Below are positions 1-64,000 of a stretch of 64,000 nt of DNA, piece by piece. Source of the stretch: Algibacter marinivivus (GTDB lineage Bacteria > Bacteroidota > Bacteroidia > Flavobacteriales > Flavobacteriaceae); contig NZ_QFRI01000001.1 of the NCBI RefSeq assembly GCF_003143755.1, positions 372,001-436,000 on the forward strand, written 5' to 3'. The position numbers and the translations under genes were made by a program. The notes below the pieces were generated by a model that saw only the letters and a program-made list of their open reading frames with translations, was not told the DNA's origin and ran no database searches. Within the stretch, counting starts at the first letter, position 1; the number at the start of each line of letters is the position of its first letter.

Positions 1-399
1 GTAAACATCTTTTTTGAATTAAATAAAACACTCGCAAAAATGATGAGTGCATTAAAACAGTATAATGTTTCTATGGAAGAAATTCATCATACTCAAAAAC
101 TTGATGCACCAAGTGGTACAGCTATTTCTTTGGCAAATGGTGTTATTGAACAACATGAGGGTTACAATAATTGGAAACTTGACGAAAAAGCTGAAAATAC
201 AATACCAATTACAGCAAAACGAATTGAAGATGTACCTGGAACACATACGGTAACTTACGAAAGTGAAGTAGACACTATAAGCATAGAACACATAGCACAC
301 ACCAGACAAGGTTTTGCTTTAGGTGCTGTTGTTGCTGCAGAATGGATTGCGGGAAAAACTGGTGTATTTACTATGAATGATGTGTTAAATATTGGTTAA
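1..399 (+). CDS. dapB: 4-hydroxy-tetrahydrodipicolinate reductase, C-terminal part (truncated by window start)
   Basis: This enzyme is the NAD(P)H-dependent reductase of the diaminopimelate/lysine pathway and acts in the cytoplasm. The frame is open from the first base, so the start codon and most of the N-terminal Rossmann domain lie outside the window. The visible part is the substrate-binding domain. It carries the family signature EIHHTQKLDAPSGTA, with the His pair, Lys and SGTA loop, and ends with HTRQGFALGA. The methionine at 40 is internal, not the start. lepB follows 65 bases downstream on the same strand. Confidence 0.95.
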   Translation, partial: VNIFFELNKTLAKMMSALKQYNVSMEEIHHTQKLDAPSGTAISLANGVIEQHEGYNNWKLDEKAENTIPITAKRIEDVPGTHTVTYESEVDTISIEHIAHTRQGFALGAVVAAEWIAGKTGVFTMNDVLNIG

Positions 400-464
400 T
401 ATTAGATTTTAGCGTAACATTGAAACGCTAATGACTACTTATAAAAAATTAAAATTTTGAGATT

Positions 465-2048
465 ATGACTTGGACGCAATGGTTAATATTCTTTTTAATA
501 ATTCAATTAATTCATGGTTTAGGCACATGGAAATTATACATTAAAGCAGGCAGACAAGCTTGGGAAGCCTTTATACCAGTTTATAATGGCATTGTTTTAA
601 TGAAAATTATAAACCGTCCTTGGTGGTGGATTATTTTATTATTTCTACCTATTGTTAATCTTATTATGTTTCCAGTGGTTTGGGTTGAAACTGCAAGAAG
701 TTTTGGGAAAAATTCTACTTTAGATACAGTTTTAGCTGTTGTCTCTTTAGGGTTTTATAACTATTATCTAAATTATGTTACAGATGTAAATTATGTTGAA
801 AACAGAAGTTTACTTCCTAATACCTCTGGTGGAGATTGGTTAAGTTCTATTTTGTTTGCCATAGTAGCAGCTACTATAGTACACACCTATTTTATGCAAC
901 CGTTTACCATTCCTTCTTCATCACTTGAAAAATCATTACTTGTTGGAGATTTCCTGTTTGTAAGCAAGTTTCACTATGGAGCAAGAGTACCTATGACTAC
1001 TGTTGGAGCTCCTATGGTTCATGATACTATTCCTGGATTAAACAAAAAATCATATTTATTTAATGATCATTTTGAAGAACGTAAAACATCTTGGAAAAAT
1101 AAATTACAACTTCCTTATTTAAGACTTCCTGGTTTTGAAAAAATTGACAGAAACGAGATTGTTGTTTTTAATCAACCAGCGGATACCTTAAGGAATATGG
1201 ATGTTTTTACCCCTGATAGAAATTATTACAAGCCTATAGACAAAAAAACCAACTTAGTAAAACGTTGTGTTGGTGTTGCAGGAGATTCTCTTGAGGTAAG
1301 AAACGGTTATGTTTATATAAACGGAAAGAAAAACGAATTACCAGATAGAGCACATTTACAGTTTTCTTACAGAATAGACACAAAAACTGGTCCATTTAAC
1401 CAACAACAACTTTCCAAAAGATATGATATTACTGATAGACCTCAATATAATCAAAACGCATCAGTAAGTTACTTTCCCGCTATTTCTAACAAAGCTTTAG
1501 CAAGGTTTAAAAACCATCCTAATGTTTCTAAAGTTACACCCTTAAAGAATGTAAAAGGAGAAAGAGACCCTTCAGTTTTTCCTCATAATCCAGATTACAA
1601 ATGGAATACTGATTTCTTTGGACCAATATACATTCCTGAAGAAGGAAAAACCATTGATATTAATTTGGAAGTTTTACCATTATACAAGCGCGTCATCACT
1701 GAATACGAAGGCAACACTTTACAAGTAAAAGGCAATCAAATTTTAATTAATGGAGAAGTTGCTAACACCTACACATTCAAACAAAATTACTATTGGATGA
1801 TGGGTGACAATAGACACAACTCAATTGATGCAAGACGCTGGGGCTTTGTTCCTTTTAACCATGTTATTGGAAAACCTGTATTTATTTGGATGAGTTGGGA
1901 TGGTATTAAAAACCCTCGCCTTGAACGTTTCTTTACAACCGTTAGTGGCAAAGGAAAGGCAACCTCTTTCTTTATACCTTTTTTAGTTTTATTATTCGGT
2001 TGGATTGGATTCAACAAATGGAAAAAACGTAAAAAAGAGAGCAAATAA
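465..2048 (+). CDS. lepB: signal peptidase I, long Bacteroidota form
   Basis: Membrane-bound leader peptidase that removes signal peptides from secreted proteins. The first ~110 residues form hydrophobic segments preceding the usual anchor at about 126-148. The catalytic block reads IPSSSLEKSLLVGDF, with the probable nucleophile at Ser153 (E. coli SGSM position). The catalytic lysine lies in LVKRCVGVAGDSLEV, and box E is GDNRHNSIDARRWGFVP. At 527 residues it is much longer than the E. coli enzyme. The extra length is in the N-terminal membrane part and in a large insertion between the Lys box and box E, which is common in this phylum. A last hydrophobic segment sits at the C-terminus. Confidence 0.95.
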   Translation: MTWTQWLIFFLIIQLIHGLGTWKLYIKAGRQAWEAFIPVYNGIVLMKIINRPWWWIILLFLPIVNLIMFPVVWVETARSFGKNSTLDTVLAVVSLGFYNYYLNYVTDVNYVENRSLLPNTSGGDWLSSILFAIVAATIVHTYFMQPFTIPSSSLEKSLLVGDFLFVSKFHYGARVPMTTVGAPMVHDTIPGLNKKSYLFNDHFEERKTSWKNKLQLPYLRLPGFEKIDRNEIVVFNQPADTLRNMDVFTPDRNYYKPIDKKTNLVKRCVGVAGDSLEVRNGYVYINGKKNELPDRAHLQFSYRIDTKTGPFNQQQLSKRYDITDRPQYNQNASVSYFPAISNKALARFKNHPNVSKVTPLKNVKGERDPSVFPHNPDYKWNTDFFGPIYIPEEGKTIDINLEVLPLYKRVITEYEGNTLQVKGNQILINGEVANTYTFKQNYYWMMGDNRHNSIDARRWGFVPFNHVIGKPVFIWMSWDGIKNPRLERFFTTVSGKGKATSFFIPFLVLLFGWIGFNKWKKRKKESK

Positions 2049-2098
2049 GCTTTATTGTACTTTTGCTTAAACTTCACTTTAAAGAGTAAGCATATTAT

Positions 2099-2809
2099 AT
2101 GAAGATTAAAGGCTTCTTATTTATCATTTTTATTACTTGCTATTCTAATGGTCAGAGTAAGCCTGAACTAACCAAAGATTTTATTCTTGGGAAATTTGAC
2201 TATCAAATGCATCAGTTATTTGTAGAGGTCAATTCCATTCATGCTTCAAAATCTTTGTTTTTAAATAAAGAAGTATACCTTGCTTTTGTAAATATGTATA
2301 ATCAAGCTGCAGCTGATGGTATTTCTCTAAAGATTATTTCTGGCACTAGAAGTTTCGATGAACAAAAATACATTTGGGAACGCAAATGGAAAAAGTATGA
2401 ACACCTAACTCCTATTAAAAGAGCAAAAAAAATATTAGAATACAGTTCCATGCCATCGTCTTCAAGACATCATTGGGGAACAGATTTAGATCTAAATAGT
2501 TTAAGAAACTCTTATTTTGAAAGTGGTCAAGGTAAAAAGGAATACGACTGGCTATCTGAAAATGCAAATAAGTTTGGCTTCTATCAAGTGTACACCAATA
2601 AAAAAAACGGAAGAACCGGGTATCATTTAGAACGTTGGCATTGGTCTTATTTACCATTAGCTAGTAAATACCTTAACTTTTACAATAAAAACATTAGCTA
2701 CTCAGATATAAAAGGTTTTAGTGGTTTTGAGCTTGCAGAAGAATTAAAAATTATCACCAATTTTGTTAATGGCATTTCAAACCAAAGTAAAGAAGCTATT
2801 CAAAACTAA
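2099..2809 (+). CDS. secreted M15B (VanY-like) D-alanyl-D-alanine carboxypeptidase
   Basis: Probable zinc carboxypeptidase trimming D-Ala-D-Ala stem peptides in the periplasm. It starts with a signal peptide of about 18 residues ending near SNGQ. The family motifs are present: SGTRSFDEQ, SSRHHWGTDLDL (zinc His and Asp) and ERWHWSY (catalytic and zinc His). Length (236) is normal for the family. It follows lepB by 50 bases and is followed almost directly by a WbqC-like gene, so the genes are probably co-transcribed. Confidence 0.85.
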   Translation: MKIKGFLFIIFITCYSNGQSKPELTKDFILGKFDYQMHQLFVEVNSIHASKSLFLNKEVYLAFVNMYNQAAADGISLKIISGTRSFDEQKYIWERKWKKYEHLTPIKRAKKILEYSSMPSSSRHHWGTDLDLNSLRNSYFESGQGKKEYDWLSENANKFGFYQVYTNKKNGRTGYHLERWHWSYLPLASKYLNFYNKNISYSDIKGFSGFELAEELKIITNFVNGISNQSKEAIQN

Positions 2810-2812
2810 CTC

Positions 2813-3436
2813 ATGAAGATTGTTATCCATCCTACATACTTTCCAAATATTGCTCACTTTATAGCTCTGGCAAAAGCTGATGAAGTGGTTTTTGAAATGG
2901 ATGATAATTTTTTAAAACAAACCTACCGAAATCGCACTTATATTTATGGTGCCAATGGTAAATTAGGTTTAAATATACCCGTAATACATTCACAGAAAAA
3001 TCGTCAGAAATATAGAGACGTTAAAATTTTTAATCAAGATAACTGGCAAAGTCTTCATTGGAAATCATTGCTTTCTGCTTATAGAACATCGCCTTTTTTT
3101 GAGTATTACGAAGATGAGATTCAACATTTATTTATTGATAAAGCAGACTTTCTTTTAGATTTTAATTTAAAATGCTTTGAGGTTATTTGCGATTGTCTTC
3201 AATTAGAAATTAATGCTTCAAAAACAGAATCTTATCAAAGAGATTTTAACGATAAAACCGATTTTAGGCATTTGGTAAATGCTAAAAAGGAAACACCTAA
3301 TCAATTAGAATCCTATACACAGGTCTTTACAAATAAACACGGGTTTATTCCTAATTTAAGTATTTTAGATTTACTCTTTAACGAAGGCCCTAATGCACTT
3401 AACTATTTAGAATCTCAAACTATAATATCTCAGTAA
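2813..3436 (+). CDS. WbqC-like family protein
   Basis: Protein of the WbqC-like family, whose members are often found near glycan or envelope genes and have no settled biochemical role. The N-terminus MKIVIHPTYFPNIAHFIALAKA and the following segment YRNRTYIYGANGKLGLNIPVI are typical. There is no signal peptide, so it is cytoplasmic. It starts 3 bases after the peptidase stop and its stop overlaps the start of the next gene by one base, so translation is probably coupled. Confidence 0.8.
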   Translation: MKIVIHPTYFPNIAHFIALAKADEVVFEMDDNFLKQTYRNRTYIYGANGKLGLNIPVIHSQKNRQKYRDVKIFNQDNWQSLHWKSLLSAYRTSPFFEYYEDEIQHLFIDKADFLLDFNLKCFEVICDCLQLEINASKTESYQRDFNDKTDFRHLVNAKKETPNQLESYTQVFTNKHGFIPNLSILDLLFNEGPNALNYLESQTIISQ

Positions 3437-3744
3437 TGCTTCAACCTTTAATACATTATGGCTGTCATTTTTTATTACCACTTGTGGTTGCTTTATTGTT
3501 TTTTAAATCGAATTGGAAGTATGCCTACCTTGTAATGATAGCTGGTATACTGATTGATTTAGATCATTTATTAGCAACACCTATTTTCGATTCTAATAGA
3601 TGTAGTATTGGTTTTCATCCTTTACACTCATCTTTTGCTATTTTGTTTTATTTCTTTTTATGCTTTCCAAAGAAATCCCGATTAGTTGGATTAGGATTAA
3701 TGATTCATATCATTTCTGATGCAATAGATTGCTCTTTGATGTGA
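3436..3744 (+). CDS. small membrane protein, DUF6122-like
   Basis: 102-residue integral membrane protein with three or four hydrophobic segments. It contains the potential metal-binding motifs DLDHLL, GFHPLHSS and HIISDAIDC, whose spacing of His and Asp residues resembles small membrane-bound metal-dependent hydrolases of the DUF6122 type. No reaction is established. It overlaps the WbqC-like gene by one base (TAATG) and is the last gene of this rightward group. The EEP gene on the opposite strand converges on it. Confidence 0.65.
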   Translation: MLQPLIHYGCHFLLPLVVALLFFKSNWKYAYLVMIAGILIDLDHLLATPIFDSNRCSIGFHPLHSSFAILFYFFLCFPKKSRLVGLGLMIHIISDAIDCSLM

Positions 3745-3812
3745 TGATTAATCTAGAATAAGGAGGTAAAGCACAAAATTTAAACAATCAACTTAAAAAC
3801 TGAGACTGATAA

Positions 3813-4838
3813 CTATTTTTCTAAACTTAATGTAGTCATAATAGGGTAATGATCTGAGTAATGCGCATTATAGGTTTTAAAACCATTAACATTAAAATCT
3901 TTATCAGAAAAGATAAAATCAATCCTAACAGGAAAGAATTTAAAATCGTAGGTACGTCCGAAACCATTACCAGCTTCTTTAAAAGTATCGTTTAAATCGC
4001 CTTTAATATTTCTATAAACATAAGAGAATGCTGTGTTATTAAAATCGCCACAAATCACCATTTTATATTTACATTGCTTTTTGTGCATTAAAAACAATTC
4101 CGTTTGAAATTGTTGCATTTTAAAAGTTTTACCTATACGCTTAAAAAGACGTTCGGAATCTTCCGTTTTTAAGTTTTCAACCTTAGTATCTATACGCATG
4201 GATTCTAAATGAATATTATAAAACCTAATAGTATCTCCTCCCTTAACCACATCAGCATAAATAGCATTATTTGCGGTATCAGGAAACTCAACAGATCCAG
4301 AATTTACAATAGGAAATTGAGAAAAAATAGCTTGCCCATATTTAGTTTTTTTTCCAGACAATTTTTCAAATTTATATTTAAAAAAAGATAAGTCGATATT
4401 TTTATGTGGATGATATTCTTGTAGACTTAAAACATCTGGAGATTCCGCTTTTATAAAATTGATAACCTTAGTCTCAATACCTTTTTCAGGAATCCATTCA
4501 TAAAGATTAAACAGTCTTACATTATAATTCATCACTTTAAAATTATTGGGAGCTTCAACTTGTGTGGAAGATGTAAACTTGTATAATGAACCAAATGAAA
4601 AATAACCAATTAACAGAACCGTAAGAGATAAAATAAGTTGCTTTTTAAGTTTTATTAGCCAGTATAAGAAGAAAAGTACATTAATAAGAATAAGTAATGC
4701 TACACCTAAACTTAAAACTGATAAAATCGAAAATGTTTTTGGAGGCAAAAAAGGAAGAATAAAAGAGAGTAATAAAAGAACAGCTAATATTCTATTGACT
4801 AACCACAACAATTTATCAAAGAATTTTAGTTTTTTCAT
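3813..4838 (-). CDS. membrane-anchored endonuclease/exonuclease/phosphatase family protein
   Basis: EEP-fold phosphodiesterase of unknown substrate. The first ~90 residues hold about three transmembrane segments, and the catalytic domain (about 98-341) follows. EEP motifs in order are MNYNVRLF, LSLQEY, YNIHLES, GDFNN, RIDFIFSD and HYSDHYPI, which include the metal-binding Glu, the catalytic His and the Asp/Asn pair. It is the last gene of a leftward cluster, starting 3 bases after the downstream rhomboid stop. Topology places the domain either in the cytoplasm or the periplasm; the sequence alone does not decide which. Confidence 0.85.
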   Translation of the reverse strand: MKKLKFFDKLLWLVNRILAVLLLLSFILPFLPPKTFSILSVLSLGVALLILINVLFFLYWLIKLKKQLILSLTVLLIGYFSFGSLYKFTSSTQVEAPNNFKVMNYNVRLFNLYEWIPEKGIETKVINFIKAESPDVLSLQEYHPHKNIDLSFFKYKFEKLSGKKTKYGQAIFSQFPIVNSGSVEFPDTANNAIYADVVKGGDTIRFYNIHLESMRIDTKVENLKTEDSERLFKRIGKTFKMQQFQTELFLMHKKQCKYKMVICGDFNNTAFSYVYRNIKGDLNDTFKEAGNGFGRTYDFKFFPVRIDFIFSDKDFNVNGFKTYNAHYSDHYPIMTTLSLEK

Positions 4839-4841
4839 ATG

Positions 4842-5711
4842 CTATTTTCCAGCTTTAAATAAGAATTCTTTTTCTTCTGATGTTAAGCTATCGTAACCAC
4901 TTTTGCTAATTTTATCAAGAATAACATCTATCTTCTTCTGATTATTAAACTCATTAAAATCGGCTTTAGTATAGCCACCTACTTTACTTTTATTTTTATG
5001 TACTGTTTTTAAAGGTCCTTTTTTTGATACCTTAAATAGGTTAACAACCCCATCCATAAGTTTTTCAAAACCTTTTCCAATATCATTTCCTTTAATTAAC
5101 TGTTTAGCATAAAAATACCCTAAAAGCGCGCCTCCTAAATGTGCTAAGTAACCTCCAGCGTTTCCGGTTTCAAGATTATTAATCCCAGAAAAAACACCCA
5201 TAACATCTAAAACTACAATAGCAGCACCTACATACCACAATTTTAAATTAAATGTAAAAAAACGAATCTCTTGATTTGGCATATAAGCACATAAGAAAAT
5301 TAACAACGCTCTTACAGCAGCTGAGGCTCCTAATAACCTAGAACTACCTCCAAATGTACTAGGAAACAAAGTATAGCATAACATAAATAACAAACCACCG
5401 CAAATAGCTCCAAGAAAATAAACATTTAATGCCATTTTAGGGCTGAAAAGATTTATAAACATACGCCCTAAAAAATACAGCCAAAGCATATTAAACAGGA
5501 TATGCAAAGTGTCATAATGCAAAAAAGCATAAGTAATAATGCTCCAAGGTTTTGTAATAAATTTTGAAAAAGCACTTGGTAACTCAAACCAAATTAGATA
5601 AGGTTTCAAAATGAAGGCCAAAAGAAAAATAACCAAATTAATAGCTATTATTTTTTCAAGCACATTAAGATTGGAGAGTTTTTCTTTGATATCTTGATTG
5701 AGTGTTGTCAT
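4842..5711 (-). CDS. rhomboid family intramembrane serine protease (paralogue 1)
   Basis: Rhomboid protease expected to cleave transmembrane substrates within the inner membrane. It has six hydrophobic segments and the catalytic motifs: HxxxN in LHYDTLHILFNMLWLY, the GASA serine motif in LLGASAAVRALL, and the histidine in LAHLGGALLGY. A soluble tail of about 85 residues follows. Its start overlaps the stop of the upstream rhomboid by one base (TAATG), so the two are probably translationally coupled. The substrate is unknown. Confidence 0.9.
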   Translation of the reverse strand: MTTLNQDIKEKLSNLNVLEKIIAINLVIFLLAFILKPYLIWFELPSAFSKFITKPWSIITYAFLHYDTLHILFNMLWLYFLGRMFINLFSPKMALNVYFLGAICGGLLFMLCYTLFPSTFGGSSRLLGASAAVRALLIFLCAYMPNQEIRFFTFNLKLWYVGAAIVVLDVMGVFSGINNLETGNAGGYLAHLGGALLGYFYAKQLIKGNDIGKGFEKLMDGVVNLFKVSKKGPLKTVHKNKSKVGGYTKADFNEFNNQKKIDVILDKISKSGYDSLTSEEKEFLFKAGK

Positions 5712-6460
5712 TAATCCCAGCGGTTTCTATTAAACTGTGTTTTCTTCCAATACCACATAATTAAAAAACCCGTTACTGCACCACCAACGTGAGCCATATA
5801 TGCTGTATTACTTGGACTAAAGAATGATTGTCCTGTTATACCAGAGATTAAATCTAAAATGATAATTCCTGGAATAAAATATTTCGCTTTAACAGGAATT
5901 GGTAAAAATATCATCATCAATTTAGCTTCAGGATTCATCATACCAAAAGCAGCCATAATTCCCATAATACAACCAGATGCTCCTACCATAGAAGCATTAT
6001 ATGCAGGAAAAATATCTTTTAGTAAAGCTACTTGCGACTGTGTTACACCAGCATTAACCTCATTTGTAGTCAGCATTTGTTTTATACTATCTGAAGACAA
6101 TCCTGACTCTATTAATGTATTATAATCAGGAAGGTATTGAAAATAATAAAAACCAACTTGAAGTAAGACGGCTCCTAAACCAGCAGATATATATATAAAT
6201 AAAAAGCGTTTAGAGCCTAATACTTGCTCCACAGGTGAGCCAAACATCCAAAGTGCAAACATATTAAAGAAAATATGCATTGCTCCACCATGCATAAACA
6301 TGTGTGTAATAATTTGCCATGGTTTAAATGCATCATTTTGAGGGAAATACATTGCAAACCATTCATAAAATGAATTACCATTCCCAATGTATAATGTACC
6401 AACAAACATAATCACATTAATGATTATTAAATGTTTAACGGTATCTGAAATTCGCATCAT
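5711..6460 (-). CDS. rhomboid family intramembrane serine protease (paralogue 2)
   Basis: Second rhomboid of the tandem. The motifs are HxxxN in MHIFFNMFALW, VGASGCIMG (catalytic Ser) and AHVGGAVTGFL (catalytic His). The insertion between the first and second halves is longer than in paralogue 1, and there is no long C-terminal tail. It lies 3 bases downstream of mutL in a tightly packed leftward operon. The adjacent pair of diverged rhomboids next to mutL looks like an old duplication. Confidence 0.9.
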   Translation of the reverse strand: MMRISDTVKHLIIINVIMFVGTLYIGNGNSFYEWFAMYFPQNDAFKPWQIITHMFMHGGAMHIFFNMFALWMFGSPVEQVLGSKRFLFIYISAGLGAVLLQVGFYYFQYLPDYNTLIESGLSSDSIKQMLTTNEVNAGVTQSQVALLKDIFPAYNASMVGASGCIMGIMAAFGMMNPEAKLMMIFLPIPVKAKYFIPGIIILDLISGITGQSFFSPSNTAYMAHVGGAVTGFLIMWYWKKTQFNRNRWD

Positions 6461-6463
6461 ATT

Positions 6464-8317
6464 CTAAATAAATTTTTTATCTAATTCATCAACACTCATA
6501 GTTACAAATGTTGTTCTGTTAGTAGGAGAAACATTAGGTTCTTTACAAGCAAATAGTTTATTTACCAAATGTTCTTGTTCATCTTTTTGTAACGACTGCC
6601 CTGTTTTTATAGCTAAACTTTTAGCCATAGATTTTGCTAATAAGTCTGATGCACTAAAATGACTGTCTGGAACCTCGTTTTCAACATCACTGATTAATTG
6701 TTCTAAAATAATAGACACTTCACTTTCTGGAACTCCCACAGGCACTCCTGTTATATCAACCGATTCTTCATTTACACTAGAAAACACAAAACCTGTATGT
6801 TCCAAATCATCTTTTAATTGATTAATTATCGCAATGTCTTGCGGTGAAAAGTGAAGTTGTAATGGAAACAATAGTTGCTGACTTGCCGCTTCTTTTATCG
6901 TTAAGTTTTTAAGAAAATCTTCATACAACACACGCTGGTGCGCCCGATGTTGATCAATTACCAACATACCCGATTTTATAGTACTTACAATGTATTTATT
7001 ATGGAGTTGGTAGGTTGTATTTTTTTGTTCAACCTGATTATCTTCTTCAAAAATAGACGCTGTACTTTCTTCACTTTCAAATTGAACCTCAGTGAAATCT
7101 TGTTTTGAGTTATTTCCTTTTGACTCTAAACCAACATATAAACCATCCCAACTTGAAGCAGGTTCTTTTTTATAGGCTACAGCTCTTGCTTTTGAAGCCG
7201 CTTCTTCTTTAAATGGATTAAAGCTTCTATCAACCTCAACCTTAGGTACGCTAGCATCTTCAGTAGTTTTAAAACTGTAAGGTGTATCTAAATTAGGGTC
7301 GCGCTCAAAATCCAAAACTGGTGCTATATTAAACTGTCCAAGGCTATGTTTTACAGCAGAGCGTAACAAGGCATATAATGTATGCTCATCATCAAACTTA
7401 ATTTCAGTTTTTGTTGGATGAATATTAATATCGATAGTTTGCGGGTCTACAGTTAGGTTTAAAAAATAACTCGCATGTGTGCCATTTTTTAATAAGCCTT
7501 CAAATGCAGAAGCAATAGCATGGTTTAAATATGCACTTTTTATAAAGCGATTATTTACAAAAAAATACTGTTCACCTCGAGTCTTTTTTGCAAATTCTGG
7601 TTTACCTACAAATCCTGAAATTTTAAGCACTTCTGTATCTTCTTCAACTGGCACTAATTTTTCGTTTGTTTTAGTACCGAAGATGTTAACTATACGCTGA
7701 CGGTAATTGCTAACTGGTAAATTAAAACTTTCGCTTCCGTTGTTATACAAAGCAAAACTAATGCTTGGATGCGCTAAAGCAACACGATGAAATTCATCTA
7801 TAACATGGCGCAACTCTACTGTATCAGATTTTAAAAAATTACGTCTTGCAGGAATATTAAAAAACAGGTTTTTTACAGAAACAGACGTTCCTGTTGGTGT
7901 CACTACAACTTCTTGAGACACTACATTACTCCCTTCAATTACCAAACAACTTCCAACATCGTCAGCTTCTTGTTTGGTTTTTAATTCTACATGCGCAATG
8001 GCAGCTATACTCGCTAAAGCTTCGCCTCTAAAACCTTTGGTGTGGAGTTGAAATAAATCTTCGGCATTTCTAATCTTTGATGTGGCATGACGCTCAAAAC
8101 TTAACCTAGCATCTGTATTACTCATGCCTTTACCATTGTCAATGACCTGAACAAGCGTTTTACCCGCATCTTTAACAATGAGTTTTATACTATCAGCTCC
8201 AGCATCAATAGCGTTTTCTAGAAGCTCTTTAACTACAGAAGCAGGACGTTGTACAACTTCTCCAGCTGCAATTTGGTTTGCAACATGATCGGGTAAAAGC
8301 TGTATAATATCTGCCAT
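6464..8317 (-). CDS. mutL: DNA mismatch repair protein MutL
   Basis: Mismatch repair ATPase that couples MutS recognition to strand removal. The GHKL ATPase motifs are clear: ELLENAIDAGAD, DNGKGM and TKGFRGEALASIAAI, followed by the S5-fold domain ending near IHPTKTEIKFDDE. A linker rich in Glu, Ser and Lys (about 345-430) leads to the dimerisation domain. The endonuclease motif appears as DQHRAHQRVLYE, with Gln where the consensus has its first Glu. The usual CPHGRP zinc motif is replaced by SPTNRT. It starts 3 bases after the next small membrane gene. Confidence 0.95.
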   Translation of the reverse strand: MADIIQLLPDHVANQIAAGEVVQRPASVVKELLENAIDAGADSIKLIVKDAGKTLVQVIDNGKGMSNTDARLSFERHATSKIRNAEDLFQLHTKGFRGEALASIAAIAHVELKTKQEADDVGSCLVIEGSNVVSQEVVVTPTGTSVSVKNLFFNIPARRNFLKSDTVELRHVIDEFHRVALAHPSISFALYNNGSESFNLPVSNYRQRIVNIFGTKTNEKLVPVEEDTEVLKISGFVGKPEFAKKTRGEQYFFVNNRFIKSAYLNHAIASAFEGLLKNGTHASYFLNLTVDPQTIDINIHPTKTEIKFDDEHTLYALLRSAVKHSLGQFNIAPVLDFERDPNLDTPYSFKTTEDASVPKVEVDRSFNPFKEEAASKARAVAYKKEPASSWDGLYVGLESKGNNSKQDFTEVQFESEESTASIFEEDNQVEQKNTTYQLHNKYIVSTIKSGMLVIDQHRAHQRVLYEDFLKNLTIKEAASQQLLFPLQLHFSPQDIAIINQLKDDLEHTGFVFSSVNEESVDITGVPVGVPESEVSIILEQLISDVENEVPDSHFSASDLLAKSMAKSLAIKTGQSLQKDEQEHLVNKLFACKEPNVSPTNRTTFVTMSVDELDKKFI

Positions 8318-8320
8318 ATA

Positions 8321-8608
8321 TTATTTTGGTAAAAATATAGATAAATCGAAATCGATGATAAATAAAAATATTAAAAGAAGCACTGCAACAATAACTAAAA
8401 TGCGTTTATTTACTTCTCTATTAGGGTTATTTTTTAAGTCGTCTAAAGCATCATTAAACTTCCCTTTTATTCCTTTATTGGCTCCAACAGTTTTTCTGTA
8501 TTCATCAAACTTGTGTTTAATTTCAAACGGATTGCCTTCACCTTTATCATCGTAATAACGAGGTGTATAATTAAATTTTTTGTTTTTGCGCAGTTTTAAA
8601 AGTCCCAT
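8321..8608 (-). CDS. small single-span membrane protein
   Basis: 95-residue protein with a basic N-terminus (KLRKNKKFNYTPRYYDDKGEG), a charged central region and one C-terminal transmembrane segment (about 70-89). Similar flavobacterial proteins are sometimes labelled as a riboflavin synthase subunit, but nothing in the sequence supports an enzyme. It shares the KxFNYxPR N-terminal pattern and overall layout with the next upstream gene (8631-8861), so the two look like diverged paralogues. It sits 3 bases before mutL in the same operon. Confidence 0.7.
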   Translation of the reverse strand: MGLLKLRKNKKFNYTPRYYDDKGEGNPFEIKHKFDEYRKTVGANKGIKGKFNDALDDLKNNPNREVNKRILVIVAVLLLIFLFIIDFDLSIFLPK

Positions 8609-8630
8609 AGTTTCTAGATTTTAATGATTA

Positions 8631-8861
8631 TTACATGTATTTCTTTTCTAATAGATACATGCAAATCAATAATAATACCAAAATAAATATCAAAACTGAG
8701 GTTTTCACTGGGAAACCAACTCGATTTCTAGGTTTAGATGCCCTCCATTTTGAAATAAAATCTTTAGTATCTGATTTCTTATCTAAACTAGAATCTGTTT
8801 GACTTTCTTTTGAAAATCTAGGTTGATAATTAAAAGTTCTATGTTTGCGTTGTTTAAACAA
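8631..8861 (-). CDS. small single-span membrane protein, paralogue of the neighbour
   Basis: 76-residue protein with an N-terminal HRTFNYQPRFSKES motif, a Lys/Ser-rich centre and one transmembrane segment (about 51-70). The arrangement and the FNYxPR motif match the gene at 8321-8608. No enzymatic motif is visible and the function is unknown. It is the first gene of the leftward mutL/rhomboid cluster, with 153 bases to the next gene upstream. Confidence 0.65.
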   Translation of the reverse strand: MFKQRKHRTFNYQPRFSKESQTDSSLDKKSDTKDFISKWRASKPRNRVGFPVKTSVLIFILVLLLICMYLLEKKYM

Positions 8862-9013
8862 AATCTAGTATTGCTCGTCTTTCCAAAAATACTTAAAACT
8901 ATGCAGAAATAGGTGATTTAAGTGCCAAAAAATGTTAATAAAATTGACAAAATAATGAAGAGCGATGACCGAAGTATTAAAGCAAACGAGATAATTAAAA
9001 TTGAGACTATAAA

Positions 9014-9499
9014 CTAGCTATTCTCTCTAAGCTCAGCCATTTTAATAGCTGCAATAGCAGCTTCTGTACCTTTATTTCCGTGTTTGCCACCAGAACGCTC
9101 TATGCTTTGTTGCATGTTATTATCTGTAAGCACACAGAAAATTACTGGGGTTTCTCGTGTAACATTTAAGTCTTTAATCCCTTGAGTAACACCTTCGCAA
9201 ACAAAATCAAAATGCTTTGTTTCACCTTGTATAACGCTACCTATGGCAATAACCGCATTTACCATTTGCTCTTGCATTTTTTTACAACCGTAGATTAACT
9301 CAAAACTACCTGGAACATCCCAACGGACAATATTATTTGGCAACACACCATTATCTATAAGTGCATCATAAGCTCCTTTATACAAGCCTTCAGTAATATT
9401 ATCATTCCATTCAGAAACAACAATCCCAAACCGAAATTTACTCGCGTTTGGGATTGATGCTTTATCGTAATCTGATAAATTTTTGTTTGCCGTAGCCAT
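9014..9499 (-). CDS. ribH: 6,7-dimethyl-8-ribityllumazine synthase
   Basis: Penultimate enzyme of riboflavin synthesis, condensing 5-amino-6-ribitylaminouracil with dihydroxybutanone phosphate. Diagnostic segments are FGIVVSEWN (first substrate loop), VPGSFEL, AIGSVIQGETKHFDFVCEGVTQG (catalytic His in KHFDF) and GGKHGNKGTEAA. The length of 161 is normal for the capsid-forming lumazine synthase. It follows the TPR membrane protein gene by 14 bases on the minus strand. No FMN riboswitch is visible upstream. Confidence 0.95.
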   Translation of the reverse strand: MATANKNLSDYDKASIPNASKFRFGIVVSEWNDNITEGLYKGAYDALIDNGVLPNNIVRWDVPGSFELIYGCKKMQEQMVNAVIAIGSVIQGETKHFDFVCEGVTQGIKDLNVTRETPVIFCVLTDNNMQQSIERSGGKHGNKGTEAAIAAIKMAELRENS

Positions 9500-9513
9500 A
9501 TATGTCGTAGCTA

Positions 9514-10284
9514 TTATTTGTTTGCTAACACTTGTGCTTTTCCTATAAATACATCCACTTTACCAGCTTCAGTAGAGTTAGCGTAATCGTCTTTTATTCT
9601 TTTAAAGTAAGCTAATGCTTTATCTGCTTTTCCTAAATCTAAAGCAATTGCTCCAGCTTTAAATAAGTACATAGGTGTTGTGTACTCGTTATCACGCATT
9701 TCAGCAGCTTGCTCATAAGCATTTAAAGCATCTTCTGGTTGGTTTCCTTGCACGTATGCATCACCAATATTTCCTTTAGCTAAAGGTGCTAATATTTCGT
9801 CATCACTTTTAAAGCTGCTTAAGTATTCAATAGCTTCGTTATACTTTTTCAGTCTTAAGTAAGCTGTACCAGCATAATAGTTTGCTAAATTAGCTGAAGG
9901 AGTTCCGCTATACTCTTCTATAATATCAAGCATTCCAAATTTACCTTCACCGCCATTAAGTGCTAAATTATAAAGTGAATCTTTTGCTGTACCTGTAACC
10001 GCTTCATCAAAATATTTTTGAGCTTGAAACATATCATTCATAGCTGCTTCTTGTTTTGGTTTAGCTATATATTCTTTATATGCTAAAGACCCTAAAACTA
10101 TTGCTGCTACAAGACCTATGATTACAAAAATGTATTTCTGATTTTTTGCTACAAAGTCTTCTGTTTTAGAAGCTGTTTCATCAAGTGTATTAAAAACCTC
10201 TGCTGTTGTAGACCCGTCTTCTATATCCTGTTGCTTTTCTACTTGAGTTTTTGGTTTATATCCTCTTTTCTTATAAGTTGCCAT
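9514..10284 (-). CDS. membrane-anchored tetratricopeptide repeat protein (YfgM-like)
   Basis: Protein with one transmembrane segment near residues 50-70 (YIFVIIGLVAAIVLGSLAY) followed by TPR-type helices, for example NLANYYAGTAYLRLKKYNEA and KGNIGDAYVQGNQPEDALNAY. The layout resembles YfgM-type ancillary proteins of the SecYEG translocon that hold secreted proteins in the periplasm; that role is inferred. The start is set at MATYKKRGYKPK (10284) because it begins the conserved basic N-terminus. The in-frame ATG ten codons upstream lies close to the probable -7 promoter element. The gene is divergent from recF. Confidence 0.8.
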   Translation of the reverse strand: MATYKKRGYKPKTQVEKQQDIEDGSTTAEVFNTLDETASKTEDFVAKNQKYIFVIIGLVAAIVLGSLAYKEYIAKPKQEAAMNDMFQAQKYFDEAVTGTAKDSLYNLALNGGEGKFGMLDIIEEYSGTPSANLANYYAGTAYLRLKKYNEAIEYLSSFKSDDEILAPLAKGNIGDAYVQGNQPEDALNAYEQAAEMRDNEYTTPMYLFKAGAIALDLGKADKALAYFKRIKDDYANSTEAGKVDVFIGKAQVLANK

Positions 10285-10311
10285 TGTATGCTTTCTAAAA
10301 TTATTGTCGCG

Positions 10312-10319
10312 CAAAAATA
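10312..10319 (-). promoter_or_regulatory. candidate -7 promoter element for the TPR-ribH operon
   Basis: The minus strand reads TATTTTTG, matching the Bacteroidota primary sigma factor -7 consensus TAnnTTTG, 28 bases upstream of the chosen ATG. No strong -33 TTG was identified. Confidence 0.4.
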
Positions 10320-10423
10320 TAATTTTTCTTCATAACTAAAAGGGTATTTATTTGATATTTTTCGATAATTTGCACTTCTTTTTAAGAGTTTAAGCTTAAA
10401 ACGTACATAAAGTTGCATTTTGC

Positions 10424-11503
10424 ATGATTTTAAAATCACTTTCCTTACTTAATTATAAAAATTTCGATAGTAAATCGTTCATTTTCAATGATAAGATAAA
10501 TTGTATTGTTGGAAATAATGGTATTGGAAAAACTAATGTACTAGACGCTATTTACCATTTATCATTTGGAAAAAGTTATTTTAACCCTGTTGCCACCCAA
10601 AACATTAAGCACGAAGAGGACTTTTTTGTGATTAATGGTGATTATGATAAGGATGAAAAAACAGAGAAAGTGGCTATTAGTTTAAAACGTGGGCAGAAAA
10701 AAGTAATTAAACGCAATGGTAAAGCTTATGAAAAATTTAGTGAGCATATTGGGTTTTTACCTTTAGTTATTATATCGCCTGCAGATAGAGATTTGATTAT
10801 TGAAGGCAGTAACACACGCCGGAAATTTATTGATAGTGTGATTTCTCAGAGTGATAAAAGTTACCTGAACCACTTAATTAATTACAATAAAGTATTAGCA
10901 CAACGTAATGCTTTATTGAAATATTTTGCGCTGAACCATACGTTTAACAACGATACTCTGGAAGTTTACAATGATCAACTTACAGAGTATGGCACCCAAA
11001 TATTTGAAAAACGGGATGCTTTTTTAAAGGAATTTATTCCCATATTTAAATTACGCTATGAGGCTATTAGCAATGGTAATGAATCTGTTGATTTGGTTTA
11101 TAGCAGTCATTTGTTTGAGGACGATTTAAATACACTTTTAAAAGCATCAGTAAATAAAGATAAAGCGTTACAATATACTAGTATTGGTATACACAAGGAT
11201 GATTTACACTTTAATATAGAAGGACATCCGATTAAAAAATTTGGAAGCCAAGGACAACAGAAATCGTTTTTAATTGCCTTAAAATTGGCTCAGTTTGATT
11301 TTATAAAAGCACAAAGCGGTGTAAACCCAATTCTGCTCTTAGACGATATTTTTGATAAATTAGATGAACAACGTGTGGCACAAATAATTAAATTGGTTGA
11401 TGATGAAAATTTTGGGCAATTGTTTATTAGTGATACACATGCTGAACGGACAGAACATGCTGTAAAACAAGTGCATCAAAGCTATGAGGTTTTTAGGTTG
11501 TAA
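10424..11503 (+). CDS. recF: DNA replication and repair protein RecF
   Basis: ABC-type ATPase of the RecFOR pathway that helps load RecA at gaps and stalled forks. The N-terminus [19 protein letters not shown] and Walker [15 protein letters not shown] are typical. [17 protein letters not shown] is the signature motif and [14 protein letters not shown] is Walker B with the D-loop. The length of 359 is normal. It is divergent from the TPR gene and heads a rightward group. Confidence 0.97.
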
Positions 11504-11520
11504 TTGAATATTTAATAATT

Positions 11521-12156
11521 ATGGTAGAAAAAATTTTAAAAGCTAAACATTGGCAAATATTTATACTAATGATTGGAATCCCACTAGTTTTCCAAATCTT
11601 TATGATGTTAACTATGTTTTCAGATTTAGATACTGACTCAAATCCTGATCATAAAAAAATAATAGGCATATTTCAATTTTTTCCAGTTATCATGATTCTA
11701 TATATTTCTGTCTTTTTCAGTTGGTTTTGGTCAATTGGAATAGGATTACAAAATAAAGTCCCAGCAAGTATCAAAATGAAAATAAAAAAATTTAAAATAT
11801 TCTTTTTTATACCTCTTATATACATTACACTTCTGTCTATAGGAATGGGAATAAGTTTTTCAGGGTATTCATTTAGCAACAATTTTTTTCCAAACAATCT
11901 AGGTTTAATGTTGCCTTTAATAATTCTACCTCTACATCTGTTTTCAATGTTTTGCATGTTTTACATGCTTTATTTCTGTTCAAAAACAATAAAAACAGTT
12001 GAACTTCAAAAAGAAGTTTCATTTGGAGAATTTATAGGAGAGTTTTTCAGTCTATGGTTTTATCCAATTGGAATATGGTTTATCCAACCTAAAATTAATA
12101 AATTGGCAAAAAAAATTGAAGAAATTCAAGATATTGGAAAAAATGATAATATATAA
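11521..12156 (+). CDS. hypothetical multi-pass membrane protein
   Basis: 211-residue protein with about four long hydrophobic segments (roughly 12-32, 56-80, 97-117 and 128-160) and a charged C-terminal tail. I do not recognise a family with confidence. It lies between recF and the DciA-like gene, and its stop overlaps the ATG of the latter by one base (TAATG). The position suggests an insertion into a conserved recF-DUF721 pair. It is unusually rich in Phe, Ile and Lys. Confidence 0.6.
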   Translation: MVEKILKAKHWQIFILMIGIPLVFQIFMMLTMFSDLDTDSNPDHKKIIGIFQFFPVIMILYISVFFSWFWSIGIGLQNKVPASIKMKIKKFKIFFFIPLIYITLLSIGMGISFSGYSFSNNFFPNNLGLMLPLIILPLHLFSMFCMFYMLYFCSKTIKTVELQKEVSFGEFIGEFFSLWFYPIGIWFIQPKINKLAKKIEEIQDIGKNDNI

Positions 12157-12452
12157 TGGCAAAACGAAATAACGAAAATTTGAGTATTGGTGATGCTTTA
12201 AAAGAGTTTGTGGAAACAAATAAGCTTGAAAAAGGTTTAAACAAAATTAATGTTGCTGATGCTTGGAAAAAACTAATGGGCAATGGTGTTAATAATTACA
12301 CCTTGTCTGTAAATTTAGAGCGTGAGACCTTATATGTGCAACTGAGTTCTAGTGTTTTAAGAGAAGAATTAAGCTACGGTAAAGAAAAGATTATTAACAT
12401 GCTTAATGAGGAATTGGGGAAAATTATAATTAAAAAACTGATTTTAAGATAA
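12156..12452 (+). CDS. DUF721/DciA-like protein
   Basis: 98-residue protein of the DUF721 group, to which the replicative helicase loader DciA belongs. The pattern SIGDALKEFVETNKLEKGLNKINVADAWKKLMG, followed by a KH-like segment ETLYVQLSSSVLREELSYGKEKIINMLNEELG, is typical of the short Bacteroidota members. A role in helicase loading is inferred from the family and from the nearby recF; it is not shown for this gene. It overlaps the previous gene by one base. Confidence 0.75.
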   Translation: MAKRNNENLSIGDALKEFVETNKLEKGLNKINVADAWKKLMGNGVNNYTLSVNLERETLYVQLSSSVLREELSYGKEKIINMLNEELGKIIIKKLILR

Positions 12453-12514
12453 TTAGATATTGGTTATTATTACAAAAAATACTCTCAAAAATAAAAACCT
12501 ATTACTTTTTATAT

Positions 12515-12522
12515 TACCTTTG
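12515..12522 (+). promoter_or_regulatory. candidate -7 promoter element for the first cold-shock gene
   Basis: TACCTTTG matches TAnnTTTG and lies 28 bases before the ATG, giving a short AT-rich 5' leader. The second cold-shock gene has a similar TAACCTTTG about 40 bases upstream of its ATG. Confidence 0.4.
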
Positions 12523-12550
12523 CCACTTAAATTATTATAATACAAATACA

Positions 12551-12742
12551 ATGAGTAAAGGTACCGTAAAATTTTTCAATGATTCTAAAGGATTTGGATT
12601 CATCATTGAAGAAGACAACAACAAAGAACATTTCGTACACATTTCAGGATTAATCGATGAAATTCGTGAAGGTGATGTTGTAGAATTCGATCTTCAAGAA
12701 GGAAGAAAAGGATTAAACGCCGTAAACGTAAAAGTAGTCTAA
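12551..12742 (+). CDS. cold-shock domain protein (copy 1)
   Basis: 63-residue single cold-shock domain that binds single-stranded RNA or DNA. It has the RNP1 motif KGFGFI and RNP2 motif HFVHIS, and starts MSKGTVKFFNDSKGFGF. It is followed by its own terminator hairpin and a nearly identical second copy. The two proteins differ at only five positions (58 of 63 identical), so this is a recent tandem duplication or a pair kept alike by conversion. Confidence 0.95.
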   Translation: MSKGTVKFFNDSKGFGFIIEEDNNKEHFVHISGLIDEIREGDVVEFDLQEGRKGLNAVNVKVV

Positions 12743-12771
12743 CAATATACTATTTAACAATTACAAGTTAA

Positions 12772-12802
12772 AGTCTATCATTTATTTGATAGGCTTTTTT
12801 TT
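12772..12802 (+). terminator. intrinsic terminator after cold-shock copy 1
   Basis: Stem AGTCTATCA / TGATAGGCT (one G-T pair), six-base loop and a run of eight T. It separates the two cold-shock genes into independent transcription units. Confidence 0.8.
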
Positions 12803-12852
12803 ATGGCATAACCTTTGCTTTAGATAAATTATAATAATTAAAATTTAATACA

Positions 12853-13044
12853 ATGAGTAAAGGAACAGTAAAATTCTTCAACGATTCTAAAGGATTCGGA
12901 TTTATAACTGAAGAAGGTTCAAACACCGAACATTTTGTTCACATTTCTGGATTAATCGATGAAATTCGCGAAGGTGATTTAGTTGAGTTTGACTTACAGG
13001 AAGGAAGAAAAGGCTTAAATGCTGTAAACGTAAAAGTAGTTTAG
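12853..13044 (+). CDS. cold-shock domain protein (copy 2)
   Basis: Second 63-residue cold-shock protein, with the same RNP1 (KGFGFI) and RNP2 (HFVHIS) motifs. The differences from copy 1 are clustered in the loop after RNP1 (ITEEGSNTEH instead of IIEEDNNKEH), plus one Val/Leu exchange. It has its own candidate promoter and ends in a strong bidirectional terminator. Confidence 0.95.
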   Translation: MSKGTVKFFNDSKGFGFITEEGSNTEHFVHISGLIDEIREGDLVEFDLQEGRKGLNAVNVKVV

Positions 13045-13060
13045 TCCACATATAAACGTT

Positions 13061-13108
13061 TTTAAACAAAAAATCCCGCAACTATGTTGTGGGATTTTTT
13101 TGTTTAAA
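13061..13108. terminator. bidirectional terminator between cold-shock copy 2 and ndk
   Basis: Long hairpin with core AAAAAATCCCGCAAC / GTTGTGGGATTTTTT and a three-base loop; A and T tracts on both flanks serve either direction. It lies between convergent genes. Confidence 0.9.
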
Positions 13109-13124
13109 GTTTGAAAAAAAAGGC

Positions 13125-13544
13125 TTAAAACTGCTCTCTTCCAGAGAAATGAAATGCGCCTTCAATAGCCGCATTATCATCACTATCACTTCCGTGTACA
13201 GCATTCTCACTTATTGAATCTGCATACATTTTTCTAATAGTACCTTCTGCTGCATCAACAGGATTTGTAGCTCCTATTAAAGTTCTAAAATCTTCAACTG
13301 CATTTTCTTTTTCTAAGATTGCAGCTACTATTGGTCCGCGTGTCATGTATTCCACCAATTCTGGGAAAAACGGACGTTCGTTATGTATTGCATAAAATGC
13401 TTCTGCATCTGCAGTAGTCATTTGTGTTAATTTCATTGCTACAATTCTAAATCCTGAGGCTGAAATTTTTTCTAATATTGCTCCAATGTGTCCTTTTTCA
13501 ACAGCATCTGGCTTAAGCATTGTAAATGTTCTATTTGTTGCCAT
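13125..13544 (-). CDS. ndk: nucleoside diphosphate kinase
   Basis: Transfers the gamma phosphate between nucleoside triphosphates and diphosphates through a phosphohistidine. The start is set at [19 protein letters not shown] (13544), giving the usual 139 residues. The longer frame upstream is not conserved in character and would overlap the promoter. Motifs are [14 protein letters not shown]-like [10 protein letters not shown], and NAVHGSDS with the catalytic histidine. It stands alone, convergent with the cold-shock gene. Confidence 0.97.
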
Positions 13545-13565
13545 TTTTTTGTTTTTATGTGCGTG

Positions 13566-13573
13566 CAAAAGTA
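13566..13573 (-). promoter_or_regulatory. candidate -7 promoter element for ndk
   Basis: The minus strand reads TACTTTTG, matching TAnnTTTG, 22 bases upstream of the ATG at 13544. Its position inside the longer upstream frame supports the shorter start for ndk. Confidence 0.5.
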
Positions 13574-13719
13574 ATCTATTTCTATGAAATACCATAACCT
13601 AAATTTAGATACAAACAGAAATAATAATTATGGTATTACATCTACCAAATAAAAAAATAAACCCTAACAGATAAAATTCCAATGGCTCTAATTTTAAAAA
13701 AATTGTATCTTCGTGAACT

Positions 13720-14739
13720 ATGAATAAACAAGACATTGCAAGCATAAAGGAGCTTTTATCTACTAAAAAAAAGATAGTTATTATACCCCATAAAAACCCT
13801 GATGGCGATGCTATTGGTTCTACTTTAGGTTTATATCATTATTTAATAAGAGGCAATCATAAGGTTCATGTTTTAGCGCCTAATGATTACCCATCTTTTT
13901 TGAAATGGATTCCTGGTAATGATACTATTTTAAAGTACGATTCGCAATCAAAAATTTGTGATGCATTAATTAATGATGCAGATATTATTTTCACTTTAGA
14001 TTTTAATGCGTTTCATAGAACAGGGAATATGGAATCTGTTTTAACAGAAAGTAAGGGCTTGAAAATTATGATAGACCACCATCAAGCACCAGATGATTAT
14101 GCAACTTACATGTTTAGTGATGTCACCATGAGTTCTACTTGCGAAATGATATATCATTTTATTGATATGTTAGGCGACTCACAAACTATTGATAGTGATA
14201 TTGCCACTTGCCTGTATGTTGGTATTATGACAGATACAGGTTCTTTTAGATTTAGATCTACCACGAGTAAAACACATACTATTGTTGCTAAACTTATAGA
14301 AAAAGGCGCTAATAATAACGAAATACATAATAATGTTTACGATACTAATAGTTATGAACGCTTACAGTTGCTAGGTTGCGCATTAACTAATTTAAGAGTA
14401 ATTCCAGAATCTAGAGCTGCCTACATTACGCTTTCTCAAGATGAGCTTCAAAAATACAACTACAAAAAAGGCGATACTGAAGGGGTTGTAAATTACGGAC
14501 TATCATTAGACGGCATTGTGCTTGCTGCCATATTTATTGAAGATAAAAATGAGGGTATTATAAAAATCTCTTTACGCTCTAAAGGGAACTTCTCGGTAAA
14601 CGAGATGTCTAGAGCACATTTTGATGGTGGTGGTCATACAAACGCTGCTGGTGGTAAAAGCCATTTATCTCTAGAAAAAACAGTTGAAAAATTTATTAGT
14701 ATATTACCTACTTATAATAATGCCCTAAATAATGAATAA
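13720..14739 (+). CDS. DHH-family phosphoesterase, NrnA-like oligoribonuclease/pAp phosphatase
   Basis: Bifunctional nanoRNase and 3'-phosphoadenosine-5'-phosphate phosphatase type enzyme. The DHH domain shows IIPHKNPDGDAIGS, TLDFNAFHR and the name-giving IMIDHH. Metal ligands continue with GIMTDTGSF, and the DHHA1 domain closes with HFDGGGHTNAAGG, which binds substrate. The length of 339 is normal. The last codons overlap the start of gldI by 8 bases. Confidence 0.9.
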   Translation: MNKQDIASIKELLSTKKKIVIIPHKNPDGDAIGSTLGLYHYLIRGNHKVHVLAPNDYPSFLKWIPGNDTILKYDSQSKICDALINDADIIFTLDFNAFHRTGNMESVLTESKGLKIMIDHHQAPDDYATYMFSDVTMSSTCEMIYHFIDMLGDSQTIDSDIATCLYVGIMTDTGSFRFRSTTSKTHTIVAKLIEKGANNNEIHNNVYDTNSYERLQLLGCALTNLRVIPESRAAYITLSQDELQKYNYKKGDTEGVVNYGLSLDGIVLAAIFIEDKNEGIIKISLRSKGNFSVNEMSRAHFDGGGHTNAAGGKSHLSLEKTVEKFISILPTYNNALNNE

Positions 14740-15274
14740 ATTACTCACTATAGCATTGGTTTTGCTTGTTTTTAGTTGCAAAACACCAGAAGCTAGACGT
14801 CCTGTTACTGTTAAAACAGGTTCTTTTATAGATGCCTCTGTAGAACGAAATAAACAACTTAATGCCAAAGAAAAAGCCTTCATTGAAAATTTAATGAAGC
14901 AGCAAGAGAAAGAATATATAGCCTCTGGAAATGGATTTTGGTATTACTATAATAATAAAGTTGAAAACGACACTTTAAAAACACCAGCTTTTGGAGACAT
15001 TGTTAATTATGATTACAATGTTAAAGATATGAATGGTTCAATCATATACTCAGCAAAAGACATTAAAACACAAACCTACGCTATGGATAAAGAAGAATTA
15101 TTCACAGGACTTCGTGAAGGTTTAAAACTCATGAAAAGCGGGGAAACAGTTACGTTTTTATTCCCTTCACAAAAAGCGTATGGTTACTATGGCGATGAAA
15201 ATAAAATTGGTACAAATGTGCCTTTAATTTGCGAGGTTACTGTAAACTCTATTACCGAAAACCAAACCCCATAG
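14732..15274 (+). CDS. gldI: gliding motility-associated FKBP-type peptidyl-prolyl isomerase lipoprotein
   Basis: 180-residue lipoprotein with signal peptide and lipobox LVFSC, followed by an FKBP-like domain. Segments such as FGDIVNYDYNVKDMNGSIIYS, EELFTGLREGLKLMKSGETVTFLFPSQKAYGY and IGTNVPLICEVTV match GldI. In Flavobacterium johnsoniae GldI is needed for gliding and is thought to help fold periplasmic gliding or type IX secretion parts. It overlaps nrnA and is one base from the next isomerase gene. Confidence 0.88.
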   Translation: MNKLLTIALVLLVFSCKTPEARRPVTVKTGSFIDASVERNKQLNAKEKAFIENLMKQQEKEYIASGNGFWYYYNNKVENDTLKTPAFGDIVNYDYNVKDMNGSIIYSAKDIKTQTYAMDKEELFTGLREGLKLMKSGETVTFLFPSQKAYGYYGDENKIGTNVPLICEVTVNSITENQTP

Positions 15275-15275
15275 C

Positions 15276-16403
15276 ATGTTTATCAAGAGTGCCTCCAGAT
15301 TTTTATTGTTAGCACTTATTGTTGTAAACTTTTTTGCTTGCTCAGAAAAATACCCTGAACTTGAAGATGGTATTTATGCCGAATTTGTAACTACAAAAGG
15401 CATTATGGTTGCTAAATTGGCTTATAAAAAAGCCCCTGTTACTGTAGCAAATTTTGTATCTCTAGCAGAAGGCACAAATACTATGGTGAAAGAGATCTTT
15501 AAAGACAAAGCCTACTTTAACAATACCATTTTTCATAGAGTTATTGATAGTTCTCTTATTCAAGGTGGAGACCCAACTGGAAAAGGCTCAGGCAACCCAG
15601 GTTATAAATTTAAAGATGAGTTTCATCCTGATTTAAAACATAACAAACCAGGTATTTTATCTATGCCTAACTATGGCCCAAAAACAAACGGAAGTCAATT
15701 TTTTATTACTGAAATACCTAGACCTGGGTTAGACAATAAACACAGTGTTTTTGGAGAACTTATTATTGGACTTAATGTTTTAGATTCTATTTCGGTAGTT
15801 AAAACAGATAAAAACTACCGCCCTATTAAACCTGTTTATATTAAAGAGGTTAACATTATTCGAAAAGGTAATGATGCTGAAAATTTTGATGCAGCTGAAC
15901 TTTTTGAAAATCATTTTGCAGAAGAAGAACGCCTTGAAAAAGAAAAAAAGGCCAAAGCTGAAGCTATTTTAAAATCAACATTAGAGAAATTTAAATCGCA
16001 AAAAGCAAAAGCCCTCACTTTACAATCTGGATTACAATATTATGTTTCAGAAAAAGGTGATGGAAAAAAATTACATGAAGAAGCCGAAGCTCTTGTGCAC
16101 TATACCGTATATACTGAAAATGGTAAACTTATAAAAACCAGCAAACTTGAAGTTGCTAAAAAGCTTAATGTATTTAACAATAAACAAAAAGCAGCCAATA
16201 CTTATCAACCTATTAGAGCAGATATTGGTCCTGATGCTCAAATGATTCAAGGATTTAAAGAGGGCTTACAACAATTACACGTAGGAGACAAAGCCACTTT
16301 ATTTATTCCTTATCATTTAGGATTTGGAGAAGCTGGAGGTAATACTGTCCCGGGAAAAACCAATATTATTTTTGAGGTTGAAGTCTTAAAACTTCTTAGA
16401 TAA
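15276..16403 (+). CDS. lipoprotein with cyclophilin and FKBP domains
   Basis: 375-residue isomerase with a lipoprotein signal peptide (LIVVNFFAC). The cyclophilin domain (about 25-195) has NTIFHRVIDSSLIQGGDPTGKGSG and TNGSQFFITE. A charged helical linker (about 210-245, Lys/Glu/Ala-rich) leads to an FKBP domain (about 250-375) ending GGNTVPGKTNIIFEVEVLKLL. The domain pair suggests a periplasmic folding factor working with GldI. The gene is one base downstream of gldI. Confidence 0.9.
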   Translation: MFIKSASRFLLLALIVVNFFACSEKYPELEDGIYAEFVTTKGIMVAKLAYKKAPVTVANFVSLAEGTNTMVKEIFKDKAYFNNTIFHRVIDSSLIQGGDPTGKGSGNPGYKFKDEFHPDLKHNKPGILSMPNYGPKTNGSQFFITEIPRPGLDNKHSVFGELIIGLNVLDSISVVKTDKNYRPIKPVYIKEVNIIRKGNDAENFDAAELFENHFAEEERLEKEKKAKAEAILKSTLEKFKSQKAKALTLQSGLQYYVSEKGDGKKLHEEAEALVHYTVYTENGKLIKTSKLEVAKKLNVFNNKQKAANTYQPIRADIGPDAQMIQGFKEGLQQLHVGDKATLFIPYHLGFGEAGGNTVPGKTNIIFEVEVLKLLR

Positions 16404-16458
16404 ATTTTAACATAAATACCATATCAAACCTTTATATTTACGCTGAAAAATAAAACCT

Positions 16459-17388
16459 ATGCAAGCACTAAAATTTGATTGGAACCCAATAACAGGAATT
16501 GATATTGTTGGAAACTTCAAACTGCACTTTTACAGTGTTATGTGGATAGTTGCGTTTATTATTGGCTGGTACATAATGAAGCGCATTTTCACTAAAGAAA
16601 AAGTGTCTTTAGATTATTTAGACCCATTATTTATCTACACCGTTTTAGCAACTATGCTTGGTGCGCGATTAGGACACGTTTTGTTTTATCAATCTGAATT
16701 AATATCTCAAGATTTTTTTAGCATCTTTTTGCCTTTTAAGTTTAAAGGCGGTTTTGAATTTACAGGCTTTCAAGGACTTGCTAGTCATGGAGCAGCTATA
16801 GGTATTATTATTGGTATGTATCTATACCGAAAAAAATACAAATACAAATCTGTGCTTTGGATTTTAGACAGAGTTGTAATTACAGTGGCATCGGGTGCTG
16901 TTTTTATTAGAATTGGAAACTTTATTAATTCTGAAATCATTGGAAAAATAACAGACTCTAGTTTAGGTGTTCGTTTTATTCAAGATCAATATTACAAAAA
17001 TGAAATTGTACAGCGCACAGGCATAAAAGATGTACAAAAAGCGTATAATGCTGTTACTGATAATGCACAATTCTCTAATCTATTAGAAGCAGTCCCATAC
17101 AGGCACCCATCACAGCTTTATGAATCATTTTGCTATATTTTTGTGTTTTTAATTTTATGGTATTTCTATTCAAAAACCACAAAAAAAGACCAACCAGGGT
17201 TTTTATTTGGTTTATTTTTAGTTCTACTTTGGACTATTAGGTTCTTTATAGAATTCACCAAAGAACCTCAGGGTGATGAATATATTAATTGGTTTAGCCT
17301 AAATACTGGACAATGGCTAAGTATTCCATTTGTTCTTATTGGGCTTTATTTTATGTTTGTTTATAAATCCAAAAGCGCTGTAAAATAA
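16459..17388 (+). CDS. lgt: prolipoprotein diacylglyceryl transferase
   Basis: Inner-membrane enzyme that adds diacylglycerol to the lipobox cysteine of prolipoproteins. It has seven membrane segments, with family motifs ARLGHVLFYQ, GLASHGAAIG, RIGNFINSEIIG (Lgt signature) and HPSQLYESF. The length of 309 is typical. It sits among three lipoprotein genes (gldI, the double isomerase and the DUF192 protein), so the group forms a coherent envelope biogenesis cluster. Confidence 0.96.
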   Translation: MQALKFDWNPITGIDIVGNFKLHFYSVMWIVAFIIGWYIMKRIFTKEKVSLDYLDPLFIYTVLATMLGARLGHVLFYQSELISQDFFSIFLPFKFKGGFEFTGFQGLASHGAAIGIIIGMYLYRKKYKYKSVLWILDRVVITVASGAVFIRIGNFINSEIIGKITDSSLGVRFIQDQYYKNEIVQRTGIKDVQKAYNAVTDNAQFSNLLEAVPYRHPSQLYESFCYIFVFLILWYFYSKTTKKDQPGFLFGLFLVLLWTIRFFIEFTKEPQGDEYINWFSLNTGQWLSIPFVLIGLYFMFVYKSKSAVK

Positions 17389-17389
17389 C

Positions 17390-17872
17390 ATGTTTTTAAA
17401 GCGCTACATATTACTTACAGTATTATTTAGTTTAATCTTTATTAGTTGTATGGATAATAAAAAAGCGATTAAGCAAACCGAGATAACCTTTACTAAAGAA
17501 GGCGAACTTACTATTTTTAAAGCATCAGATGCTACACAAATCCATTTAGATATAGAAATTGCTGATACTGATTTTGATATTCAAACAGGACTGATGTACA
17601 GAAGCTCAATGGAAAAAAAACAAGGTATGCTCTTTGTTTTTGAAGATGAGCGCGAACGTTTTTTTTATATGAAAAACACAAAAATCCCTTTAGATTTAAT
17701 TTATATAAGTTCTGATACATCCATTGTTAGTTTCCAGAAAAACGCAAACCCCTTTGATGAATCTTCTTTACCATCAAATGCACCTGCTAAATATGTATTA
17801 GAAGTTAATGCGGGATTGGTTGATACGTGGGGTGTTTTAGTTGGAGATCGTATTTCATTTAGCCATAAATAG
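17390..17872 (+). CDS. DUF192 family lipoprotein
   Basis: 160-residue lipoprotein (lipobox FISC) with a DUF192 domain. Characteristic segments are ADTDFDIQTGLMYRSSMEKKQGMLFVFEDE, FYMKNTKIPLDLIYIS and YVLEVNAGLVDTWGVLVGDRISF. The biochemical role of the family is not established. It starts one base after the lgt stop and closes the rightward cluster. Accessory genes begin immediately downstream. Confidence 0.85.
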   Translation: MFLKRYILLTVLFSLIFISCMDNKKAIKQTEITFTKEGELTIFKASDATQIHLDIEIADTDFDIQTGLMYRSSMEKKQGMLFVFEDERERFFYMKNTKIPLDLIYISSDTSIVSFQKNANPFDESSLPSNAPAKYVLEVNAGLVDTWGVLVGDRISFSHK

Positions 17873-17915
17873 CCCTATTATCAAAATCACATAAAAGGGA
17901 ATAAAAACTAGGTAC

Positions 17916-17957
17916 TTTAACACGCCACTAATCATACACAAGAACGTTAACAACAAT
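17916..17957 (+). repeat. right half of an attC-like repeat (site S1)
   Basis: TTTAACACGCCACTAATCATAC, given here only by its ends TTTAACACGCC and CACTAATCATAC, leads into AAGAACG|TT at 17946/17947. It aligns with the right part of S3 (TTAACCACGCAACTAAACATAC then AAACCG|TT). No left half is visible, so this is the upstream border of the cassette-like run. Confidence 0.5.
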
Positions 17958-18323
17958 ATGAAACCGACACTAATTATATTAATTTCACTCGCAACAATTT
18001 TAATTTCTGCACAAGAAAAACAATGCTCGGATTTTAAAACTGGAAAATTTAAATATTCAGATATAAGTTGGAGTGAGATTACATCTGTCCGAACTGATTC
18101 CACTCAAACAGATTACTATTCTGAAAGTAATATGGAACTGGTAAGTAAGATTACTTGGTTGTCTGATTGTAAATACAAAATGGAATATACAAAAGTTAGT
18201 GAGGAGTGGTTTAAACATAAGATAGGAGAAACAATGATTATTGAAATTGTCGAAATAAATGATAATAAAATATCATGCAGAAATGAATCTTATGAAATTG
18301 AAATGATAAAAATCTCAAACTGA
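17958..18323 (+). CDS. hypothetical secreted protein (cassette A)
   Basis: 121-residue protein with a cleavable signal peptide (LATILISAQ) and a small predicted beta-rich domain containing three cysteines (Cys in KQCSDF, SDCKYK and ISCRNE). I do not recognise the family with confidence. It lies between attC-like sites S1 and S2, on its own between promoter-poor AT-rich flanks, like a one-gene cassette. Confidence 0.6.
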   Translation: MKPTLIILISLATILISAQEKQCSDFKTGKFKYSDISWSEITSVRTDSTQTDYYSESNMELVSKITWLSDCKYKMEYTKVSEEWFKHKIGETMIIEIVEINDNKISCRNESYEIEMIKISN

Positions 18324-18336
18324 TTAAAGACAGTTT

Positions 18337-18470
18337 CTAACAAAGTGTATAATTCATTCCTTCGGATTTTCCTCGCCGAAAAATCCTCAATTCTGAATTA
18401 TGAGCTCGTGTATATTTGCTAACTTAGTTGCCAACGGCAACCAAATCATTCGCGAACACGTTGTCTATCA
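18337..18470 (+). repeat. attC-like repeat (site S2)
   Basis: Long form of the repeat. The left part CTAACAAAGTGTATAATTCATT and the inner hairpin GGATTTT (18364-18370) / AAAATCC (18380-18386) precede TTTGCTAACTTAGTTGCC (18415-18432). The right end is CGCGAACACG|TTGTCTATC, with the junction at 18460/18461. The order of elements is the same as in S4. Confidence 0.6.
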
Positions 18471-18499
18471 TTTGAAATATCACTTCCTTTTAGAAAAAA

Positions 18500-18952
18500 A
18501 TGAATATAATATCAATACGAGAAAATCCAGAATACAAAGATGTAGCCATAAAATATTTTCAAAAAAGCTGGAAAAGTGTGTTGCCTATTATATATGAGGA
18601 TTGCATAACTCATAGTATTGAAGCAAGGAATTCGTTGCCTCAGTGGTACTTGTTAGAAAAAGACAGAGAAATAATTGGTTGTGCTGGACTTATAACAAAT
18701 GATTTTATAAGTCGTGGAGATTTATATCCTTGGGTTTGCGCAATATTTGTTGATGAAAAACACAGAGGAAATGCCTATGGATCACTATTGATAGAAAAGG
18801 CTAGAGCGGATACGCAAAAAGCAGGCTTCGGACATTTATACTTATGCACTAGCCATGTAGGGTATTATGAAAAATACAATTTCAAATATATAGGTCAAGG
18901 ATATCATCCTTGGGGTGAAGATTCTAGAATTTATGAACTGGAAGTGAAATAA
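18500..18952 (+). CDS. GNAT family N-acetyltransferase (cassette B)
   Basis: 150-residue acetyltransferase. The acetyl-CoA motif A is recognisable in PWVCAIFVDEKHRGNAYGSLLIEKARADTQKAG (V-x-x-x-x-RG-x-AYGS), followed by LYLCTSHVGYYEKYNFKYIGQG. The substrate is unknown. It is a single gene between sites S2 and S3, a kind of cargo often found in mobile cassettes. Confidence 0.85.
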   Translation: MNIISIRENPEYKDVAIKYFQKSWKSVLPIIYEDCITHSIEARNSLPQWYLLEKDREIIGCAGLITNDFISRGDLYPWVCAIFVDEKHRGNAYGSLLIEKARADTQKAGFGHLYLCTSHVGYYEKYNFKYIGQGYHPWGEDSRIYELEVK

Positions 18953-18960
18953 AATAACGT

Positions 18961-19030
18961 CACACTACACCGCGTATAATTAATTGCTTAACCACGCAAC
19001 TAAACATACATAAAACCGTTGTGTGTAATT
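18961..19030 (+). repeat. attC-like repeat, short form (site S3)
   Basis: CACTACACCGCGTATAATTAATTGC runs directly into TTAACCACGC and ACATAAAACCG|TTGTGTGTAATT (junction 19018/19019). Compared with S2 and S4, the stretch between the two related segments (GTATAA..TTAATTG and CTAAATTAGTTGC) is missing, as if deleted between direct repeats. Confidence 0.55.
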
Positions 19031-19043
19031 CAAGTAAACAAAA

Positions 19044-19841
19044 ATGAAAATAACAGCATTAACATCTTTCTGTGTGGATTTCTTTCCAGAATTGGATAAA
19101 ATATACGTTGGAGGAAATTCATTAAACTTTGTTACTCAATGCAAACTTTTAGGATATAAAAACATCTCAGTAATTGGGGCTATTGGAAAAGACAGATTTG
19201 GAAAACTAATAGAAAATCAATTAGACAAATTAAATATAAATCGTTCTAGATTATACCAGATTAACTATCCAACTGCATCAAATAAGATTTTTATTAATGA
19301 GAAAGGAGACAGATACTTCAAAGAAGATAGCTGGAATGGAGGCGCATTTGATAAATTTAGATTATCAGAAAATGATTGGAATTCATTAGCAGAAAGTAAA
19401 ATTGTTGCAATGCCAGCTGGAGACCCTAACTTAAAAGAGCTTTTAAAAAGACGGAATGAAAAACAATTTGTAGTTATTGACTTTTTAGACTATTTGGGAA
19501 TGGACTTCATAAAAGAACATATAGACAATATCGATATTGTTTTTTTGAGTGGTAAAGAAGAAATGTTAAACGAACTACAAGAACTTTCTTATCAAAAAAA
19601 GAAACTAATAGTTACGACTTTAGGAGCAAAAGGTAGTGTAGCCTTTTTTGAAAATAAAAGGTATTACCAAAAAGCGATTGAAGTTACTGAAATTGTTGAC
19701 ACAACAGGCTGTGGCGACGCTTTTCAAGCAGCTTTCACTATTAAATGGCTAAAAACTAAAGACATAGAGAAATCGCTAAAAGCAGGTTCTATTACTGCTA
19801 GTAAAGTTTTGAATTTTATAGGCGGAGTTGAACAAGAGTAA
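19044..19841 (+). CDS. PfkB family carbohydrate kinase (cassette C)
   Basis: 265-residue ribokinase-type sugar kinase. It has the N-terminal glycine motif VGGNSLNFVTQCKLLGY, GAIGKDRFGKL, and the C-terminal PfkB signature DTTGCGDAFQAAFT with the catalytic Asp. It is somewhat shorter than most family members, and the substrate is unknown (fructoselysine or ribose-type kinases are possible). It is flanked by a perfect 10-base inverted repeat: GTTGTGTGTA at 19018-19027 and TACACACAAC at 19847-19856. Confidence 0.85.
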   Translation: MKITALTSFCVDFFPELDKIYVGGNSLNFVTQCKLLGYKNISVIGAIGKDRFGKLIENQLDKLNINRSRLYQINYPTASNKIFINEKGDRYFKEDSWNGGAFDKFRLSENDWNSLAESKIVAMPAGDPNLKELLKRRNEKQFVVIDFLDYLGMDFIKEHIDNIDIVFLSGKEEMLNELQELSYQKKKLIVTTLGAKGSVAFFENKRYYQKAIEVTEIVDTTGCGDAFQAAFTIKWLKTKDIEKSLKAGSITASKVLNFIGGVEQE

Positions 19842-19846
19842 AAAAC

Positions 19847-19985
19847 TACACACAACAAAGTATAAAATTAATTGATAGTACTCGCCTACTTACAAAAATC
19901 CTCACGGATTTTCTATTCGGTTTGTATTTGCTAAATTAGTTGCTTAAAACACTAATATTCTCATATACTAGGACGTTGGCGGACA
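19847..19985 (+). repeat. attC-like repeat, long form (site S4)
   Basis: Begins with TACACACAACAAAGTATAAA, 6 bases after the kinase stop. The inner hairpin AAAATCC-TCAC-GGATTTT is at 19895-19912 and TTTGCTAAATTAGTTGC at about 19928-19944. The right end is ACTAGGACG|TTGGCGG with the junction at 19975/19976. The left 10 bases are the exact complement of the start of the preceding cassette. Confidence 0.65.
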
Positions 19986-20013
19986 TTAAAAAGTAACTCA
20001 AAATAATTACGAA

Positions 20014-20448
20014 ATGGCAAAAAATAAAACCACCGAAACTGAAGTAGACGTTTTTAATTTTATTGAATCATATGTAGACAATAATCAAAAGAAAGCTGAT
20101 AGCCATAAATTAATAGAATTGATGAGTGAATGGTCTGGTTTTGAACCAAAAATGTGGGGGCCAACCATAATTGGTTTTGGAAGCTATCACTATAAATATG
20201 CTAGTGGTCATGAAGGTGATGCTCCTTTATTAGGTTTCTCACCAAGAAAAACACAATTTTCACTCTATGTCTATTCTAAAACAGAAAAAAGTGATACTCT
20301 TTTGAAAGATTTAGGCAAATTCAAAATGGGGAAAGCCTGTATTTATTTTAAGAAACTAACTGACTTAAATATTCCAATTGTGGAAAAGCTGAGTATTGAA
20401 ACAATTACATATCTTAATGAACACCATGAATGTGCTTGTAGAAATTAA
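20014..20448 (+). CDS. DUF1801 family protein (cassette D)
   Basis: 144-residue protein of the DUF1801/YdhG-like fold. Typical segments are WSGFEPKMWGPTIIGFGSYHYKYASGHEGDAPLLGFSPRK and FKMGKACIYFKKL. The family's role is unknown. It starts 38 bases after the S4 junction. No clear right-hand site follows, so its cassette end is either lost or very degenerate. Confidence 0.8.
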   Translation: MAKNKTTETEVDVFNFIESYVDNNQKKADSHKLIELMSEWSGFEPKMWGPTIIGFGSYHYKYASGHEGDAPLLGFSPRKTQFSLYVYSKTEKSDTLLKDLGKFKMGKACIYFKKLTDLNIPIVEKLSIETITYLNEHHECACRN

Positions 20449-20542
20449 AACTGAGGAATTTGACTAAGATAAATTGCAAAAACCTATTAAATAAATGAAA
20501 TAATTGCTATTAAAGTTCTTAAAATAAATGACAATAAATAAT

Positions 20543-21619
20543 ATGAAGAATAACAAAATAGCGCTATTTGTAATACTATTATCATCAATTTTATTGAGTT
20601 GCAGTAGTAAAGCTCAAATCTACCCAGATAAAAATTGGTCGAGTAATCAAAACCCCGAAGCTAAAGGATGGGTAGAACCAGAATATTCAATTTTTAACCG
20701 CTATGTTATTGATAGCACAAATATTACTGGGCTAGTAATTATACATAAAGGAGAAATTGTATTTGAGTACGGAGATATTGAAGAAAATAGCTATATAGCA
20801 TCTTGCAGAAAAAGTATTCTGGCTATGCTTTTTGGAAAATATGTAGAAAATGGCACTATAGACCTTAATAAAACATTAAAAGCATTAGAGATAAATGATG
20901 TTTCAAAACTTCTTCCTATTGAAAAAAAGGCTAAAATAAAAGATTTAATTTCAGCACGCTCTGGTGTTTACTTGAATGGATCAAACGGTGGTGATTTTAG
21001 AAGATATGCGCCAAAAAGAGGTACTATAGAACCTGGTAGTTATTGGTTATATAATAATTGGGATTTTAATTTAGCTGGATACATATTTGAAAAAGAAACG
21101 AATAGTAATATTTATGACGAAATAGAGTCTCAACTAGCTATACCACTACAAATGGAAGATTGGGACAAAACTCTGCAAAGAAAAAATGGAAATTTAGAAG
21201 TGTCAAAATTCCCCGCATATCATATGTGGTTTTCTACCAGAGATATGGCACGAATTGGTTTATTAATGCTTAGAAAGGGCAAATGGAATAACAAACAAAT
21301 AATACCTGAGAAATGGGTTGATGAAATAATAACACAGCGTACATCTTATAAAGAAGCTCAAAAAAATGTCCCAGTTCTTAAAGAAGATGGTATAGATTTA
21401 GGGTATGGATATATGTGGTGGTTAATAGAAAACACAGATGATTACAGATTAAAAAATGCATATTCTGCACAAGGCGCTTTAGGACAAAATATTACTGTTT
21501 ACCCAGAAATTGATGTTGTATTGGCTTATAAAACTAAAAGTGATTATAGAAGGCGTAATTCAATTCAAACACAGATGAAAGTGATGAAAAAAGCAATAGA
21601 AATTTACAACCCTAACTAG
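20543..21619 (+). CDS. lipoprotein serine hydrolase (beta-lactamase/class C fold)
   Basis: Putative serine hydrolase of the class C beta-lactamase/esterase superfamily, probably anchored in the envelope. The start is set at MKNNKIALF (20543), which gives a clean lipoprotein signal ending LLSC; an ATG five codons upstream is the alternative. The SxxK motif is SCRK in YIASCRKSILAM, the YxN-like motif is YNNWDFNLAGY, and a Gly-rich GALGQN may replace the KTG box. Members act on esters or peptides; the substrate is not predictable. Confidence 0.82.
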   Translation: MKNNKIALFVILLSSILLSCSSKAQIYPDKNWSSNQNPEAKGWVEPEYSIFNRYVIDSTNITGLVIIHKGEIVFEYGDIEENSYIASCRKSILAMLFGKYVENGTIDLNKTLKALEINDVSKLLPIEKKAKIKDLISARSGVYLNGSNGGDFRRYAPKRGTIEPGSYWLYNNWDFNLAGYIFEKETNSNIYDEIESQLAIPLQMEDWDKTLQRKNGNLEVSKFPAYHMWFSTRDMARIGLLMLRKGKWNNKQIIPEKWVDEIITQRTSYKEAQKNVPVLKEDGIDLGYGYMWWLIENTDDYRLKNAYSAQGALGQNITVYPEIDVVLAYKTKSDYRRRNSIQTQMKVMKKAIEIYNPN

Positions 21620-21651
21620 AGCAAGAATATAGCAAACTTAATTTTTAACTT

Positions 21652-22350
21652 ATGAAAACTGTAAAACTTGTATTAATACTTCTTATATGCTTATTAGCAT
21701 CATGTAATAAAAAAGTAAATAAAGAGCAGCAAGTGGCAAAAGAAAATCTTTTAGAAAAAAATAATCTAATTGCTATTTTAGATACTATTTGGCAAACAGA
21801 ACAAACACCTTTAAGATTAAGAGATTCTTTAATGGATATTTATGGCGTAGAATCAAAAGAAGCTATGAAGCAACAAGCCATTTATAAGAAGAACCATATT
21901 ATTAATGAAAAAAAAATAACATCTTATCTTAATGAAAATGGATGGCCTACTAGTAACATAGCTGGAACACAAGGCAACCTTACAATATGTAATGTATTAC
22001 AGCATGCTGATCTTGAAACAAGAGAATACTATATTCCTTTAATGAAACAAGCTGTTTTAGATAATAAGTTAGAACCTAGGTTTCTGGTTCGTGCACAAGA
22101 TAGAATTGCAACTGACAGAGGTGAATTACAAATTTATGGCGGGCAAATGAAATACTATCCTGAAACTAAAACATTTAATGTTTGGCCCATTTATGACCCT
22201 ATTAATATTGATAAAAGGAGAGCCAAAATAGGACTTGGTCCAATTGCAGAATTTCTTAAGAATAGATTTAACTTTGAATGGAACCTTGAGGAGCAGATCA
22301 AGCGAACAGAAGAATTTGAAAGAAATAAAAGAAATGAAACCAAATCCTGA
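21652..22350 (+). CDS. DUF6624-like lipoprotein
   Basis: 232-residue lipoprotein (lipobox LLASC). The central part, with NGWPTSNIAGTQGNLTICNVLQHADLETREYYIPLMKQAV and LVRAQDRIATDRGELQIYGGQ, resembles the DUF6624 group of unknown function. The nearly invariant QHAD and DR motifs suggest a catalytic or metal site, but this is inference. The end overlaps the next gene by 17 bases. Confidence 0.65.
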   Translation: MKTVKLVLILLICLLASCNKKVNKEQQVAKENLLEKNNLIAILDTIWQTEQTPLRLRDSLMDIYGVESKEAMKQQAIYKKNHIINEKKITSYLNENGWPTSNIAGTQGNLTICNVLQHADLETREYYIPLMKQAVLDNKLEPRFLVRAQDRIATDRGELQIYGGQMKYYPETKTFNVWPIYDPINIDKRRAKIGLGPIAEFLKNRFNFEWNLEEQIKRTEEFERNKRNETKS

Positions 22351-22813
22351 GCTCAAAAAATTTATTAAACCTTATGATGAGGACATTCAAAAATTGACTT
22401 TAGAATTAAGGAATTTCATAATCGATTTAGTTCCACAAACTAACGAGTTAATTTGGGATAATTATAATGCAGTAGCAATGGCTTATTCAAAATCAAAAAA
22501 ATTGAAAGATGCGTTTTGTCATATTGCAGTCTATACACAACATGTAAACTTTGGGTTTAATCGTGGAGCAGAATTAACAAGTGGAAACTTGAAATTAAAT
22601 GGAAAAGGAAAACTAATAAGGCATATTTCAATAAAAAAAATGAAATCATTTCCAAAAGATGAAATTAAAACTTTGATTTGGGAGGCAGTTGGCATTTCAG
22701 AACATCTAAATCGCAACTTGAAAGACAAAAATAAAAAACCGAAAAGCATAGTAATGTCAGTTTCGGAAAAGAAGATAAGACCCAACGGAAACCAGAATTT
22801 AAAAGGATTATAG
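22334..22813 (+). CDS. DUF1801-like protein
   Basis: 159-residue protein, start chosen at MKPNPELKKFIKPYDEDIQ (22334) because the in-frame extension only reads through the previous gene. The pattern ELIWDNYNAVAMAYSKSKKLKDAFCHIAVYTQHVNFGFNRGAEL followed by GKGKLIRHISIKK is typical of small DUF1801-like proteins. It is a distant relative of the gene at 20014-20448. The role is unknown. Confidence 0.7.
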   Translation: MKPNPELKKFIKPYDEDIQKLTLELRNFIIDLVPQTNELIWDNYNAVAMAYSKSKKLKDAFCHIAVYTQHVNFGFNRGAELTSGNLKLNGKGKLIRHISIKKMKSFPKDEIKTLIWEAVGISEHLNRNLKDKNKKPKSIVMSVSEKKIRPNGNQNLKGL

Positions 22814-22872
22814 AAAAAAATTCACCTATTTTATACTTGGAAAATCACACAAATTTCGTCAGGTTCGTTTTC

Positions 22873-22933
22873 TTTTGTTAACTTAGTCCAAGCTCCTAAC
22901 CTACCAAGTAAAACAGACACAACCGCGTAACAA
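22873..22933 (+). repeat. possible degenerate attC-like right half (site S5)
   Basis: TTTGTTAACTTAGTCC resembles the TTTGCTAAATTAGTTGC segment of S2/S4 and is followed by CACAACCGCGTAACA where the junction would be. Only part of the pattern is present. Confidence 0.25.
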
Positions 22934-22953
22934 AAATGTAATAAAACTAAATA

Positions 22954-23349
22954 ATGACATTTTACGAAGAAGAGCTTAATAGAATTCGTAGCGTTATTTA
23001 TTCAAACGAAGGACAAATTAACACTGTAATAGGAGTTCGAAACTACATCAAAAACAATTATGATGTTAATTTAAATTTAGATGTATTATCCCATACTCAG
23101 TTTGTATCTAAATACCACTTACTACGTTTGTTTAAAAAATATCATGGGCTTACTCCAAGGCAATACTTGATTGATAAACGCATAGAGAAATCTAAAGAAC
23201 ATCTAATAAATGGAATGTCGGTAACTGAAACCTGTTATGCAGTTGGATTTGAAAGTTTAGGTTCATTCAGTGCTTTATTTAAAACAAAAACGGGAAAATC
23301 GCCTACCAAATATCAAAAAGAGCAACTTTCAAGAAGCGAAACAGCTTAG
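22954..23349 (+). CDS. AraC-type helix-turn-helix regulator
   Basis: 131-residue transcription regulator consisting mainly of the AraC/XylS DNA-binding domain. Both helix-turn-helix units are visible: the first around VSKYHLLRLFKKYHGLTPRQYLIDKRIEKSKEHL and the second in VTETCYAVGFESLGSFSALFKTKTGKSPTKYQ. No ligand-binding domain is present. It precedes two VOC-fold genes by 48 bases and may regulate them. Confidence 0.85.
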   Translation: MTFYEEELNRIRSVIYSNEGQINTVIGVRNYIKNNYDVNLNLDVLSHTQFVSKYHLLRLFKKYHGLTPRQYLIDKRIEKSKEHLINGMSVTETCYAVGFESLGSFSALFKTKTGKSPTKYQKEQLSRSETA

Positions 23350-23397
23350 GAATTCTGAAATTTGGAGTATAGGTAAATACATAAAACATACCATCAT

Positions 23398-23793
23398 ATG
23401 AAAGTAACACTAATTAGCATCCCAGTTAGAGATCAAGAAAAGGCATTAAAATTTTATACAGAAAAATTGGGCTTTTTAAAAAAGAAAGACCTCCCTTTAG
23501 GTGGCGGAAATCGATGGTTAACCTTAGTTTCAGCAGAATGGCAAGATGGCCCCGAATTATTATTAGAACCCGCTCCTCTTCATTTTGAACCGTGCAAAGT
23601 ATTTCAAGATGCATTGATGGAAGCTGGTTATCCATACACTCAGTTTGATGTAAAAGATGTACAAAGTGAATATGAACGACTTAGAAAACTTGATGTAGAA
23701 TTTAGTATGAAGCCAACAGAAATGGGCACTGTAAAAGTTGCTGTTTTGAATGATACATGTGGAAATAACATTCAATTAGTAGAGGAATTATAA
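23398..23793 (+). CDS. VOC superfamily (glyoxalase/bleomycin resistance) protein
   Basis: 131-residue vicinal oxygen chelate protein with two beta-alpha-beta modules: SIPVRDQEKALKFYTEKLGFLKKKDLP and PYTQFDVKDVQSEYERLRKLDVEF, ending VAVLNDTCGNNIQLVEEL. Metal ligands are only partly recognisable, so substrate or antibiotic binding cannot be assigned. It sits between an AraC regulator and a second VOC-like lipoprotein gene, probably as one unit. Confidence 0.85.
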   Translation: MKVTLISIPVRDQEKALKFYTEKLGFLKKKDLPLGGGNRWLTLVSAEWQDGPELLLEPAPLHFEPCKVFQDALMEAGYPYTQFDVKDVQSEYERLRKLDVEFSMKPTEMGTVKVAVLNDTCGNNIQLVEEL

Positions 23794-23810
23794 ATAAGAA
23801 ATAAATTAAA

Positions 23811-24368
23811 ATGAAAAAGCTAATACCGTTATTATTTTTGAGTTTGATTGTTATAAGTTGTACAAATTCAAAAACTGAACAAAATAACCAAGCAGAAATT
23901 CAAAAACTGCAAGTGGAGAACGACAGTTTGAAAAATATTTTGACGCTAAACGAGGCTACTAAAAAAAATGAGATAGCAACGTTTCTTACTTTTCAAGACA
24001 ATAATGCAGAAAATGCAATGAATTTTTATGTGGAATTATTCGATAATTCTAAGATTATAAAAGTACAACGTTGGGGCAAAGAAGGACCTGTTGAAGAAGG
24101 TAAAATTATGCACGCTACTTTTGATTTAAACGGAAGTTTATTTATGTGTAGTGACAGCCCTCCAATACACAAATGGAATTTTTCTCCTGCAGTTTCCAAC
24201 TATATTTCATGTGAGAGTGAAAGCAAACTTGAAAAACTATTTACAAAATTATCTGAAAATGGTAATGTATTGATGCCTTTGAACAACTATGGTTTTAGTC
24301 AAAAATTTGGTTGGGTAGTTGATCAATTTGGTGTTTCGTGGCAATTGAATTTACCATTTGAGAATTAA
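23811..24368 (+). CDS. lipoprotein with a PhnB-like VOC domain
   Basis: 185-residue protein with a lipoprotein signal (LIVISC) and a short coiled coil (AEIQKLQVENDSLKNIL). A PhnB/3-demethylubiquinone methyltransferase-like VOC domain follows: TFLTFQDNNAENAMNFYVELFDNSKI, GKIMHATFDLNGSLFMCSD and KFGWVVDQFGVSWQLNLP. Such domains are normally cytoplasmic; an envelope-anchored form is unusual. The gene is 17 bases behind the VOC gene. Confidence 0.8.
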   Translation: MKKLIPLLFLSLIVISCTNSKTEQNNQAEIQKLQVENDSLKNILTLNEATKKNEIATFLTFQDNNAENAMNFYVELFDNSKIIKVQRWGKEGPVEEGKIMHATFDLNGSLFMCSDSPPIHKWNFSPAVSNYISCESESKLEKLFTKLSENGNVLMPLNNYGFSQKFGWVVDQFGVSWQLNLPFEN

Positions 24369-24398
24369 TTGATACTCTGGATTATAAAACCTTAGCTT

Positions 24399-26774
24399 TT
24401 ATCGTCTTTTACCTCCAGAATATTCCATAGCTTCTCCTTTACCAAATCCATAACTAAAACCTATAGCTACAAATCTACCACGACGGCTCCAACTATATGC
24501 TTCTGAATTACCCTGTGATATAAAGCTTTCAGAAAATCTTGATTTAAAAACGTCTCTAACACTTAAATTAATAACACCTTTATCTTTTAATATTTTTTTT
24601 CGAATACCAACATCTAGAAATGTATTTGCACTACTTATACCTTGTACTGTTTTCACTTTTGATCTATGATTACCAACAGCTTCCAAATCTATATTAGCAG
24701 GCAAATCAAATTTAGCCATGAGTTTTGAACTCCATTGATCTCCATTAAAATCAAAAACCGCAGATTCGAAAGTGCCTTTCCTATCAAACTGATTGTAATT
24801 GAAATCAACATTAAAAGTTAACCATCTTGCAGGACTGTATTTTGTATTAAACTCAATACCCAAAGTACTATTTGTACCAACATTCTCGGGCATACTTGTA
24901 TTTACATTATTTTCAAAAACAGAAATACGCTCAATAACATCAGTGGTGTAGCGATGATATACACCAAAATTTAAAGATGTTTTACCAATATCAAAAATAC
25001 TAGTTAATTCATATGAATCGGTAAACTCAGGCATTAGGTTAGGATTACCTTGACGAATATTAAAATTGTTTCTAATGTTAAAAAACGGATTCAATTCGCG
25101 CATCCCTGGTCTGTTTATTCGCGCTGAATAGCCCGCTTGTAGAGATACAGCATCCGATAATTTATAAGATGAATGAACACTTGGAAACAAATTAGTATAA
25201 CTTTGAGTATTTGATACGTTAGTGGTTACAAGGGTAGTTTCTAAATCGGTTTGTTCTAATCGTAATCCTGCCTTCAAGCCCCAATTCTCGCATTCATATC
25301 CACCAATTACATAAGCACCCAATACTTTTTGATCAAACTGAAAATTATTGGCCAACCCTAAATCAGTAACAAACTCACCATCAACTAAATCCTGTACTTC
25401 AAAATCATTACCAATATCATCAATTTGGTATTGCGCACCCGTTTCAAGAATCCAAATCTCAGAAAACGGTTTTGTGTAATCTAGTTTAAACGTGTAATTA
25501 TTAGAACCGTAATCTGTTCTAGTATTTTGCGTATTATCTCTATCTGTGCCAGAAATAGTAGTATCTTGAAACAAAGATGTTAAATCTTTGGAAAAAGAAC
25601 GTCCAGTAGCACTTAATAATAAATCGTGATCTTCATGGTCTTCAAAATCGTGCTTATATACTAATTCATACTGCCACTTAGGGTTTGTTGCCTCAGTAGT
25701 TTCAGTTCGTTCCCATTCTGAAGTCACATTGCTACTAGCATCAAGTGATTTAAAATTAATATCTGAGGGTTGATCTTCAATTTCGTAAGCAAAATTTCCT
25801 GACAAGGTTAAGACGCTGTTGGTACTGATATAATAATCTGTACCTAAAGTAATATTATAGAATTTTTCAGCCCTTAAATCCCTACCCTCACTAACTATAG
25901 AAGTGCCAGTTTCTAAGTCTTCATTAATATTTTCAGAGTCTCTGGGGTACACTCTTCTACCTAAACCCATTTGGGTGAATAGATTGAATTTTTCCGAACG
26001 ACGATTTAAACTGATACCAATACTATTATTATCTGGAATACCCGCATTTAAACTGAATGCTCCGTTAATACCTTTGCGTTCATCCTTTTTAATAACTATA
26101 TTAATAATTCCAGATGTACCTTCAGCATCATATTTAGCAGATGGATTTGTAATGATTTCAATTCTATCTATCATATCAGCGGTAATACTTCCTAAAGCAC
26201 CACCGTCATCAGTTAAAATTGAAGGTTTTCCGTTTATCAACACTTGAACTCCAGAACTGCCCCGTAAACTTATAGTTCCTTCAATATCAACATTTACTGA
26301 GGGCACATTATTTAGTACTTCTAGTGCACTAGCACCCGTACTACTTAAATCTTTCCCTACATTAAAAACGCGTTTATCTAGCTTGAATTGTGATGAAGAT
26401 ACTTCTGCTTGTACTAATACTTCTTCAAGTTGTTGCGTATTTTCTTTTAATATAATAGTACCCAAATTAATTTTTCTGCGTTCTGGATTAATTTCTTTAA
26501 TTGTTTTAGATACAAAGCCCATAAAACTTATTTGAAGGTAAAACTGTTTTATTTCAGTGTCTATTTTAAAGGAACCATCATCTGCAGTAATTACACCTTT
26601 AATTGTATTTCCTGTTGTACTATCAAATAATACTACCGTTGCATAAGCTATTGGCTGCTTACTTGTTTCTTCTAGAACTTTACCTATAATCTGAACATTT
26701 TGAGCTGATACTATTTGTAGTTGCGAAAAAGCAAATAAGATTAAAAACGAAATATAAAAGTATCTAAGATTCAT
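24399..26774 (-). CDS. TonB-dependent receptor-like outer membrane beta-barrel protein
   Basis: 791-residue outer membrane protein with a signal peptide ending in SAQ. A carboxypeptidase-regulatory-like beta-sandwich (about 28-110; VQIIGKVLEETSKQPIAYATVVL) precedes a plug-like domain (about 120-230; SSTGASALEVLNNVPSVNVDIEG and GVQVLINGKPSIL). The barrel is of the OMP_b-brl_3 type and ends FVAIGFSYGFGKG. The ligand is unknown. No SusD partner lies next to it. The 87-nt structured repeat sits 163 bases upstream of its start. Confidence 0.88.
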   Translation of the reverse strand: MNLRYFYISFLILFAFSQLQIVSAQNVQIIGKVLEETSKQPIAYATVVLFDSTTGNTIKGVITADDGSFKIDTEIKQFYLQISFMGFVSKTIKEINPERRKINLGTIILKENTQQLEEVLVQAEVSSSQFKLDKRVFNVGKDLSSTGASALEVLNNVPSVNVDIEGTISLRGSSGVQVLINGKPSILTDDGGALGSITADMIDRIEIITNPSAKYDAEGTSGIINIVIKKDERKGINGAFSLNAGIPDNNSIGISLNRRSEKFNLFTQMGLGRRVYPRDSENINEDLETGTSIVSEGRDLRAEKFYNITLGTDYYISTNSVLTLSGNFAYEIEDQPSDINFKSLDASSNVTSEWERTETTEATNPKWQYELVYKHDFEDHEDHDLLLSATGRSFSKDLTSLFQDTTISGTDRDNTQNTRTDYGSNNYTFKLDYTKPFSEIWILETGAQYQIDDIGNDFEVQDLVDGEFVTDLGLANNFQFDQKVLGAYVIGGYECENWGLKAGLRLEQTDLETTLVTTNVSNTQSYTNLFPSVHSSYKLSDAVSLQAGYSARINRPGMRELNPFFNIRNNFNIRQGNPNLMPEFTDSYELTSIFDIGKTSLNFGVYHRYTTDVIERISVFENNVNTSMPENVGTNSTLGIEFNTKYSPARWLTFNVDFNYNQFDRKGTFESAVFDFNGDQWSSKLMAKFDLPANIDLEAVGNHRSKVKTVQGISSANTFLDVGIRKKILKDKGVINLSVRDVFKSRFSESFISQGNSEAYSWSRRGRFVAIGFSYGFGKGEAMEYSGGKRR

Positions 26775-26936
26775 TTAAAAAAAGCCTTGTTAAAAGTATA
26801 AAAATACTCGTCTAATTTTTGACGAAGTTATTAAGTATTTTACGATTCTAACAAAATTTATTTCATAAAGATTTATTAAATACTTATTGCTGATAATAAC
26901 TCTTTTTTGAGTTAAACTATACTTTAGCAAATACTT

Positions 26937-27023
26937 GCGTTAGGGATTATAGAGGAAAGCCCACAGCCCGACGAAGGAGGTGCGAGGACTTGGAACGGAA
27001 AGCCCGACCCTTGTGGTAACGCC
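26937..27023 (+). ncRNA. 87-nt structured repeat, copy 1 (candidate flavobacterial ncRNA motif)
   Basis: Starts GCGTTAGGG and ends CCCTTGTGGTAACGCC; the ends can form a closing stem GCGTTA/TAACGC extended by AGGG/CCCT. The inside contains GGAAAGCCC twice and AGGAGGTG. A second copy at 54751-54837 has the same length and differs at about six positions. The element is probably transcribed RNA or a dispersed repeat. It may correspond to the published Flavo-1 RNA motif, but I could not verify this. The strand given is the strand as read; the active strand is not known. Confidence 0.55.
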
Positions 27024-27041
27024 CAAATTATTTCTGATAAC

Positions 27042-27072
27042 AAAAAAAGCCTATCAACAGAAGTTAATAGGC
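27042..27072 (-). terminator. terminator of secDF
   Basis: Minus-strand hairpin with arms GCCTATTAAC and GTTGATAGGC, one mismatch and a four-base loop, followed by a run of seven T on the minus strand (A run at 27042-27048). Confidence 0.8.
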
Positions 27073-27094
27073 TCTTTACAAAGAAAAGTTTTAG

Positions 27095-30082
27095 TTAGTC
27101 TTTCTTTTTTCCTTCTAATTTATTTACTGTATCGTACATGATTGGTGTTGCGATAAATAATGAAGAGTACGTACCAACAATAACACCTACGATTAAGGCA
27201 AACATGAAACCTCTAATAGAATCGCCACCAAAGATGAAGATTGCTAATAATACCACTAAAGTGGTTAATGAGGTATTTAATGTTCTACTTAATGTACTGC
27301 TTAATGATGAGTTTACTACTTTATCGAACTTCCAAGATGTGTGCTCGTTGAAGAACTCACGGATTCTATCGAATACTACCACCGTATCATTTAAAGAGTA
27401 ACCTATTACCGTTAATATAGCTGCGATAAATGCTTGGTTTATTTCCATGTTGAATGGCATGAATTTGTACGTTAACGAGAATACACCCAATACGATTAAT
27501 ACATCGTGGAATACCGCTGCTACAGCACCTAATGAATATTGCCATTTCTTAAAACGGATTAAGATATATAGGAATACTACAATTAACGACCCTAAGATTG
27601 CCCAGAATGATGCTTGTTTAATATCATCGGCAATGGTTGGTGTTACTTTGTATGATTCTAGTAAACCTACTTGTTTGTTTTCATCATTCAAATCAATGAA
27701 TTGCTCATAAGTAATACCTTCTAAATGTGGTACTAAAGCTTTGTATAATGAATTTCTAATTTCTTCATCTACTTCAGCTCCAGATTCGTTTACTTTATAT
27801 TTAGTTGTAATTTTTAACTGGTTTGCGTCTCCAAAGGTTTTAGCATCTGCACTACCAAACACTTCTGGTTGAGACAGTAAACCTGTAACTTCTGAAGCAC
27901 TAATGTCTTGCGCAAAACGTACTTGATACGTTCTACCTCCTACAAAATCGACACCTTGATTTAAACCGTTAGTAAATAACGACCCTAAACTTAAAAGTAT
28001 AAGCGCTCCTGATACAACATAAGCTACCTTACGTTTCTTTAAGAACTCGATATTTATATTTCTGAATAGGTTTTTAGTAATTCCTGTAGAGAATTCTAAT
28101 TTCCCACCACGATTTGCATACCAATCAATTAATAATCTAGTTATAAAAATAGCTGTAAATAATGATGTAGCAATACCTATTAATAATGTAGTTGCGAAAC
28201 CTTTAATTGGTCCTGTACCAAATATAAATAAGATTAATGCCGTTAAACCTGTAGTAACGTTGGCATCTAAAATAGATGATAAAGCATTACTAAATCCATC
28301 TTTTATTGATTCTGCTTGCCCTTTACCTTTAGCTAATTCTTCTCGAATACGCTCGAAAATAAGTACGTTTGCATCTACCGACATACCAATGGTTAATACA
28401 ATACCTGCAATACCAGGAAGTGTTAATACCGCTCCTAACCCTGATAAAATACCAAATATTAGTAAAAGGTTTAATAACATGGCTATATCTGCAAAAGCAC
28501 CTGCTTTTCCATAGTAAAAAATCATCCAGATTAGCACTAATGCTAATGCAATAAGGAATGACATAGTCCCACTTTCAATAGCTTCTTTACCTAATGATGG
28601 ACCAACAACCTCACTTTGTATAATATCTGCAGAAGCTGGTAATTTACCTGCACGTAATACGTTTGCTAAATCTATTGCTTCGTTTAATGTAAAGTTTCCT
28701 GAAATAGACGAGTTACCACCAGCAATTGGACCTGTAGTTACACCAGGAGCAGAATATACAACATCATCTAAAACAATAGCAATTTGACTGCCTTGTGTAT
28801 ATGCTTTACCCGTCATTTCTTCCCAGATTTTAGCACCTTTAGCATTCATTTGCATAGACACCTCAGACTTTCCTGTTGGACCAAATTGGTTTCTTGCATC
28901 TGTTACTACAGCACCACTTAATTGTGGGATGTTTTCTCTGTTTCCAACTAAGGCATATAAATCTACAACCTCGCTATCTTTTTCTGGTTTCCCGAAAACA
29001 AACTTAGCGTAACGTTGTTCTGCAGGAAGTAATGCTCTTACTTCTGGTCTGTTTAAATAATCCAGAACAGTTTCTTTATCTTTAATTTCAAACTTAGCAA
29101 TGATTGGTCCGCCTTGGTATCCAATTCCTCTAATTAACTTTCCTAATGGATTGTTTTCTTCAACTGCTGTAGAATCTGTTTCCGCATCACCTAATAAATC
29201 ATCGATCTGATCGCTTTGAGCATCTTCTTCATCTTGAGACTCAACTTCAGTAGCGTCCTCATCTACAATAATATCTTTTAAAACAGCATTAGCTTGATCT
29301 ATAAACCCAAAAAATTGCTCACCTTTATAAGCATCCCAGAATTCTAATTGTGCTGTACTTTGCAGTAAACTTGTGGCACGATCTACATCCTTAACACCTG
29401 GCAACTCAACTAAAATACGTCCAGAATTTCCTAAACGTTGAATATTAGGTGATGTTACACCAAACTCATCAATACGTTTACGTAATACCTCAAAAGCAGA
29501 AACTATTGATTCATCAATTTTTGTTCTTATAATATCTTTTACATCATCATCAGACATACTACCATCAATTTCACCATCAAGTTCTCTGGTGTAAAATATA
29601 TCTGGAGAAGCTAATTTAGTATCCCCTTTTATAGCATCAAAAGCTGTAAAGAAATCTTCTAAATATGTGTTTTGACTATTTTTTTGAAGCTCAGAAGCAT
29701 CATCTAAAGCTTTATTAAAAGTAAGATCACTTGTATTATTTGCTAATCCCTTTAAGATATCTTTTACAGATACTTGAAGAATAACGTTAATACCACCTTT
29801 TAAATCTAAACCAAGATTCATGGCTTTTTGTTTCACTTCGTTATGAGTGAATTTTGCAACACCGATATTATAAACGGTATCTGTAGCTATTCCTTGAAGA
29901 TAATTAGCTTCTTCTTGACTACGCAATGCTCTAAAATTTTCCTCTGATTCAGGAATTTTATTAATTGCTATTTCTTCAGCTTCTTTTTCAATTGAATTTG
30001 CTTTAAATGTGAATGATAATTGGTAAAGACTTACCAAACCAAACAAAATGGCAAACAATTTTACTAATCCTTTGTTTTGCAT
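27095..30082 (-). CDS. secDF: protein translocase subunit SecDF (fused)
   Basis: Proton-driven accessory of the Sec translocon that pulls proteins across the inner membrane. The SecD half has the first TM, LGLDLKGGINVILQV, a large periplasmic part, and membrane motif GMSVDANVLIFERIREE. The SecF half begins near residue 660 with GVDFVGGRTYQVRF and ends with IGYSLNDTVVVFDRIREFF. At 995 residues it is a natural SecD-SecF fusion. An acidic, repeat-like insertion lies around residues 265-310 of the periplasmic part. Confidence 0.97.
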   Translation of the reverse strand: MQNKGLVKLFAILFGLVSLYQLSFTFKANSIEKEAEEIAINKIPESEENFRALRSQEEANYLQGIATDTVYNIGVAKFTHNEVKQKAMNLGLDLKGGINVILQVSVKDILKGLANNTSDLTFNKALDDASELQKNSQNTYLEDFFTAFDAIKGDTKLASPDIFYTRELDGEIDGSMSDDDVKDIIRTKIDESIVSAFEVLRKRIDEFGVTSPNIQRLGNSGRILVELPGVKDVDRATSLLQSTAQLEFWDAYKGEQFFGFIDQANAVLKDIIVDEDATEVESQDEEDAQSDQIDDLLGDAETDSTAVEENNPLGKLIRGIGYQGGPIIAKFEIKDKETVLDYLNRPEVRALLPAEQRYAKFVFGKPEKDSEVVDLYALVGNRENIPQLSGAVVTDARNQFGPTGKSEVSMQMNAKGAKIWEEMTGKAYTQGSQIAIVLDDVVYSAPGVTTGPIAGGNSSISGNFTLNEAIDLANVLRAGKLPASADIIQSEVVGPSLGKEAIESGTMSFLIALALVLIWMIFYYGKAGAFADIAMLLNLLLIFGILSGLGAVLTLPGIAGIVLTIGMSVDANVLIFERIREELAKGKGQAESIKDGFSNALSSILDANVTTGLTALILFIFGTGPIKGFATTLLIGIATSLFTAIFITRLLIDWYANRGGKLEFSTGITKNLFRNINIEFLKKRKVAYVVSGALILLSLGSLFTNGLNQGVDFVGGRTYQVRFAQDISASEVTGLLSQPEVFGSADAKTFGDANQLKITTKYKVNESGAEVDEEIRNSLYKALVPHLEGITYEQFIDLNDENKQVGLLESYKVTPTIADDIKQASFWAILGSLIVVFLYILIRFKKWQYSLGAVAAVFHDVLIVLGVFSLTYKFMPFNMEINQAFIAAILTVIGYSLNDTVVVFDRIREFFNEHTSWKFDKVVNSSLSSTLSRTLNTSLTTLVVLLAIFIFGGDSIRGFMFALIVGVIVGTYSSLFIATPIMYDTVNKLEGKKKD

Positions 30083-30132
30083 GTTATACTTTTTTTACGT
30101 CAAATTTTTAAACCTGAATAATTTCGGGCGAG

Positions 30133-30163
30133 CAAATATAGAATTTACCCTATAATTTGACAA
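30133..30163 (-). promoter_or_regulatory. candidate promoter of secDF
   Basis: The minus strand reads TATATTTG (30133-30140) as -7 element and TTG (30161-30163) as -33 element with 20 bases between, close to the Bacteroidota consensus. The -7 element lies about 50 bases upstream of the ATG. Confidence 0.55.
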
Positions 30164-30303
30164 TTTTTTATTTTTTGAATTTGATTTTATAGAATCTACA
30201 TTATTAATGTGTTCTAAAATTGAAATGAAAATTTAGGAATGTGTTTAATCTGAATCATTTTTGAAGCTGTTATAAGAACTTCTAAAAATAAATTTAAACT
30301 CCC

Positions 30304-30921
30304 TTAAGCTAAAGGGCCTGCTCTAACTTCAGGTATTTTGTGTAGTGGATCACTTATTTGTATCGTAATGGCTTTACGAATTTTGTAAGTGACATGTGTT
30401 AAGGTATTTGTGTAATCATGATCTACACTGCCTGTAGACACATAATTTGGATCTATGAATCGATCACTTTTTACTTCAACATCTAAACTTATTGCACCAT
30501 CAAAATCCCATCCAGAATGTTGTCCATTCTGTATTTCGTAAATATTAATATCATAACTGATATTTGACTCTTGGAATGGTAATTTTGATGAATCTTTATC
30601 TTGTGATTGAGATGTTAATTGAAGTGCTAGAGTTTCTTGGTCTAAAAACAGTTGTTTTATACTAGCAATATCGGCATCACTGAAATATGTTATTTTCAGT
30701 TTACCCTCTTGTAATGTAAGTACTTTAATATTTTCAGCACCTAAACCTTGTAACTGATACTTTATTGCAGCTACAGCATTCTCAGTTTGGTTTGGTGTTA
30801 AATTAACATCTTCAAACTGCAATACAATTTCTTGGTTAGGTACCGTTATTTGCTGTTGAGAAACAACACCAAATAAGGTTAAACCAAAAATTAAAATACT
30901 AATGCACCATCTAGCAATCAT
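30304..30921 (-). CDS. hypothetical secreted protein
   Basis: 205-residue protein with an N-terminal signal peptide (ILIFGLTLFGVVSQQ) and a predicted mixed alpha/beta domain; no known family is recognised. The first half (TENAVAAIKYQLQGLGAENIKVLTLQEGKLKITYFSDADIASIKQLF) could fold as a ferredoxin-like small domain, which is inference from the alternation of segments. It lies between secDF and mdh, convergent with neither, and has the mdh terminator just upstream. Confidence 0.6.
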   Translation of the reverse strand: MIARWCISILIFGLTLFGVVSQQQITVPNQEIVLQFEDVNLTPNQTENAVAAIKYQLQGLGAENIKVLTLQEGKLKITYFSDADIASIKQLFLDQETLALQLTSQSQDKDSSKLPFQESNISYDINIYEIQNGQHSGWDFDGAISLDVEVKSDRFIDPNYVSTGSVDHDYTNTLTHVTYKIRKAITIQISDPLHKIPEVRAGPLA

Positions 30922-30930
30922 GCGCCAAAT

Positions 30931-30964
30931 ATAAAAAAATAAAGACTGTATTGCTACAGTCTTT
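30931..30964 (-). terminator. terminator of mdh
   Basis: Perfect 10-base stem AAAGACTGTA / TACAGTCTTT with a four-base loop, followed on the minus strand by an AT-rich tail containing seven T. Confidence 0.85.
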
Positions 30965-30995
30965 ATATAAATCTATGTTTTATAATGTTTATAAA

Positions 30996-31922
30996 CTATA
31001 CGTCTAACAATCCGTTAGTCTTTTTAACGCCTTCTGCACTAGTTTGCATGTGTGCTTTTTCAGCATCACTTAAAGGAATATCAACAATTTTCTCTATACC
31101 GTTTCTTCCTAAAATTACTGGAACACCAATACAAATATCATTTAAACCATATTCGCCTTCTAAAAATGTAGAACAAGGGAACATTTTCTTTTGGTCACAA
31201 GCAATAGCCTGAACTAAACCGCTTACTGCAGCTCCAGGAGCATACCAAGCAGAAGTTCCTAAAAGACTAGTAAGTGTTGCCCCACCAACCTTAGTGTCTG
31301 CAGCAACTTGCTCTAAACGTTCAGCGCTTAAAAACTCAGAAACTCTAATACTATTTCTTGTAGCATGACTTGTTAATGGCACCATACCTTTATCGCTATG
31401 ACCACCGATTACCATACCATCAATATCACTAATAGGAGCTTCCATAGCTTCCGCTAATCTATATTTAAAACGTGCAGAATCTAAAGCACCTCCCATTCCT
31501 ATAATTCTGTTTTTTGGCATATCAAGTGTTTTATGCGCTAGATAAGTCATGGTATCCATAGGATTACTAACAACAATAAGAACCATATTTGGAGAATGTT
31601 CAAGTAAACTAGTTGATACAGATTTTACTATACCAGCGTTGATACCAATTAACTCTTCACGAGTCATTCCTGGTTTACGTGGAATTCCAGATGTAATAAC
31701 GCAAATATCACTATTTGCTGTTTTGCTATAATCATTTGTTACACCTGTAATTTTAGTGTCAAAACCGTTTAATGATGCACATTGCATTAAATCCATAGCT
31801 TTCCCTTCAGCATAACCTTCTTTAATGTCTAACAAGACCACTTCTGAAGCGAAGTTTTTAATAGCAATATACTCTGCACAACTTGCACCAACTGCTCCAG
31901 CACCTACAACTGTTACTTTCAT
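30996..31922 (-). CDS. mdh: malate dehydrogenase
   Basis: NAD-dependent TCA-cycle enzyme interconverting malate and oxaloacetate, of the lactate-dehydrogenase-like type. Rossmann motif VVGAGAVGASCAEYIA, nucleotide-binding VVSNPMDTMTYL, substrate Arg region SGIPRKPGMTREEL, and the catalytic His in GGHSDKGMVPL are all present. The length of 308 is usual for Bacteroidota. The gene is monocistronic, with its own terminator. Confidence 0.96.
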   Translation of the reverse strand: MKVTVVGAGAVGASCAEYIAIKNFASEVVLLDIKEGYAEGKAMDLMQCASLNGFDTKITGVTNDYSKTANSDICVITSGIPRKPGMTREELIGINAGIVKSVSTSLLEHSPNMVLIVVSNPMDTMTYLAHKTLDMPKNRIIGMGGALDSARFKYRLAEAMEAPISDIDGMVIGGHSDKGMVPLTSHATRNSIRVSEFLSAERLEQVAADTKVGGATLTSLLGTSAWYAPGAAVSGLVQAIACDQKKMFPCSTFLEGEYGLNDICIGVPVILGRNGIEKIVDIPLSDAEKAHMQTSAEGVKKTNGLLDV

Positions 31923-32091
31923 TTTTTTATTGTTTTTTTATTAGTATTAAATTTGTTTTAATTTACTATGTAAAATTCATAATAAAACCAAATAGATAAT
32001 ATGATTTTAATCATGAACTTTAATTATTTCATCAAAAAACAAGATGAAATTTAACTCCAGCAAAATTACGAATTAAAATGCTGTAAATGAA

Positions 32092-32120
32092 AAAAGCACA
32101 GGATTTTATCCTGTGCTTTT
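32092..32120 (-). terminator. terminator of the DUF6588-like gene (also works on the plus strand)
   Basis: Perfect 13-base stem with core AAAAGCACAGGAT / ATCCTGTGCTTTT and a three-base loop; A and T tracts on both sides. Confidence 0.85.
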
Positions 32121-32179
32121 TAAAACAAAAATTAAATATAACTAACTAAAACTAAACAATTAATTTCTTTATAAATCTA

Positions 32180-33196
32180 TTATCTAAAACCAAAGTTAAT
32201 CCCTAATGAATAAGCATTAAACTCTGACATATGATATTCTCCGTTAAGTCTGAAAAAACCTAATTTTAATTTAAATCCAACAGTTCCTCTTACTGATGCT
32301 ACTTCGCTAGATACAGAAAACGGATCCACAATTGGTTGAGAAGTCAAAACTCCATCAGTAATTCTGTAAGTTCCAAGTAAATCAGATTCAGATTTTCCTT
32401 TAATATATCCTAAACCACCATAAAAATTAATTACCGGTAATTTAGTTGAAGCTATTAGTTGTAATAACCAAGTATTAGTTGAATTTTCAATACGTTGATT
32501 TTCGCCTTGAATCCCAGAAGATTCTGTTAAATCGTACTCACCATCTAAATATGTATAAGCCACTAAACCAGATATAGCAACGGGTAGAACTTTGTCAGCA
32601 GGCAACCACTTGGTAAACTCTACTTGTAAGCCAGCACCGTACATACTTAATGAAACATCATCTGTTTCAATTTTAGGTACAAAACGTGCTTTAACTTCTA
32701 TGCCTTTACTTAACCCTAAAGCACCTTGTATAAATGCTGTAGGTAATAAATTAGCGGTTCCTTCACCTATACCTGTTGGTAACTCTATAGTCTCTGTTTG
32801 ATTACCGAAAATCGGATCATCATACTCAACTTCTACAAAAATAGCTGGGTCATTTTCTCCTAGAACAGAGGCAACCATTTTTGAAGGTGAATTATCTGGA
32901 AAAGATATATTGTTATAATCTGCTACATTTAAATCAAATGCTTTACTATCGTCTTTTATTGAAGCAGCATTAACTATAACTGAAATTTCAAAACCACCAA
33001 GAGGTTTAGCTTTTGCTGAATTAAACCAATTGGCATTCATACTATGCATTAAACCATTTGTTCCAGGCGCTAAATAATCATTTGCAAAACGTTCTGCATC
33101 TTCAACACCAGCAGCAAGTAATGCATCAATATCACTCTGCGCTTTTGAAATCGTTGTTACTAAACAAAGTAACATAAATAAGGTTAACTTTTTCAT
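32180..33196 (-). CDS. DUF6588-like outer membrane beta-barrel protein
   Basis: 338-residue exported protein. The start is set at MKKLTLFMLLCLVTTISKAQ (33196), which gives a clean signal peptide; the 16-codon upstream extension would be non-signal sequence. The N-terminal region ERFANDYLAPGTNGLMHSMNANWFNSAKAKPLGGFEISV is typical of the DUF6588 group. The rest is beta-strand-rich and ends in Phe-Arg (LGINFGFR), as expected for a barrel. Function unknown. Confidence 0.75.
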   Translation of the reverse strand: MKKLTLFMLLCLVTTISKAQSDIDALLAAGVEDAERFANDYLAPGTNGLMHSMNANWFNSAKAKPLGGFEISVIVNAASIKDDSKAFDLNVADYNNISFPDNSPSKMVASVLGENDPAIFVEVEYDDPIFGNQTETIELPTGIGEGTANLLPTAFIQGALGLSKGIEVKARFVPKIETDDVSLSMYGAGLQVEFTKWLPADKVLPVAISGLVAYTYLDGEYDLTESSGIQGENQRIENSTNTWLLQLIASTKLPVINFYGGLGYIKGKSESDLLGTYRITDGVLTSQPIVDPFSVSSEVASVRGTVGFKLKLGFFRLNGEYHMSEFNAYSLGINFGFR

Positions 33197-33302
33197 TCCT
33201 ATAAGTAAATTTGGTTTTACAAACATAGGAAAAAAATCACACAAAACAACATTTTATCGAAAAAAAATGCTTTTAAACGATATTAAAGTTGTTTTTAACG
33301 AT

Positions 33303-33334
33303 AAAAAAAGCTCAAACAAATACATGTTAGAGCT
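33303..33334 (-). terminator. terminator of gyrB
   Basis: Minus-strand stem AGCTCTAACA / TGTTTGAGCT with one mismatch and a six-base loop, followed by seven T on that strand. Confidence 0.75.
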
Positions 33335-33358
33335 TTTATAATAGACTTAAATTTTTAC

Positions 33359-35773
<2,415 letters not shown>

Positions 35774-35781
35774 TATATTTG
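35774..35781 (+). promoter_or_regulatory. candidate -7 promoter element of the Asn-leader/gatCAB-aspS operon
   Basis: TATATTTG matches TAnnTTTG exactly. Transcription would start a few bases downstream, leaving only about ten bases before the leader ATG at 35799. A -33 element is weak. Confidence 0.5.
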
Positions 35782-35798
35782 AACACGTTAAAATAGCA

Positions 35799-35846
35799 AT
35801 GACAAACAATAACAATAATAATAATTTCAATAATCCTAATTTTTAG
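35799..35846 (+). CDS. asparagine-rich leader peptide (attenuation sensor)
   Basis: Fifteen-codon reading frame MTNNNNNNNFNNPNF with ten Asn codons (two AAC, eight AAT), seven of them consecutive, and a TAG stop at 35844-35846. The stop lies four bases before the first arm of the downstream antiterminator. Genes below it make Asn-tRNA(Asn), so the peptide most likely serves as a ribosome-stalling sensor of charged tRNA(Asn). The reading frame, codon run and hairpins are seen directly; the function is inferred from classical amino-acid operon attenuators. Confidence 0.85.
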   Translation: MTNNNNNNNFNNPNF

Positions 35847-35849
35847 GGT

Positions 35850-35888
35850 TCGGAAGGTTATTGTTTAAAAATATATAAAGCCTTCCGA
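35850..35888 (+). promoter_or_regulatory. antiterminator of the Asn attenuator
   Basis: Arm 1 TCGGAAGG (35850-35857) is an exact complement of CCTTCCGA (35881-35888), which is also the left arm of the terminator; the two pairings exclude each other. A ribosome on the leader stop codon would cover arm 1, while one stalled on the Asn run would leave it free. Confidence 0.8.
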
Positions 35889-35907
35889 TATCGGAAGGCT
35901 TTTTTTT
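35877..35907 (+). terminator. Rho-independent terminator (attenuator) before gatC
   Basis: Perfect palindrome with arms GCCTTCCG and CGGAAGGC around ATAT, extended by A-T pairs on both sides and followed by eight T (35900-35907). It lies between the leader and the first structural gene, where a normal operon would have no terminator. Confidence 0.9.
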
Positions 35908-35925
35908 AATCTAAATTTTAGAAAC

Positions 35926-36192
35926 ATGAGTAAAATTATGACAGTCGACGTGTTGTCGAGCATTAAAGGAGCACAGCCATCAGAAGCTGTAAACAAGTTA
36001 TTTGAGGTCATTAAAAATGCCAACACAACAAATAATAATGCTTTTAATAATCATAATAATGCGTTGTCTTTAAACGATTTAAGAGAGGATTTGGTTGTAG
36101 ATAGCTCAGAAATAGAAAAGCAAATCATCATCGAAAACTTCCCAAAAGAAAAAAACGGCTATTTAGTTGTTTCTAAAGTTATAGAAGAATAA
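35926..36192 (+). CDS. gatC: minimal GatC: amidotransferase subunit C with an Asn-rich segment
   Basis: 88-residue protein. Its C-terminal third (LREDLV at 52-57, then NFPKEKNGYLVVSKVIEE) matches the conserved tail of GatC (LREDxV...DGYFxVPKVIE), which wraps around GatA. The usual N-terminal helical part is poorly conserved. Residues 31-45 contain nine Asn, almost all AAT codons. GatC stabilises the GatA-GatB complex. It is first in the operon, 2 bases before gatA, and sits directly after the attenuator. The family call rests on the tail and on context. Confidence 0.75.
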   Translation: MSKIMTVDVLSSIKGAQPSEAVNKLFEVIKNANTTNNNAFNNHNNALSLNDLREDLVVDSSEIEKQIIIENFPKEKNGYLVVSKVIEE

Positions 36193-36194
36193 TT

Positions 36195-37595
36195 ATGAGT
36201 TCGCAGATACATCACATTCATCAGCAATTGATGAACAAAGAAATCACTTGCACTTCACTGGTTCAAGAGAAATTAGATGGCTTAAAACAAAACACTAACA
36301 ACACCGTAAACACCTTGTTGGACACTATGGCGCTAGATTTAGCAGCCAAAGTAGATGCTAAAATAGCCAACGGAGAAACTATTGGTTTACTTGAAGGTAT
36401 TCCTTTTGGAATTAAAGATGTGTACATGCTACAAGGCACATATACTACAGCAAGTTCAGATTTACTTAAAAACTATAAATCGGCATACACCGCAACAGCT
36501 ATTCAAAAATTATTGGATGCTGGTGCTATTCCATTAGTAAAAGAAAACTGCGATAGTTTTGGTCATGGATCTTCTTCCGAAAACACCATTTTTGGCGCTG
36601 TTAAAAACGCCATAAACCCCGATTTAGTTGGTGGCGGTTCTAGTGGAGGTTCTGCGGTTAACGTTGCTAAAGATTATACGGTGTTTTCCATTGGGGGTGA
36701 TACAGGAGGTTCTGTACGTCAGCCTGCTGGCTACAATAATGTATATGGTTTAAAACCTACTTACGGACGTATTTCGCGTTACGGATTAATGGCTTACGCA
36801 TCATCAACAGATTGTGTGGGTCCCATTGCAAAATCAATCGAAGATATTCGCATTGTATTGAATGTGATGAGCGGAAAAGATATTAAAGACCAGACGTCTT
36901 ACGCTTGCGCGGAAATATCTCAAGAAGCTATTTCATCTTCTGAGACTATAAAAACCGTTGGATATTTTAAGAACTTTATTGAAACCGATGCGATTGACAC
37001 AAAAATCAAATCTGATTTTTTAGAAACAATAGAAAAAATAAAAGCCAAAGGCATTCAAGTAAAAGCTTTAGATTTCTTTGAATCTGAAACATTAGTATCA
37101 ACATACTATACGCTGGCCATGGCAGAAACCGCCTCTAACCTATCAAGATTAGATGGTACAAACTATGGTAACCGTATTGAATCGGATAATTTAAAAGAAA
37201 CTTACGCAGTAACACGTTCTGAGAATTTCTCTGAAGAGACAAAACGCAGAATTGTTGGTGGAAACCAAGTGTTATCTCAAGGATTTTCAGATGAAATCTA
37301 CTTAAAAGGATTAGCTTTAAGAGACAATATTTCTGAAAATTTTGAAAACGATTTTAACGAAGTCGATATCATCATATCGCCTGTTACTCCAAGTACACCA
37401 CCAAAAATTGGAGATAGTTTAAAAAATCCGCACGCCATGTATTTATCTGATGCGTATACGGTTGGTTTTAGTTTAGGACAACTACCTACACTAACAATTC
37501 CTCAAGGGACTACAACAGGTTTACAAATTACGGCTGCAAAACATAATGACGAACTCGTTTTGAAGTTTGCTAACTTCTTAAAAGATACGATATAA
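36195..37595 (+). CDS. gatA: Asp-tRNA(Asn)/Glu-tRNA(Gln) amidotransferase subunit A
   Basis: Amidase that releases ammonia from glutamine or asparagine for tRNA-dependent amidation. The Ser-cis-Ser-Lys triad is visible: Lys in GIPFGIKDVYML, Ser in VGGGSSGGSAVNVA and Ser in IGGDTGGSVRQPAG. The end SLGQLPTLTIPQG is typical. The length is 466, within the normal range. Its stop overlaps the ATG of gatB-aspS by one base (TAATG). The neighbouring AspRS domain suggests that the physiological product is Asn-tRNA(Asn) rather than Gln-tRNA(Gln). Confidence 0.95.
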   Translation: MSSQIHHIHQQLMNKEITCTSLVQEKLDGLKQNTNNTVNTLLDTMALDLAAKVDAKIANGETIGLLEGIPFGIKDVYMLQGTYTTASSDLLKNYKSAYTATAIQKLLDAGAIPLVKENCDSFGHGSSSENTIFGAVKNAINPDLVGGGSSGGSAVNVAKDYTVFSIGGDTGGSVRQPAGYNNVYGLKPTYGRISRYGLMAYASSTDCVGPIAKSIEDIRIVLNVMSGKDIKDQTSYACAEISQEAISSSETIKTVGYFKNFIETDAIDTKIKSDFLETIEKIKAKGIQVKALDFFESETLVSTYYTLAMAETASNLSRLDGTNYGNRIESDNLKETYAVTRSENFSEETKRRIVGGNQVLSQGFSDEIYLKGLALRDNISENFENDFNEVDIIISPVTPSTPPKIGDSLKNPHAMYLSDAYTVGFSLGQLPTLTIPQGTTTGLQITAAKHNDELVLKFANFLKDTI

Positions 37596-40500
37596 TGGAA
37601 CTAGAACAATTAAACGACCTGCTTAAAAAACACGAATTAGAGTTAGTAATCGGTCTGGAAACACACGTTCGATTAAATACAAAAACCAAATTATTTTGCT
37701 CTTGTGCAAATCAAGAAATAGAAAAGCCTAATCAAAATATCTGTTCGGTTTGTACAGGACAAATGGGGGTTTTACCAGCTATAAATAAAGAAGCAATTAC
37801 TAAGGCTATTTATTTTGGAAAAGCAGTAAAATCTACTTTTGAAAACGAAGTGATTTCTTGGGACAGAAAGCATTATGAGTATCCGGATAATCCAAAAAAT
37901 ATTCAGATTACGCAGTTTCACAACCCTGTGATTCCTGATGGTTCAGTATCTTGCTTCCGAAATGATGGATCGCAGTTTACTGTAAACTTAACGCAAGTTC
38001 ATATTGAAGAAGATGCGGCTAAATTGATGCACGAAAAGAAGGTATCGTTAGTTGATTTTAACAAAGCTGGCGTACCACTTATTGAGATTGTTACCGAACC
38101 TTGTATCCGTCATATCGAAGATGCTTCAACCTATGCGCAATACATTCAGCGTATTGTTCAGAATCTTGGAATCTCTGAAGCTAACCTTGAAAAAGGCGAG
38201 TTTAAATCGGATGTTTCGGTGTCACTTCGTAAAAAACACGATTATAATTTAAATCCACGTACCGAAATAAAAAACTTAAACTCCTTCAAGTTTATGGTGG
38301 AGGCTTTAAAAGAAGAAGTTGAAAAACAACTCAACTATTTCTTAGAAAACAAGGCATTTAGACCAGACCAAACTACAGTGTTATGGGATGCTGAATTGAA
38401 GCAAACCAAAACCATGCGTAAAAAGGAATTTGAAGCAGATTACCGTTTTATTTCTGAGCCCGATTTACCTTTTGTAAGCATAAAAGAAGTGGTTGAATCT
38501 ATTGATGTCGATTTAAGCACACTACCATTTGCAGTAGAACGCATCCTTATTAAAGGTGGTGTTTTACCTCAAGATGCTAAGTTTTTTACAGCTGATTCAT
38601 TACGTTCTGAAACGTTTGTAGCGATTAACAACGTTATTAAAGACCCTTCATTTGTTGCCAAAACATTAGTGAATAATATTGATGCTGAAGCTTATGGTGA
38701 TATTCATAGAATCGAACATTTAATCGAAATTTTTCAATTATTTAAAGATGAAAAAATCACTTCGGTTTTAGTTCAAAATGCAATAACATCTTATTTAAAA
38801 GATAGAGAATTCAACTATAACCAGTATTTTGAAGATAATACCATTTCAGAATCTCAAATAGAAGATGCTATTGCAAAGGTTATTTCAAACAATGGAGCTA
38901 TTGCAAACGATATCCGTTCTGGAAACCAAGGAAAAGCAGGTATTCTAGTTGGAAAAGTGATTGGTATTATTGGTAAAGGTGCTTCTGGAAAAGTAATCCG
39001 TGAAGGCATTTTGAAAGCGCTGGCTGGGAATAATAACGAAAGACAGAAGACAGAAGACGGAAGTACAACTCAACAACAAACGCCTCAACAACAAACAACA
39101 AAAAAGGAAGAAGAAGTACTCCCTGAAATTCCAATTATCATCAAAGATGAATACAGAACCCATGTTATTTCTGATATTTCAGATGAGAGCATTAACGAAA
39201 AAGTAACACTTTCTGGATGGGTATCTAGTGTGCGTGACCATGGTGAGTTAATCTTTATCGATTTACGTGATTCAAGTACGCAAGTATTTCAAGTGCGTTT
39301 GAGTAGAGAATCGTTTGCGAATTTAGATGAATTAGTAAAATTAAAACCTGAAACTGTTATTACCGTTTCTGGAACGATTCTGCAACGTAAAGAAGATGAT
39401 TATAACGCTGCATTAAGAACTGGTAAGATTGAACTAGAAGCCAAAGATTTAGAAATCCTAAACCTTTCTAAAACATTACCTTTTGAAATAAAACGCGCGA
39501 CTAAAACGAACGAAAATGTACGTTTTCAATATAAATATTTAGACCATAGAAATAATGATGTACGCAGAGTAATTGTTAACCGCCACAAGGTTATCAAAAT
39601 GATGCGTGATATTTTAGACGAGCAAGATTTCCTAGAAATTGAAACGCCTATTTTAAGTGCAGGAACTGATGAAGGCGCACGTGAGTTTATTGTACCAACA
39701 CGAAAACAAGCAGGTTCGTTTTATACCTTACCACAGGCACCTCAGCAATTCAAGCAAATGTTGATGGTTTCTGGTTACGAGAAGTATTTCCAAATTGCAC
39801 GTTGTTTTAGAGATGAAGATTCTCGTGGCGATCGTCAACCAGAATTTACACAGTTAGATATTGAAATGGCGTATGCCAGCATGCAACAAATCATTGATTT
39901 GAACACAAACATGTTCAATGGTATTGTTGAGAAAATATATGGCAAAAAATGGATCTTACGTCCGTTTGAGGTGTTAACCTATAAACAAGCCATGGACGAT
40001 TATGGCTGTGATAGACCAGATTTGCGTTTCGGTTTAAAACTGCAAGACATTACCAACATTGTAAAAGACACTACCTTTCAAGTATTTAGTAAACCTATTG
40101 ACGAAGGCGGTATTGTAAAGTGTATTAAAGTTTCTGCAGAAGAACAGGGCAACAAGCGTTTATCTAAAGGACAAATTGAAAAATTAACCGCATTGGCGCA
40201 AAGTCATGGTTTAGGAGGTTTAGCATACATCATCGTAAACGAAAACGATTTGCAATCGCCAATTATTAAATTTTTAGGCGAAGATATTGCTACTGGAATT
40301 ATAAAAACAACAGATGCTAAAGTGGGTGATATTGTATTCTTTTCTGCTGCAGATTATGCAACTGCTAATAAAGCTTTAGATGCAGTGCGACAAGAATTAG
40401 GTAACATGCTACGTTTAATCAATCCTAAGGAATTAAGACCTGCTTGGGTAATTGATTTTCCGATGTTTGAAAAAACAGATGAAGGCCGTTGGACGTTTAC

Positions 40501-40933
40501 CCACAACCCATTCTCAATGCCTGCTATTTATGATATTGACAAACACATGCATGGTAAAGAAGATGAAATTGGAAGCATCATTGCGCAACAATACGATCTT
40601 ATCTTAAACGGTTACGAAATTGGTGGTGGTTCTGTGCGTGCCCACAAACCAGAAATCTTAGAAGCTACATACAAAAACATGGGCTACAATAAGGACGAGA
40701 TGATGAAGAGTGTGGGCACTATGTATAAAGCCTTTCATTATGGTGCACCACCACACGGTGGTATTGCCTGGGGTGTAGATAGATTGATGATGATTTTAGA
40801 GAAAAAAGCATCCATTAGAGAAGTAATGGCTTTTCCAAAAACAGGAACTAGTGAAGATTTACTTTTTGGAGCGCCTTCTCAGTTATCTGATAAAAAGGTT
40901 GAGGAAATGAATGTGAAGGTGATTAGAAAATAG
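37595..40933 (+). CDS. gatB-aspS: fused amidotransferase subunit B - aspartyl-tRNA synthetase
   Basis: 1112-residue fusion. GatB part (about 10-475): VIGLETHVRLNTKTKLFCSC, CSVCTGQMG, DRKHYEYPDNPK, RKKEFEADYRF and a C-terminal YqeY-like tail. A low-complexity linker (about 476-512, Gln/Thr/Glu-rich) follows. The AspRS part (about 520-1112) has the OB fold SGWVSSVRDHGELIFIDLRD, class II motif 2 IARCFRDEDSRGDRQPEFTQLD, a GAD-type insertion, and motif 3 GGIAWGVDRLMM. AspRS would charge Asp on tRNA(Asn) and GatCAB amidate it, an obligate transamidosome. His in RDHG is the residue reported for non-discriminating Pseudomonas AspRS. Confidence 0.93.
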   Translation: MELEQLNDLLKKHELELVIGLETHVRLNTKTKLFCSCANQEIEKPNQNICSVCTGQMGVLPAINKEAITKAIYFGKAVKSTFENEVISWDRKHYEYPDNPKNIQITQFHNPVIPDGSVSCFRNDGSQFTVNLTQVHIEEDAAKLMHEKKVSLVDFNKAGVPLIEIVTEPCIRHIEDASTYAQYIQRIVQNLGISEANLEKGEFKSDVSVSLRKKHDYNLNPRTEIKNLNSFKFMVEALKEEVEKQLNYFLENKAFRPDQTTVLWDAELKQTKTMRKKEFEADYRFISEPDLPFVSIKEVVESIDVDLSTLPFAVERILIKGGVLPQDAKFFTADSLRSETFVAINNVIKDPSFVAKTLVNNIDAEAYGDIHRIEHLIEIFQLFKDEKITSVLVQNAITSYLKDREFNYNQYFEDNTISESQIEDAIAKVISNNGAIANDIRSGNQGKAGILVGKVIGIIGKGASGKVIREGILKALAGNNNERQKTEDGSTTQQQTPQQQTTKKEEEVLPEIPIIIKDEYRTHVISDISDESINEKVTLSGWVSSVRDHGELIFIDLRDSSTQVFQVRLSRESFANLDELVKLKPETVITVSGTILQRKEDDYNAALRTGKIELEAKDLEILNLSKTLPFEIKRATKTNENVRFQYKYLDHRNNDVRRVIVNRHKVIKMMRDILDEQDFLEIETPILSAGTDEGAREFIVPTRKQAGSFYTLPQAPQQFKQMLMVSGYEKYFQIARCFRDEDSRGDRQPEFTQLDIEMAYASMQQIIDLNTNMFNGIVEKIYGKKWILRPFEVLTYKQAMDDYGCDRPDLRFGLKLQDITNIVKDTTFQVFSKPIDEGGIVKCIKVSAEEQGNKRLSKGQIEKLTALAQSHGLGGLAYIIVNENDLQSPIIKFLGEDIATGIIKTTDAKVGDIVFFSAADYATANKALDAVRQELGNMLRLINPKELRPAWVIDFPMFEKTDEGRWTFTHNPFSMPAIYDIDKHMHGKEDEIGSIIAQQYDLILNGYEIGGGSVRAHKPEILEATYKNMGYNKDEMMKSVGTMYKAFHYGAPPHGGIAWGVDRLMMILEKKASIREVMAFPKTGTSEDLLFGAPSQLSDKKVEEMNVKVIRK

Positions 40934-40939
40934 AAACAA

Positions 40940-40969
40940 AAAAGCGAGACAATTAATTGTCTCGCTTTT
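40940..40969. terminator. bidirectional terminator between gatB-aspS and queE
   Basis: Perfect 14-base stem with core AAAAGCGAGACAAT / ATTGTCTCGCTTTT and a two-base centre, with A and T tracts on both sides. It ends 2 bases from the queE stop codon. Confidence 0.9.
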
Positions 40970-40971
40970 CT

Positions 40972-41601
40972 TTAAGGAATATTTAAATATTTGTGAGTTT
41001 GAAGTGATACTTTCCATTTGGGATTAGCCATAACATAGTCTACAATTTCCGGTACTACTTTATCACGCTTGCTCCACTCTGGTTGTAAATACAAAATACA
41101 ATTATCATTTACCTTAGTGGCTTGCTCTTCAGCAAAACGAAAATCATCTTTATTGTAAACAATTACTTTTAATTCATCAGCTTTTTCATAAACTTCCTGA
41201 GTTGGCAGCTTCATTTTTTTAGGAGATAAACATATCCAATCCCAAATACCTGTTAATTTATATGCACCAGAAGTCTCAATATGCACTTGAAGTCCTTCTG
41301 CTTTTAATCCCTTAGTTAATGGCGTCATATCCCAGGTTAATGGCTCGCCTCCAGTAACTACAATGGTATCACTATACTTTTTCGCGTTTTCTACAATTTG
41401 TGATGTTTTTGTAGGTGGATGTAAATTGGCATTCCAACTTTCTTTTACATCGCACCAATGGCAACCTACATCGCAACCGCCTATGCGCACAAAATAAGCT
41501 GCTGTACCTTTATAAAAGCCTTCACCTTGTATGGTATAAAACTCTTCCATTAATGGGAGCATTTCACCTTTATCAACCAATGATTGTATCTCTTTATCCA
41601 T
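40972..41601 (-). CDS. queE: 7-carboxy-7-deazaguanine synthase
   Basis: Radical SAM enzyme that contracts 6-carboxy-tetrahydropterin to the deazaguanine core of queuosine. FYTIQGEGFYKGTAAYFVRIGG precedes the cysteine motif CDVGCHWCD (CxxxCxxC). TGGEPLTWD and HIETSGAYKLTG follow. The start is set at MDKEIQSLVDKGEMLPLMEEF (41601), eight codons inside the longest frame, because the family begins near MLPLMEEFY. The length is then 209. Confidence 0.92.
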   Translation of the reverse strand: MDKEIQSLVDKGEMLPLMEEFYTIQGEGFYKGTAAYFVRIGGCDVGCHWCDVKESWNANLHPPTKTSQIVENAKKYSDTIVVTGGEPLTWDMTPLTKGLKAEGLQVHIETSGAYKLTGIWDWICLSPKKMKLPTQEVYEKADELKVIVYNKDDFRFAEEQATKVNDNCILYLQPEWSKRDKVVPEIVDYVMANPKWKVSLQTHKYLNIP

Positions 41602-41821
41602 AAGCCTGCAAAGATATGCATTCACTTTTGATTTTTTTAAGGTTGTTATATCCTTATTATAGATCTATTAAAATTTCTGTTTTCATTTTTTTCAAGACTG
41701 TAATTTAATTGCCTACAAATCAATAAAATAAATCGCATTTTATCGTTTTATCTTGGAGTTTCATCGTTCTTTTATTAGATTTGGTAAAAAATTAATAGCA
41801 AAAGTCTCTCACACGCTCTCA

Positions 41822-42448
41822 ATGAAAAAGAATATTTTCACTGTTTTATTACTGTGTTTATCTTACTATTACAGCTTTTCTCAGGTTGGAATTGGTACTA
41901 CAACGCCAACTGCCGAATTAGAAATTCAAACATCAGATGTTGGTGATCCACTCTTGGACATTCCTGCTTTAGAAATAAATCCTCAAACAACAAATGTACC
42001 TACTGGTTCTACTACTGGTCAAATTTCTGTAATTGGTGATAAGCTTTATATGTACGATGGCACAAGAAATAAGTGGTTAAGTATAGAAACCACTAAACTT
42101 CATTACGGAAGAGGAGGCAACAGGAATAATGAAGTATTAAGATACGTAGGGGATTTTGGAAACCAAAATTCAAGTGCTTTAATGCCATTTGATGGTACCA
42201 TAGTTCACATAACTGCTAGAGCTAGAGGTGGTCTTGCTAATAAAGATTTTTCAGTTGAAATAAGAAATGGAAATGCAATTGTAGGAACAGCAACCACTTA
42301 TAGTTTAGCTTCAAGCGAATTTATAGACACTACTACAAATACAAACTTTAGCGCTGGAGATTATATTATTTCAAGAATAGCTAATACACCAACAACAGCT
42401 ACAGTACAAGATCTTATTGTTACTATTTGGGTAAAATGGAGACAATAA
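41822..42448 (+). CDS. secreted protein with VGIGTTTP N-terminus
   Basis: 208-residue exported protein. The signal peptide ends in SFSQ, and the start is set at MKKNIFTVLLL (41822). The mature protein opens QVGIGTTTPTAELEIQ, the hallmark of many Bacteroidota surface proteins with tail-fibre-like N-termini. ALEINPQTTNVPTGSTTGQISVIGDKLYMYDGTRNKWLSIE follows, then a beta-rich region with collagen-like-tail character. Function unknown; cell-surface localisation is inferred. It shares its N-terminal pattern and an upstream GCATTTTATCG with the next gene. Confidence 0.75.
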   Translation: MKKNIFTVLLLCLSYYYSFSQVGIGTTTPTAELEIQTSDVGDPLLDIPALEINPQTTNVPTGSTTGQISVIGDKLYMYDGTRNKWLSIETTKLHYGRGGNRNNEVLRYVGDFGNQNSSALMPFDGTIVHITARARGGLANKDFSVEIRNGNAIVGTATTYSLASSEFIDTTTNTNFSAGDYIISRIANTPTTATVQDLIVTIWVKWRQ

Positions 42449-42568
42449 TTAGCGCTTCTTATTCCAAACAAAATCAAAAAAAGCAAACAATATTTTGCAT
42501 TTTATCGGATTTTTATATCTTTACGTCGATAATTTGACCCCTAAGTCGTTTTATTTACCTCTCAATAA

Positions 42569-43318
42569 ATGAAAAAAATAGCCTATTTGCTGTTGGTAAT
42601 AATTATAAACAGCACTAATTGTTTCGCCCAAGTTGGTATTGGAACTACAACGCCTCATAGCTCAACTATTTTACATATTGAAAGCTCAGACAAAGGTTTT
42701 TTACCTCCGCATGTTAGCTTAACAGGTGTAACAGATACTTCTACAATAACATCTCCAGCTGAAGGTTTAATGGTATATAGCCCTTTAAGTAATGACTGTA
42801 ATCTAGAACCTGGTATTTATGTATTTAATGGCACTCTCTGGAAAAAAATTAGTGGTGGAACATCATATTCCAGATTAATTAGAGACCATATAGGTGTTGG
42901 TAACGTCACTTTTACAGCATATAGTTCAACTAATTCTTATGCACCTTACAGTAGCTTATTTGATAATGTTGATAATACAGGAGCTGCAACATTTCATTCT
43001 CAACGAAGTGGATCTCCAACTGGAGACTGGGGTTTTGGTATAACACTGCCAAATAAATATACTATTACACAACTTATTCTTGATGGAAGAAACGATTGTT
43101 GTACTGCCAGAATAGTAAATTTAGTAGCCAGATTCTATAGTTGTGGTAATTTAGTATACTCTACAAGTGCTATTAGTAGTGCAGTTACTGGAGATAATAT
43201 AATTTCTATCCCTAACGTTTATGCAGATGAAATCAGACTTGTTGTACCTAATGGAGCCAGTACAGGCTCTGGAGCTGTGATTAATTTTTCCGAATTGGAT
43301 GTTATTGGTTCAAATTAA
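42569..43318 (+). CDS. secreted protein with VGIGTTTP N-terminus and discoidin-like C-domain
   Basis: 249-residue exported protein (signal peptide ending in CFAQ). It opens QVGIGTTTPHSSTILHIESSDKGFLPPHVSL and continues with the repeat-like EGLMVYSPLSNDCNLEPGIYVFNGTLWKKISGG. From about residue 105 the sequence (YAPYSSLFDNVDNTGAATFHSQ, DWGFGITLPNKYTITQLILDGRNDCC) resembles a discoidin/F5-8C galactose-binding fold, suggesting glycan binding. The role is inferred only. Confidence 0.75.
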   Translation: MKKIAYLLLVIIINSTNCFAQVGIGTTTPHSSTILHIESSDKGFLPPHVSLTGVTDTSTITSPAEGLMVYSPLSNDCNLEPGIYVFNGTLWKKISGGTSYSRLIRDHIGVGNVTFTAYSSTNSYAPYSSLFDNVDNTGAATFHSQRSGSPTGDWGFGITLPNKYTITQLILDGRNDCCTARIVNLVARFYSCGNLVYSTSAISSAVTGDNIISIPNVYADEIRLVVPNGASTGSGAVINFSELDVIGSN

Positions 43319-43414
43319 TTCTCTTTTAGTTTAAAAAGCAACTGACTATAAATAAATTAGTTTCTAAACTTATTTTTCTTCTAATTTCCTGTATTTTTAT
43401 GCAAAATACTAAGC

Positions 43415-44959
43415 ATGAGTACAAAGGAAACTTTTTTCAATTACATTACAGAAGGTAATAAAACTAAAGGTGATTATATCCCAGTAGGCGCAGCGATGTT
43501 AGATGGTGAAACCGTAACAGGAGCACATGTAAAAATTCCATTAAAAACTATGAATCGTCATGGTTTAATTGCTGGAGCTACGGGTACTGGCAAAACAAAA
43601 TCTTTACAAGTTTTAGCTGAAAATCTTAGTGATAAAGGTATTCCAGTCTTACTCATGGATATTAAAGGTGATTTAAGTGGTTTGGCACAACCAAGTCCTG
43701 GGCACCCAAAAATAGATGAGCGTCATGAAAAAATTGGATTACCTTTTGAAGCCAAAGCTTTCCCTGTAGAAGTCTTAACACTTTCTGAACAAGATGGTGT
43801 AAGATTAAGAGCAACTGTTAGTGAATTTGGACCCGTTTTATTATCTAGAATTTTAGATTTAACTGAAACGCAATCGGGAATAGTTGCTGTTATTTTTCAA
43901 TACTGTGATGATAACAAACTACCGCTTCTTGATTTAAAAGATTTTAAAAAGATTTTACAATACGCCACTCAAGAAGGTAAAGCTGAATTCACTGAATCTT
44001 ATGGAAGAATATCCACTGCATCAACGGGTGCTATTTTAAGAAAGATAGTTGAATTAGAACAACAAGGTGCAGATTTGTTTTTTGGAGAGACTTCTTTTGA
44101 AGTTGATGATTTATTACGAGTTGATGAAGATGGACGTGGTTATATTAACATATTAAGATTAACAGATATTCAGGACAGACCAAAATTATTTTCAACCTTT
44201 ATGCTGAGTTTATTAGCTGAAATCTATTCTACATTTCCTGAGCAAGGTGATAGTGATAGACCCGAACTTATTATGTTTATAGACGAAGCGCATTTAATAT
44301 TCAATGAAGCTTCAAAGGCTCTTTTAAATCAAATTGAAAGTATAGTAAAGCTTATAAGAAGTAAAGGCGTTGGGTTATATTTTGTAACTCAAAATCCTAC
44401 TGATGTTCCTGAAGCTGTTTTAGGGCAATTAGGTTTAAAAATTCAACATGCTTTACGTGCTTTTACAGCAAAAGACAGAAAAGCAATAAAACTTACGGCT
44501 CAAAATTATCCAGATTCGGAATATTACGAAACTACTGAAGTATTAACATCATTAGGAATTGGAGAAGCTCTTGTATCTGCTTTAGATGAAAAAGGTCGTC
44601 CTACGCCACTAGCTGCAACTATGATGCGTGCACCAATGAGTCGAATGGATGTTTTAACAGACCTTGAGCTTAGTAAGCTGCTTTCAAAATCTAAAATGGT
44701 TAAAAAATATAATGAAACTGTTGATAGAGAAAGCGCCTATGAATTATTAAACAAAAAAATAGAAAAAGCTGAAGCTGAAGAAGCCAAAGAGAAAGCTAAA
44801 AAAGAAAAAGAGGCTCTTAAAAAAGCAGAATCTAAAAGAAAAACCTCAACAAGAACACGTCGTAAAAGCACCCGTGTAAATCCCATTGTTAAAGTGCTAA
44901 CTAGTGCAACGTTTATTCGCAGTGTATTTGGTATTTTGACTAAAGTGATGAAAAAATAG
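43415..44959 (+). CDS. HerA-like/DUF853 family ATPase
   Basis: 514-residue FtsK/HerA-type ATPase of the DUF853 (YjgR-like) family. Walker A is GATGTGKT (residues 54-61), Walker B is LIMFIDEAHLIF, and GLYFVTQNPTDVPEAVLGQLGLKIQHALRAFT is the sensor region with its conserved Gln and Arg. The C-terminus (about 435-485) is an Ala/Glu/Lys coiled coil with a basic stretch. There is no NurA nuclease neighbour, so a DNA-end processing role is not supported by context. Confidence 0.9.
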   Translation: MSTKETFFNYITEGNKTKGDYIPVGAAMLDGETVTGAHVKIPLKTMNRHGLIAGATGTGKTKSLQVLAENLSDKGIPVLLMDIKGDLSGLAQPSPGHPKIDERHEKIGLPFEAKAFPVEVLTLSEQDGVRLRATVSEFGPVLLSRILDLTETQSGIVAVIFQYCDDNKLPLLDLKDFKKILQYATQEGKAEFTESYGRISTASTGAILRKIVELEQQGADLFFGETSFEVDDLLRVDEDGRGYINILRLTDIQDRPKLFSTFMLSLLAEIYSTFPEQGDSDRPELIMFIDEAHLIFNEASKALLNQIESIVKLIRSKGVGLYFVTQNPTDVPEAVLGQLGLKIQHALRAFTAKDRKAIKLTAQNYPDSEYYETTEVLTSLGIGEALVSALDEKGRPTPLAATMMRAPMSRMDVLTDLELSKLLSKSKMVKKYNETVDRESAYELLNKKIEKAEAEEAKEKAKKEKEALKKAESKRKTSTRTRRKSTRVNPIVKVLTSATFIRSVFGILTKVMKK

Positions 44960-44980
44960 ATTGACTATTAATCTATTTTT
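44955..44980 (+). terminator. terminator overlapping the stop codon of the HerA-like gene
   Basis: Stem AATAGATT / AATCTATT with a seven-base loop and a T-rich tail; the left arm includes the TAG stop codon. Confidence 0.65.
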
Positions 44981-45025
44981 TATTCAGATTTAAAAAAATA
45001 TTTAGCCCTAAAATTAACTCCATTT

Positions 45026-45583
45026 ATGTACAAATCAATCTTTAGTGTCATCATAATAACGTTTCTTTTTACAAGTTGTAACAAGGAACAAAACCCATTT
45101 GAAATTAGTAAACATCATATTGGTTTATTAACAGATTCTACGCAAGTTAAAGATCTTAAAGTAATTTATCCAAACGATTCTTTAGTAAAATTTATTAGTG
45201 GAGACGAGTTTACTGGAAATATCAACAACATTGAGGTTTTCGAAAAAGGTGGGAAGAAATTATTAACACTTACGCCAAAACAAGCCTTAGATTCCACCTC
45301 AACTATTGGAAGTATTCGTATTCTTGACGAACGCTATAAAACAGATAAAAACATTACAATTGTTAGTACTTTTAAGGATATACAAAACAACTATAAAGTA
45401 TCAAGAATTAGTAATTTAATCAATTCTATTGTAATTGCTGTAGATGAGATAAACGCTAATTTCACTATTGATAAAAAAGAACTTCCTGCGAATCTTAGGT
45501 TTGATATGGATTTAAAATTTGAACCCACACACATTCCAGATGGTGCTAAAGTAAAGTACTTTTTCATTAATTGGAGTCATTAA
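45026..45583 (+). CDS. hypothetical lipoprotein
   Basis: 185-residue lipoprotein (lipobox FTSC). The first part FEISKHHIGLLTDSTQVKDLKVIYPNDSLVK resembles the start of other flavobacterial envelope lipoproteins, but no function is known. The rest is predicted to be beta-rich. The next gene, a YitT protein, starts 13 bases downstream. Confidence 0.7.
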   Translation: MYKSIFSVIIITFLFTSCNKEQNPFEISKHHIGLLTDSTQVKDLKVIYPNDSLVKFISGDEFTGNINNIEVFEKGGKKLLTLTPKQALDSTSTIGSIRILDERYKTDKNITIVSTFKDIQNNYKVSRISNLINSIVIAVDEINANFTIDKKELPANLRFDMDLKFEPTHIPDGAKVKYFFINWSH

Positions 45584-45595
45584 TATATAAATTAA

Positions 45596-46576
45596 ATGAA
45601 TCCATTCTTATCAAAAATTTTAGTTGATGTTGCTCGTAAAAAGCTTGAAAAAAAACAATTAGATAAGCCAGTAACAAAAAAACAAATAGAACCTTTGGTG
45701 AGAAAATATGAGGTAGAAGTATCTCATGCTATTCGAGAATATATATTTATAATAATTGGTGTGTTTTCTGCTGGATTTGGACTAAAAGGCTTTCTACTAC
45801 CTAATAATTTTATTGATGGTGGGGCAACTGGAATTTCTTTACTTTTAGAAAATATTACGTCATTAAACTTAGGAATTCTTCTAATTCTTGTAAACCTTCC
45901 TTTTATATTTCTTGCTTCAAAAATAATAAGCAAAAAATTTGCTATTAAAAGTATTATTGGAATTACACTTCTAGCCATTGTAGTGCATTTTGTTAACTAC
46001 CCTATTATTACTGAAGACAAACTATTAATAGCCGTTTTTGGAGGTTTCTTTTTAGGTTCAGGTATTGGTTTATCTATGAGAGGAGGTAGTGTTATAGATG
46101 GTACTGAAGTATTAGCTATTTATTTAAGTAGAAGACTATCTTTAACTATAGGAGACGTATTATTCTTAATTAATATTTTAATTTTTTCTGCTGGTGCTTA
46201 CGTATTATCTATAGAAACATCCTTATATGCTATGCTTACTTACTTAGCAGCAGCTAGAACTGTAGATTTTGTAGTTGATGGTGTTGAAGAATATGTAGGT
46301 GTTACCATTATATCAAATAAACATGAAGAATTACGATTGATGTTGATTCAAAAACTTAGAAGAGCTTGCACTATTTATGCTGGAAAAGGTGGTTATGGTT
46401 CAACTGGTGAGAGTTATGATAAAGATATTATTTATACTGTAGTTACAAGATTAGAACTAGCTAGACTCCAAACTGAAATTGATAAAATTGACAAAAAGGC
46501 ATTCATTATTATGGGTGTTGTAAAAGATTTAAAAGGCGGCATGATAAAGAAAAAACCGCTAAAAGAAGACCATTAG
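45596..46576 (+). CDS. YitT family membrane protein
   Basis: 326-residue integral membrane protein with a basic N-terminal extension of about 45 residues. A five- or six-segment DUF161 membrane domain follows (IIIGVFSAGFGLKGFLLPNNFIDGGATGIS, SGIGLSMRGGSVIDGTEVLA). A C-terminal DUF2179 soluble domain completes it (TIISNKHEELRLMLIQKLRRACTIYAGKGGYGSTGE). The transport substrate, if any, is unknown. It is followed 12 bases later by a cupin gene. Confidence 0.88.
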   Translation: MNPFLSKILVDVARKKLEKKQLDKPVTKKQIEPLVRKYEVEVSHAIREYIFIIIGVFSAGFGLKGFLLPNNFIDGGATGISLLLENITSLNLGILLILVNLPFIFLASKIISKKFAIKSIIGITLLAIVVHFVNYPIITEDKLLIAVFGGFFLGSGIGLSMRGGSVIDGTEVLAIYLSRRLSLTIGDVLFLINILIFSAGAYVLSIETSLYAMLTYLAAARTVDFVVDGVEEYVGVTIISNKHEELRLMLIQKLRRACTIYAGKGGYGSTGESYDKDIIYTVVTRLELARLQTEIDKIDKKAFIIMGVVKDLKGGMIKKKPLKEDH

Positions 46577-46587
46577 ATTTATTATAT

Positions 46588-46956
46588 ATGTCTCAAAAAA
46601 AATATACTATTCAAGATAATCCGTTTGTTGTTCCAACTACAGATGGAAAAATTATAAAAGAGCACTTTGGAAATACTACGGATGGAAATTCTGAAATAAG
46701 TATTGCACACATGAAAGCACCCGCGGGTTGGAGCGAGCCTTTTCAAACTCCTGAATTTGATGAGTTTACTTTTATAATACGTGGTAAAAAACAGTTTATT
46801 ATTGAAGGGGAAACTGTGGTTTTAGAAGCTGGTCAATCTATAAAAATTGAAAGAAATACCAGAGTTCAGTATTCTAATCCATTTACTGAAGTTTGTGAGT
46901 ACATTGCTATTTGCACACCCGCTTTTTCTATGGATTTAGTAAATAGAGAAGGCTAA
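46588..46956 (+). CDS. cupin domain protein
   Basis: 122-residue single-domain cupin. The first motif lies around MKAPAGWSEPFQTPEFDEFTFIIRGKKQF and the second around VVLEAGQSIKIERNTRVQYSNPF. The metal-binding His of the first motif is not clearly conserved, so an enzymatic role is uncertain. The next gene's ATG follows directly after its stop codon. Confidence 0.8.
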   Translation: MSQKKYTIQDNPFVVPTTDGKIIKEHFGNTTDGNSEISIAHMKAPAGWSEPFQTPEFDEFTFIIRGKKQFIIEGETVVLEAGQSIKIERNTRVQYSNPFTEVCEYIAICTPAFSMDLVNREG

Positions 46957-47784
46957 ATGAATAACTATATTCCAAAAATTTTAGGTGCTATTATAAATTT
47001 TGTTAGCTACTTTTCATCTCGTTTTGCAGCAAAACTTGCTATTGATTTATTTTCTATGCCGAAGAAAGGCAAAATTCAAGCTGAAGAAGGTGAATATCTA
47101 AAGTCTGCTATTCAAGAAGATTTATATTATGATAAACTTTCAATAAAAACCTACCATTGGAAAGGCTCTAAGGAAACTATTTTACTTACTCATGGATGGG
47201 AAAGTAATTCGTTTAGATGGAAAGATTTAATTCAACTTTTAAAAAAAGAAGACTATAATATTATTTCGATAGATGCTCCAGCTCATGGCGCTTCAGGAGG
47301 GAAACTTTTTAACGCCCTACTCTATTCTGAATGCATTAATGTTGTTGTAAAAAGATTTAACGTTCATACTATAATTGGGCATTCTGTAGGCGGAATGGCA
47401 ACTGTTTTTTTTCAGCATAAATATCAATTAAAGTCAATTGAAAGATTGATTTTGTTAGGAGCTCCTGCCGATTTTATTGGTGTTTTTAGTCGTTATGAAT
47501 CTATGATGGGTTACAATAAACGCGTTTCTAAAGCCCTTAAGAACTATGTTTTAAAATATTACAACCATTTACCTGAGTATTTCTCGCCTGCAGTTTTCTC
47601 TAAAGAAATAACAGCCAAAGGACTTATCATCCATGATAAGAAAGACAGAATTATTCCTTATAAAGACGGATTAAAATTCAAACAGAACTACAGTAATGCT
47701 ACTTTTATTGCCACTAAAGGCTTTGGACATGGACTTAAATCAGAGCTTGTATATCAACATATTTTAGACTTTTTAAACGAATAA
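46957..47784 (+). CDS. alpha/beta hydrolase
   Basis: 275-residue alpha/beta hydrolase with a hydrophobic N-terminus. The oxyanion-side motif is LLTHGWESNSFRW, the nucleophile elbow is IIGHSVGGMA (GxSxG), the Asp is likely in IIHDKKDRIIPY, and the His in KGFGHG. The substrate is unknown. It is contiguous with the cupin gene, with no spacer between stop and start. Confidence 0.88.
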   Translation: MNNYIPKILGAIINFVSYFSSRFAAKLAIDLFSMPKKGKIQAEEGEYLKSAIQEDLYYDKLSIKTYHWKGSKETILLTHGWESNSFRWKDLIQLLKKEDYNIISIDAPAHGASGGKLFNALLYSECINVVVKRFNVHTIIGHSVGGMATVFFQHKYQLKSIERLILLGAPADFIGVFSRYESMMGYNKRVSKALKNYVLKYYNHLPEYFSPAVFSKEITAKGLIIHDKKDRIIPYKDGLKFKQNYSNATFIATKGFGHGLKSELVYQHILDFLNE

Positions 47785-47804
47785 GTTTATTGTATTTTTG
47801 CCCC

Positions 47805-48569
47805 ATGGCAGAAGTTACATTAAAGCGTATAAATAAGTTTTTAAGTGAAGTTGGATATTGCTCTAGAAGAGAAGCTGATAAACTTATAGATGCAGGTAGA
47901 GTTACCATAAATGGTGTAGTTCCAGAGATGGGAACTAAAATTGCTCCAAATGATGTGGTTGCTGTTGATGGTGAAGAAATTAAAAATACTAAAACTTCGT
48001 TTGTTTACTTAGCTTTTAATAAGCCTGTTGGTATTGTTTGTACCACAGACACTTCAGTTGAAAAAGACAATATTATTGACTTTATAAATTACCCAAAACG
48101 TATTTTCCCGATTGGAAGACTTGACAAACCAAGTGAAGGCCTAATCCTTTTAACCGATGATGGCGATATTGTAAACAAGATTCTTCGTGCTAGCAACAAT
48201 CACGAAAAAGAATATATAGTTACGGTTGATAAACCTATTTCTCAAACCTTTGTTGAACGTATGGCTGGTGGTATTTATATAGAAGATTTAGGGAAACGCA
48301 CAAAAAAATGTAAAGTACAAAAACTAGGAACTTATAAATTCAAAATTATTTTAACACAAGGGTTAAACAGACAAATTAGGCGAATGTCAGAGTATTTAAA
48401 CTACGAAGTACAAACCTTGAAGCGTGTTAGGATAATGAATATTAAATTAGACATACCTATTGGCGAATATCGCGAACTCACTAAAGAAGAATTTATAGAA
48501 TTGAATACACTTATTAGCAACTCTACTAAAGAATATATTGTCTCTACTGAAAAAAGGGAAAAGCCATAA
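47805..48569 (+). CDS. rluF: 23S rRNA pseudouridine(2604) synthase RluF
   Basis: RluF-type pseudouridine synthase for 23S rRNA. An N-terminal S4 domain (RINKFLSEVGYCSRREADKLIDAGRVTING) precedes the catalytic domain with FPIGRLDKPSEGLILLTDDGD, where the Asp is catalytic. HEKEYIVTVDKPI and QGLNRQIRRM match RluF. The start is set at MAEVTLKRINKF (47805). The candidate promoter element TATTTTTG lies only five bases before this ATG, so the transcript may be nearly leaderless. Confidence 0.93.
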   Translation: MAEVTLKRINKFLSEVGYCSRREADKLIDAGRVTINGVVPEMGTKIAPNDVVAVDGEEIKNTKTSFVYLAFNKPVGIVCTTDTSVEKDNIIDFINYPKRIFPIGRLDKPSEGLILLTDDGDIVNKILRASNNHEKEYIVTVDKPISQTFVERMAGGIYIEDLGKRTKKCKVQKLGTYKFKIILTQGLNRQIRRMSEYLNYEVQTLKRVRIMNIKLDIPIGEYRELTKEEFIELNTLISNSTKEYIVSTEKREKP

Positions 48570-48571
48570 AT

Positions 48572-49435
48572 ATGATTGCTTTTTTTTCAAAAATATCATC
48601 AAAAAAAATTCATATCGCTATCATTATTGGTGTGTTTCTTTTAGCCATTTTATTTGAAACCCTACAACAGCTTTACTATATAAAACGTTTTAACATTGGT
48701 CAAAACGTTCAATTTATTGAGCTTTTAAAAACACAATCTTATAAGTGGTTTGTCTGGTTAGTACTTTCCATATTACTTATTCGGTTTGTTAAAAAACAAG
48801 CTTCAAAAAAAACAAATTATTTAAAGTATACCTTTTTTATTTTACTTCTCGTATTCTTGTGCGTGATTATTATATCAATAATCCAATTTTTTATCTATAA
48901 TGATCCTTTTTCATTTTCTACTTTTTTTAATGAGTATGTTACTTTTTTCACCTTTCAAAAGGCTCCTATTTATACTTTAGGCTACATAGCTATTGCCATT
49001 ATTACTCATTTTTACTTTACAAATGAACAATTGCAAATAGAAGTTGAAGCACTTTCGGAATTAAAAACAACTAATACTAAACTTTATCAAGAACTAAGTA
49101 AATATATAGAAGATAAAGCATCGGTGCTTAATATTAAAATAGGTAACAAACGAAAAATAATTCCAGTAAAAGATATTACCTGGATTGAAGCCGATGATTA
49201 TTGTGTGATTGTGCACACCAAAAAAGACCATGCTTATACCATGCGTAGTACACTAAAAGCTTTAGAAAACAAATTGGCTAACAATTTTTTAAGAGTACAT
49301 AGAAAAGCTATTGTAAACATGGATTTAGCAAAAGAATTAAATCTTTCCAATACACCTAAATTAGTCCTTGAAAACAACTTTGAGGTCCCTGTTTCAAAAA
49401 GCAATCTTAAAACCGTTAAGGATTTTATTGATTGA
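48572..49435 (+). CDS. membrane-anchored LytTR-type transcriptional regulator
   Basis: 287-residue protein with about four transmembrane segments in the first 160 residues and a short coiled coil. A C-terminal LytTR DNA-binding domain (about 190-287) follows: IPVKDITWIEADDYCVIVHTK, YTMRSTLKALENKL and FLRVHRKAIVN. There is no receiver domain or kinase, so it may sense a membrane signal itself. It starts 2 bases after the rluF stop. Confidence 0.87.
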   Translation: MIAFFSKISSKKIHIAIIIGVFLLAILFETLQQLYYIKRFNIGQNVQFIELLKTQSYKWFVWLVLSILLIRFVKKQASKKTNYLKYTFFILLLVFLCVIIISIIQFFIYNDPFSFSTFFNEYVTFFTFQKAPIYTLGYIAIAIITHFYFTNEQLQIEVEALSELKTTNTKLYQELSKYIEDKASVLNIKIGNKRKIIPVKDITWIEADDYCVIVHTKKDHAYTMRSTLKALENKLANNFLRVHRKAIVNMDLAKELNLSNTPKLVLENNFEVPVSKSNLKTVKDFID

Positions 49436-49546
49436 TTTTATAAAATTCTTAACTAAGCTTACTGCAAATAAACATAAGCTCTCTGCATTTTTAGTTTTTC
49501 TTATTTTCTTTTTATGTTGATTTGATTAATCAAAAACAATAACATC

Positions 49547-50119
49547 ATGAAAAAACTGAACAGTATCATTTTTATCTTATTTATATCACTAACTGCTTTT
49601 GCTCAATATGATTATGACACTTCAGACAAATATCCATTTGGAAGACCTAACCCAGAAGCTCCTGAACAAATTAAAGATTATGAAGCCATGATTGGTGAAT
49701 GTAATTGTAAATCGAGTACAAGAAAGCAAGATGGCACTTGGAATGAAGAAATTGATTTAATATGGCGATGGAAATACATTTTAAATGGTATGTCAGTACA
49801 AGACGAAACTTTAAAAGCAGATGGCGGACACTCAGGAAGCATAAGACAATTTGTTGCTGATAGTAGCAGATGGTATGTGCATTGGTTTTCATCAAAAACA
49901 CCATCAACTAAATTTCCGGTTTGGGAAGGCAATAAAAAGGATGACAAAATTGTGTTATACAAAGAACAAAAAGCGCCTAATGGAACTGATGGTTTTTTCA
50001 GACTTACTTTTTATGATATGTCTGAAACAGGATATAAATGGATTGGTGAATGGGTTGACAAAACTGAAAGTGTTGTATTCCCAACATGGAAAATTAATTG
50101 CATTAGACAAAACCAATAA
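49547..50119 (+). CDS. hypothetical secreted lipocalin-like protein (DUF1579-like)
   Basis: 190-residue exported protein (signal peptide ending in AFAQ). The body, APEQIKDYEAMIGECNCKSSTRKQDGTWNE and WKYILNGMSVQDETL, with TFYDMSETGYKWIGEWVDK near the end, resembles DUF1579-like proteins of a lipocalin-type beta barrel. Function unknown. Confidence 0.65.
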   Translation: MKKLNSIIFILFISLTAFAQYDYDTSDKYPFGRPNPEAPEQIKDYEAMIGECNCKSSTRKQDGTWNEEIDLIWRWKYILNGMSVQDETLKADGGHSGSIRQFVADSSRWYVHWFSSKTPSTKFPVWEGNKKDDKIVLYKEQKAPNGTDGFFRLTFYDMSETGYKWIGEWVDKTESVVFPTWKINCIRQNQ

Positions 50120-50165
50120 ACACTTTAAAGTACTATCTTTATTTTCAAAAAACTCATAAATAAAG

Positions 50166-50597
50166 ATGATAAAAGAAACAATTAGCCCCTTTCATTTAGC
50201 TATTCCAGTTCATAATTTAAGTGAATGCAGAACATTCTACAGAGATGTTTTAGGGTGTGATGAAGGTAGAAGTTGTGACCATTGGGTAGATTTTAATTTC
50301 TTTGGACATCAATTAGTTATTCACTATAAACCAAAGGAAGAGTCAAGGGATTTACATACTAATCCTGTTGATGGAAAATCTGTTCCTGTTCCTCATTTTG
50401 GTGTGGTTTTATCTTGGGATATTTTTCACGCTTTCGCTGAAGATTTAAAGAGCAAACACATTAAATTTATAATTGAACCCTACACAAGATTTGAAGGTTT
50501 GGTGGGAGAGCAAGCTACTATGTTTTTTTATGATCCTTCAGGAAATGCTTTAGAGTTTAAAGCATTCAAGGATATAACTCAGCTTTTTGCTAAATAA
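50166..50597 (+). CDS. VOC superfamily protein, extradiol dioxygenase-like
   Basis: 143-residue vicinal oxygen chelate protein. Modules begin with [27 protein letters not shown] and [20 protein letters not shown]. Candidate metal ligands are His in FHLAIP, His in PHFGVV and Glu in GNALEFKAF, a complete set for a mononuclear metal enzyme. The reaction is unknown. Confidence 0.85.
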
Positions 50598-50600
50598 CTA

Positions 50601-51329
50601 TTATTGATTCTTTTCTCTTTTCTTTATCAAGTGAAAAGGTAAATAAATCAATAAAAATAACGGGATAACAATAACTTGAACTACAATAATATACCAAGGC
50701 CATTCACCAAAATAATCTAATATTGAGGCAGATTGTGGTTTTTCGTTTATATAAAAATAGTTTGCTTCAAGAAGCTTGTTTACAATAACCATGATAACAA
50801 TATAAATCTGAAGTGCTAAAAAGGATTTAAATACACTCTTTAATTTTGGCCTCATATTAAACACGAAAGTGGCGTAAAATATGATCACCAGAAGTCCTAA
50901 ATGCACCACCCAATATCTAAAATAATCAAAACTCGGGAAACCTAATTCTATATCAGGTGTTATAACGGCTTGCAACGTTCCGCCAATAATCCAAAAAACC
51001 AAAACCTCATACATCCAAAATTTTCTGTAATACGTAAAAATTGGTATTAACAAACCTAATAAGCTACATAAATACAAAGGTAAATCTGTGGATACATTAT
51101 AATAGCCTAAACTAATTTTATGAGCGTGAAATACAATAACTATTAAGCTAACGAAACATGCGAAAAGATGTAAGGCATTTTTTTGTTGAATTTTATTTAA
51201 TTTACGCTTAGCATAGTTTATAAAAACAACGCTAAATAATATTGTAATTATTATTGGAAAGATATGCTGTAAGCTACCAATAGTAACTCTACTAGACAAA
51301 AAAATTGCATCACAAATTAAAAAACTCAT
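50601..51329 (-). CDS. TIGR02206/YwaF-like membrane protein
   Basis: 242-residue integral membrane protein with about seven transmembrane segments. STDLPLYLCSLLGLLIPI and IIGGTLQAVITPDIELGFPSFDYFRYWVVHLGLL resemble the TIGR02206 (YwaF) family of unknown function. It is convergent with the VOC gene, with 3 bases between the stops. Confidence 0.8.
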   Translation of the reverse strand: MSFLICDAIFLSSRVTIGSLQHIFPIIITILFSVVFINYAKRKLNKIQQKNALHLFACFVSLIVIVFHAHKISLGYYNVSTDLPLYLCSLLGLLIPIFTYYRKFWMYEVLVFWIIGGTLQAVITPDIELGFPSFDYFRYWVVHLGLLVIIFYATFVFNMRPKLKSVFKSFLALQIYIVIMVIVNKLLEANYFYINEKPQSASILDYFGEWPWYIIVVQVIVIPLFLLIYLPFHLIKKREKNQ

Positions 51330-51357
51330 GATGCAATTTAGTTAATTATAGTTTATT

Positions 51358-52236
51358 CTATTTGTTGTGTCTTTCTCTTGCTAGCAAAGTATTTTTAAGT
51401 AGCATAGCAATAGTCATTGGTCCTACGCCACCAGGAACTGGAGTGATGTAACTTGCTTTTTGGCTTACACTTTCAAAATGCACATCGCCGGCAAGTCTAT
51501 AACCATTCTTTTTTGTTGCATCTGGTACTCGTGTAATTCCAACATCAATAATAACGACATCTTCTTTTACCATATCACCAGTTAAGAATTCTGAAATACC
51601 AATGGCAGCAACTATAATATCAGCTTCTCTAGTAATATCTTCTAAGTTTTTTGAACGACTATGAACAACCGTAACCGTAGCATCACCTGCTTTACGCTTT
51701 TGACTCATTAAAATACTCATTGGGCGACCAACAATATGACTTCTTCCTAAAACCACTACGTTTTTACCAGACGTTTCTATTTGATAACGCTCTAATAATT
51801 CCATGATACCGTAAGGTGTTGCTGGTAAGAAGGTCGGCAAATCTAAAGCCATTCTCCCCACATTTACTGGGTGGAAACCATCTACATCCTTATCAGGATC
51901 TATAGCCATAAGTACCTTTTGCTCATCAATTTGGTCTGGTAATGGCAACTGCACAATAAATCCATCAATAGCATCATTAGTATTTAAATCATTGATTTTC
52001 TCAAGCAACTCTTCTTCTGAAGTATATTCAGGTAATTCAATAAGTGTAGAGTTAAAGCCAATACGCTCACATGCTTTTACTTTAGCATTTACATACGTCA
52101 TACTTGCACCGTCAGACCCCAAAAGAATAGCTGCTAAGTGTGGTACTTTTTCGCCTTTAGAAACCATCGATTTTACGTGGTCGGCGATTTCTTCTTTGAT
52201 ATCGTTACTTACTTTTTTACCGTCTAGGATTGTCAT
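51358..52236 (-). CDS. folD: bifunctional methylenetetrahydrofolate dehydrogenase/methenyltetrahydrofolate cyclohydrolase
   Basis: Folate one-carbon enzyme catalysing NADP-dependent oxidation and hydrolysis. [17 protein letters not shown] carries the catalytic YxxxK pair, [12 protein letters not shown] is the substrate motif, [14 protein letters not shown] binds the nucleotide, and [19 protein letters not shown] is the C-terminal signature. The length of 292 is normal. It lies downstream of ffh on the minus strand. Confidence 0.96.
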
Positions 52237-52306
52237 ATTTCATTAGATGTTTGCTATTAGCCGTTGGCACAAACTTTTAACTTTTACTTTTTAACTTTTA
52301 ATTCTA

Positions 52307-53635
52307 TTATTTCATGTTCTTCATCATCTGCATCATCTTTTTACCGCCACCACCTTGCATCATTTTCATCATTTTGCTCATTTGGTTAAATTGCTTTAAA
52401 AGTTGATTAACTTCTTGAACTGATGTTCCAGAACCTTTAGCTACACGTTTTTTCCTACTTGCATTTAAAACTGATGGATTTGTGCGTTCTTTTGGTGTCA
52501 TGGAATGTATTATAGCCTCAATACCTTTAAACGCATCATCATCAATATCAACATCTTTCATCATTTTACCAGCACCAGGGATCATACCCATAAGGTCTTT
52601 CATGTTACCCATTTTCTTAATTTGCTGAATCTGTTTTAAGAAATCATCAAACCCAAACTGGTTTTTGGCTATTTTCTTTTGAAGCTTTCTTGCTTCTTCT
52701 TCATCAAATTGTTCTTGTGCGCGTTCTACTAAAGAGACAACATCTCCCATCCCAAGGATACGATCTGCCATACGAGACGGATAGAACACATCAATAGCTT
52801 CCATCTTTTCTCCTGTACCAATAAACTTAATTGGTTTATTAACTACAGATTTAATTGAAATGGCTGCACCACCACGAGTATCACCATCTAATTTAGTAAG
52901 TATAACACCATCAAAATTCAAGACATCATTAAATGCTTTAGCTGTATTTACAGCATCTTGCCCCGTCATAGAATCTACTACAAAAAGTGTTTCTTGTGGC
53001 TGAATGGCTTTGTGGATGTTTGATATCTCGGTCATCATCGCCTCATCAACGGCTAAACGACCTGCGGTATCTATAATCACTACATTATGTCCGTTTGCTT
53101 TTGCATGTGCTAATGCTGCTTGCGAAATGGCTACGGGATCGTTATTTCCTTTATCACTAAAAACCTCAACACCTATTTGATCTCCAACTACATGCAATTG
53201 GTCTATTGCCGCTGGACGATACACATCACAGGCTACTAATAATGGTTTTTTAGTTTTTTTGTTTTTTAAATAATTAGCTAGCTTCCCAGAAAATGTGGTT
53301 TTACCAGAACCTTGTAAACCAGACATTAAAATAATGCTTGGTGTTCCTGATAGGTTAAGTCCTTCAGCATCACCACCCATAAGTTCAGTTAACTCGTCTT
53401 TTACGATTTTAACCATTAGCTGCCCTGGCTGTAACGTGGTTAATACGTTTTGACCTAGTGCTTTTTCTTTTACTCTATTGGTAAAATCTTTTGCTATTTT
53501 AAAGTTAACATCGGCATCTAATAAGGCGCGCCTAACTTCTTTTAGAGTTTCAGCTACGTTTACTTCTGTGATGCTTCCGTGTCCTTTAAGAACGTGGAGT
53601 GCTTTATCTAATTTATCGCTTAAATTATTAAACAT
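52307..53635 (-). CDS. ffh: signal recognition particle protein Ffh
   Basis: SRP54-type GTPase that targets nascent membrane proteins to the Sec machinery with the SRP RNA. It has the N domain, G1 GLQGSGKTTFSGKLA, G3 DTAGR, G4 TKLDGDTRGGAA, the closing GxGE motif FIGTGEKMEAIDVF, and a Met-rich M domain ending MMKMMQGGGGKKMMQMMKNMK. The length is 442. No SRP RNA gene was seen in this window. Confidence 0.97.
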   Translation of the reverse strand: MFNNLSDKLDKALHVLKGHGSITEVNVAETLKEVRRALLDADVNFKIAKDFTNRVKEKALGQNVLTTLQPGQLMVKIVKDELTELMGGDAEGLNLSGTPSIILMSGLQGSGKTTFSGKLANYLKNKKTKKPLLVACDVYRPAAIDQLHVVGDQIGVEVFSDKGNNDPVAISQAALAHAKANGHNVVIIDTAGRLAVDEAMMTEISNIHKAIQPQETLFVVDSMTGQDAVNTAKAFNDVLNFDGVILTKLDGDTRGGAAISIKSVVNKPIKFIGTGEKMEAIDVFYPSRMADRILGMGDVVSLVERAQEQFDEEEARKLQKKIAKNQFGFDDFLKQIQQIKKMGNMKDLMGMIPGAGKMMKDVDIDDDAFKGIEAIIHSMTPKERTNPSVLNASRKKRVAKGSGTSVQEVNQLLKQFNQMSKMMKMMQGGGGKKMMQMMKNMK

Positions 53636-53849
53636 ACTTTTATATTTTCCGAAAGCAGTTTACTGTAATGCTTACTGCTGTTTGTGATTGCTTTTGAAGA
53701 TGCAAAAATAACTAAATATTTTGTTTTTATGGGGGTTGAATTTGGGTTTTACCAAAAACATATTTTGCTGTTTAAATGGATTGATTTTTAATAATGAAAA
53801 TTAAAACACAGCTTGACTTTGTAAAATTTTTCGGCTACCTTCGTTTACC

Positions 53850-53925
53850 GTCGGATATAAAACACCTGTGCTGAATTTGTTTCAGTATTAAAACGATTTC
53901 ATATCCGCGAAACATTAGGTGTAAT
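53850..53925 (+). repeat. attC-like repeat upstream of cassette E (site S6)
   Basis: Imperfect inverted repeat. CGGATAT (53852-53858) pairs with ATATCCG (53901-53907), and ACACCT (53861-53866) with AGGTGT (53918-53923), around a small CTGAA/TTCAG hairpin. The end CGCGAAACATTAGGTGTAA is comparable with the right ends of S2 and S4. It lies within the 300-base gap before the next gene, where I see nothing else. Confidence 0.5.
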
Positions 53926-53935
53926 TTGACCAAAA

Positions 53936-54316
53936 ATGAACAATCGGACTATAGAAATAACATATCGATTTGAAAAATCTTGGAACGACACGGAAAAGAT
54001 TTTCGATATGCTGTTGGAAAATGGATTTGAGAGATTAATTCCAGTTCGTGAATTTATTACGGAATTAAAGGAAAAAGGAGAAAATCAACATTTTAGAATA
54101 GGAACTTCACTATATCGAGTGATTTTTTCTCGTTCCGTAGAACACGGATTGCGTGACGACCAAAAACAATTGATTATCGACACGCTGGACAAAAACGATT
54201 ATGAAATAATATTCAGAGACGGATTTAAAAAATATAGAGAATACCGAATAAGTGATTTAAATGACGATAGATTAACAAAGTTGCTCGAAACATTAAAAGG
54301 AACATTAGTCGACTGA
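53936..54316 (+). CDS. hypothetical protein (cassette E, gene 1)
   Basis: 126-residue soluble protein, Glu/Lys/Arg-rich, with no recognised family: ITYRFEKSWNDTEKIFDMLLENGFERLIPVREFITELKEKG and ISDLNDDRLTKLLETLKGTLVD. It lies between sites S6 and S7 with a zinc-ribbon gene 3 bases downstream, so the two probably form one unit. Confidence 0.6.
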   Translation: MNNRTIEITYRFEKSWNDTEKIFDMLLENGFERLIPVREFITELKEKGENQHFRIGTSLYRVIFSRSVEHGLRDDQKQLIIDTLDKNDYEIIFRDGFKKYREYRISDLNDDRLTKLLETLKGTLVD

Positions 54317-54319
54317 ATT

Positions 54320-54574
54320 ATGGCAACACAAATCTGTCCGAATTGTAAAACTGATAATTTCACTTGGAAAATAGACGAAGATGAATCTCATCTGACTATT
54401 TGGGATTGTGGAAATTGCAATTATCGAGCTTTCGAGAATGAATCTGACGAACGGAATTGCTCAAAATGCGGAAAGAAAGCGGAATCAAAGCTAATGGATA
54501 ACAAAAAAGAATATTGGTGGTGTTCGAATTGTAGCACGACTGAAATAATAAAAACTGCACCTAACAACGTGTAA
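54320..54574 (+). CDS. small zinc-ribbon protein (cassette E, gene 2)
   Basis: 84-residue protein with four CxxC-type pairs: CPNC, CGNC, CSKC and CSNC, enough for two zinc ribbons. The arrangement CPNCKTDNFTWKIDED...WDCGNCNYRAFE, then RNCSKCGKKAES...WWCSNC, suggests a nucleic-acid or protein-binding accessory. No specific function is recognisable. It starts 3 bases after gene 1, and site S7 begins inside its last codons. Confidence 0.7.
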   Translation: MATQICPNCKTDNFTWKIDEDESHLTIWDCGNCNYRAFENESDERNCSKCGKKAESKLMDNKKEYWWCSNCSTTEIIKTAPNNV

Positions 54575-54690
54575 GCGCAATAACGGCTGAATTTCCTAAT
54601 CGGAAATTCAACTCGTTTTGCTAAATTAGGTGCGTCAGCGGAAAATACTCGCGCATTTCCCCGTTACTGACGCTTACACAAAAACGATAA
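54558..54690 (+). repeat. attC-like repeat downstream of cassette E (site S7)
   Basis: Starts with CACCTAAC, complement of TTAGGTG at the cassette start (53915-53921). The inner arms are GTGTAAGCG (54569-54577) / CGCTTACAC (54671-54679) and TAACGG (54581-54586) / CCGTTA (54661-54666). A separate perfect hairpin TGAATTTCC / GGAAATTCA lies at 54588-54610. TTTTGCTAAATTAGG matches the conserved inner segment of S2/S4. The right end ACAAAAACG|AT corresponds to the ACG|TT of the other sites. Confidence 0.65.
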
Positions 54691-54750
54691 ACGAACCTCT
54701 TCAAAAACAAACCTACTCTCAGTTAAAAAACCAAGCCAGCAAGCTTGCCC

Positions 54751-54837
54751 GCGTTAGGGATAGTAGTGGAAAGCCCACAGCCCGACGCAGGAGGTGCGAG
54801 GACTTGTAACGGATAGCCCGACCCTTGTGGTAACGCC
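54751..54837 (+). ncRNA. 87-nt structured repeat, copy 2 (candidate flavobacterial ncRNA motif)
   Basis: Same length and boundaries as the copy at 26937-27023 (GCGTTAGGG to TAACGCC), with about six differences, none of them in the closing stem arms GCGTTA/TAACGC or in AGGAGGTG. It lies in the 383-base gap between cassette E and the repeat lipoprotein gene. The same gap contains S7 and the terminator at 54852-54883. Confidence 0.55.
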
Positions 54838-54851
54838 AAAATTATTTGCAT

Positions 54852-54883
54852 AAAAAAAGGCTGCCACTTGGGGGATGACAGCC
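54852..54883 (-). terminator. terminator of the repeat lipoprotein gene
   Basis: Minus-strand hairpin with arms GGCTGTCA and TGGCAGCC, one mismatch and a nine-base loop, followed on that strand by seven T. Confidence 0.75.
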
Positions 54884-54957
54884 TTTATAAAGGAAACTTT
54901 GTTAATTAACCTAACCAACCGAAAATTGTAGTTTCTCTTTTAACCAAACATGTTAGT

Positions 54958-56706
54958 TTATCTTTTTTCTAGAACTAAGATGCGCTCTATTTCTCCGTTT
55001 GAATTGTAGTCTTTTAACTCAATTCTATTTGGAGTTATTTCTTTGATTTTCCATCTGTGCTTTAATTCGCTAAATGGTTCGTCTTGAGTTCTAAAGTTTA
55101 ATCCTAAATACAACCCATTGTTTCTGTATGCTAACCAAGAGCCTCTGAAATCGTTTCCGTTACCTTCTGCAAATAACATTCCATCTTCGTTAAAACCTAC
55201 CACATAACCATTGTAGTTCTCAGTTTCATTTGCATTTTGATCTTCGTAAAGTGCTACTTCCCACTCGCCATTTGTTAATACATCTGCTATGTAATCAATA
55301 TCTTCATCGTCATCTGGACAGTGTCTCATTAAAATCATTTGGTTATTAGCATTTGCTAGCTTGATTAAATCGTTTTCTAAGAAGGTAATTAACCATTCTA
55401 ATTTTAATTCTGGTCTTCCGTCTAAGGTAATTTGTAGGATGTAACCAGCGTTTCTAACTCCAATCTCGTAGGTACCTTGTAGTAACTCTCCGTTAACTCT
55501 AAGTTTTACAACATTATCTTCGTAGAATTTAAATGGTGTTCCTATATACTCTTTTTCGTTATCTACACCTTCAATGTTTAATCGTGCTATTCTCCATAAA
55601 CATTCTTGTAAAAAGTTTTCTATACGCTCTTTTGTTATATCTGTAACAATATCACAGTTTTTCTTCAAGATAATTCTGTTACCTCCAGATTGGTATAGTT
55701 TAATTTTACCTGGTTCTAAATCGTACACAAACCACTCTAAAGTAAAGTCTACAAGGTTATCAAACTCTAACTTAATTAAAGCACCTCTATCTGTTACACG
55801 TGTACTCCAAGTTCCAGTTAATAAATCCCCGCCTCTTGCATGCATTACAACAACATTATCTTCTTTAAAGTTTAATACATACTCTATGTATTGCTCTGTA
55901 TTGTCTTGATTATCTCTTTTAAATTCATAAACTAACCAAGGGCAAGACATTAAATACTCATCTAAACGTTCTTTTGTAAAATCGTCATCACCATAATCGT
56001 TATCATCATCTTCATCACAAACATCTTTAGCTTCTTTAATGGTTCTTGCTAATTCTTCGTTATTGTTTACTTCTACAGTTGTTCCATCTGCATACTCTAA
56101 AGTAATTGGGAAATTAAGACTTGCAATAACTTCAGCATTTTTAACACGTTTTAAGAATTTGTATAATTCTCTATCATTTTCAATAGTTATTACATCAATG
56201 ATTTGAAAATCTGTATTGAATACTGAAAAAGAAATTGGGTATTGAAAATCGATACATTCAATATCATCATCTTCTTCATTCTCTCCTCTACAATCTTCGA
56301 TTAATGCTTCTAACTCTTCTCTGTTATTGAGTACAATCTCTTCATGATCAGATAAGATAATAGTTATAGGAAATATAATTTCTAACTTATCGTCATCATC
56401 TTCAAACTGATTAAAAATAGCTTCAATAACTTTAAAGTCTTCTCTAGAATCAATTATAATTTCTACACCGTTAACTTTAACAGTAATAGGTAATTTTACA
56501 GATGTACAGCTGGCATTATCTATAATATTATCAGCAGATCCGTCCATGATAGATGTGGAGAACATCAAGCCTGTAAGCTCAGATTCGGCAGTAAGGGCTT
56601 CACTTTCTTCTGTTGGAGTAATTTCGGTTACTTCATCTTGACAAGAAGAAAATAATAAAAGGGCAAAAAAAGGAATTAGTAATAATGTCTTCATATTAGT
56701 TTTCAT
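54958..56706 (-). CDS. large acidic repeat lipoprotein of unknown function
   Basis: 582-residue lipoprotein (lipobox FSSC). The start is set at MKTNMKTLLLIPFFA (56706). The mature protein has two repeat series. The first is four units of the type PITV..NGVEI...REDF / PITIILSDHEEIVLNNREEL separated by Asp/Glu runs (about 65-260). The second is three lipocalin-like units of about 100 residues, beginning near FTKERLDEYLMSCPWLVYEF, ITKERIENFLQECLWRIARL and IADVLTNGEWEVALYED. Acidic runs could bind calcium, which is inference. It is divergent from the ECF sigma gene and may be part of the same regulon. Confidence 0.75.
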   Translation of the reverse strand: MKTNMKTLLLIPFFALLLFSSCQDEVTEITPTEESEALTAESELTGLMFSTSIMDGSADNIIDNASCTSVKLPITVKVNGVEIIIDSREDFKVIEAIFNQFEDDDDKLEIIFPITIILSDHEEIVLNNREELEALIEDCRGENEEDDDIECIDFQYPISFSVFNTDFQIIDVITIENDRELYKFLKRVKNAEVIASLNFPITLEYADGTTVEVNNNEELARTIKEAKDVCDEDDDNDYGDDDFTKERLDEYLMSCPWLVYEFKRDNQDNTEQYIEYVLNFKEDNVVVMHARGGDLLTGTWSTRVTDRGALIKLEFDNLVDFTLEWFVYDLEPGKIKLYQSGGNRIILKKNCDIVTDITKERIENFLQECLWRIARLNIEGVDNEKEYIGTPFKFYEDNVVKLRVNGELLQGTYEIGVRNAGYILQITLDGRPELKLEWLITFLENDLIKLANANNQMILMRHCPDDDEDIDYIADVLTNGEWEVALYEDQNANETENYNGYVVGFNEDGMLFAEGNGNDFRGSWLAYRNNGLYLGLNFRTQDEPFSELKHRWKIKEITPNRIELKDYNSNGEIERILVLEKR

Positions 56707-56785
56707 AGTATGTGATTTTGGGTTTAACATAGTATTTTGATTATAAAACAGGATAACTTTAAAAATTCCTACCCTTGTTTTTAAA

Positions 56786-56816
56786 AAATTTCAAAAAAAT
56801 TTAAATTTTGAAATTT
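56786..56816. promoter_or_regulatory. perfect inverted repeat between the repeat lipoprotein and ECF sigma genes
   Basis: AAATTTCAAAA (56786-56796) and TTTTGAAATTT (56806-56816) are exact complements with a nine-base centre, in the 148-base gap between divergent genes. It could be an operator or an AT-rich cruciform; only the symmetry is seen. Confidence 0.4.
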
Positions 56817-56854
56817 AAAAAACCTTATTTTAGGTGCACCAACTACTAATATTA

Positions 56855-57370
56855 ATGGGGAAACAACTACATGAAAATATTTGCGAAGAACATTTATTTT
56901 CTTCCATATTTAATAAACATGCTAAAGATTTACATAACTTTTTATACTATAAGTTTGGGGATTTACTGAATCCGAAAGATAAAGTACAGGAGGCTTTTAT
57001 TAAGTTATGGGAGAATTGTGCTAAAGTTTCGCCTGAAAAAGCGAAGAGTTTTGTGTTTACTACTGCCAATAATTTAATGTTGAATGAAGCTGCTCATCAA
57101 AAAGTAGTTTTAAAACATCAGCAAACTAAACCGAAAATGTCTACTAATGAAACTCCTGAATTTTTAATGCAGGAAGCTGAGTATAATGATAAATTACAAA
57201 AAGCACTCTCAAATTTAACAGATGCACAACGCGAAGCCTTTATGATGAATCGTGTTGAGGGGAAACGTTTTAAAGAAATTGCTGAGACTTTAGGCATTTC
57301 GACTAAGGCGGTAGAGAAACGTATTTATGGAGCTTTAACAAAGTTGAGGAAGGATATTAAGGAGTTGTAA
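56855..57370 (+). CDS. ECF RNA polymerase sigma factor
   Basis: 171-residue sigma-70 family factor of the Bacteroidota ECF type. The start is set at MGKQLHENICEEHLFSS (56855); an ATG seven codons upstream is possible. Region 2 is FNKHAKDLHNFLYYKFGDLLNPKDKVQEAFIKLWEN, and region 4 is LSNLTDAQREAFMMNRVEGKRFKEIAETLGISTKAVEKRIYGALTKLRKDI. It starts a cassette of lipoprotein, FecR and TonB receptor genes, which suggests cell-surface signalling. Confidence 0.92.
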   Translation: MGKQLHENICEEHLFSSIFNKHAKDLHNFLYYKFGDLLNPKDKVQEAFIKLWENCAKVSPEKAKSFVFTTANNLMLNEAAHQKVVLKHQQTKPKMSTNETPEFLMQEAEYNDKLQKALSNLTDAQREAFMMNRVEGKRFKEIAETLGISTKAVEKRIYGALTKLRKDIKEL

Positions 57371-57371
57371 C

Positions 57372-58010
57372 ATGGATACTAAATTAATTATTTATTCTCT
57401 TTTGATTATTTGTTTCTTCTTTTCTTGTAAAAAAGAAATAAAACAGGAAAACAATATTCATCTGAATAATGAAGAAAATATTATTTCAGATCAAAATCTA
57501 ATTATATCTGTGGAAAAAGAAAACTTTGAATCTTATTTAGGTATTAAAGTAAAAAGACTATCAAAACTCAAGTATAATTATATATTAAAAAGAATTGACA
57601 CTCTTGAAATTCATAAATCAACCCTGATTAGTGGATTGGAATGGTTATGCAAATCAGAGCAATTAATTCATAATAAAATAGATAATTTAGATATTGAAGA
57701 CTTCAAATCTGAAATTTATAGATCAAATTTTGCTTTTTTAAAAGGTACCGTAACTATCAATTCTGGAGGAAATACTTATCCAAGGATAAAAGTTGAAGAA
57801 TATATTTTCAAAAGTAAAAAAAGCGCAACAGAAGCATTTAATTTCTTAAGTAACATAAAGAAAATTGATAATATTTGGTTTAGAGTTAGTAAAGCACCTA
57901 ATTTACTATTTTTAGAAGAAAATAGGATATATTATATTATTTCAGGAGGATGGTATATGATGGATATTTATCGAGAAATTGGAGAAGAACTAAAAAAAGT
58001 TAATAATTAG
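57372..58010 (+). CDS. hypothetical lipoprotein between sigma and anti-sigma genes
   Basis: 212-residue lipoprotein (lipobox FFFSC) with no recognised domain. Lys, Glu and Ile/Leu-rich, it contains a likely alpha/beta core (EYIFKSKKSATEAFNFLSNIKKIDNIWFRVSKAPNLLFLEENRIYYIISGGWYM). It starts one base after the sigma stop and 46 bases before fecR. This position is not standard for ECF/FecR loci, so it may be an extra signalling component or a later insertion. Confidence 0.7.
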   Translation: MDTKLIIYSLLIICFFFSCKKEIKQENNIHLNNEENIISDQNLIISVEKENFESYLGIKVKRLSKLKYNYILKRIDTLEIHKSTLISGLEWLCKSEQLIHNKIDNLDIEDFKSEIYRSNFAFLKGTVTINSGGNTYPRIKVEEYIFKSKKSATEAFNFLSNIKKIDNIWFRVSKAPNLLFLEENRIYYIISGGWYMMDIYREIGEELKKVNN

Positions 58011-58056
58011 GGTAGGAAAAAATAAAAGTCAACTGTTATATAGTTGTATAGAAATT

Positions 58057-58956
58057 ATGAAACGAGAAGAACTCATATCGAAATGGTTAGATAAAAACCT
58101 AAATGATCAAGAACTTAAGGCTTTTAAAAACCTTGAAGACTATAATGATTTAGTAAAGTTAAACACCAATTTGCAAGCTTTTAAAGCTGATAACTACAAT
58201 ACTTCTGCTGAATTAGAAAACGTATTATCTAAAATTAAAAGTAAAAATGCGCAACCTAAAACACATTGGATAAAACCATTTATGCGTGTTGCAGCTATAC
58301 TTGCTGTGTGTTTTAGTTTATACTATTACACGACCACTTTAGATACTACCATTTCTACTGAATATGCACAAAAAACAACTATAGAATTACCAGATGCATC
58401 AAGTGTTTCCCTCAACGCAAAATCGCATTTAGCTTTTAATAAAAAAGATTGGAAAAATGACCGCGAAGTACAACTTCAAGGAGAAGCCTTTTTTAAAGTT
58501 GCTAAAGGATCATCATTTAAGGTAAAAACAACATCAGGAACCGTTACGGTTTATGGTACTCAATTTAATGTAAAACAACGGGACAATTATTTTGAGGTTA
58601 TTTGCTACGAAGGACTAGTTGGGGTGACTTACAACACTCAAGAAACAAAATTAAAACCTGGAAACAGTTTTTTAATTATCGATGGGAAAGTAATTGCTAA
58701 AGAAAAAGAAAACCGCACAATGCCTTCGTGGTTGAATAACGCTAGTACGTTTAGAAGTTTGCCTTACAAAACTGTTATTGCTGAGTTTGAAAGACAATAC
58801 AATGTTGATGTTACTTTAATAGGCATTGACTCAAATCAACTTTTTACTGGTAGTTTTGCTCATGATAATATTGAGTTGGCTTTAAAATCTATTACCTTAC
58901 CTTTACATGCAACGTATAGCAAATCAAATAATACGATTACATTAAAAGGTGAATAG
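58057..58956 (+). CDS. FecR-type anti-sigma factor
   Basis: 299-residue inner-membrane anti-sigma factor. A cytoplasmic part of about 70 residues (MKREELISKWLDKNLNDQELKAFKNLEDY) precedes one TM (VAAILAVCFSLYYYTTTL). The periplasmic FecR domain follows (TTIELPDASSVSLNAKSHLAFNKKDW, REVQLQGEAFFKVAKG, YGTQFNVKQRDNYFEVICYEGLVGV), then a C-terminal STN-interaction domain (LPYKTVIAEFERQYNVDVTLIG). It would hold the ECF sigma and receive the signal from the receptor downstream, whose gene it overlaps by 8 bases. Confidence 0.93.
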   Translation: MKREELISKWLDKNLNDQELKAFKNLEDYNDLVKLNTNLQAFKADNYNTSAELENVLSKIKSKNAQPKTHWIKPFMRVAAILAVCFSLYYYTTTLDTTISTEYAQKTTIELPDASSVSLNAKSHLAFNKKDWKNDREVQLQGEAFFKVAKGSSFKVKTTSGTVTVYGTQFNVKQRDNYFEVICYEGLVGVTYNTQETKLKPGNSFLIIDGKVIAKEKENRTMPSWLNNASTFRSLPYKTVIAEFERQYNVDVTLIGIDSNQLFTGSFAHDNIELALKSITLPLHATYSKSNNTITLKGE

Positions 58957-61303
58957 AAACTTTATTTTTTCTATTATTTTATCTGTATTTTTTTTGAATG
59001 TTGCCTCCCTTAAAGCACAAACCATTCAAAAAGAAAAGCAACCTCTTATTGCTGTTTTAAAAGTACTTTCTGAAACTTATGATATTAGTTTTTCTTATGT
59101 AGATGATATCATAAAAAATAAAGAAGCCATATTACCAGAAGAAACTCTTACTTTAAATGAAGCCTTAGAATTCCTTCGTTTAGAAACACAACTTGATTTT
59201 GAATTACTTGACAATCGATTTGTAGTTATAAAATTTAAGAAAAAAAAGAAATCAGATTTCAGAGTACAAAATCTTGAGGAAATAATTGTTACTAATTATT
59301 TAACTACTGGTATTACAAAACTAAATGATGGCTCTATAACCATTAAACCCAAGACCTTTGGTATTTTACCTGGGCTTATTGAAGCAGATGTTTTACAAAC
59401 CATTCAAGCTATTCCGGGAGTTTTAAGCACTGATGAAACGGTTTCAAATATAAACGTTCGTGGTGGTACTCATGATCAAAACCTGCTACTTTGGGATGGT
59501 ATTAAAATGTATCAATCGGGGCACTTTTTCGGTTTAATTTCTGCTTTTAATCCTTACACCACAAAACGCATTAATGTTTACAAAAATGGAACAAGAGCCA
59601 AATATGGTGATGGTGTTTCAAGTATTATTGATATGCATTTACCTGATGATATAGACAACGAATTTGATGCAGGTTTAGGTTTCAATTTAATTAATGCAGA
59701 TGGTTACATTAAAGTCCCATTATCTAGAAATACTGAATTACAATTATCTACAAGACGCTCAATAACAGACTTAATAAACACCTCAACTTACGACCAGTAT
59801 TTTAAGCGTGTTTTTCAAGATTCTGATTTCTCGAAAGGTAAAGAAAACAGAAATTCAATTTCTCAAAATGAAACGTTTTATTTTTATGATATTGCTGCTA
59901 AGTTTCTATATGATATTTCGAAAAAAGACAAAGTAAGATTTCATTTTTTGAATGTGAATAACAACTTAAATTATGACGAACAATCTACAATTAACGATAG
60001 AGACGAAGCTTTAAATAGCAAATTGTCTCAACAAAATTTAGCTTTTGGAGTAACGTATATTAGAAACTGGAATAAAAAGCTTTCAACCACAACACAAGCC
60101 TATATTTCTAATTATAATTTAGATGCTACCAATTTTGATGTGATTAATGATCAGCGATTAATTCAAAACAATGAAGTATATGATATTTCAGCTAAATTAG
60201 ATATTAACTACAGGTTTAATAATCTATTCAAAATTAATAGCGGTTATCAGTTTTCAGAAGTTGGCATTAGCAACTTAGAGGATGTTAATAATCCTAATTT
60301 TAGAAGTTTTGTAAGGAATGTTATAAGATCGAATGCCATATATGGAGAAACAGAGTTCTTATCAAACAATGCAAAAACTAAATTAACACTTGGAGGTAGA
60401 TTAAACTATATTGAAAAATTTGATATGCTTTTTGCAGAACCTCGATTAAGTTTTTCTCAACGCTTTTTAAACCATTTTAGATTTGAAATTTTAGGTGAGT
60501 TTAAAAGTCAAACTACATCACAAATTATCGATTTACAAAACGATTTTTTGGGTATTGAAAAACGCCGTTGGGTACTTTCAAACAACAATAAGGAGGTTAT
60601 AAGAAATGATAACCAAATTATATATCCTATTCCTGTTTCAAAGAGTAAGCAGTTTTCAACGGGTATTCATTTCAATAAAAACAAGTTGCTAATTAGTGCT
60701 GAAACCTACATTAAAAAAGTAGATGGTATAACCACACGAAGCCAAGGATTTCAAAACCAATATCAATTTAGAAATGAGGTTGGTAGTTATGAAATAAAAG
60801 GTGTTGATGTTTTACTTAACAAACAATTTAGTGATGTTATTAGCAGCTGGATTTCTTATTCATATAGTAAAAACCAATACACATTTGATAATTTAAATGA
60901 TGGTAATCCCTTCCCAAATAATGCTGATATTACTCATGCTATAACATTTGCTGGCACTTACACCAATAACAACATTAAGTTTGCTGCTGGTTTAAATTGG
61001 CACTCTGGGTTACCAAATACCGAACCTGATGTTAATGACGACCCTATAGATAATAATATTGATTATCAATCTCCAAATAGCAACCGTTTAGACGAGTATC
61101 TTAGAGTCGATTGTTCTGCAACTTATGCGTTCAATATTTCAGATTCTGCAAAGGCAACTTTAGGAGCTTCTATTTGGAATCTTCTTAACAAAAACAACAT
61201 TATCAATACCTACTATACATTAGACGAAAATAACGAGATAAATACAGTAGAAAACAAATCATTGGGCATAACTCCTAATGTTAGTTTTAGGGTCAATTTT
61301 TAA
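58949..61303 (+). CDS. TonB-dependent receptor with N-terminal signalling (STN) domain
   Basis: 784-residue outer-membrane transducer. It starts with GTG at 58949, overlapping fecR by 8 bases, and a signal peptide ends in LKAQ. The STN domain (about 25-100; PLIAVLKVLSETYDISFSYVDD and ALEFLRLETQLDFELLDNRFVVI) is followed by a plug (about 110-230; IEADVLQTIQAIPGVLSTDETVSNINVRGGTHDQNLL) and the barrel. The STN domain is the expected contact with FecR. The ligand is unknown. Confidence 0.92.
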   Translation: MNRNFIFSIILSVFFLNVASLKAQTIQKEKQPLIAVLKVLSETYDISFSYVDDIIKNKEAILPEETLTLNEALEFLRLETQLDFELLDNRFVVIKFKKKKKSDFRVQNLEEIIVTNYLTTGITKLNDGSITIKPKTFGILPGLIEADVLQTIQAIPGVLSTDETVSNINVRGGTHDQNLLLWDGIKMYQSGHFFGLISAFNPYTTKRINVYKNGTRAKYGDGVSSIIDMHLPDDIDNEFDAGLGFNLINADGYIKVPLSRNTELQLSTRRSITDLINTSTYDQYFKRVFQDSDFSKGKENRNSISQNETFYFYDIAAKFLYDISKKDKVRFHFLNVNNNLNYDEQSTINDRDEALNSKLSQQNLAFGVTYIRNWNKKLSTTTQAYISNYNLDATNFDVINDQRLIQNNEVYDISAKLDINYRFNNLFKINSGYQFSEVGISNLEDVNNPNFRSFVRNVIRSNAIYGETEFLSNNAKTKLTLGGRLNYIEKFDMLFAEPRLSFSQRFLNHFRFEILGEFKSQTTSQIIDLQNDFLGIEKRRWVLSNNNKEVIRNDNQIIYPIPVSKSKQFSTGIHFNKNKLLISAETYIKKVDGITTRSQGFQNQYQFRNEVGSYEIKGVDVLLNKQFSDVISSWISYSYSKNQYTFDNLNDGNPFPNNADITHAITFAGTYTNNNIKFAAGLNWHSGLPNTEPDVNDDPIDNNIDYQSPNSNRLDEYLRVDCSATYAFNISDSAKATLGASIWNLLNKNNIINTYYTLDENNEINTVENKSLGITPNVSFRVNF

Positions 61304-61405
61304 AAAAAATCTTTTCATCTACTTAACTATCTGAATTTCAACGAATAATTCCATTTTTTTGTACAACTAATTAAAATTTTAACTAAATTTTCAAAAAATT
61401 AATTA

Positions 61406-63049
61406 ATGGCATCACTTAACCCACTTAGTTCTCCTTTAGATTTACGAAAGGCAAAGCACTTATTAAGGCGTGCTACTTTTAATTTCACTAAAGAACAATT
61501 AGATGTTTTTGTTGGGATGTCTGCTGCAGATGCTGTAAATAGTTTAACAACAGCCTCAGCAAATATATTATCAGAACCTTATGATCCGCTTCCAACAACA
61601 TCGCCAGATGGATTTTGGACGTCATCAACTGAACTCCCTAATTCATTTAATGGGCAAACTAGAAAACGAGCTATAATTGTAGGTTGGTGGTGGCATAATG
61701 CCATGAGTCAAATAAGTTTAAAACACAAGCTATCGTTCTTTCTCCATACATGCTTTACAGTTGGAAAAGATTCCGGAGTTGGTTCAGCCACATATTTTTA
61801 CGACCATATTAGACTTTTAGACTACTATGCCTTAGGAAACATTAAAACTTTAGCCAAAAAAATCACTTTGGATAATGGTATGCTTGACTATTTGGACAAT
61901 ACCCAAAACAATGATAACAACCCAAATGAAAATTATGCCCGTGAATATTTAGAGCTTTTTACAATTTTAAAAGGTGAACAAATTGGTGATGGTAATTACA
62001 CCAATTATACTGAGCATGATATTCAACAAGCAGCCAAAGTCTTCTCAGGATTTAAAAGACGTGCAGACAGAAGTGATATTGACCCTGATACTGGTATCCC
62101 CAGTGGTTATAACAATTATAATAGGCATGATAAAACCAATAAAACTTTTAGTGCTGCCTTTGGAAATCAAGTTATAACAGCTGCTACAAATGCCATTGAT
62201 ATGACCAGGGAACTTCATGATTTTGTAGATATGGTTTTTGCACAACAGGAAACGGCAAAAGCCTATTGTAGAAAGTTATATCGTTACTTTGTAAAGAGTG
62301 AATGGAATGCCACTGTTGAAACAGACATTATCACACCATTATCTCAAATTTTAATTGATAACGATTTTGAGATTTTACCAGTAGTAACCACATTACTTTC
62401 TTCTGAACATTTCTATGATGCTGATGATAGTGATGCTACTGATAATATCATAGGGGCCATTATAAAAAGTCCGTTTCAGCAATTAACGGAAGTATGCTCT
62501 ATGTTTGAGTTAGACTATCCTGATCCAACAACAGATACATATAGATATTACATAAACTTCTTTTTAAGGTTTGTACACAACACCTATACAAAAACTGCAG
62601 GTATGGAATTGTACAATCCAGACTCTGTAGCAGGTTATCCAGCCTACTACCAAGAACCAAGCTTTGATAGAATTTGGTTTTCTTCTAATACCTTAATTGG
62701 AAGATATAAACTTATAGAGAGCCTTATTATTGGACGAAATACAATAACTCCAAATGCAAGGATTTATGCTGAATTAGGCACCATTAATTTTGCAAAAAAC
62801 AAACTTGCTAACCCTGAAAACCCTATACTTTTAATAACAGAAGTTGCCAACTTACTATATCCTGAAGCTATTGATTCTGATAGAATTAATTATTTCAAAA
62901 CATTTTTAGTAGATGAAGGCTTCCCAGATTATTACTGGACAGATATTTGGGTACAATATTTAAATGATAATGATGACACATCAGTTAAAACACGATTAAA
63001 TGCTTTAGTTACTGCCATGGTAAACGCAGCAGAATTTCAATTAATGTAA
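61406..63049 (+). CDS. DUF1800 family protein
   Basis: 547-residue protein of the DUF1800 family, of unknown function. Conserved blocks are KAKHLLRRATFNFTKEQLDVF, WWWHNAMSQISLKHKLSFFLHTCFTVGKDSG, NENYAREYLELFTIL (NYARELLELF-like signature) and YCRKLYRYFVKSEW. No obvious signal peptide. In other genomes DUF1800 genes stand next to DUF1501 genes, as here (8 bases apart), so the products probably work together. Confidence 0.9.
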   Translation: MASLNPLSSPLDLRKAKHLLRRATFNFTKEQLDVFVGMSAADAVNSLTTASANILSEPYDPLPTTSPDGFWTSSTELPNSFNGQTRKRAIIVGWWWHNAMSQISLKHKLSFFLHTCFTVGKDSGVGSATYFYDHIRLLDYYALGNIKTLAKKITLDNGMLDYLDNTQNNDNNPNENYAREYLELFTILKGEQIGDGNYTNYTEHDIQQAAKVFSGFKRRADRSDIDPDTGIPSGYNNYNRHDKTNKTFSAAFGNQVITAATNAIDMTRELHDFVDMVFAQQETAKAYCRKLYRYFVKSEWNATVETDIITPLSQILIDNDFEILPVVTTLLSSEHFYDADDSDATDNIIGAIIKSPFQQLTEVCSMFELDYPDPTTDTYRYYINFFLRFVHNTYTKTAGMELYNPDSVAGYPAYYQEPSFDRIWFSSNTLIGRYKLIESLIIGRNTITPNARIYAELGTINFAKNKLANPENPILLITEVANLLYPEAIDSDRINYFKTFLVDEGFPDYYWTDIWVQYLNDNDDTSVKTRLNALVTAMVNAAEFQLM

Positions 63050-63057
63050 AGGACAAC

Positions 63058-64000
63058 ATGAAAAGAAGAAACTTTATAAAACTTTCAGCTTCTGCTTCTG
63101 TTATTGGGTTAACACCTATAGAATTACAAGCAGCCTTAAAAGCATTTATGCCTTATATGGCGTGTCCTGATATTTCAAATAGAAAATTAGTACTAGTAAA
63201 CTTAGCTGGTGCAAACGATGGATTAAACACCATTATTCCAACAAATCAATATGACACATATAGTAATTTAAGACCCACAATTAAAGTTCCTAATTCTGGA
63301 GCTAATCAATATATTACTTTAGATGCAACACTCCCAGATAATCAACAAGTAGGTTTACACCCAACATTAACAGGTTTTAAATCTCTTTATGATAAAGGTT
63401 GGTTACGTATTCTACAATCTGTAGGTTATCCATCTCAAAACAAAAGCCATTTTAAGTCTACTGACCTGTATTTAACTGGAAATGACGGAAACAGCCTTCT
63501 TAATGGTGCTGACACAGGTTGGATTGGTAGATTTATGGAACTCTATTATGCTGATTTGGTTGTTGAAACTTATCCTTTAGCAGTAGAAATTGGATCGAAC
63601 AAAACCTCACTCGGTTTTCATGCAGAAGAAGCACACGGATTAGCACTAAATATTACAGGGCAAGATCCTTCTGGTTTTTATTCAATTTTGAATGGATTAG
63701 GTGGCACGCCACCAACGAATATTCCTAATTCCGATTATGGGAAGCAATTAGAATTTATTAATAATACAGATTCATTATCAAACACCTATGCTGAATCAAT
63801 CTCAAGTGCCTTCAACTCTGGGCAAAATGATGTCACGTATCCAGATACCGATTTAGCAGACCAATTAAAAACAGTAGCACGCTTAATTAGCGGAGATTTA
63901 GGCTCAAAAGTTTATATGGTTCGTATTTCGGGATTCGATACTCACAACGCGCAAGTTCAAGGTGTTGGTGATATTCTAGGAAGACATCATGTTTTACTGA
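63058..64000 (+). CDS. DUF1501 family protein, N-terminal part (truncated by window end)
   Basis: The frame is open from ATG 63058 to the window end, 314 codons seen. The N-terminus MKRRNFIKLSASASVIGL resembles a Tat-type signal. KLVLVNLAGANDGLNTIIPTNQYDTYSNLRP, GLHPTLTGFKSLYDKGWLRILQSVGYPSQNKSHF and VYMVRISGFDTH are DUF1501 blocks; the family has an alkaline-phosphatase/sulfatase-like core. It partners the DUF1800 gene 8 bases upstream. Confidence 0.9.
   Translation, partial: MKRRNFIKLSASASVIGLTPIELQAALKAFMPYMACPDISNRKLVLVNLAGANDGLNTIIPTNQYDTYSNLRPTIKVPNSGANQYITLDATLPDNQQVGLHPTLTGFKSLYDKGWLRILQSVGYPSQNKSHFKSTDLYLTGNDGNSLLNGADTGWIGRFMELYYADLVVETYPLAVEIGSNKTSLGFHAEEAHGLALNITGQDPSGFYSILNGLGGTPPTNIPNSDYGKQLEFINNTDSLSNTYAESISSAFNSGQNDVTYPDTDLADQLKTVARLISGDLGSKVYMVRISGFDTHNAQVQGVGDILGRHHVLL

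Follow-up and report, generated by a model that had tools for sequence, protein, structure and literature searches.

The window analyzed here, i.e., the whole stretch of 64,000 nucleotides of Algibacter marinivivus DNA, carries on its forward strand a short asparagine-rich reading frame that precedes an intrinsic terminator and the genes of a tRNA-dependent amidotransferase. The motif TATATTTG, a putative -7 promoter element of the TAnnTTTG type that we take to be the Bacteroidota promoter motif, lies at positions 35774–35781. It is followed by a leader ORF at 35799–35846 (ATG at 35799, TAG at 35844–35846) that encodes the peptide MTNNNNNNNFNNPNF, in which Asn accounts for 10 of the 15 codons (3–9, 11, 12, and 14), seven of them consecutive, as the first-pass annotation of this DNA had described and a re-check of the sequence bore out. 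Between the leader ORF and gatC sits the intrinsic terminator (35877–35907), made of a stem at 35877–35902 that includes arm 3 (TCGGAAGG, 35891–35898) and of eight T at 35900–35907.

The operon itself comprises gatC (35926–36192, 88 aa), gatA (36195–37595, 466 aa) and a gatB::aspS fusion (37595–40933, 1112 aa), the latter being kept in all 80 relatives as a single match of at least 1000 residues. These genes were first read as a tRNA-dependent Asn operon. The GatB part of the fusion scored 398 bits with NF004012 (cut-off 338) and its AspRS part 714 bits with NF001750 (cut-off 443), but GatA (432 bits with TIGR00132, cut-off 481) and GatC (24.9 bits with TIGR00135, cut-off 47.1) remained below the thresholds, and the identity of gatC is deduced from this weak score together with the gene order. 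The same genome encodes AsnRS, a free AspRS, LysRS, GluRS, and GlnRS, each above its NCBIfam cut-off. Since AsnRS and GlnRS are thus available, the role first ascribed to the operon holds as a route to Asn-tRNA and has to be amended to that of a second route, which is probably inducible. Of the 80 relatives, 74 have the motif RDHG, whose His presumably marks a non-discriminating AspRS, in their fused enzyme (6 not parsed), and the free AspRS of A. marinivivus harbors RDKG; the fused enzyme would accordingly be of the non-discriminating kind. No AsnA was found in this genome, and two proteins, encoded about 18 kb apart with one of them adjoining a glycosyltransferase-like gene, scored above the TIGR01536 asparagine synthase cut-off and below that of NF006949 for asparagine synthase B, so transamidation may not be the sole source of Asn. 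A tRNA(Asn) pattern matched nothing, which bears on the pattern only, and ARAGORN reported a single tRNA-Cys in 55 loci.

Residues 31–46 or so of GatC form an Asn-rich loop (NANTTNNNAFNNHNN), which holds 6–12 Asn in the 60 of 80 relatives that were parsed, whether the leader is present or absent. Such a composition is odd, because GatC should relieve Asn shortage, and the loop could possibly act as a second Asn-dependent check.

Conservation of the leader before gatC

The poly-asparagine leader stands out from its sequence background. When the 617-base intergenic region was simulated 20,000 times with a first-order model, seven consecutive AAY codons never arose, and an ATG frame of 10–25 codons with at least seven Asn appeared in only nine cases; the leader is the sole frame of this kind on both strands of the window. 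Runs of at least five AAY occur at nine places genome-wide (12 overlapping matches), the leader's run of seven being the longest. A second poly-Asn leader was sought in the same genome and the candidate was rejected, because this six-codon run (L186) is antisense to a transporter-like gene and lacks a terminator.

A conservation check proposed in the first-pass annotation was carried out on the best 80 of 234 close GatA relatives, 79 of which were testable, the remaining locus offering only 66 nt upstream (L025). The Asn-rich leader and its hairpins are kept before gatC in 38 of these 79 loci (37 recognized by a motif rule and L080 by a covariance model), and the presence of leader and arms at this place is not due to chance. 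The device is missing from the other 41 testable loci, which have the same operon; they include every Flavobacterium and every Lutibacter row of the tree, and the nearest relatives of the window are Algibacter. The distribution of the leader on this tree needs 11 changes of state, nine of them forced by well-supported branches. In leaderless loci such as L062, a TAnnTTTG-like element seems, by eye, to lie shortly 5' of gatC, as if a direct promoter had replaced the attenuator.

A link between the leader and a lack of AsnRS was also considered and ruled out, as synthetase counts are alike with and without the leader. Indeed, 36 of 37 leader-bearing genomes present four class IIb synthetase matches, sized like the AspRS, GatB::AspRS, LysRS, and AsnRS of A. 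marinivivus, and the 37th (2.0 Mb) presents two; among the matches listed, exactly four were counted in 38 of 40 further genomes (39 leaderless ones and that of L080).

Wider surveys with the covariance model yielded 42 matches at E ≤ 0.01 in 397 sampled genomes of the family, including 37 strong ones (E < 1e-11) with that of A. marinivivus itself, and seven matches in 395 sampled genomes of the order, every one in the same family. The next gene after the leader is gatC in all 37 strong loci and in two from the order sample (32 of these 39 verified by motif and 7 by tblastn), and seven weak matches correspond to other attenuators. Two loci (L103 and L133, with leaders MINNNNNNFNNPNF and MRLNNNNNNFNNPMK) fall outside the motif rule; both their arm 1 and arm 3 are G-richer than GGAAGG and keep G-U pairing with CCTTCC, a joint shift that may be a small sign that these arms change together.

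The 39 tabulated leaders are 14–16 codons long with 7–10 Asn codons, and one starts with GTG. All 39 are preceded, 10–19 nt 5' of the start codon, by TAnnTTTG, in the form TATATTTG in 30 cases and TATCTTTG in nine. Position -10 is always Asn, encoded by AAT in 13 leaders and AAC in 26, and position -8 is Asn in 35 and Arg in four; the last codon specifies 13 different residues. An FNNP motif is conserved with F and P each present in 38 of 39 leaders. From this pattern of conservation, we infer that the frame is translated. The alignment of the 38 gatC leaders shows almost no variation in the Asn run, in AATTTCAATAATCCTA, TAGG and GGAAGGTT or in the arms, while the spacers drift; the stop codon is followed by a long, nearly constant stretch, GGTTATTGTTTAAAAATATATA.

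Competing RNA structures

Arm 1 (TCGGAAGG, 35850–35857), the 5' arm of the antiterminator with a nearly fixed GGAAGGTT, may pair with arm 2 (CCTTCCGA, 35881–35888), or arm 2, which is common to antiterminator and terminator, may pair with arm 3. The positions assigned by the first-pass annotation to arms 1 and 2 and to the terminator with its eight T were correct, and its view that the 1-2 and 2-3 pairings exclude each other agrees with a complementarity of the competing arm beyond that of shuffles. A terminator scan returned the stem 35877–35902 (11 pairs, six of them GC) on both strands, compared to a mean of 0.4 in 1-kb shuffles, and the leader RNA (35786–35912) reached a folding z-score of -4.97.

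In each of the 38 gatC leaders, arms 1 and 2 can form an uninterrupted helix of 8–10 bp (shuffle p ≤ 0.013). A competing arm scoring at least 18 was found for all 32 gatC attenuators passing the stem filter vs. one of 151 other nearby terminators, a control group that still includes the attenuator of L080; at a score of at least 16, this number rose to seven of the 151 in the 80 loci. The pair inside CCTTCC/GGAAGG is A-T in 15, G-C in 10, G-T or T-G in three and unpaired in 10 of the 38 leaders. Compensatory changes are absent from the gatC set: apart from one U-G, the 37 distinct rows all share the same arms 1 and 2, which leaves no covariation to count in these loci.

The stop codon lies three bases from arm 1, instead of the four initially counted. 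When a ribosome was masked at the stop codon, arm 2 was unpaired in 12 of 12 folded leaders, and when it was masked near the first Asn codon, the helix between arms 1 and 2 formed in all 12, the footprint size being assumed in both cases and the mask of L055 having been placed too far upstream. With the assumed footprint, these masked folds and the three-base spacing suit attenuation, and the classical geometry recognized in the first-pass annotation agrees with both as well as with the competitor tests. The full-length fold contains the terminator in 12 of 12 leaders; antitermination must therefore be kinetic.

A further set of pairings is predicted before arm 2 exists, in which the Asn codons pair with GUUAUUGUU, UUUC pairs with arm 1, and CCUA pairs with UAGG around the stop codon. 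In the window, a possible protector would have its 5' strand, AAACAATAAC, within the Asn codons (35804–35813) and its 3' strand in the mostly invariant segment GUUAUUGUUU (35857–35866); in this protector fold, UUUC at 35825–35828 pairs with 35853–35856 of arm 1 (99.3% of cells paired), and a small hairpin AAUCCUAA/UUAGGGUU surrounds the stop codon (35832–35850), according to the predicted fold and the aligned rows. The CCUA/UAGG core of this hairpin pairs in all 37 distinct rows, one of them with U-G, and the best leader helix reaches 10–11 bp in 37 of 38 leaders in differing registers, as a raw length with no null model. By pairing with the bases after arm 1, the Asn codons may hold arm 1 until the ribosome arrives, and the predicted protector corresponds in position to the 1:2 helix known from classical attenuators. 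However, covariation for the protector, i.e., pairing above that of shuffles, was not found in the aligned gatC leaders. In ribosome-free folds of RNA ending with arm 2, the antiterminator was best in 9 of 12 leaders and the protector in three (-15.8 vs. -13.9 kcal/mol in the window), and ribosome-free RNA might thus read through, because the antiterminator outcompetes the protector in those nine folds.

Leaders before asnA and other operons

Asn-rich leaders with terminators were also observed 5' of asnA, in 14 of 45 loci from four families. The family and order surveys contributed 10 of 30 loci, six of them in tandem (L163 and L164 having too little upstream DNA), and the class sample 4 of 15, in three other families and with one tandem. 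Half of the leader-bearing asnA loci, i.e., seven (L145–L148, L151, L152, and L174), thus harbor tandem leader/terminator units; the second leaders of these tandems often end in SPPPGGE-, KSPPG- or PPGGD-like sequences. The gene of L136 scored 388 bits with the asnA model (cut-off 293). A competing arm was detected with p ≤ 0.05 in 12 of the 20 units tested (out of 21), the other eight being without one by this simple test. Nine of the 12 arms are unlike GGAAGG yet match their own terminator, and three are GGAAGG. The covarying arms evoked in the first-pass annotation are therefore lacking within the gatC set, whereas the asnA leaders, with their arms of other sequence, do provide this covariation.

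None of 30 asnA-bearing genomes of the family had GatB, which was found in three of 19 others in which neither asnA nor a leader match was present, and in both asnA genomes of another family (f64); no statistic was drawn from such low numbers of related genomes.

Other codons are found in other leaders of the same family. Ile/Val-rich leaders lie 5' of ilvD in four loci (L120, L121, L122, and L124), with an arm architecture similar to that of the gatC leaders, and a Thr/Ile leader with a terminator lies directly 5' of thrA in L123, which encodes a bifunctional aspartokinase/homoserine dehydrogenase (1009 bits, cut-off 726). In L124, a second frame, MKNYISIIIVIIVIISSP, is present 3' of the first terminator. 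In L120, a SAM-II riboswitch (3147–3224, 47.8 bits, gathering score 44) is divergent from the ilvD leader and lies upstream of metK (510 bits, cut-off 309).

A probable attenuator for asparaginyl-tRNA supply and its relation to known systems

Most probably, we are dealing with a ribosome-mediated transcription attenuator whose signal is charged tRNA(Asn). RNA synthesis would begin just 5' of the leader ORF. When Asn-tRNA is ample, the ribosome would proceed to the stop codon and cover arm 1; arms 2 and 3 would then pair, and transcription would end at the T run. Under a shortage of Asn-tRNA, a ribosome stalled at any of the seven leading Asn codons would leave arm 1 free to pair with arm 2, thereby blocking the terminator and allowing transcription of gatC-gatA-gatB::aspS. 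The fused AspRS would then load Asp onto tRNA(Asn) and GatCAB would amidate it to Asn-tRNA(Asn), the very molecule that is sensed. As judged from the sequences compared, this device very probably lets the bacteria switch on their second Asn-tRNA route when asparagine is short.

Attenuation might also be real and be tuned to the general speed of translation, the Asn codons being A-rich filler, since AAY triplets arise easily in AT-rich intergenic DNA. This is improbable, as Asn is kept while the third bases vary, the genome contains no longer Asn-codon run, the ilvD and thrA leaders use other codons and the asnA leaders are likewise Asn-rich. The constancy of F and P, each in 38 of 39 leaders, could instead suggest that a nascent FNNP peptide acts within the exit tunnel to stall the ribosome, in response to a signal different from charged tRNA(Asn). 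However, the bases of TTC and CCT have predicted partners in arm 1 and around the stop codon, which can explain their constancy, and FNNP is absent from the asnA leader peptides listed. Moreover, a peptide of 15 residues seems short for exit-tunnel arrest, and we give this arrest even less credit than an effect of translation speed. The long near-constant stretch GGTTATTGTTTAAAAATATATA after the stop codon might be expected of an RNA with a protein or a tRNA as its direct ligand, in a T-box-like manner and with an untranslated ORF, but the reading frame is conserved, the window contains no Rfam family at gathering score, and no T-box is among the Rfam matches of the region at E ≤ 1, making direct binding the least credible of these proposals.

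Beyond this locus, we lean slightly towards a broader reading of charged-tRNA(Asn) attenuation, in which Asn-codon attenuators would constitute an Asn regulon devoid of regulator protein in several families of the class, located before the gene of whichever enzyme supplies Asn, asnA or gatCAB::aspS, AsnRS serving when Asn is present and transamidation when it is not. In the gatCAB case, the loop would close with no free asparagine as intermediate, Asn-tRNA(Asn) being the direct product of this operon. Both routes to Asn-tRNA(Asn) seem common in bacteria and the reason for keeping the indirect one is unsettled (PMC4206432). A switch that appears to read the charging of tRNA(Asn) offers a testable answer, the indirect route being a supply when asparagine is short. 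If this is true, leader-peptide attenuation responds to asparagine as well as to the amino acids already known, and does so at two dissimilar enzyme targets.

Ribosome-mediated attenuation is an already known class of control. No recognizable report of an Asn attenuator for gatCAB, aspS, or asnA was found in open-licence PMC text, and one comparative study, which reportedly treats the attenuation of amino-acid and aminoacyl-tRNA operons, may mention it. The Rfam models Phe_leader (RF01859, 35.7 bits) and Thr_leader (RF00506, 25.0 bits) both scored below their gathering threshold of 55 in this region, which is thus not a member of either family. In Escherichia coli pheST, synthetase genes are under Phe-codon attenuation; the likeness lies in a charging machinery placed under a leader rich in cognate codons, whereas the present operon encodes the indirect route by transamidation and coexists with a gene for AsnRS, the direct one.

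The theory of the trp, his, thr, ilv, and pheA type of ribosome-mediated attenuators has been treated previously (PMC1183508). These attenuators similarly present a leader ORF with codons for the product, competing arms and an intrinsic terminator before the operon, but here the amino acid is Asn, made on its tRNA, and the product of the enzymes is the sensed molecule. Closer at hand, work on Flavobacterium psychrophilum describes leader-peptide attenuation 5' of amino-acid operons, and structured 5' regions also at aminoacyl-tRNA synthetases, which places attenuators of the same control class as the Asn leader in the same bacterial family; words starting with asparagine or Asn are absent from the main text of that source, and its supplement lists 64 elements (PMC9723704). 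Deinococcus radiodurans and Thermus thermophilus possess AsnRS, GlnRS, GatCAB, and a second AspRS, and make Asn on tRNA(Asn) (PMC4206432). The genome of A. marinivivus has the same set, but the second AspRS, which is of archaeal type in Deinococcus and Thermus, is here of bacterial type, fused to GatB and preceded by an attenuator.
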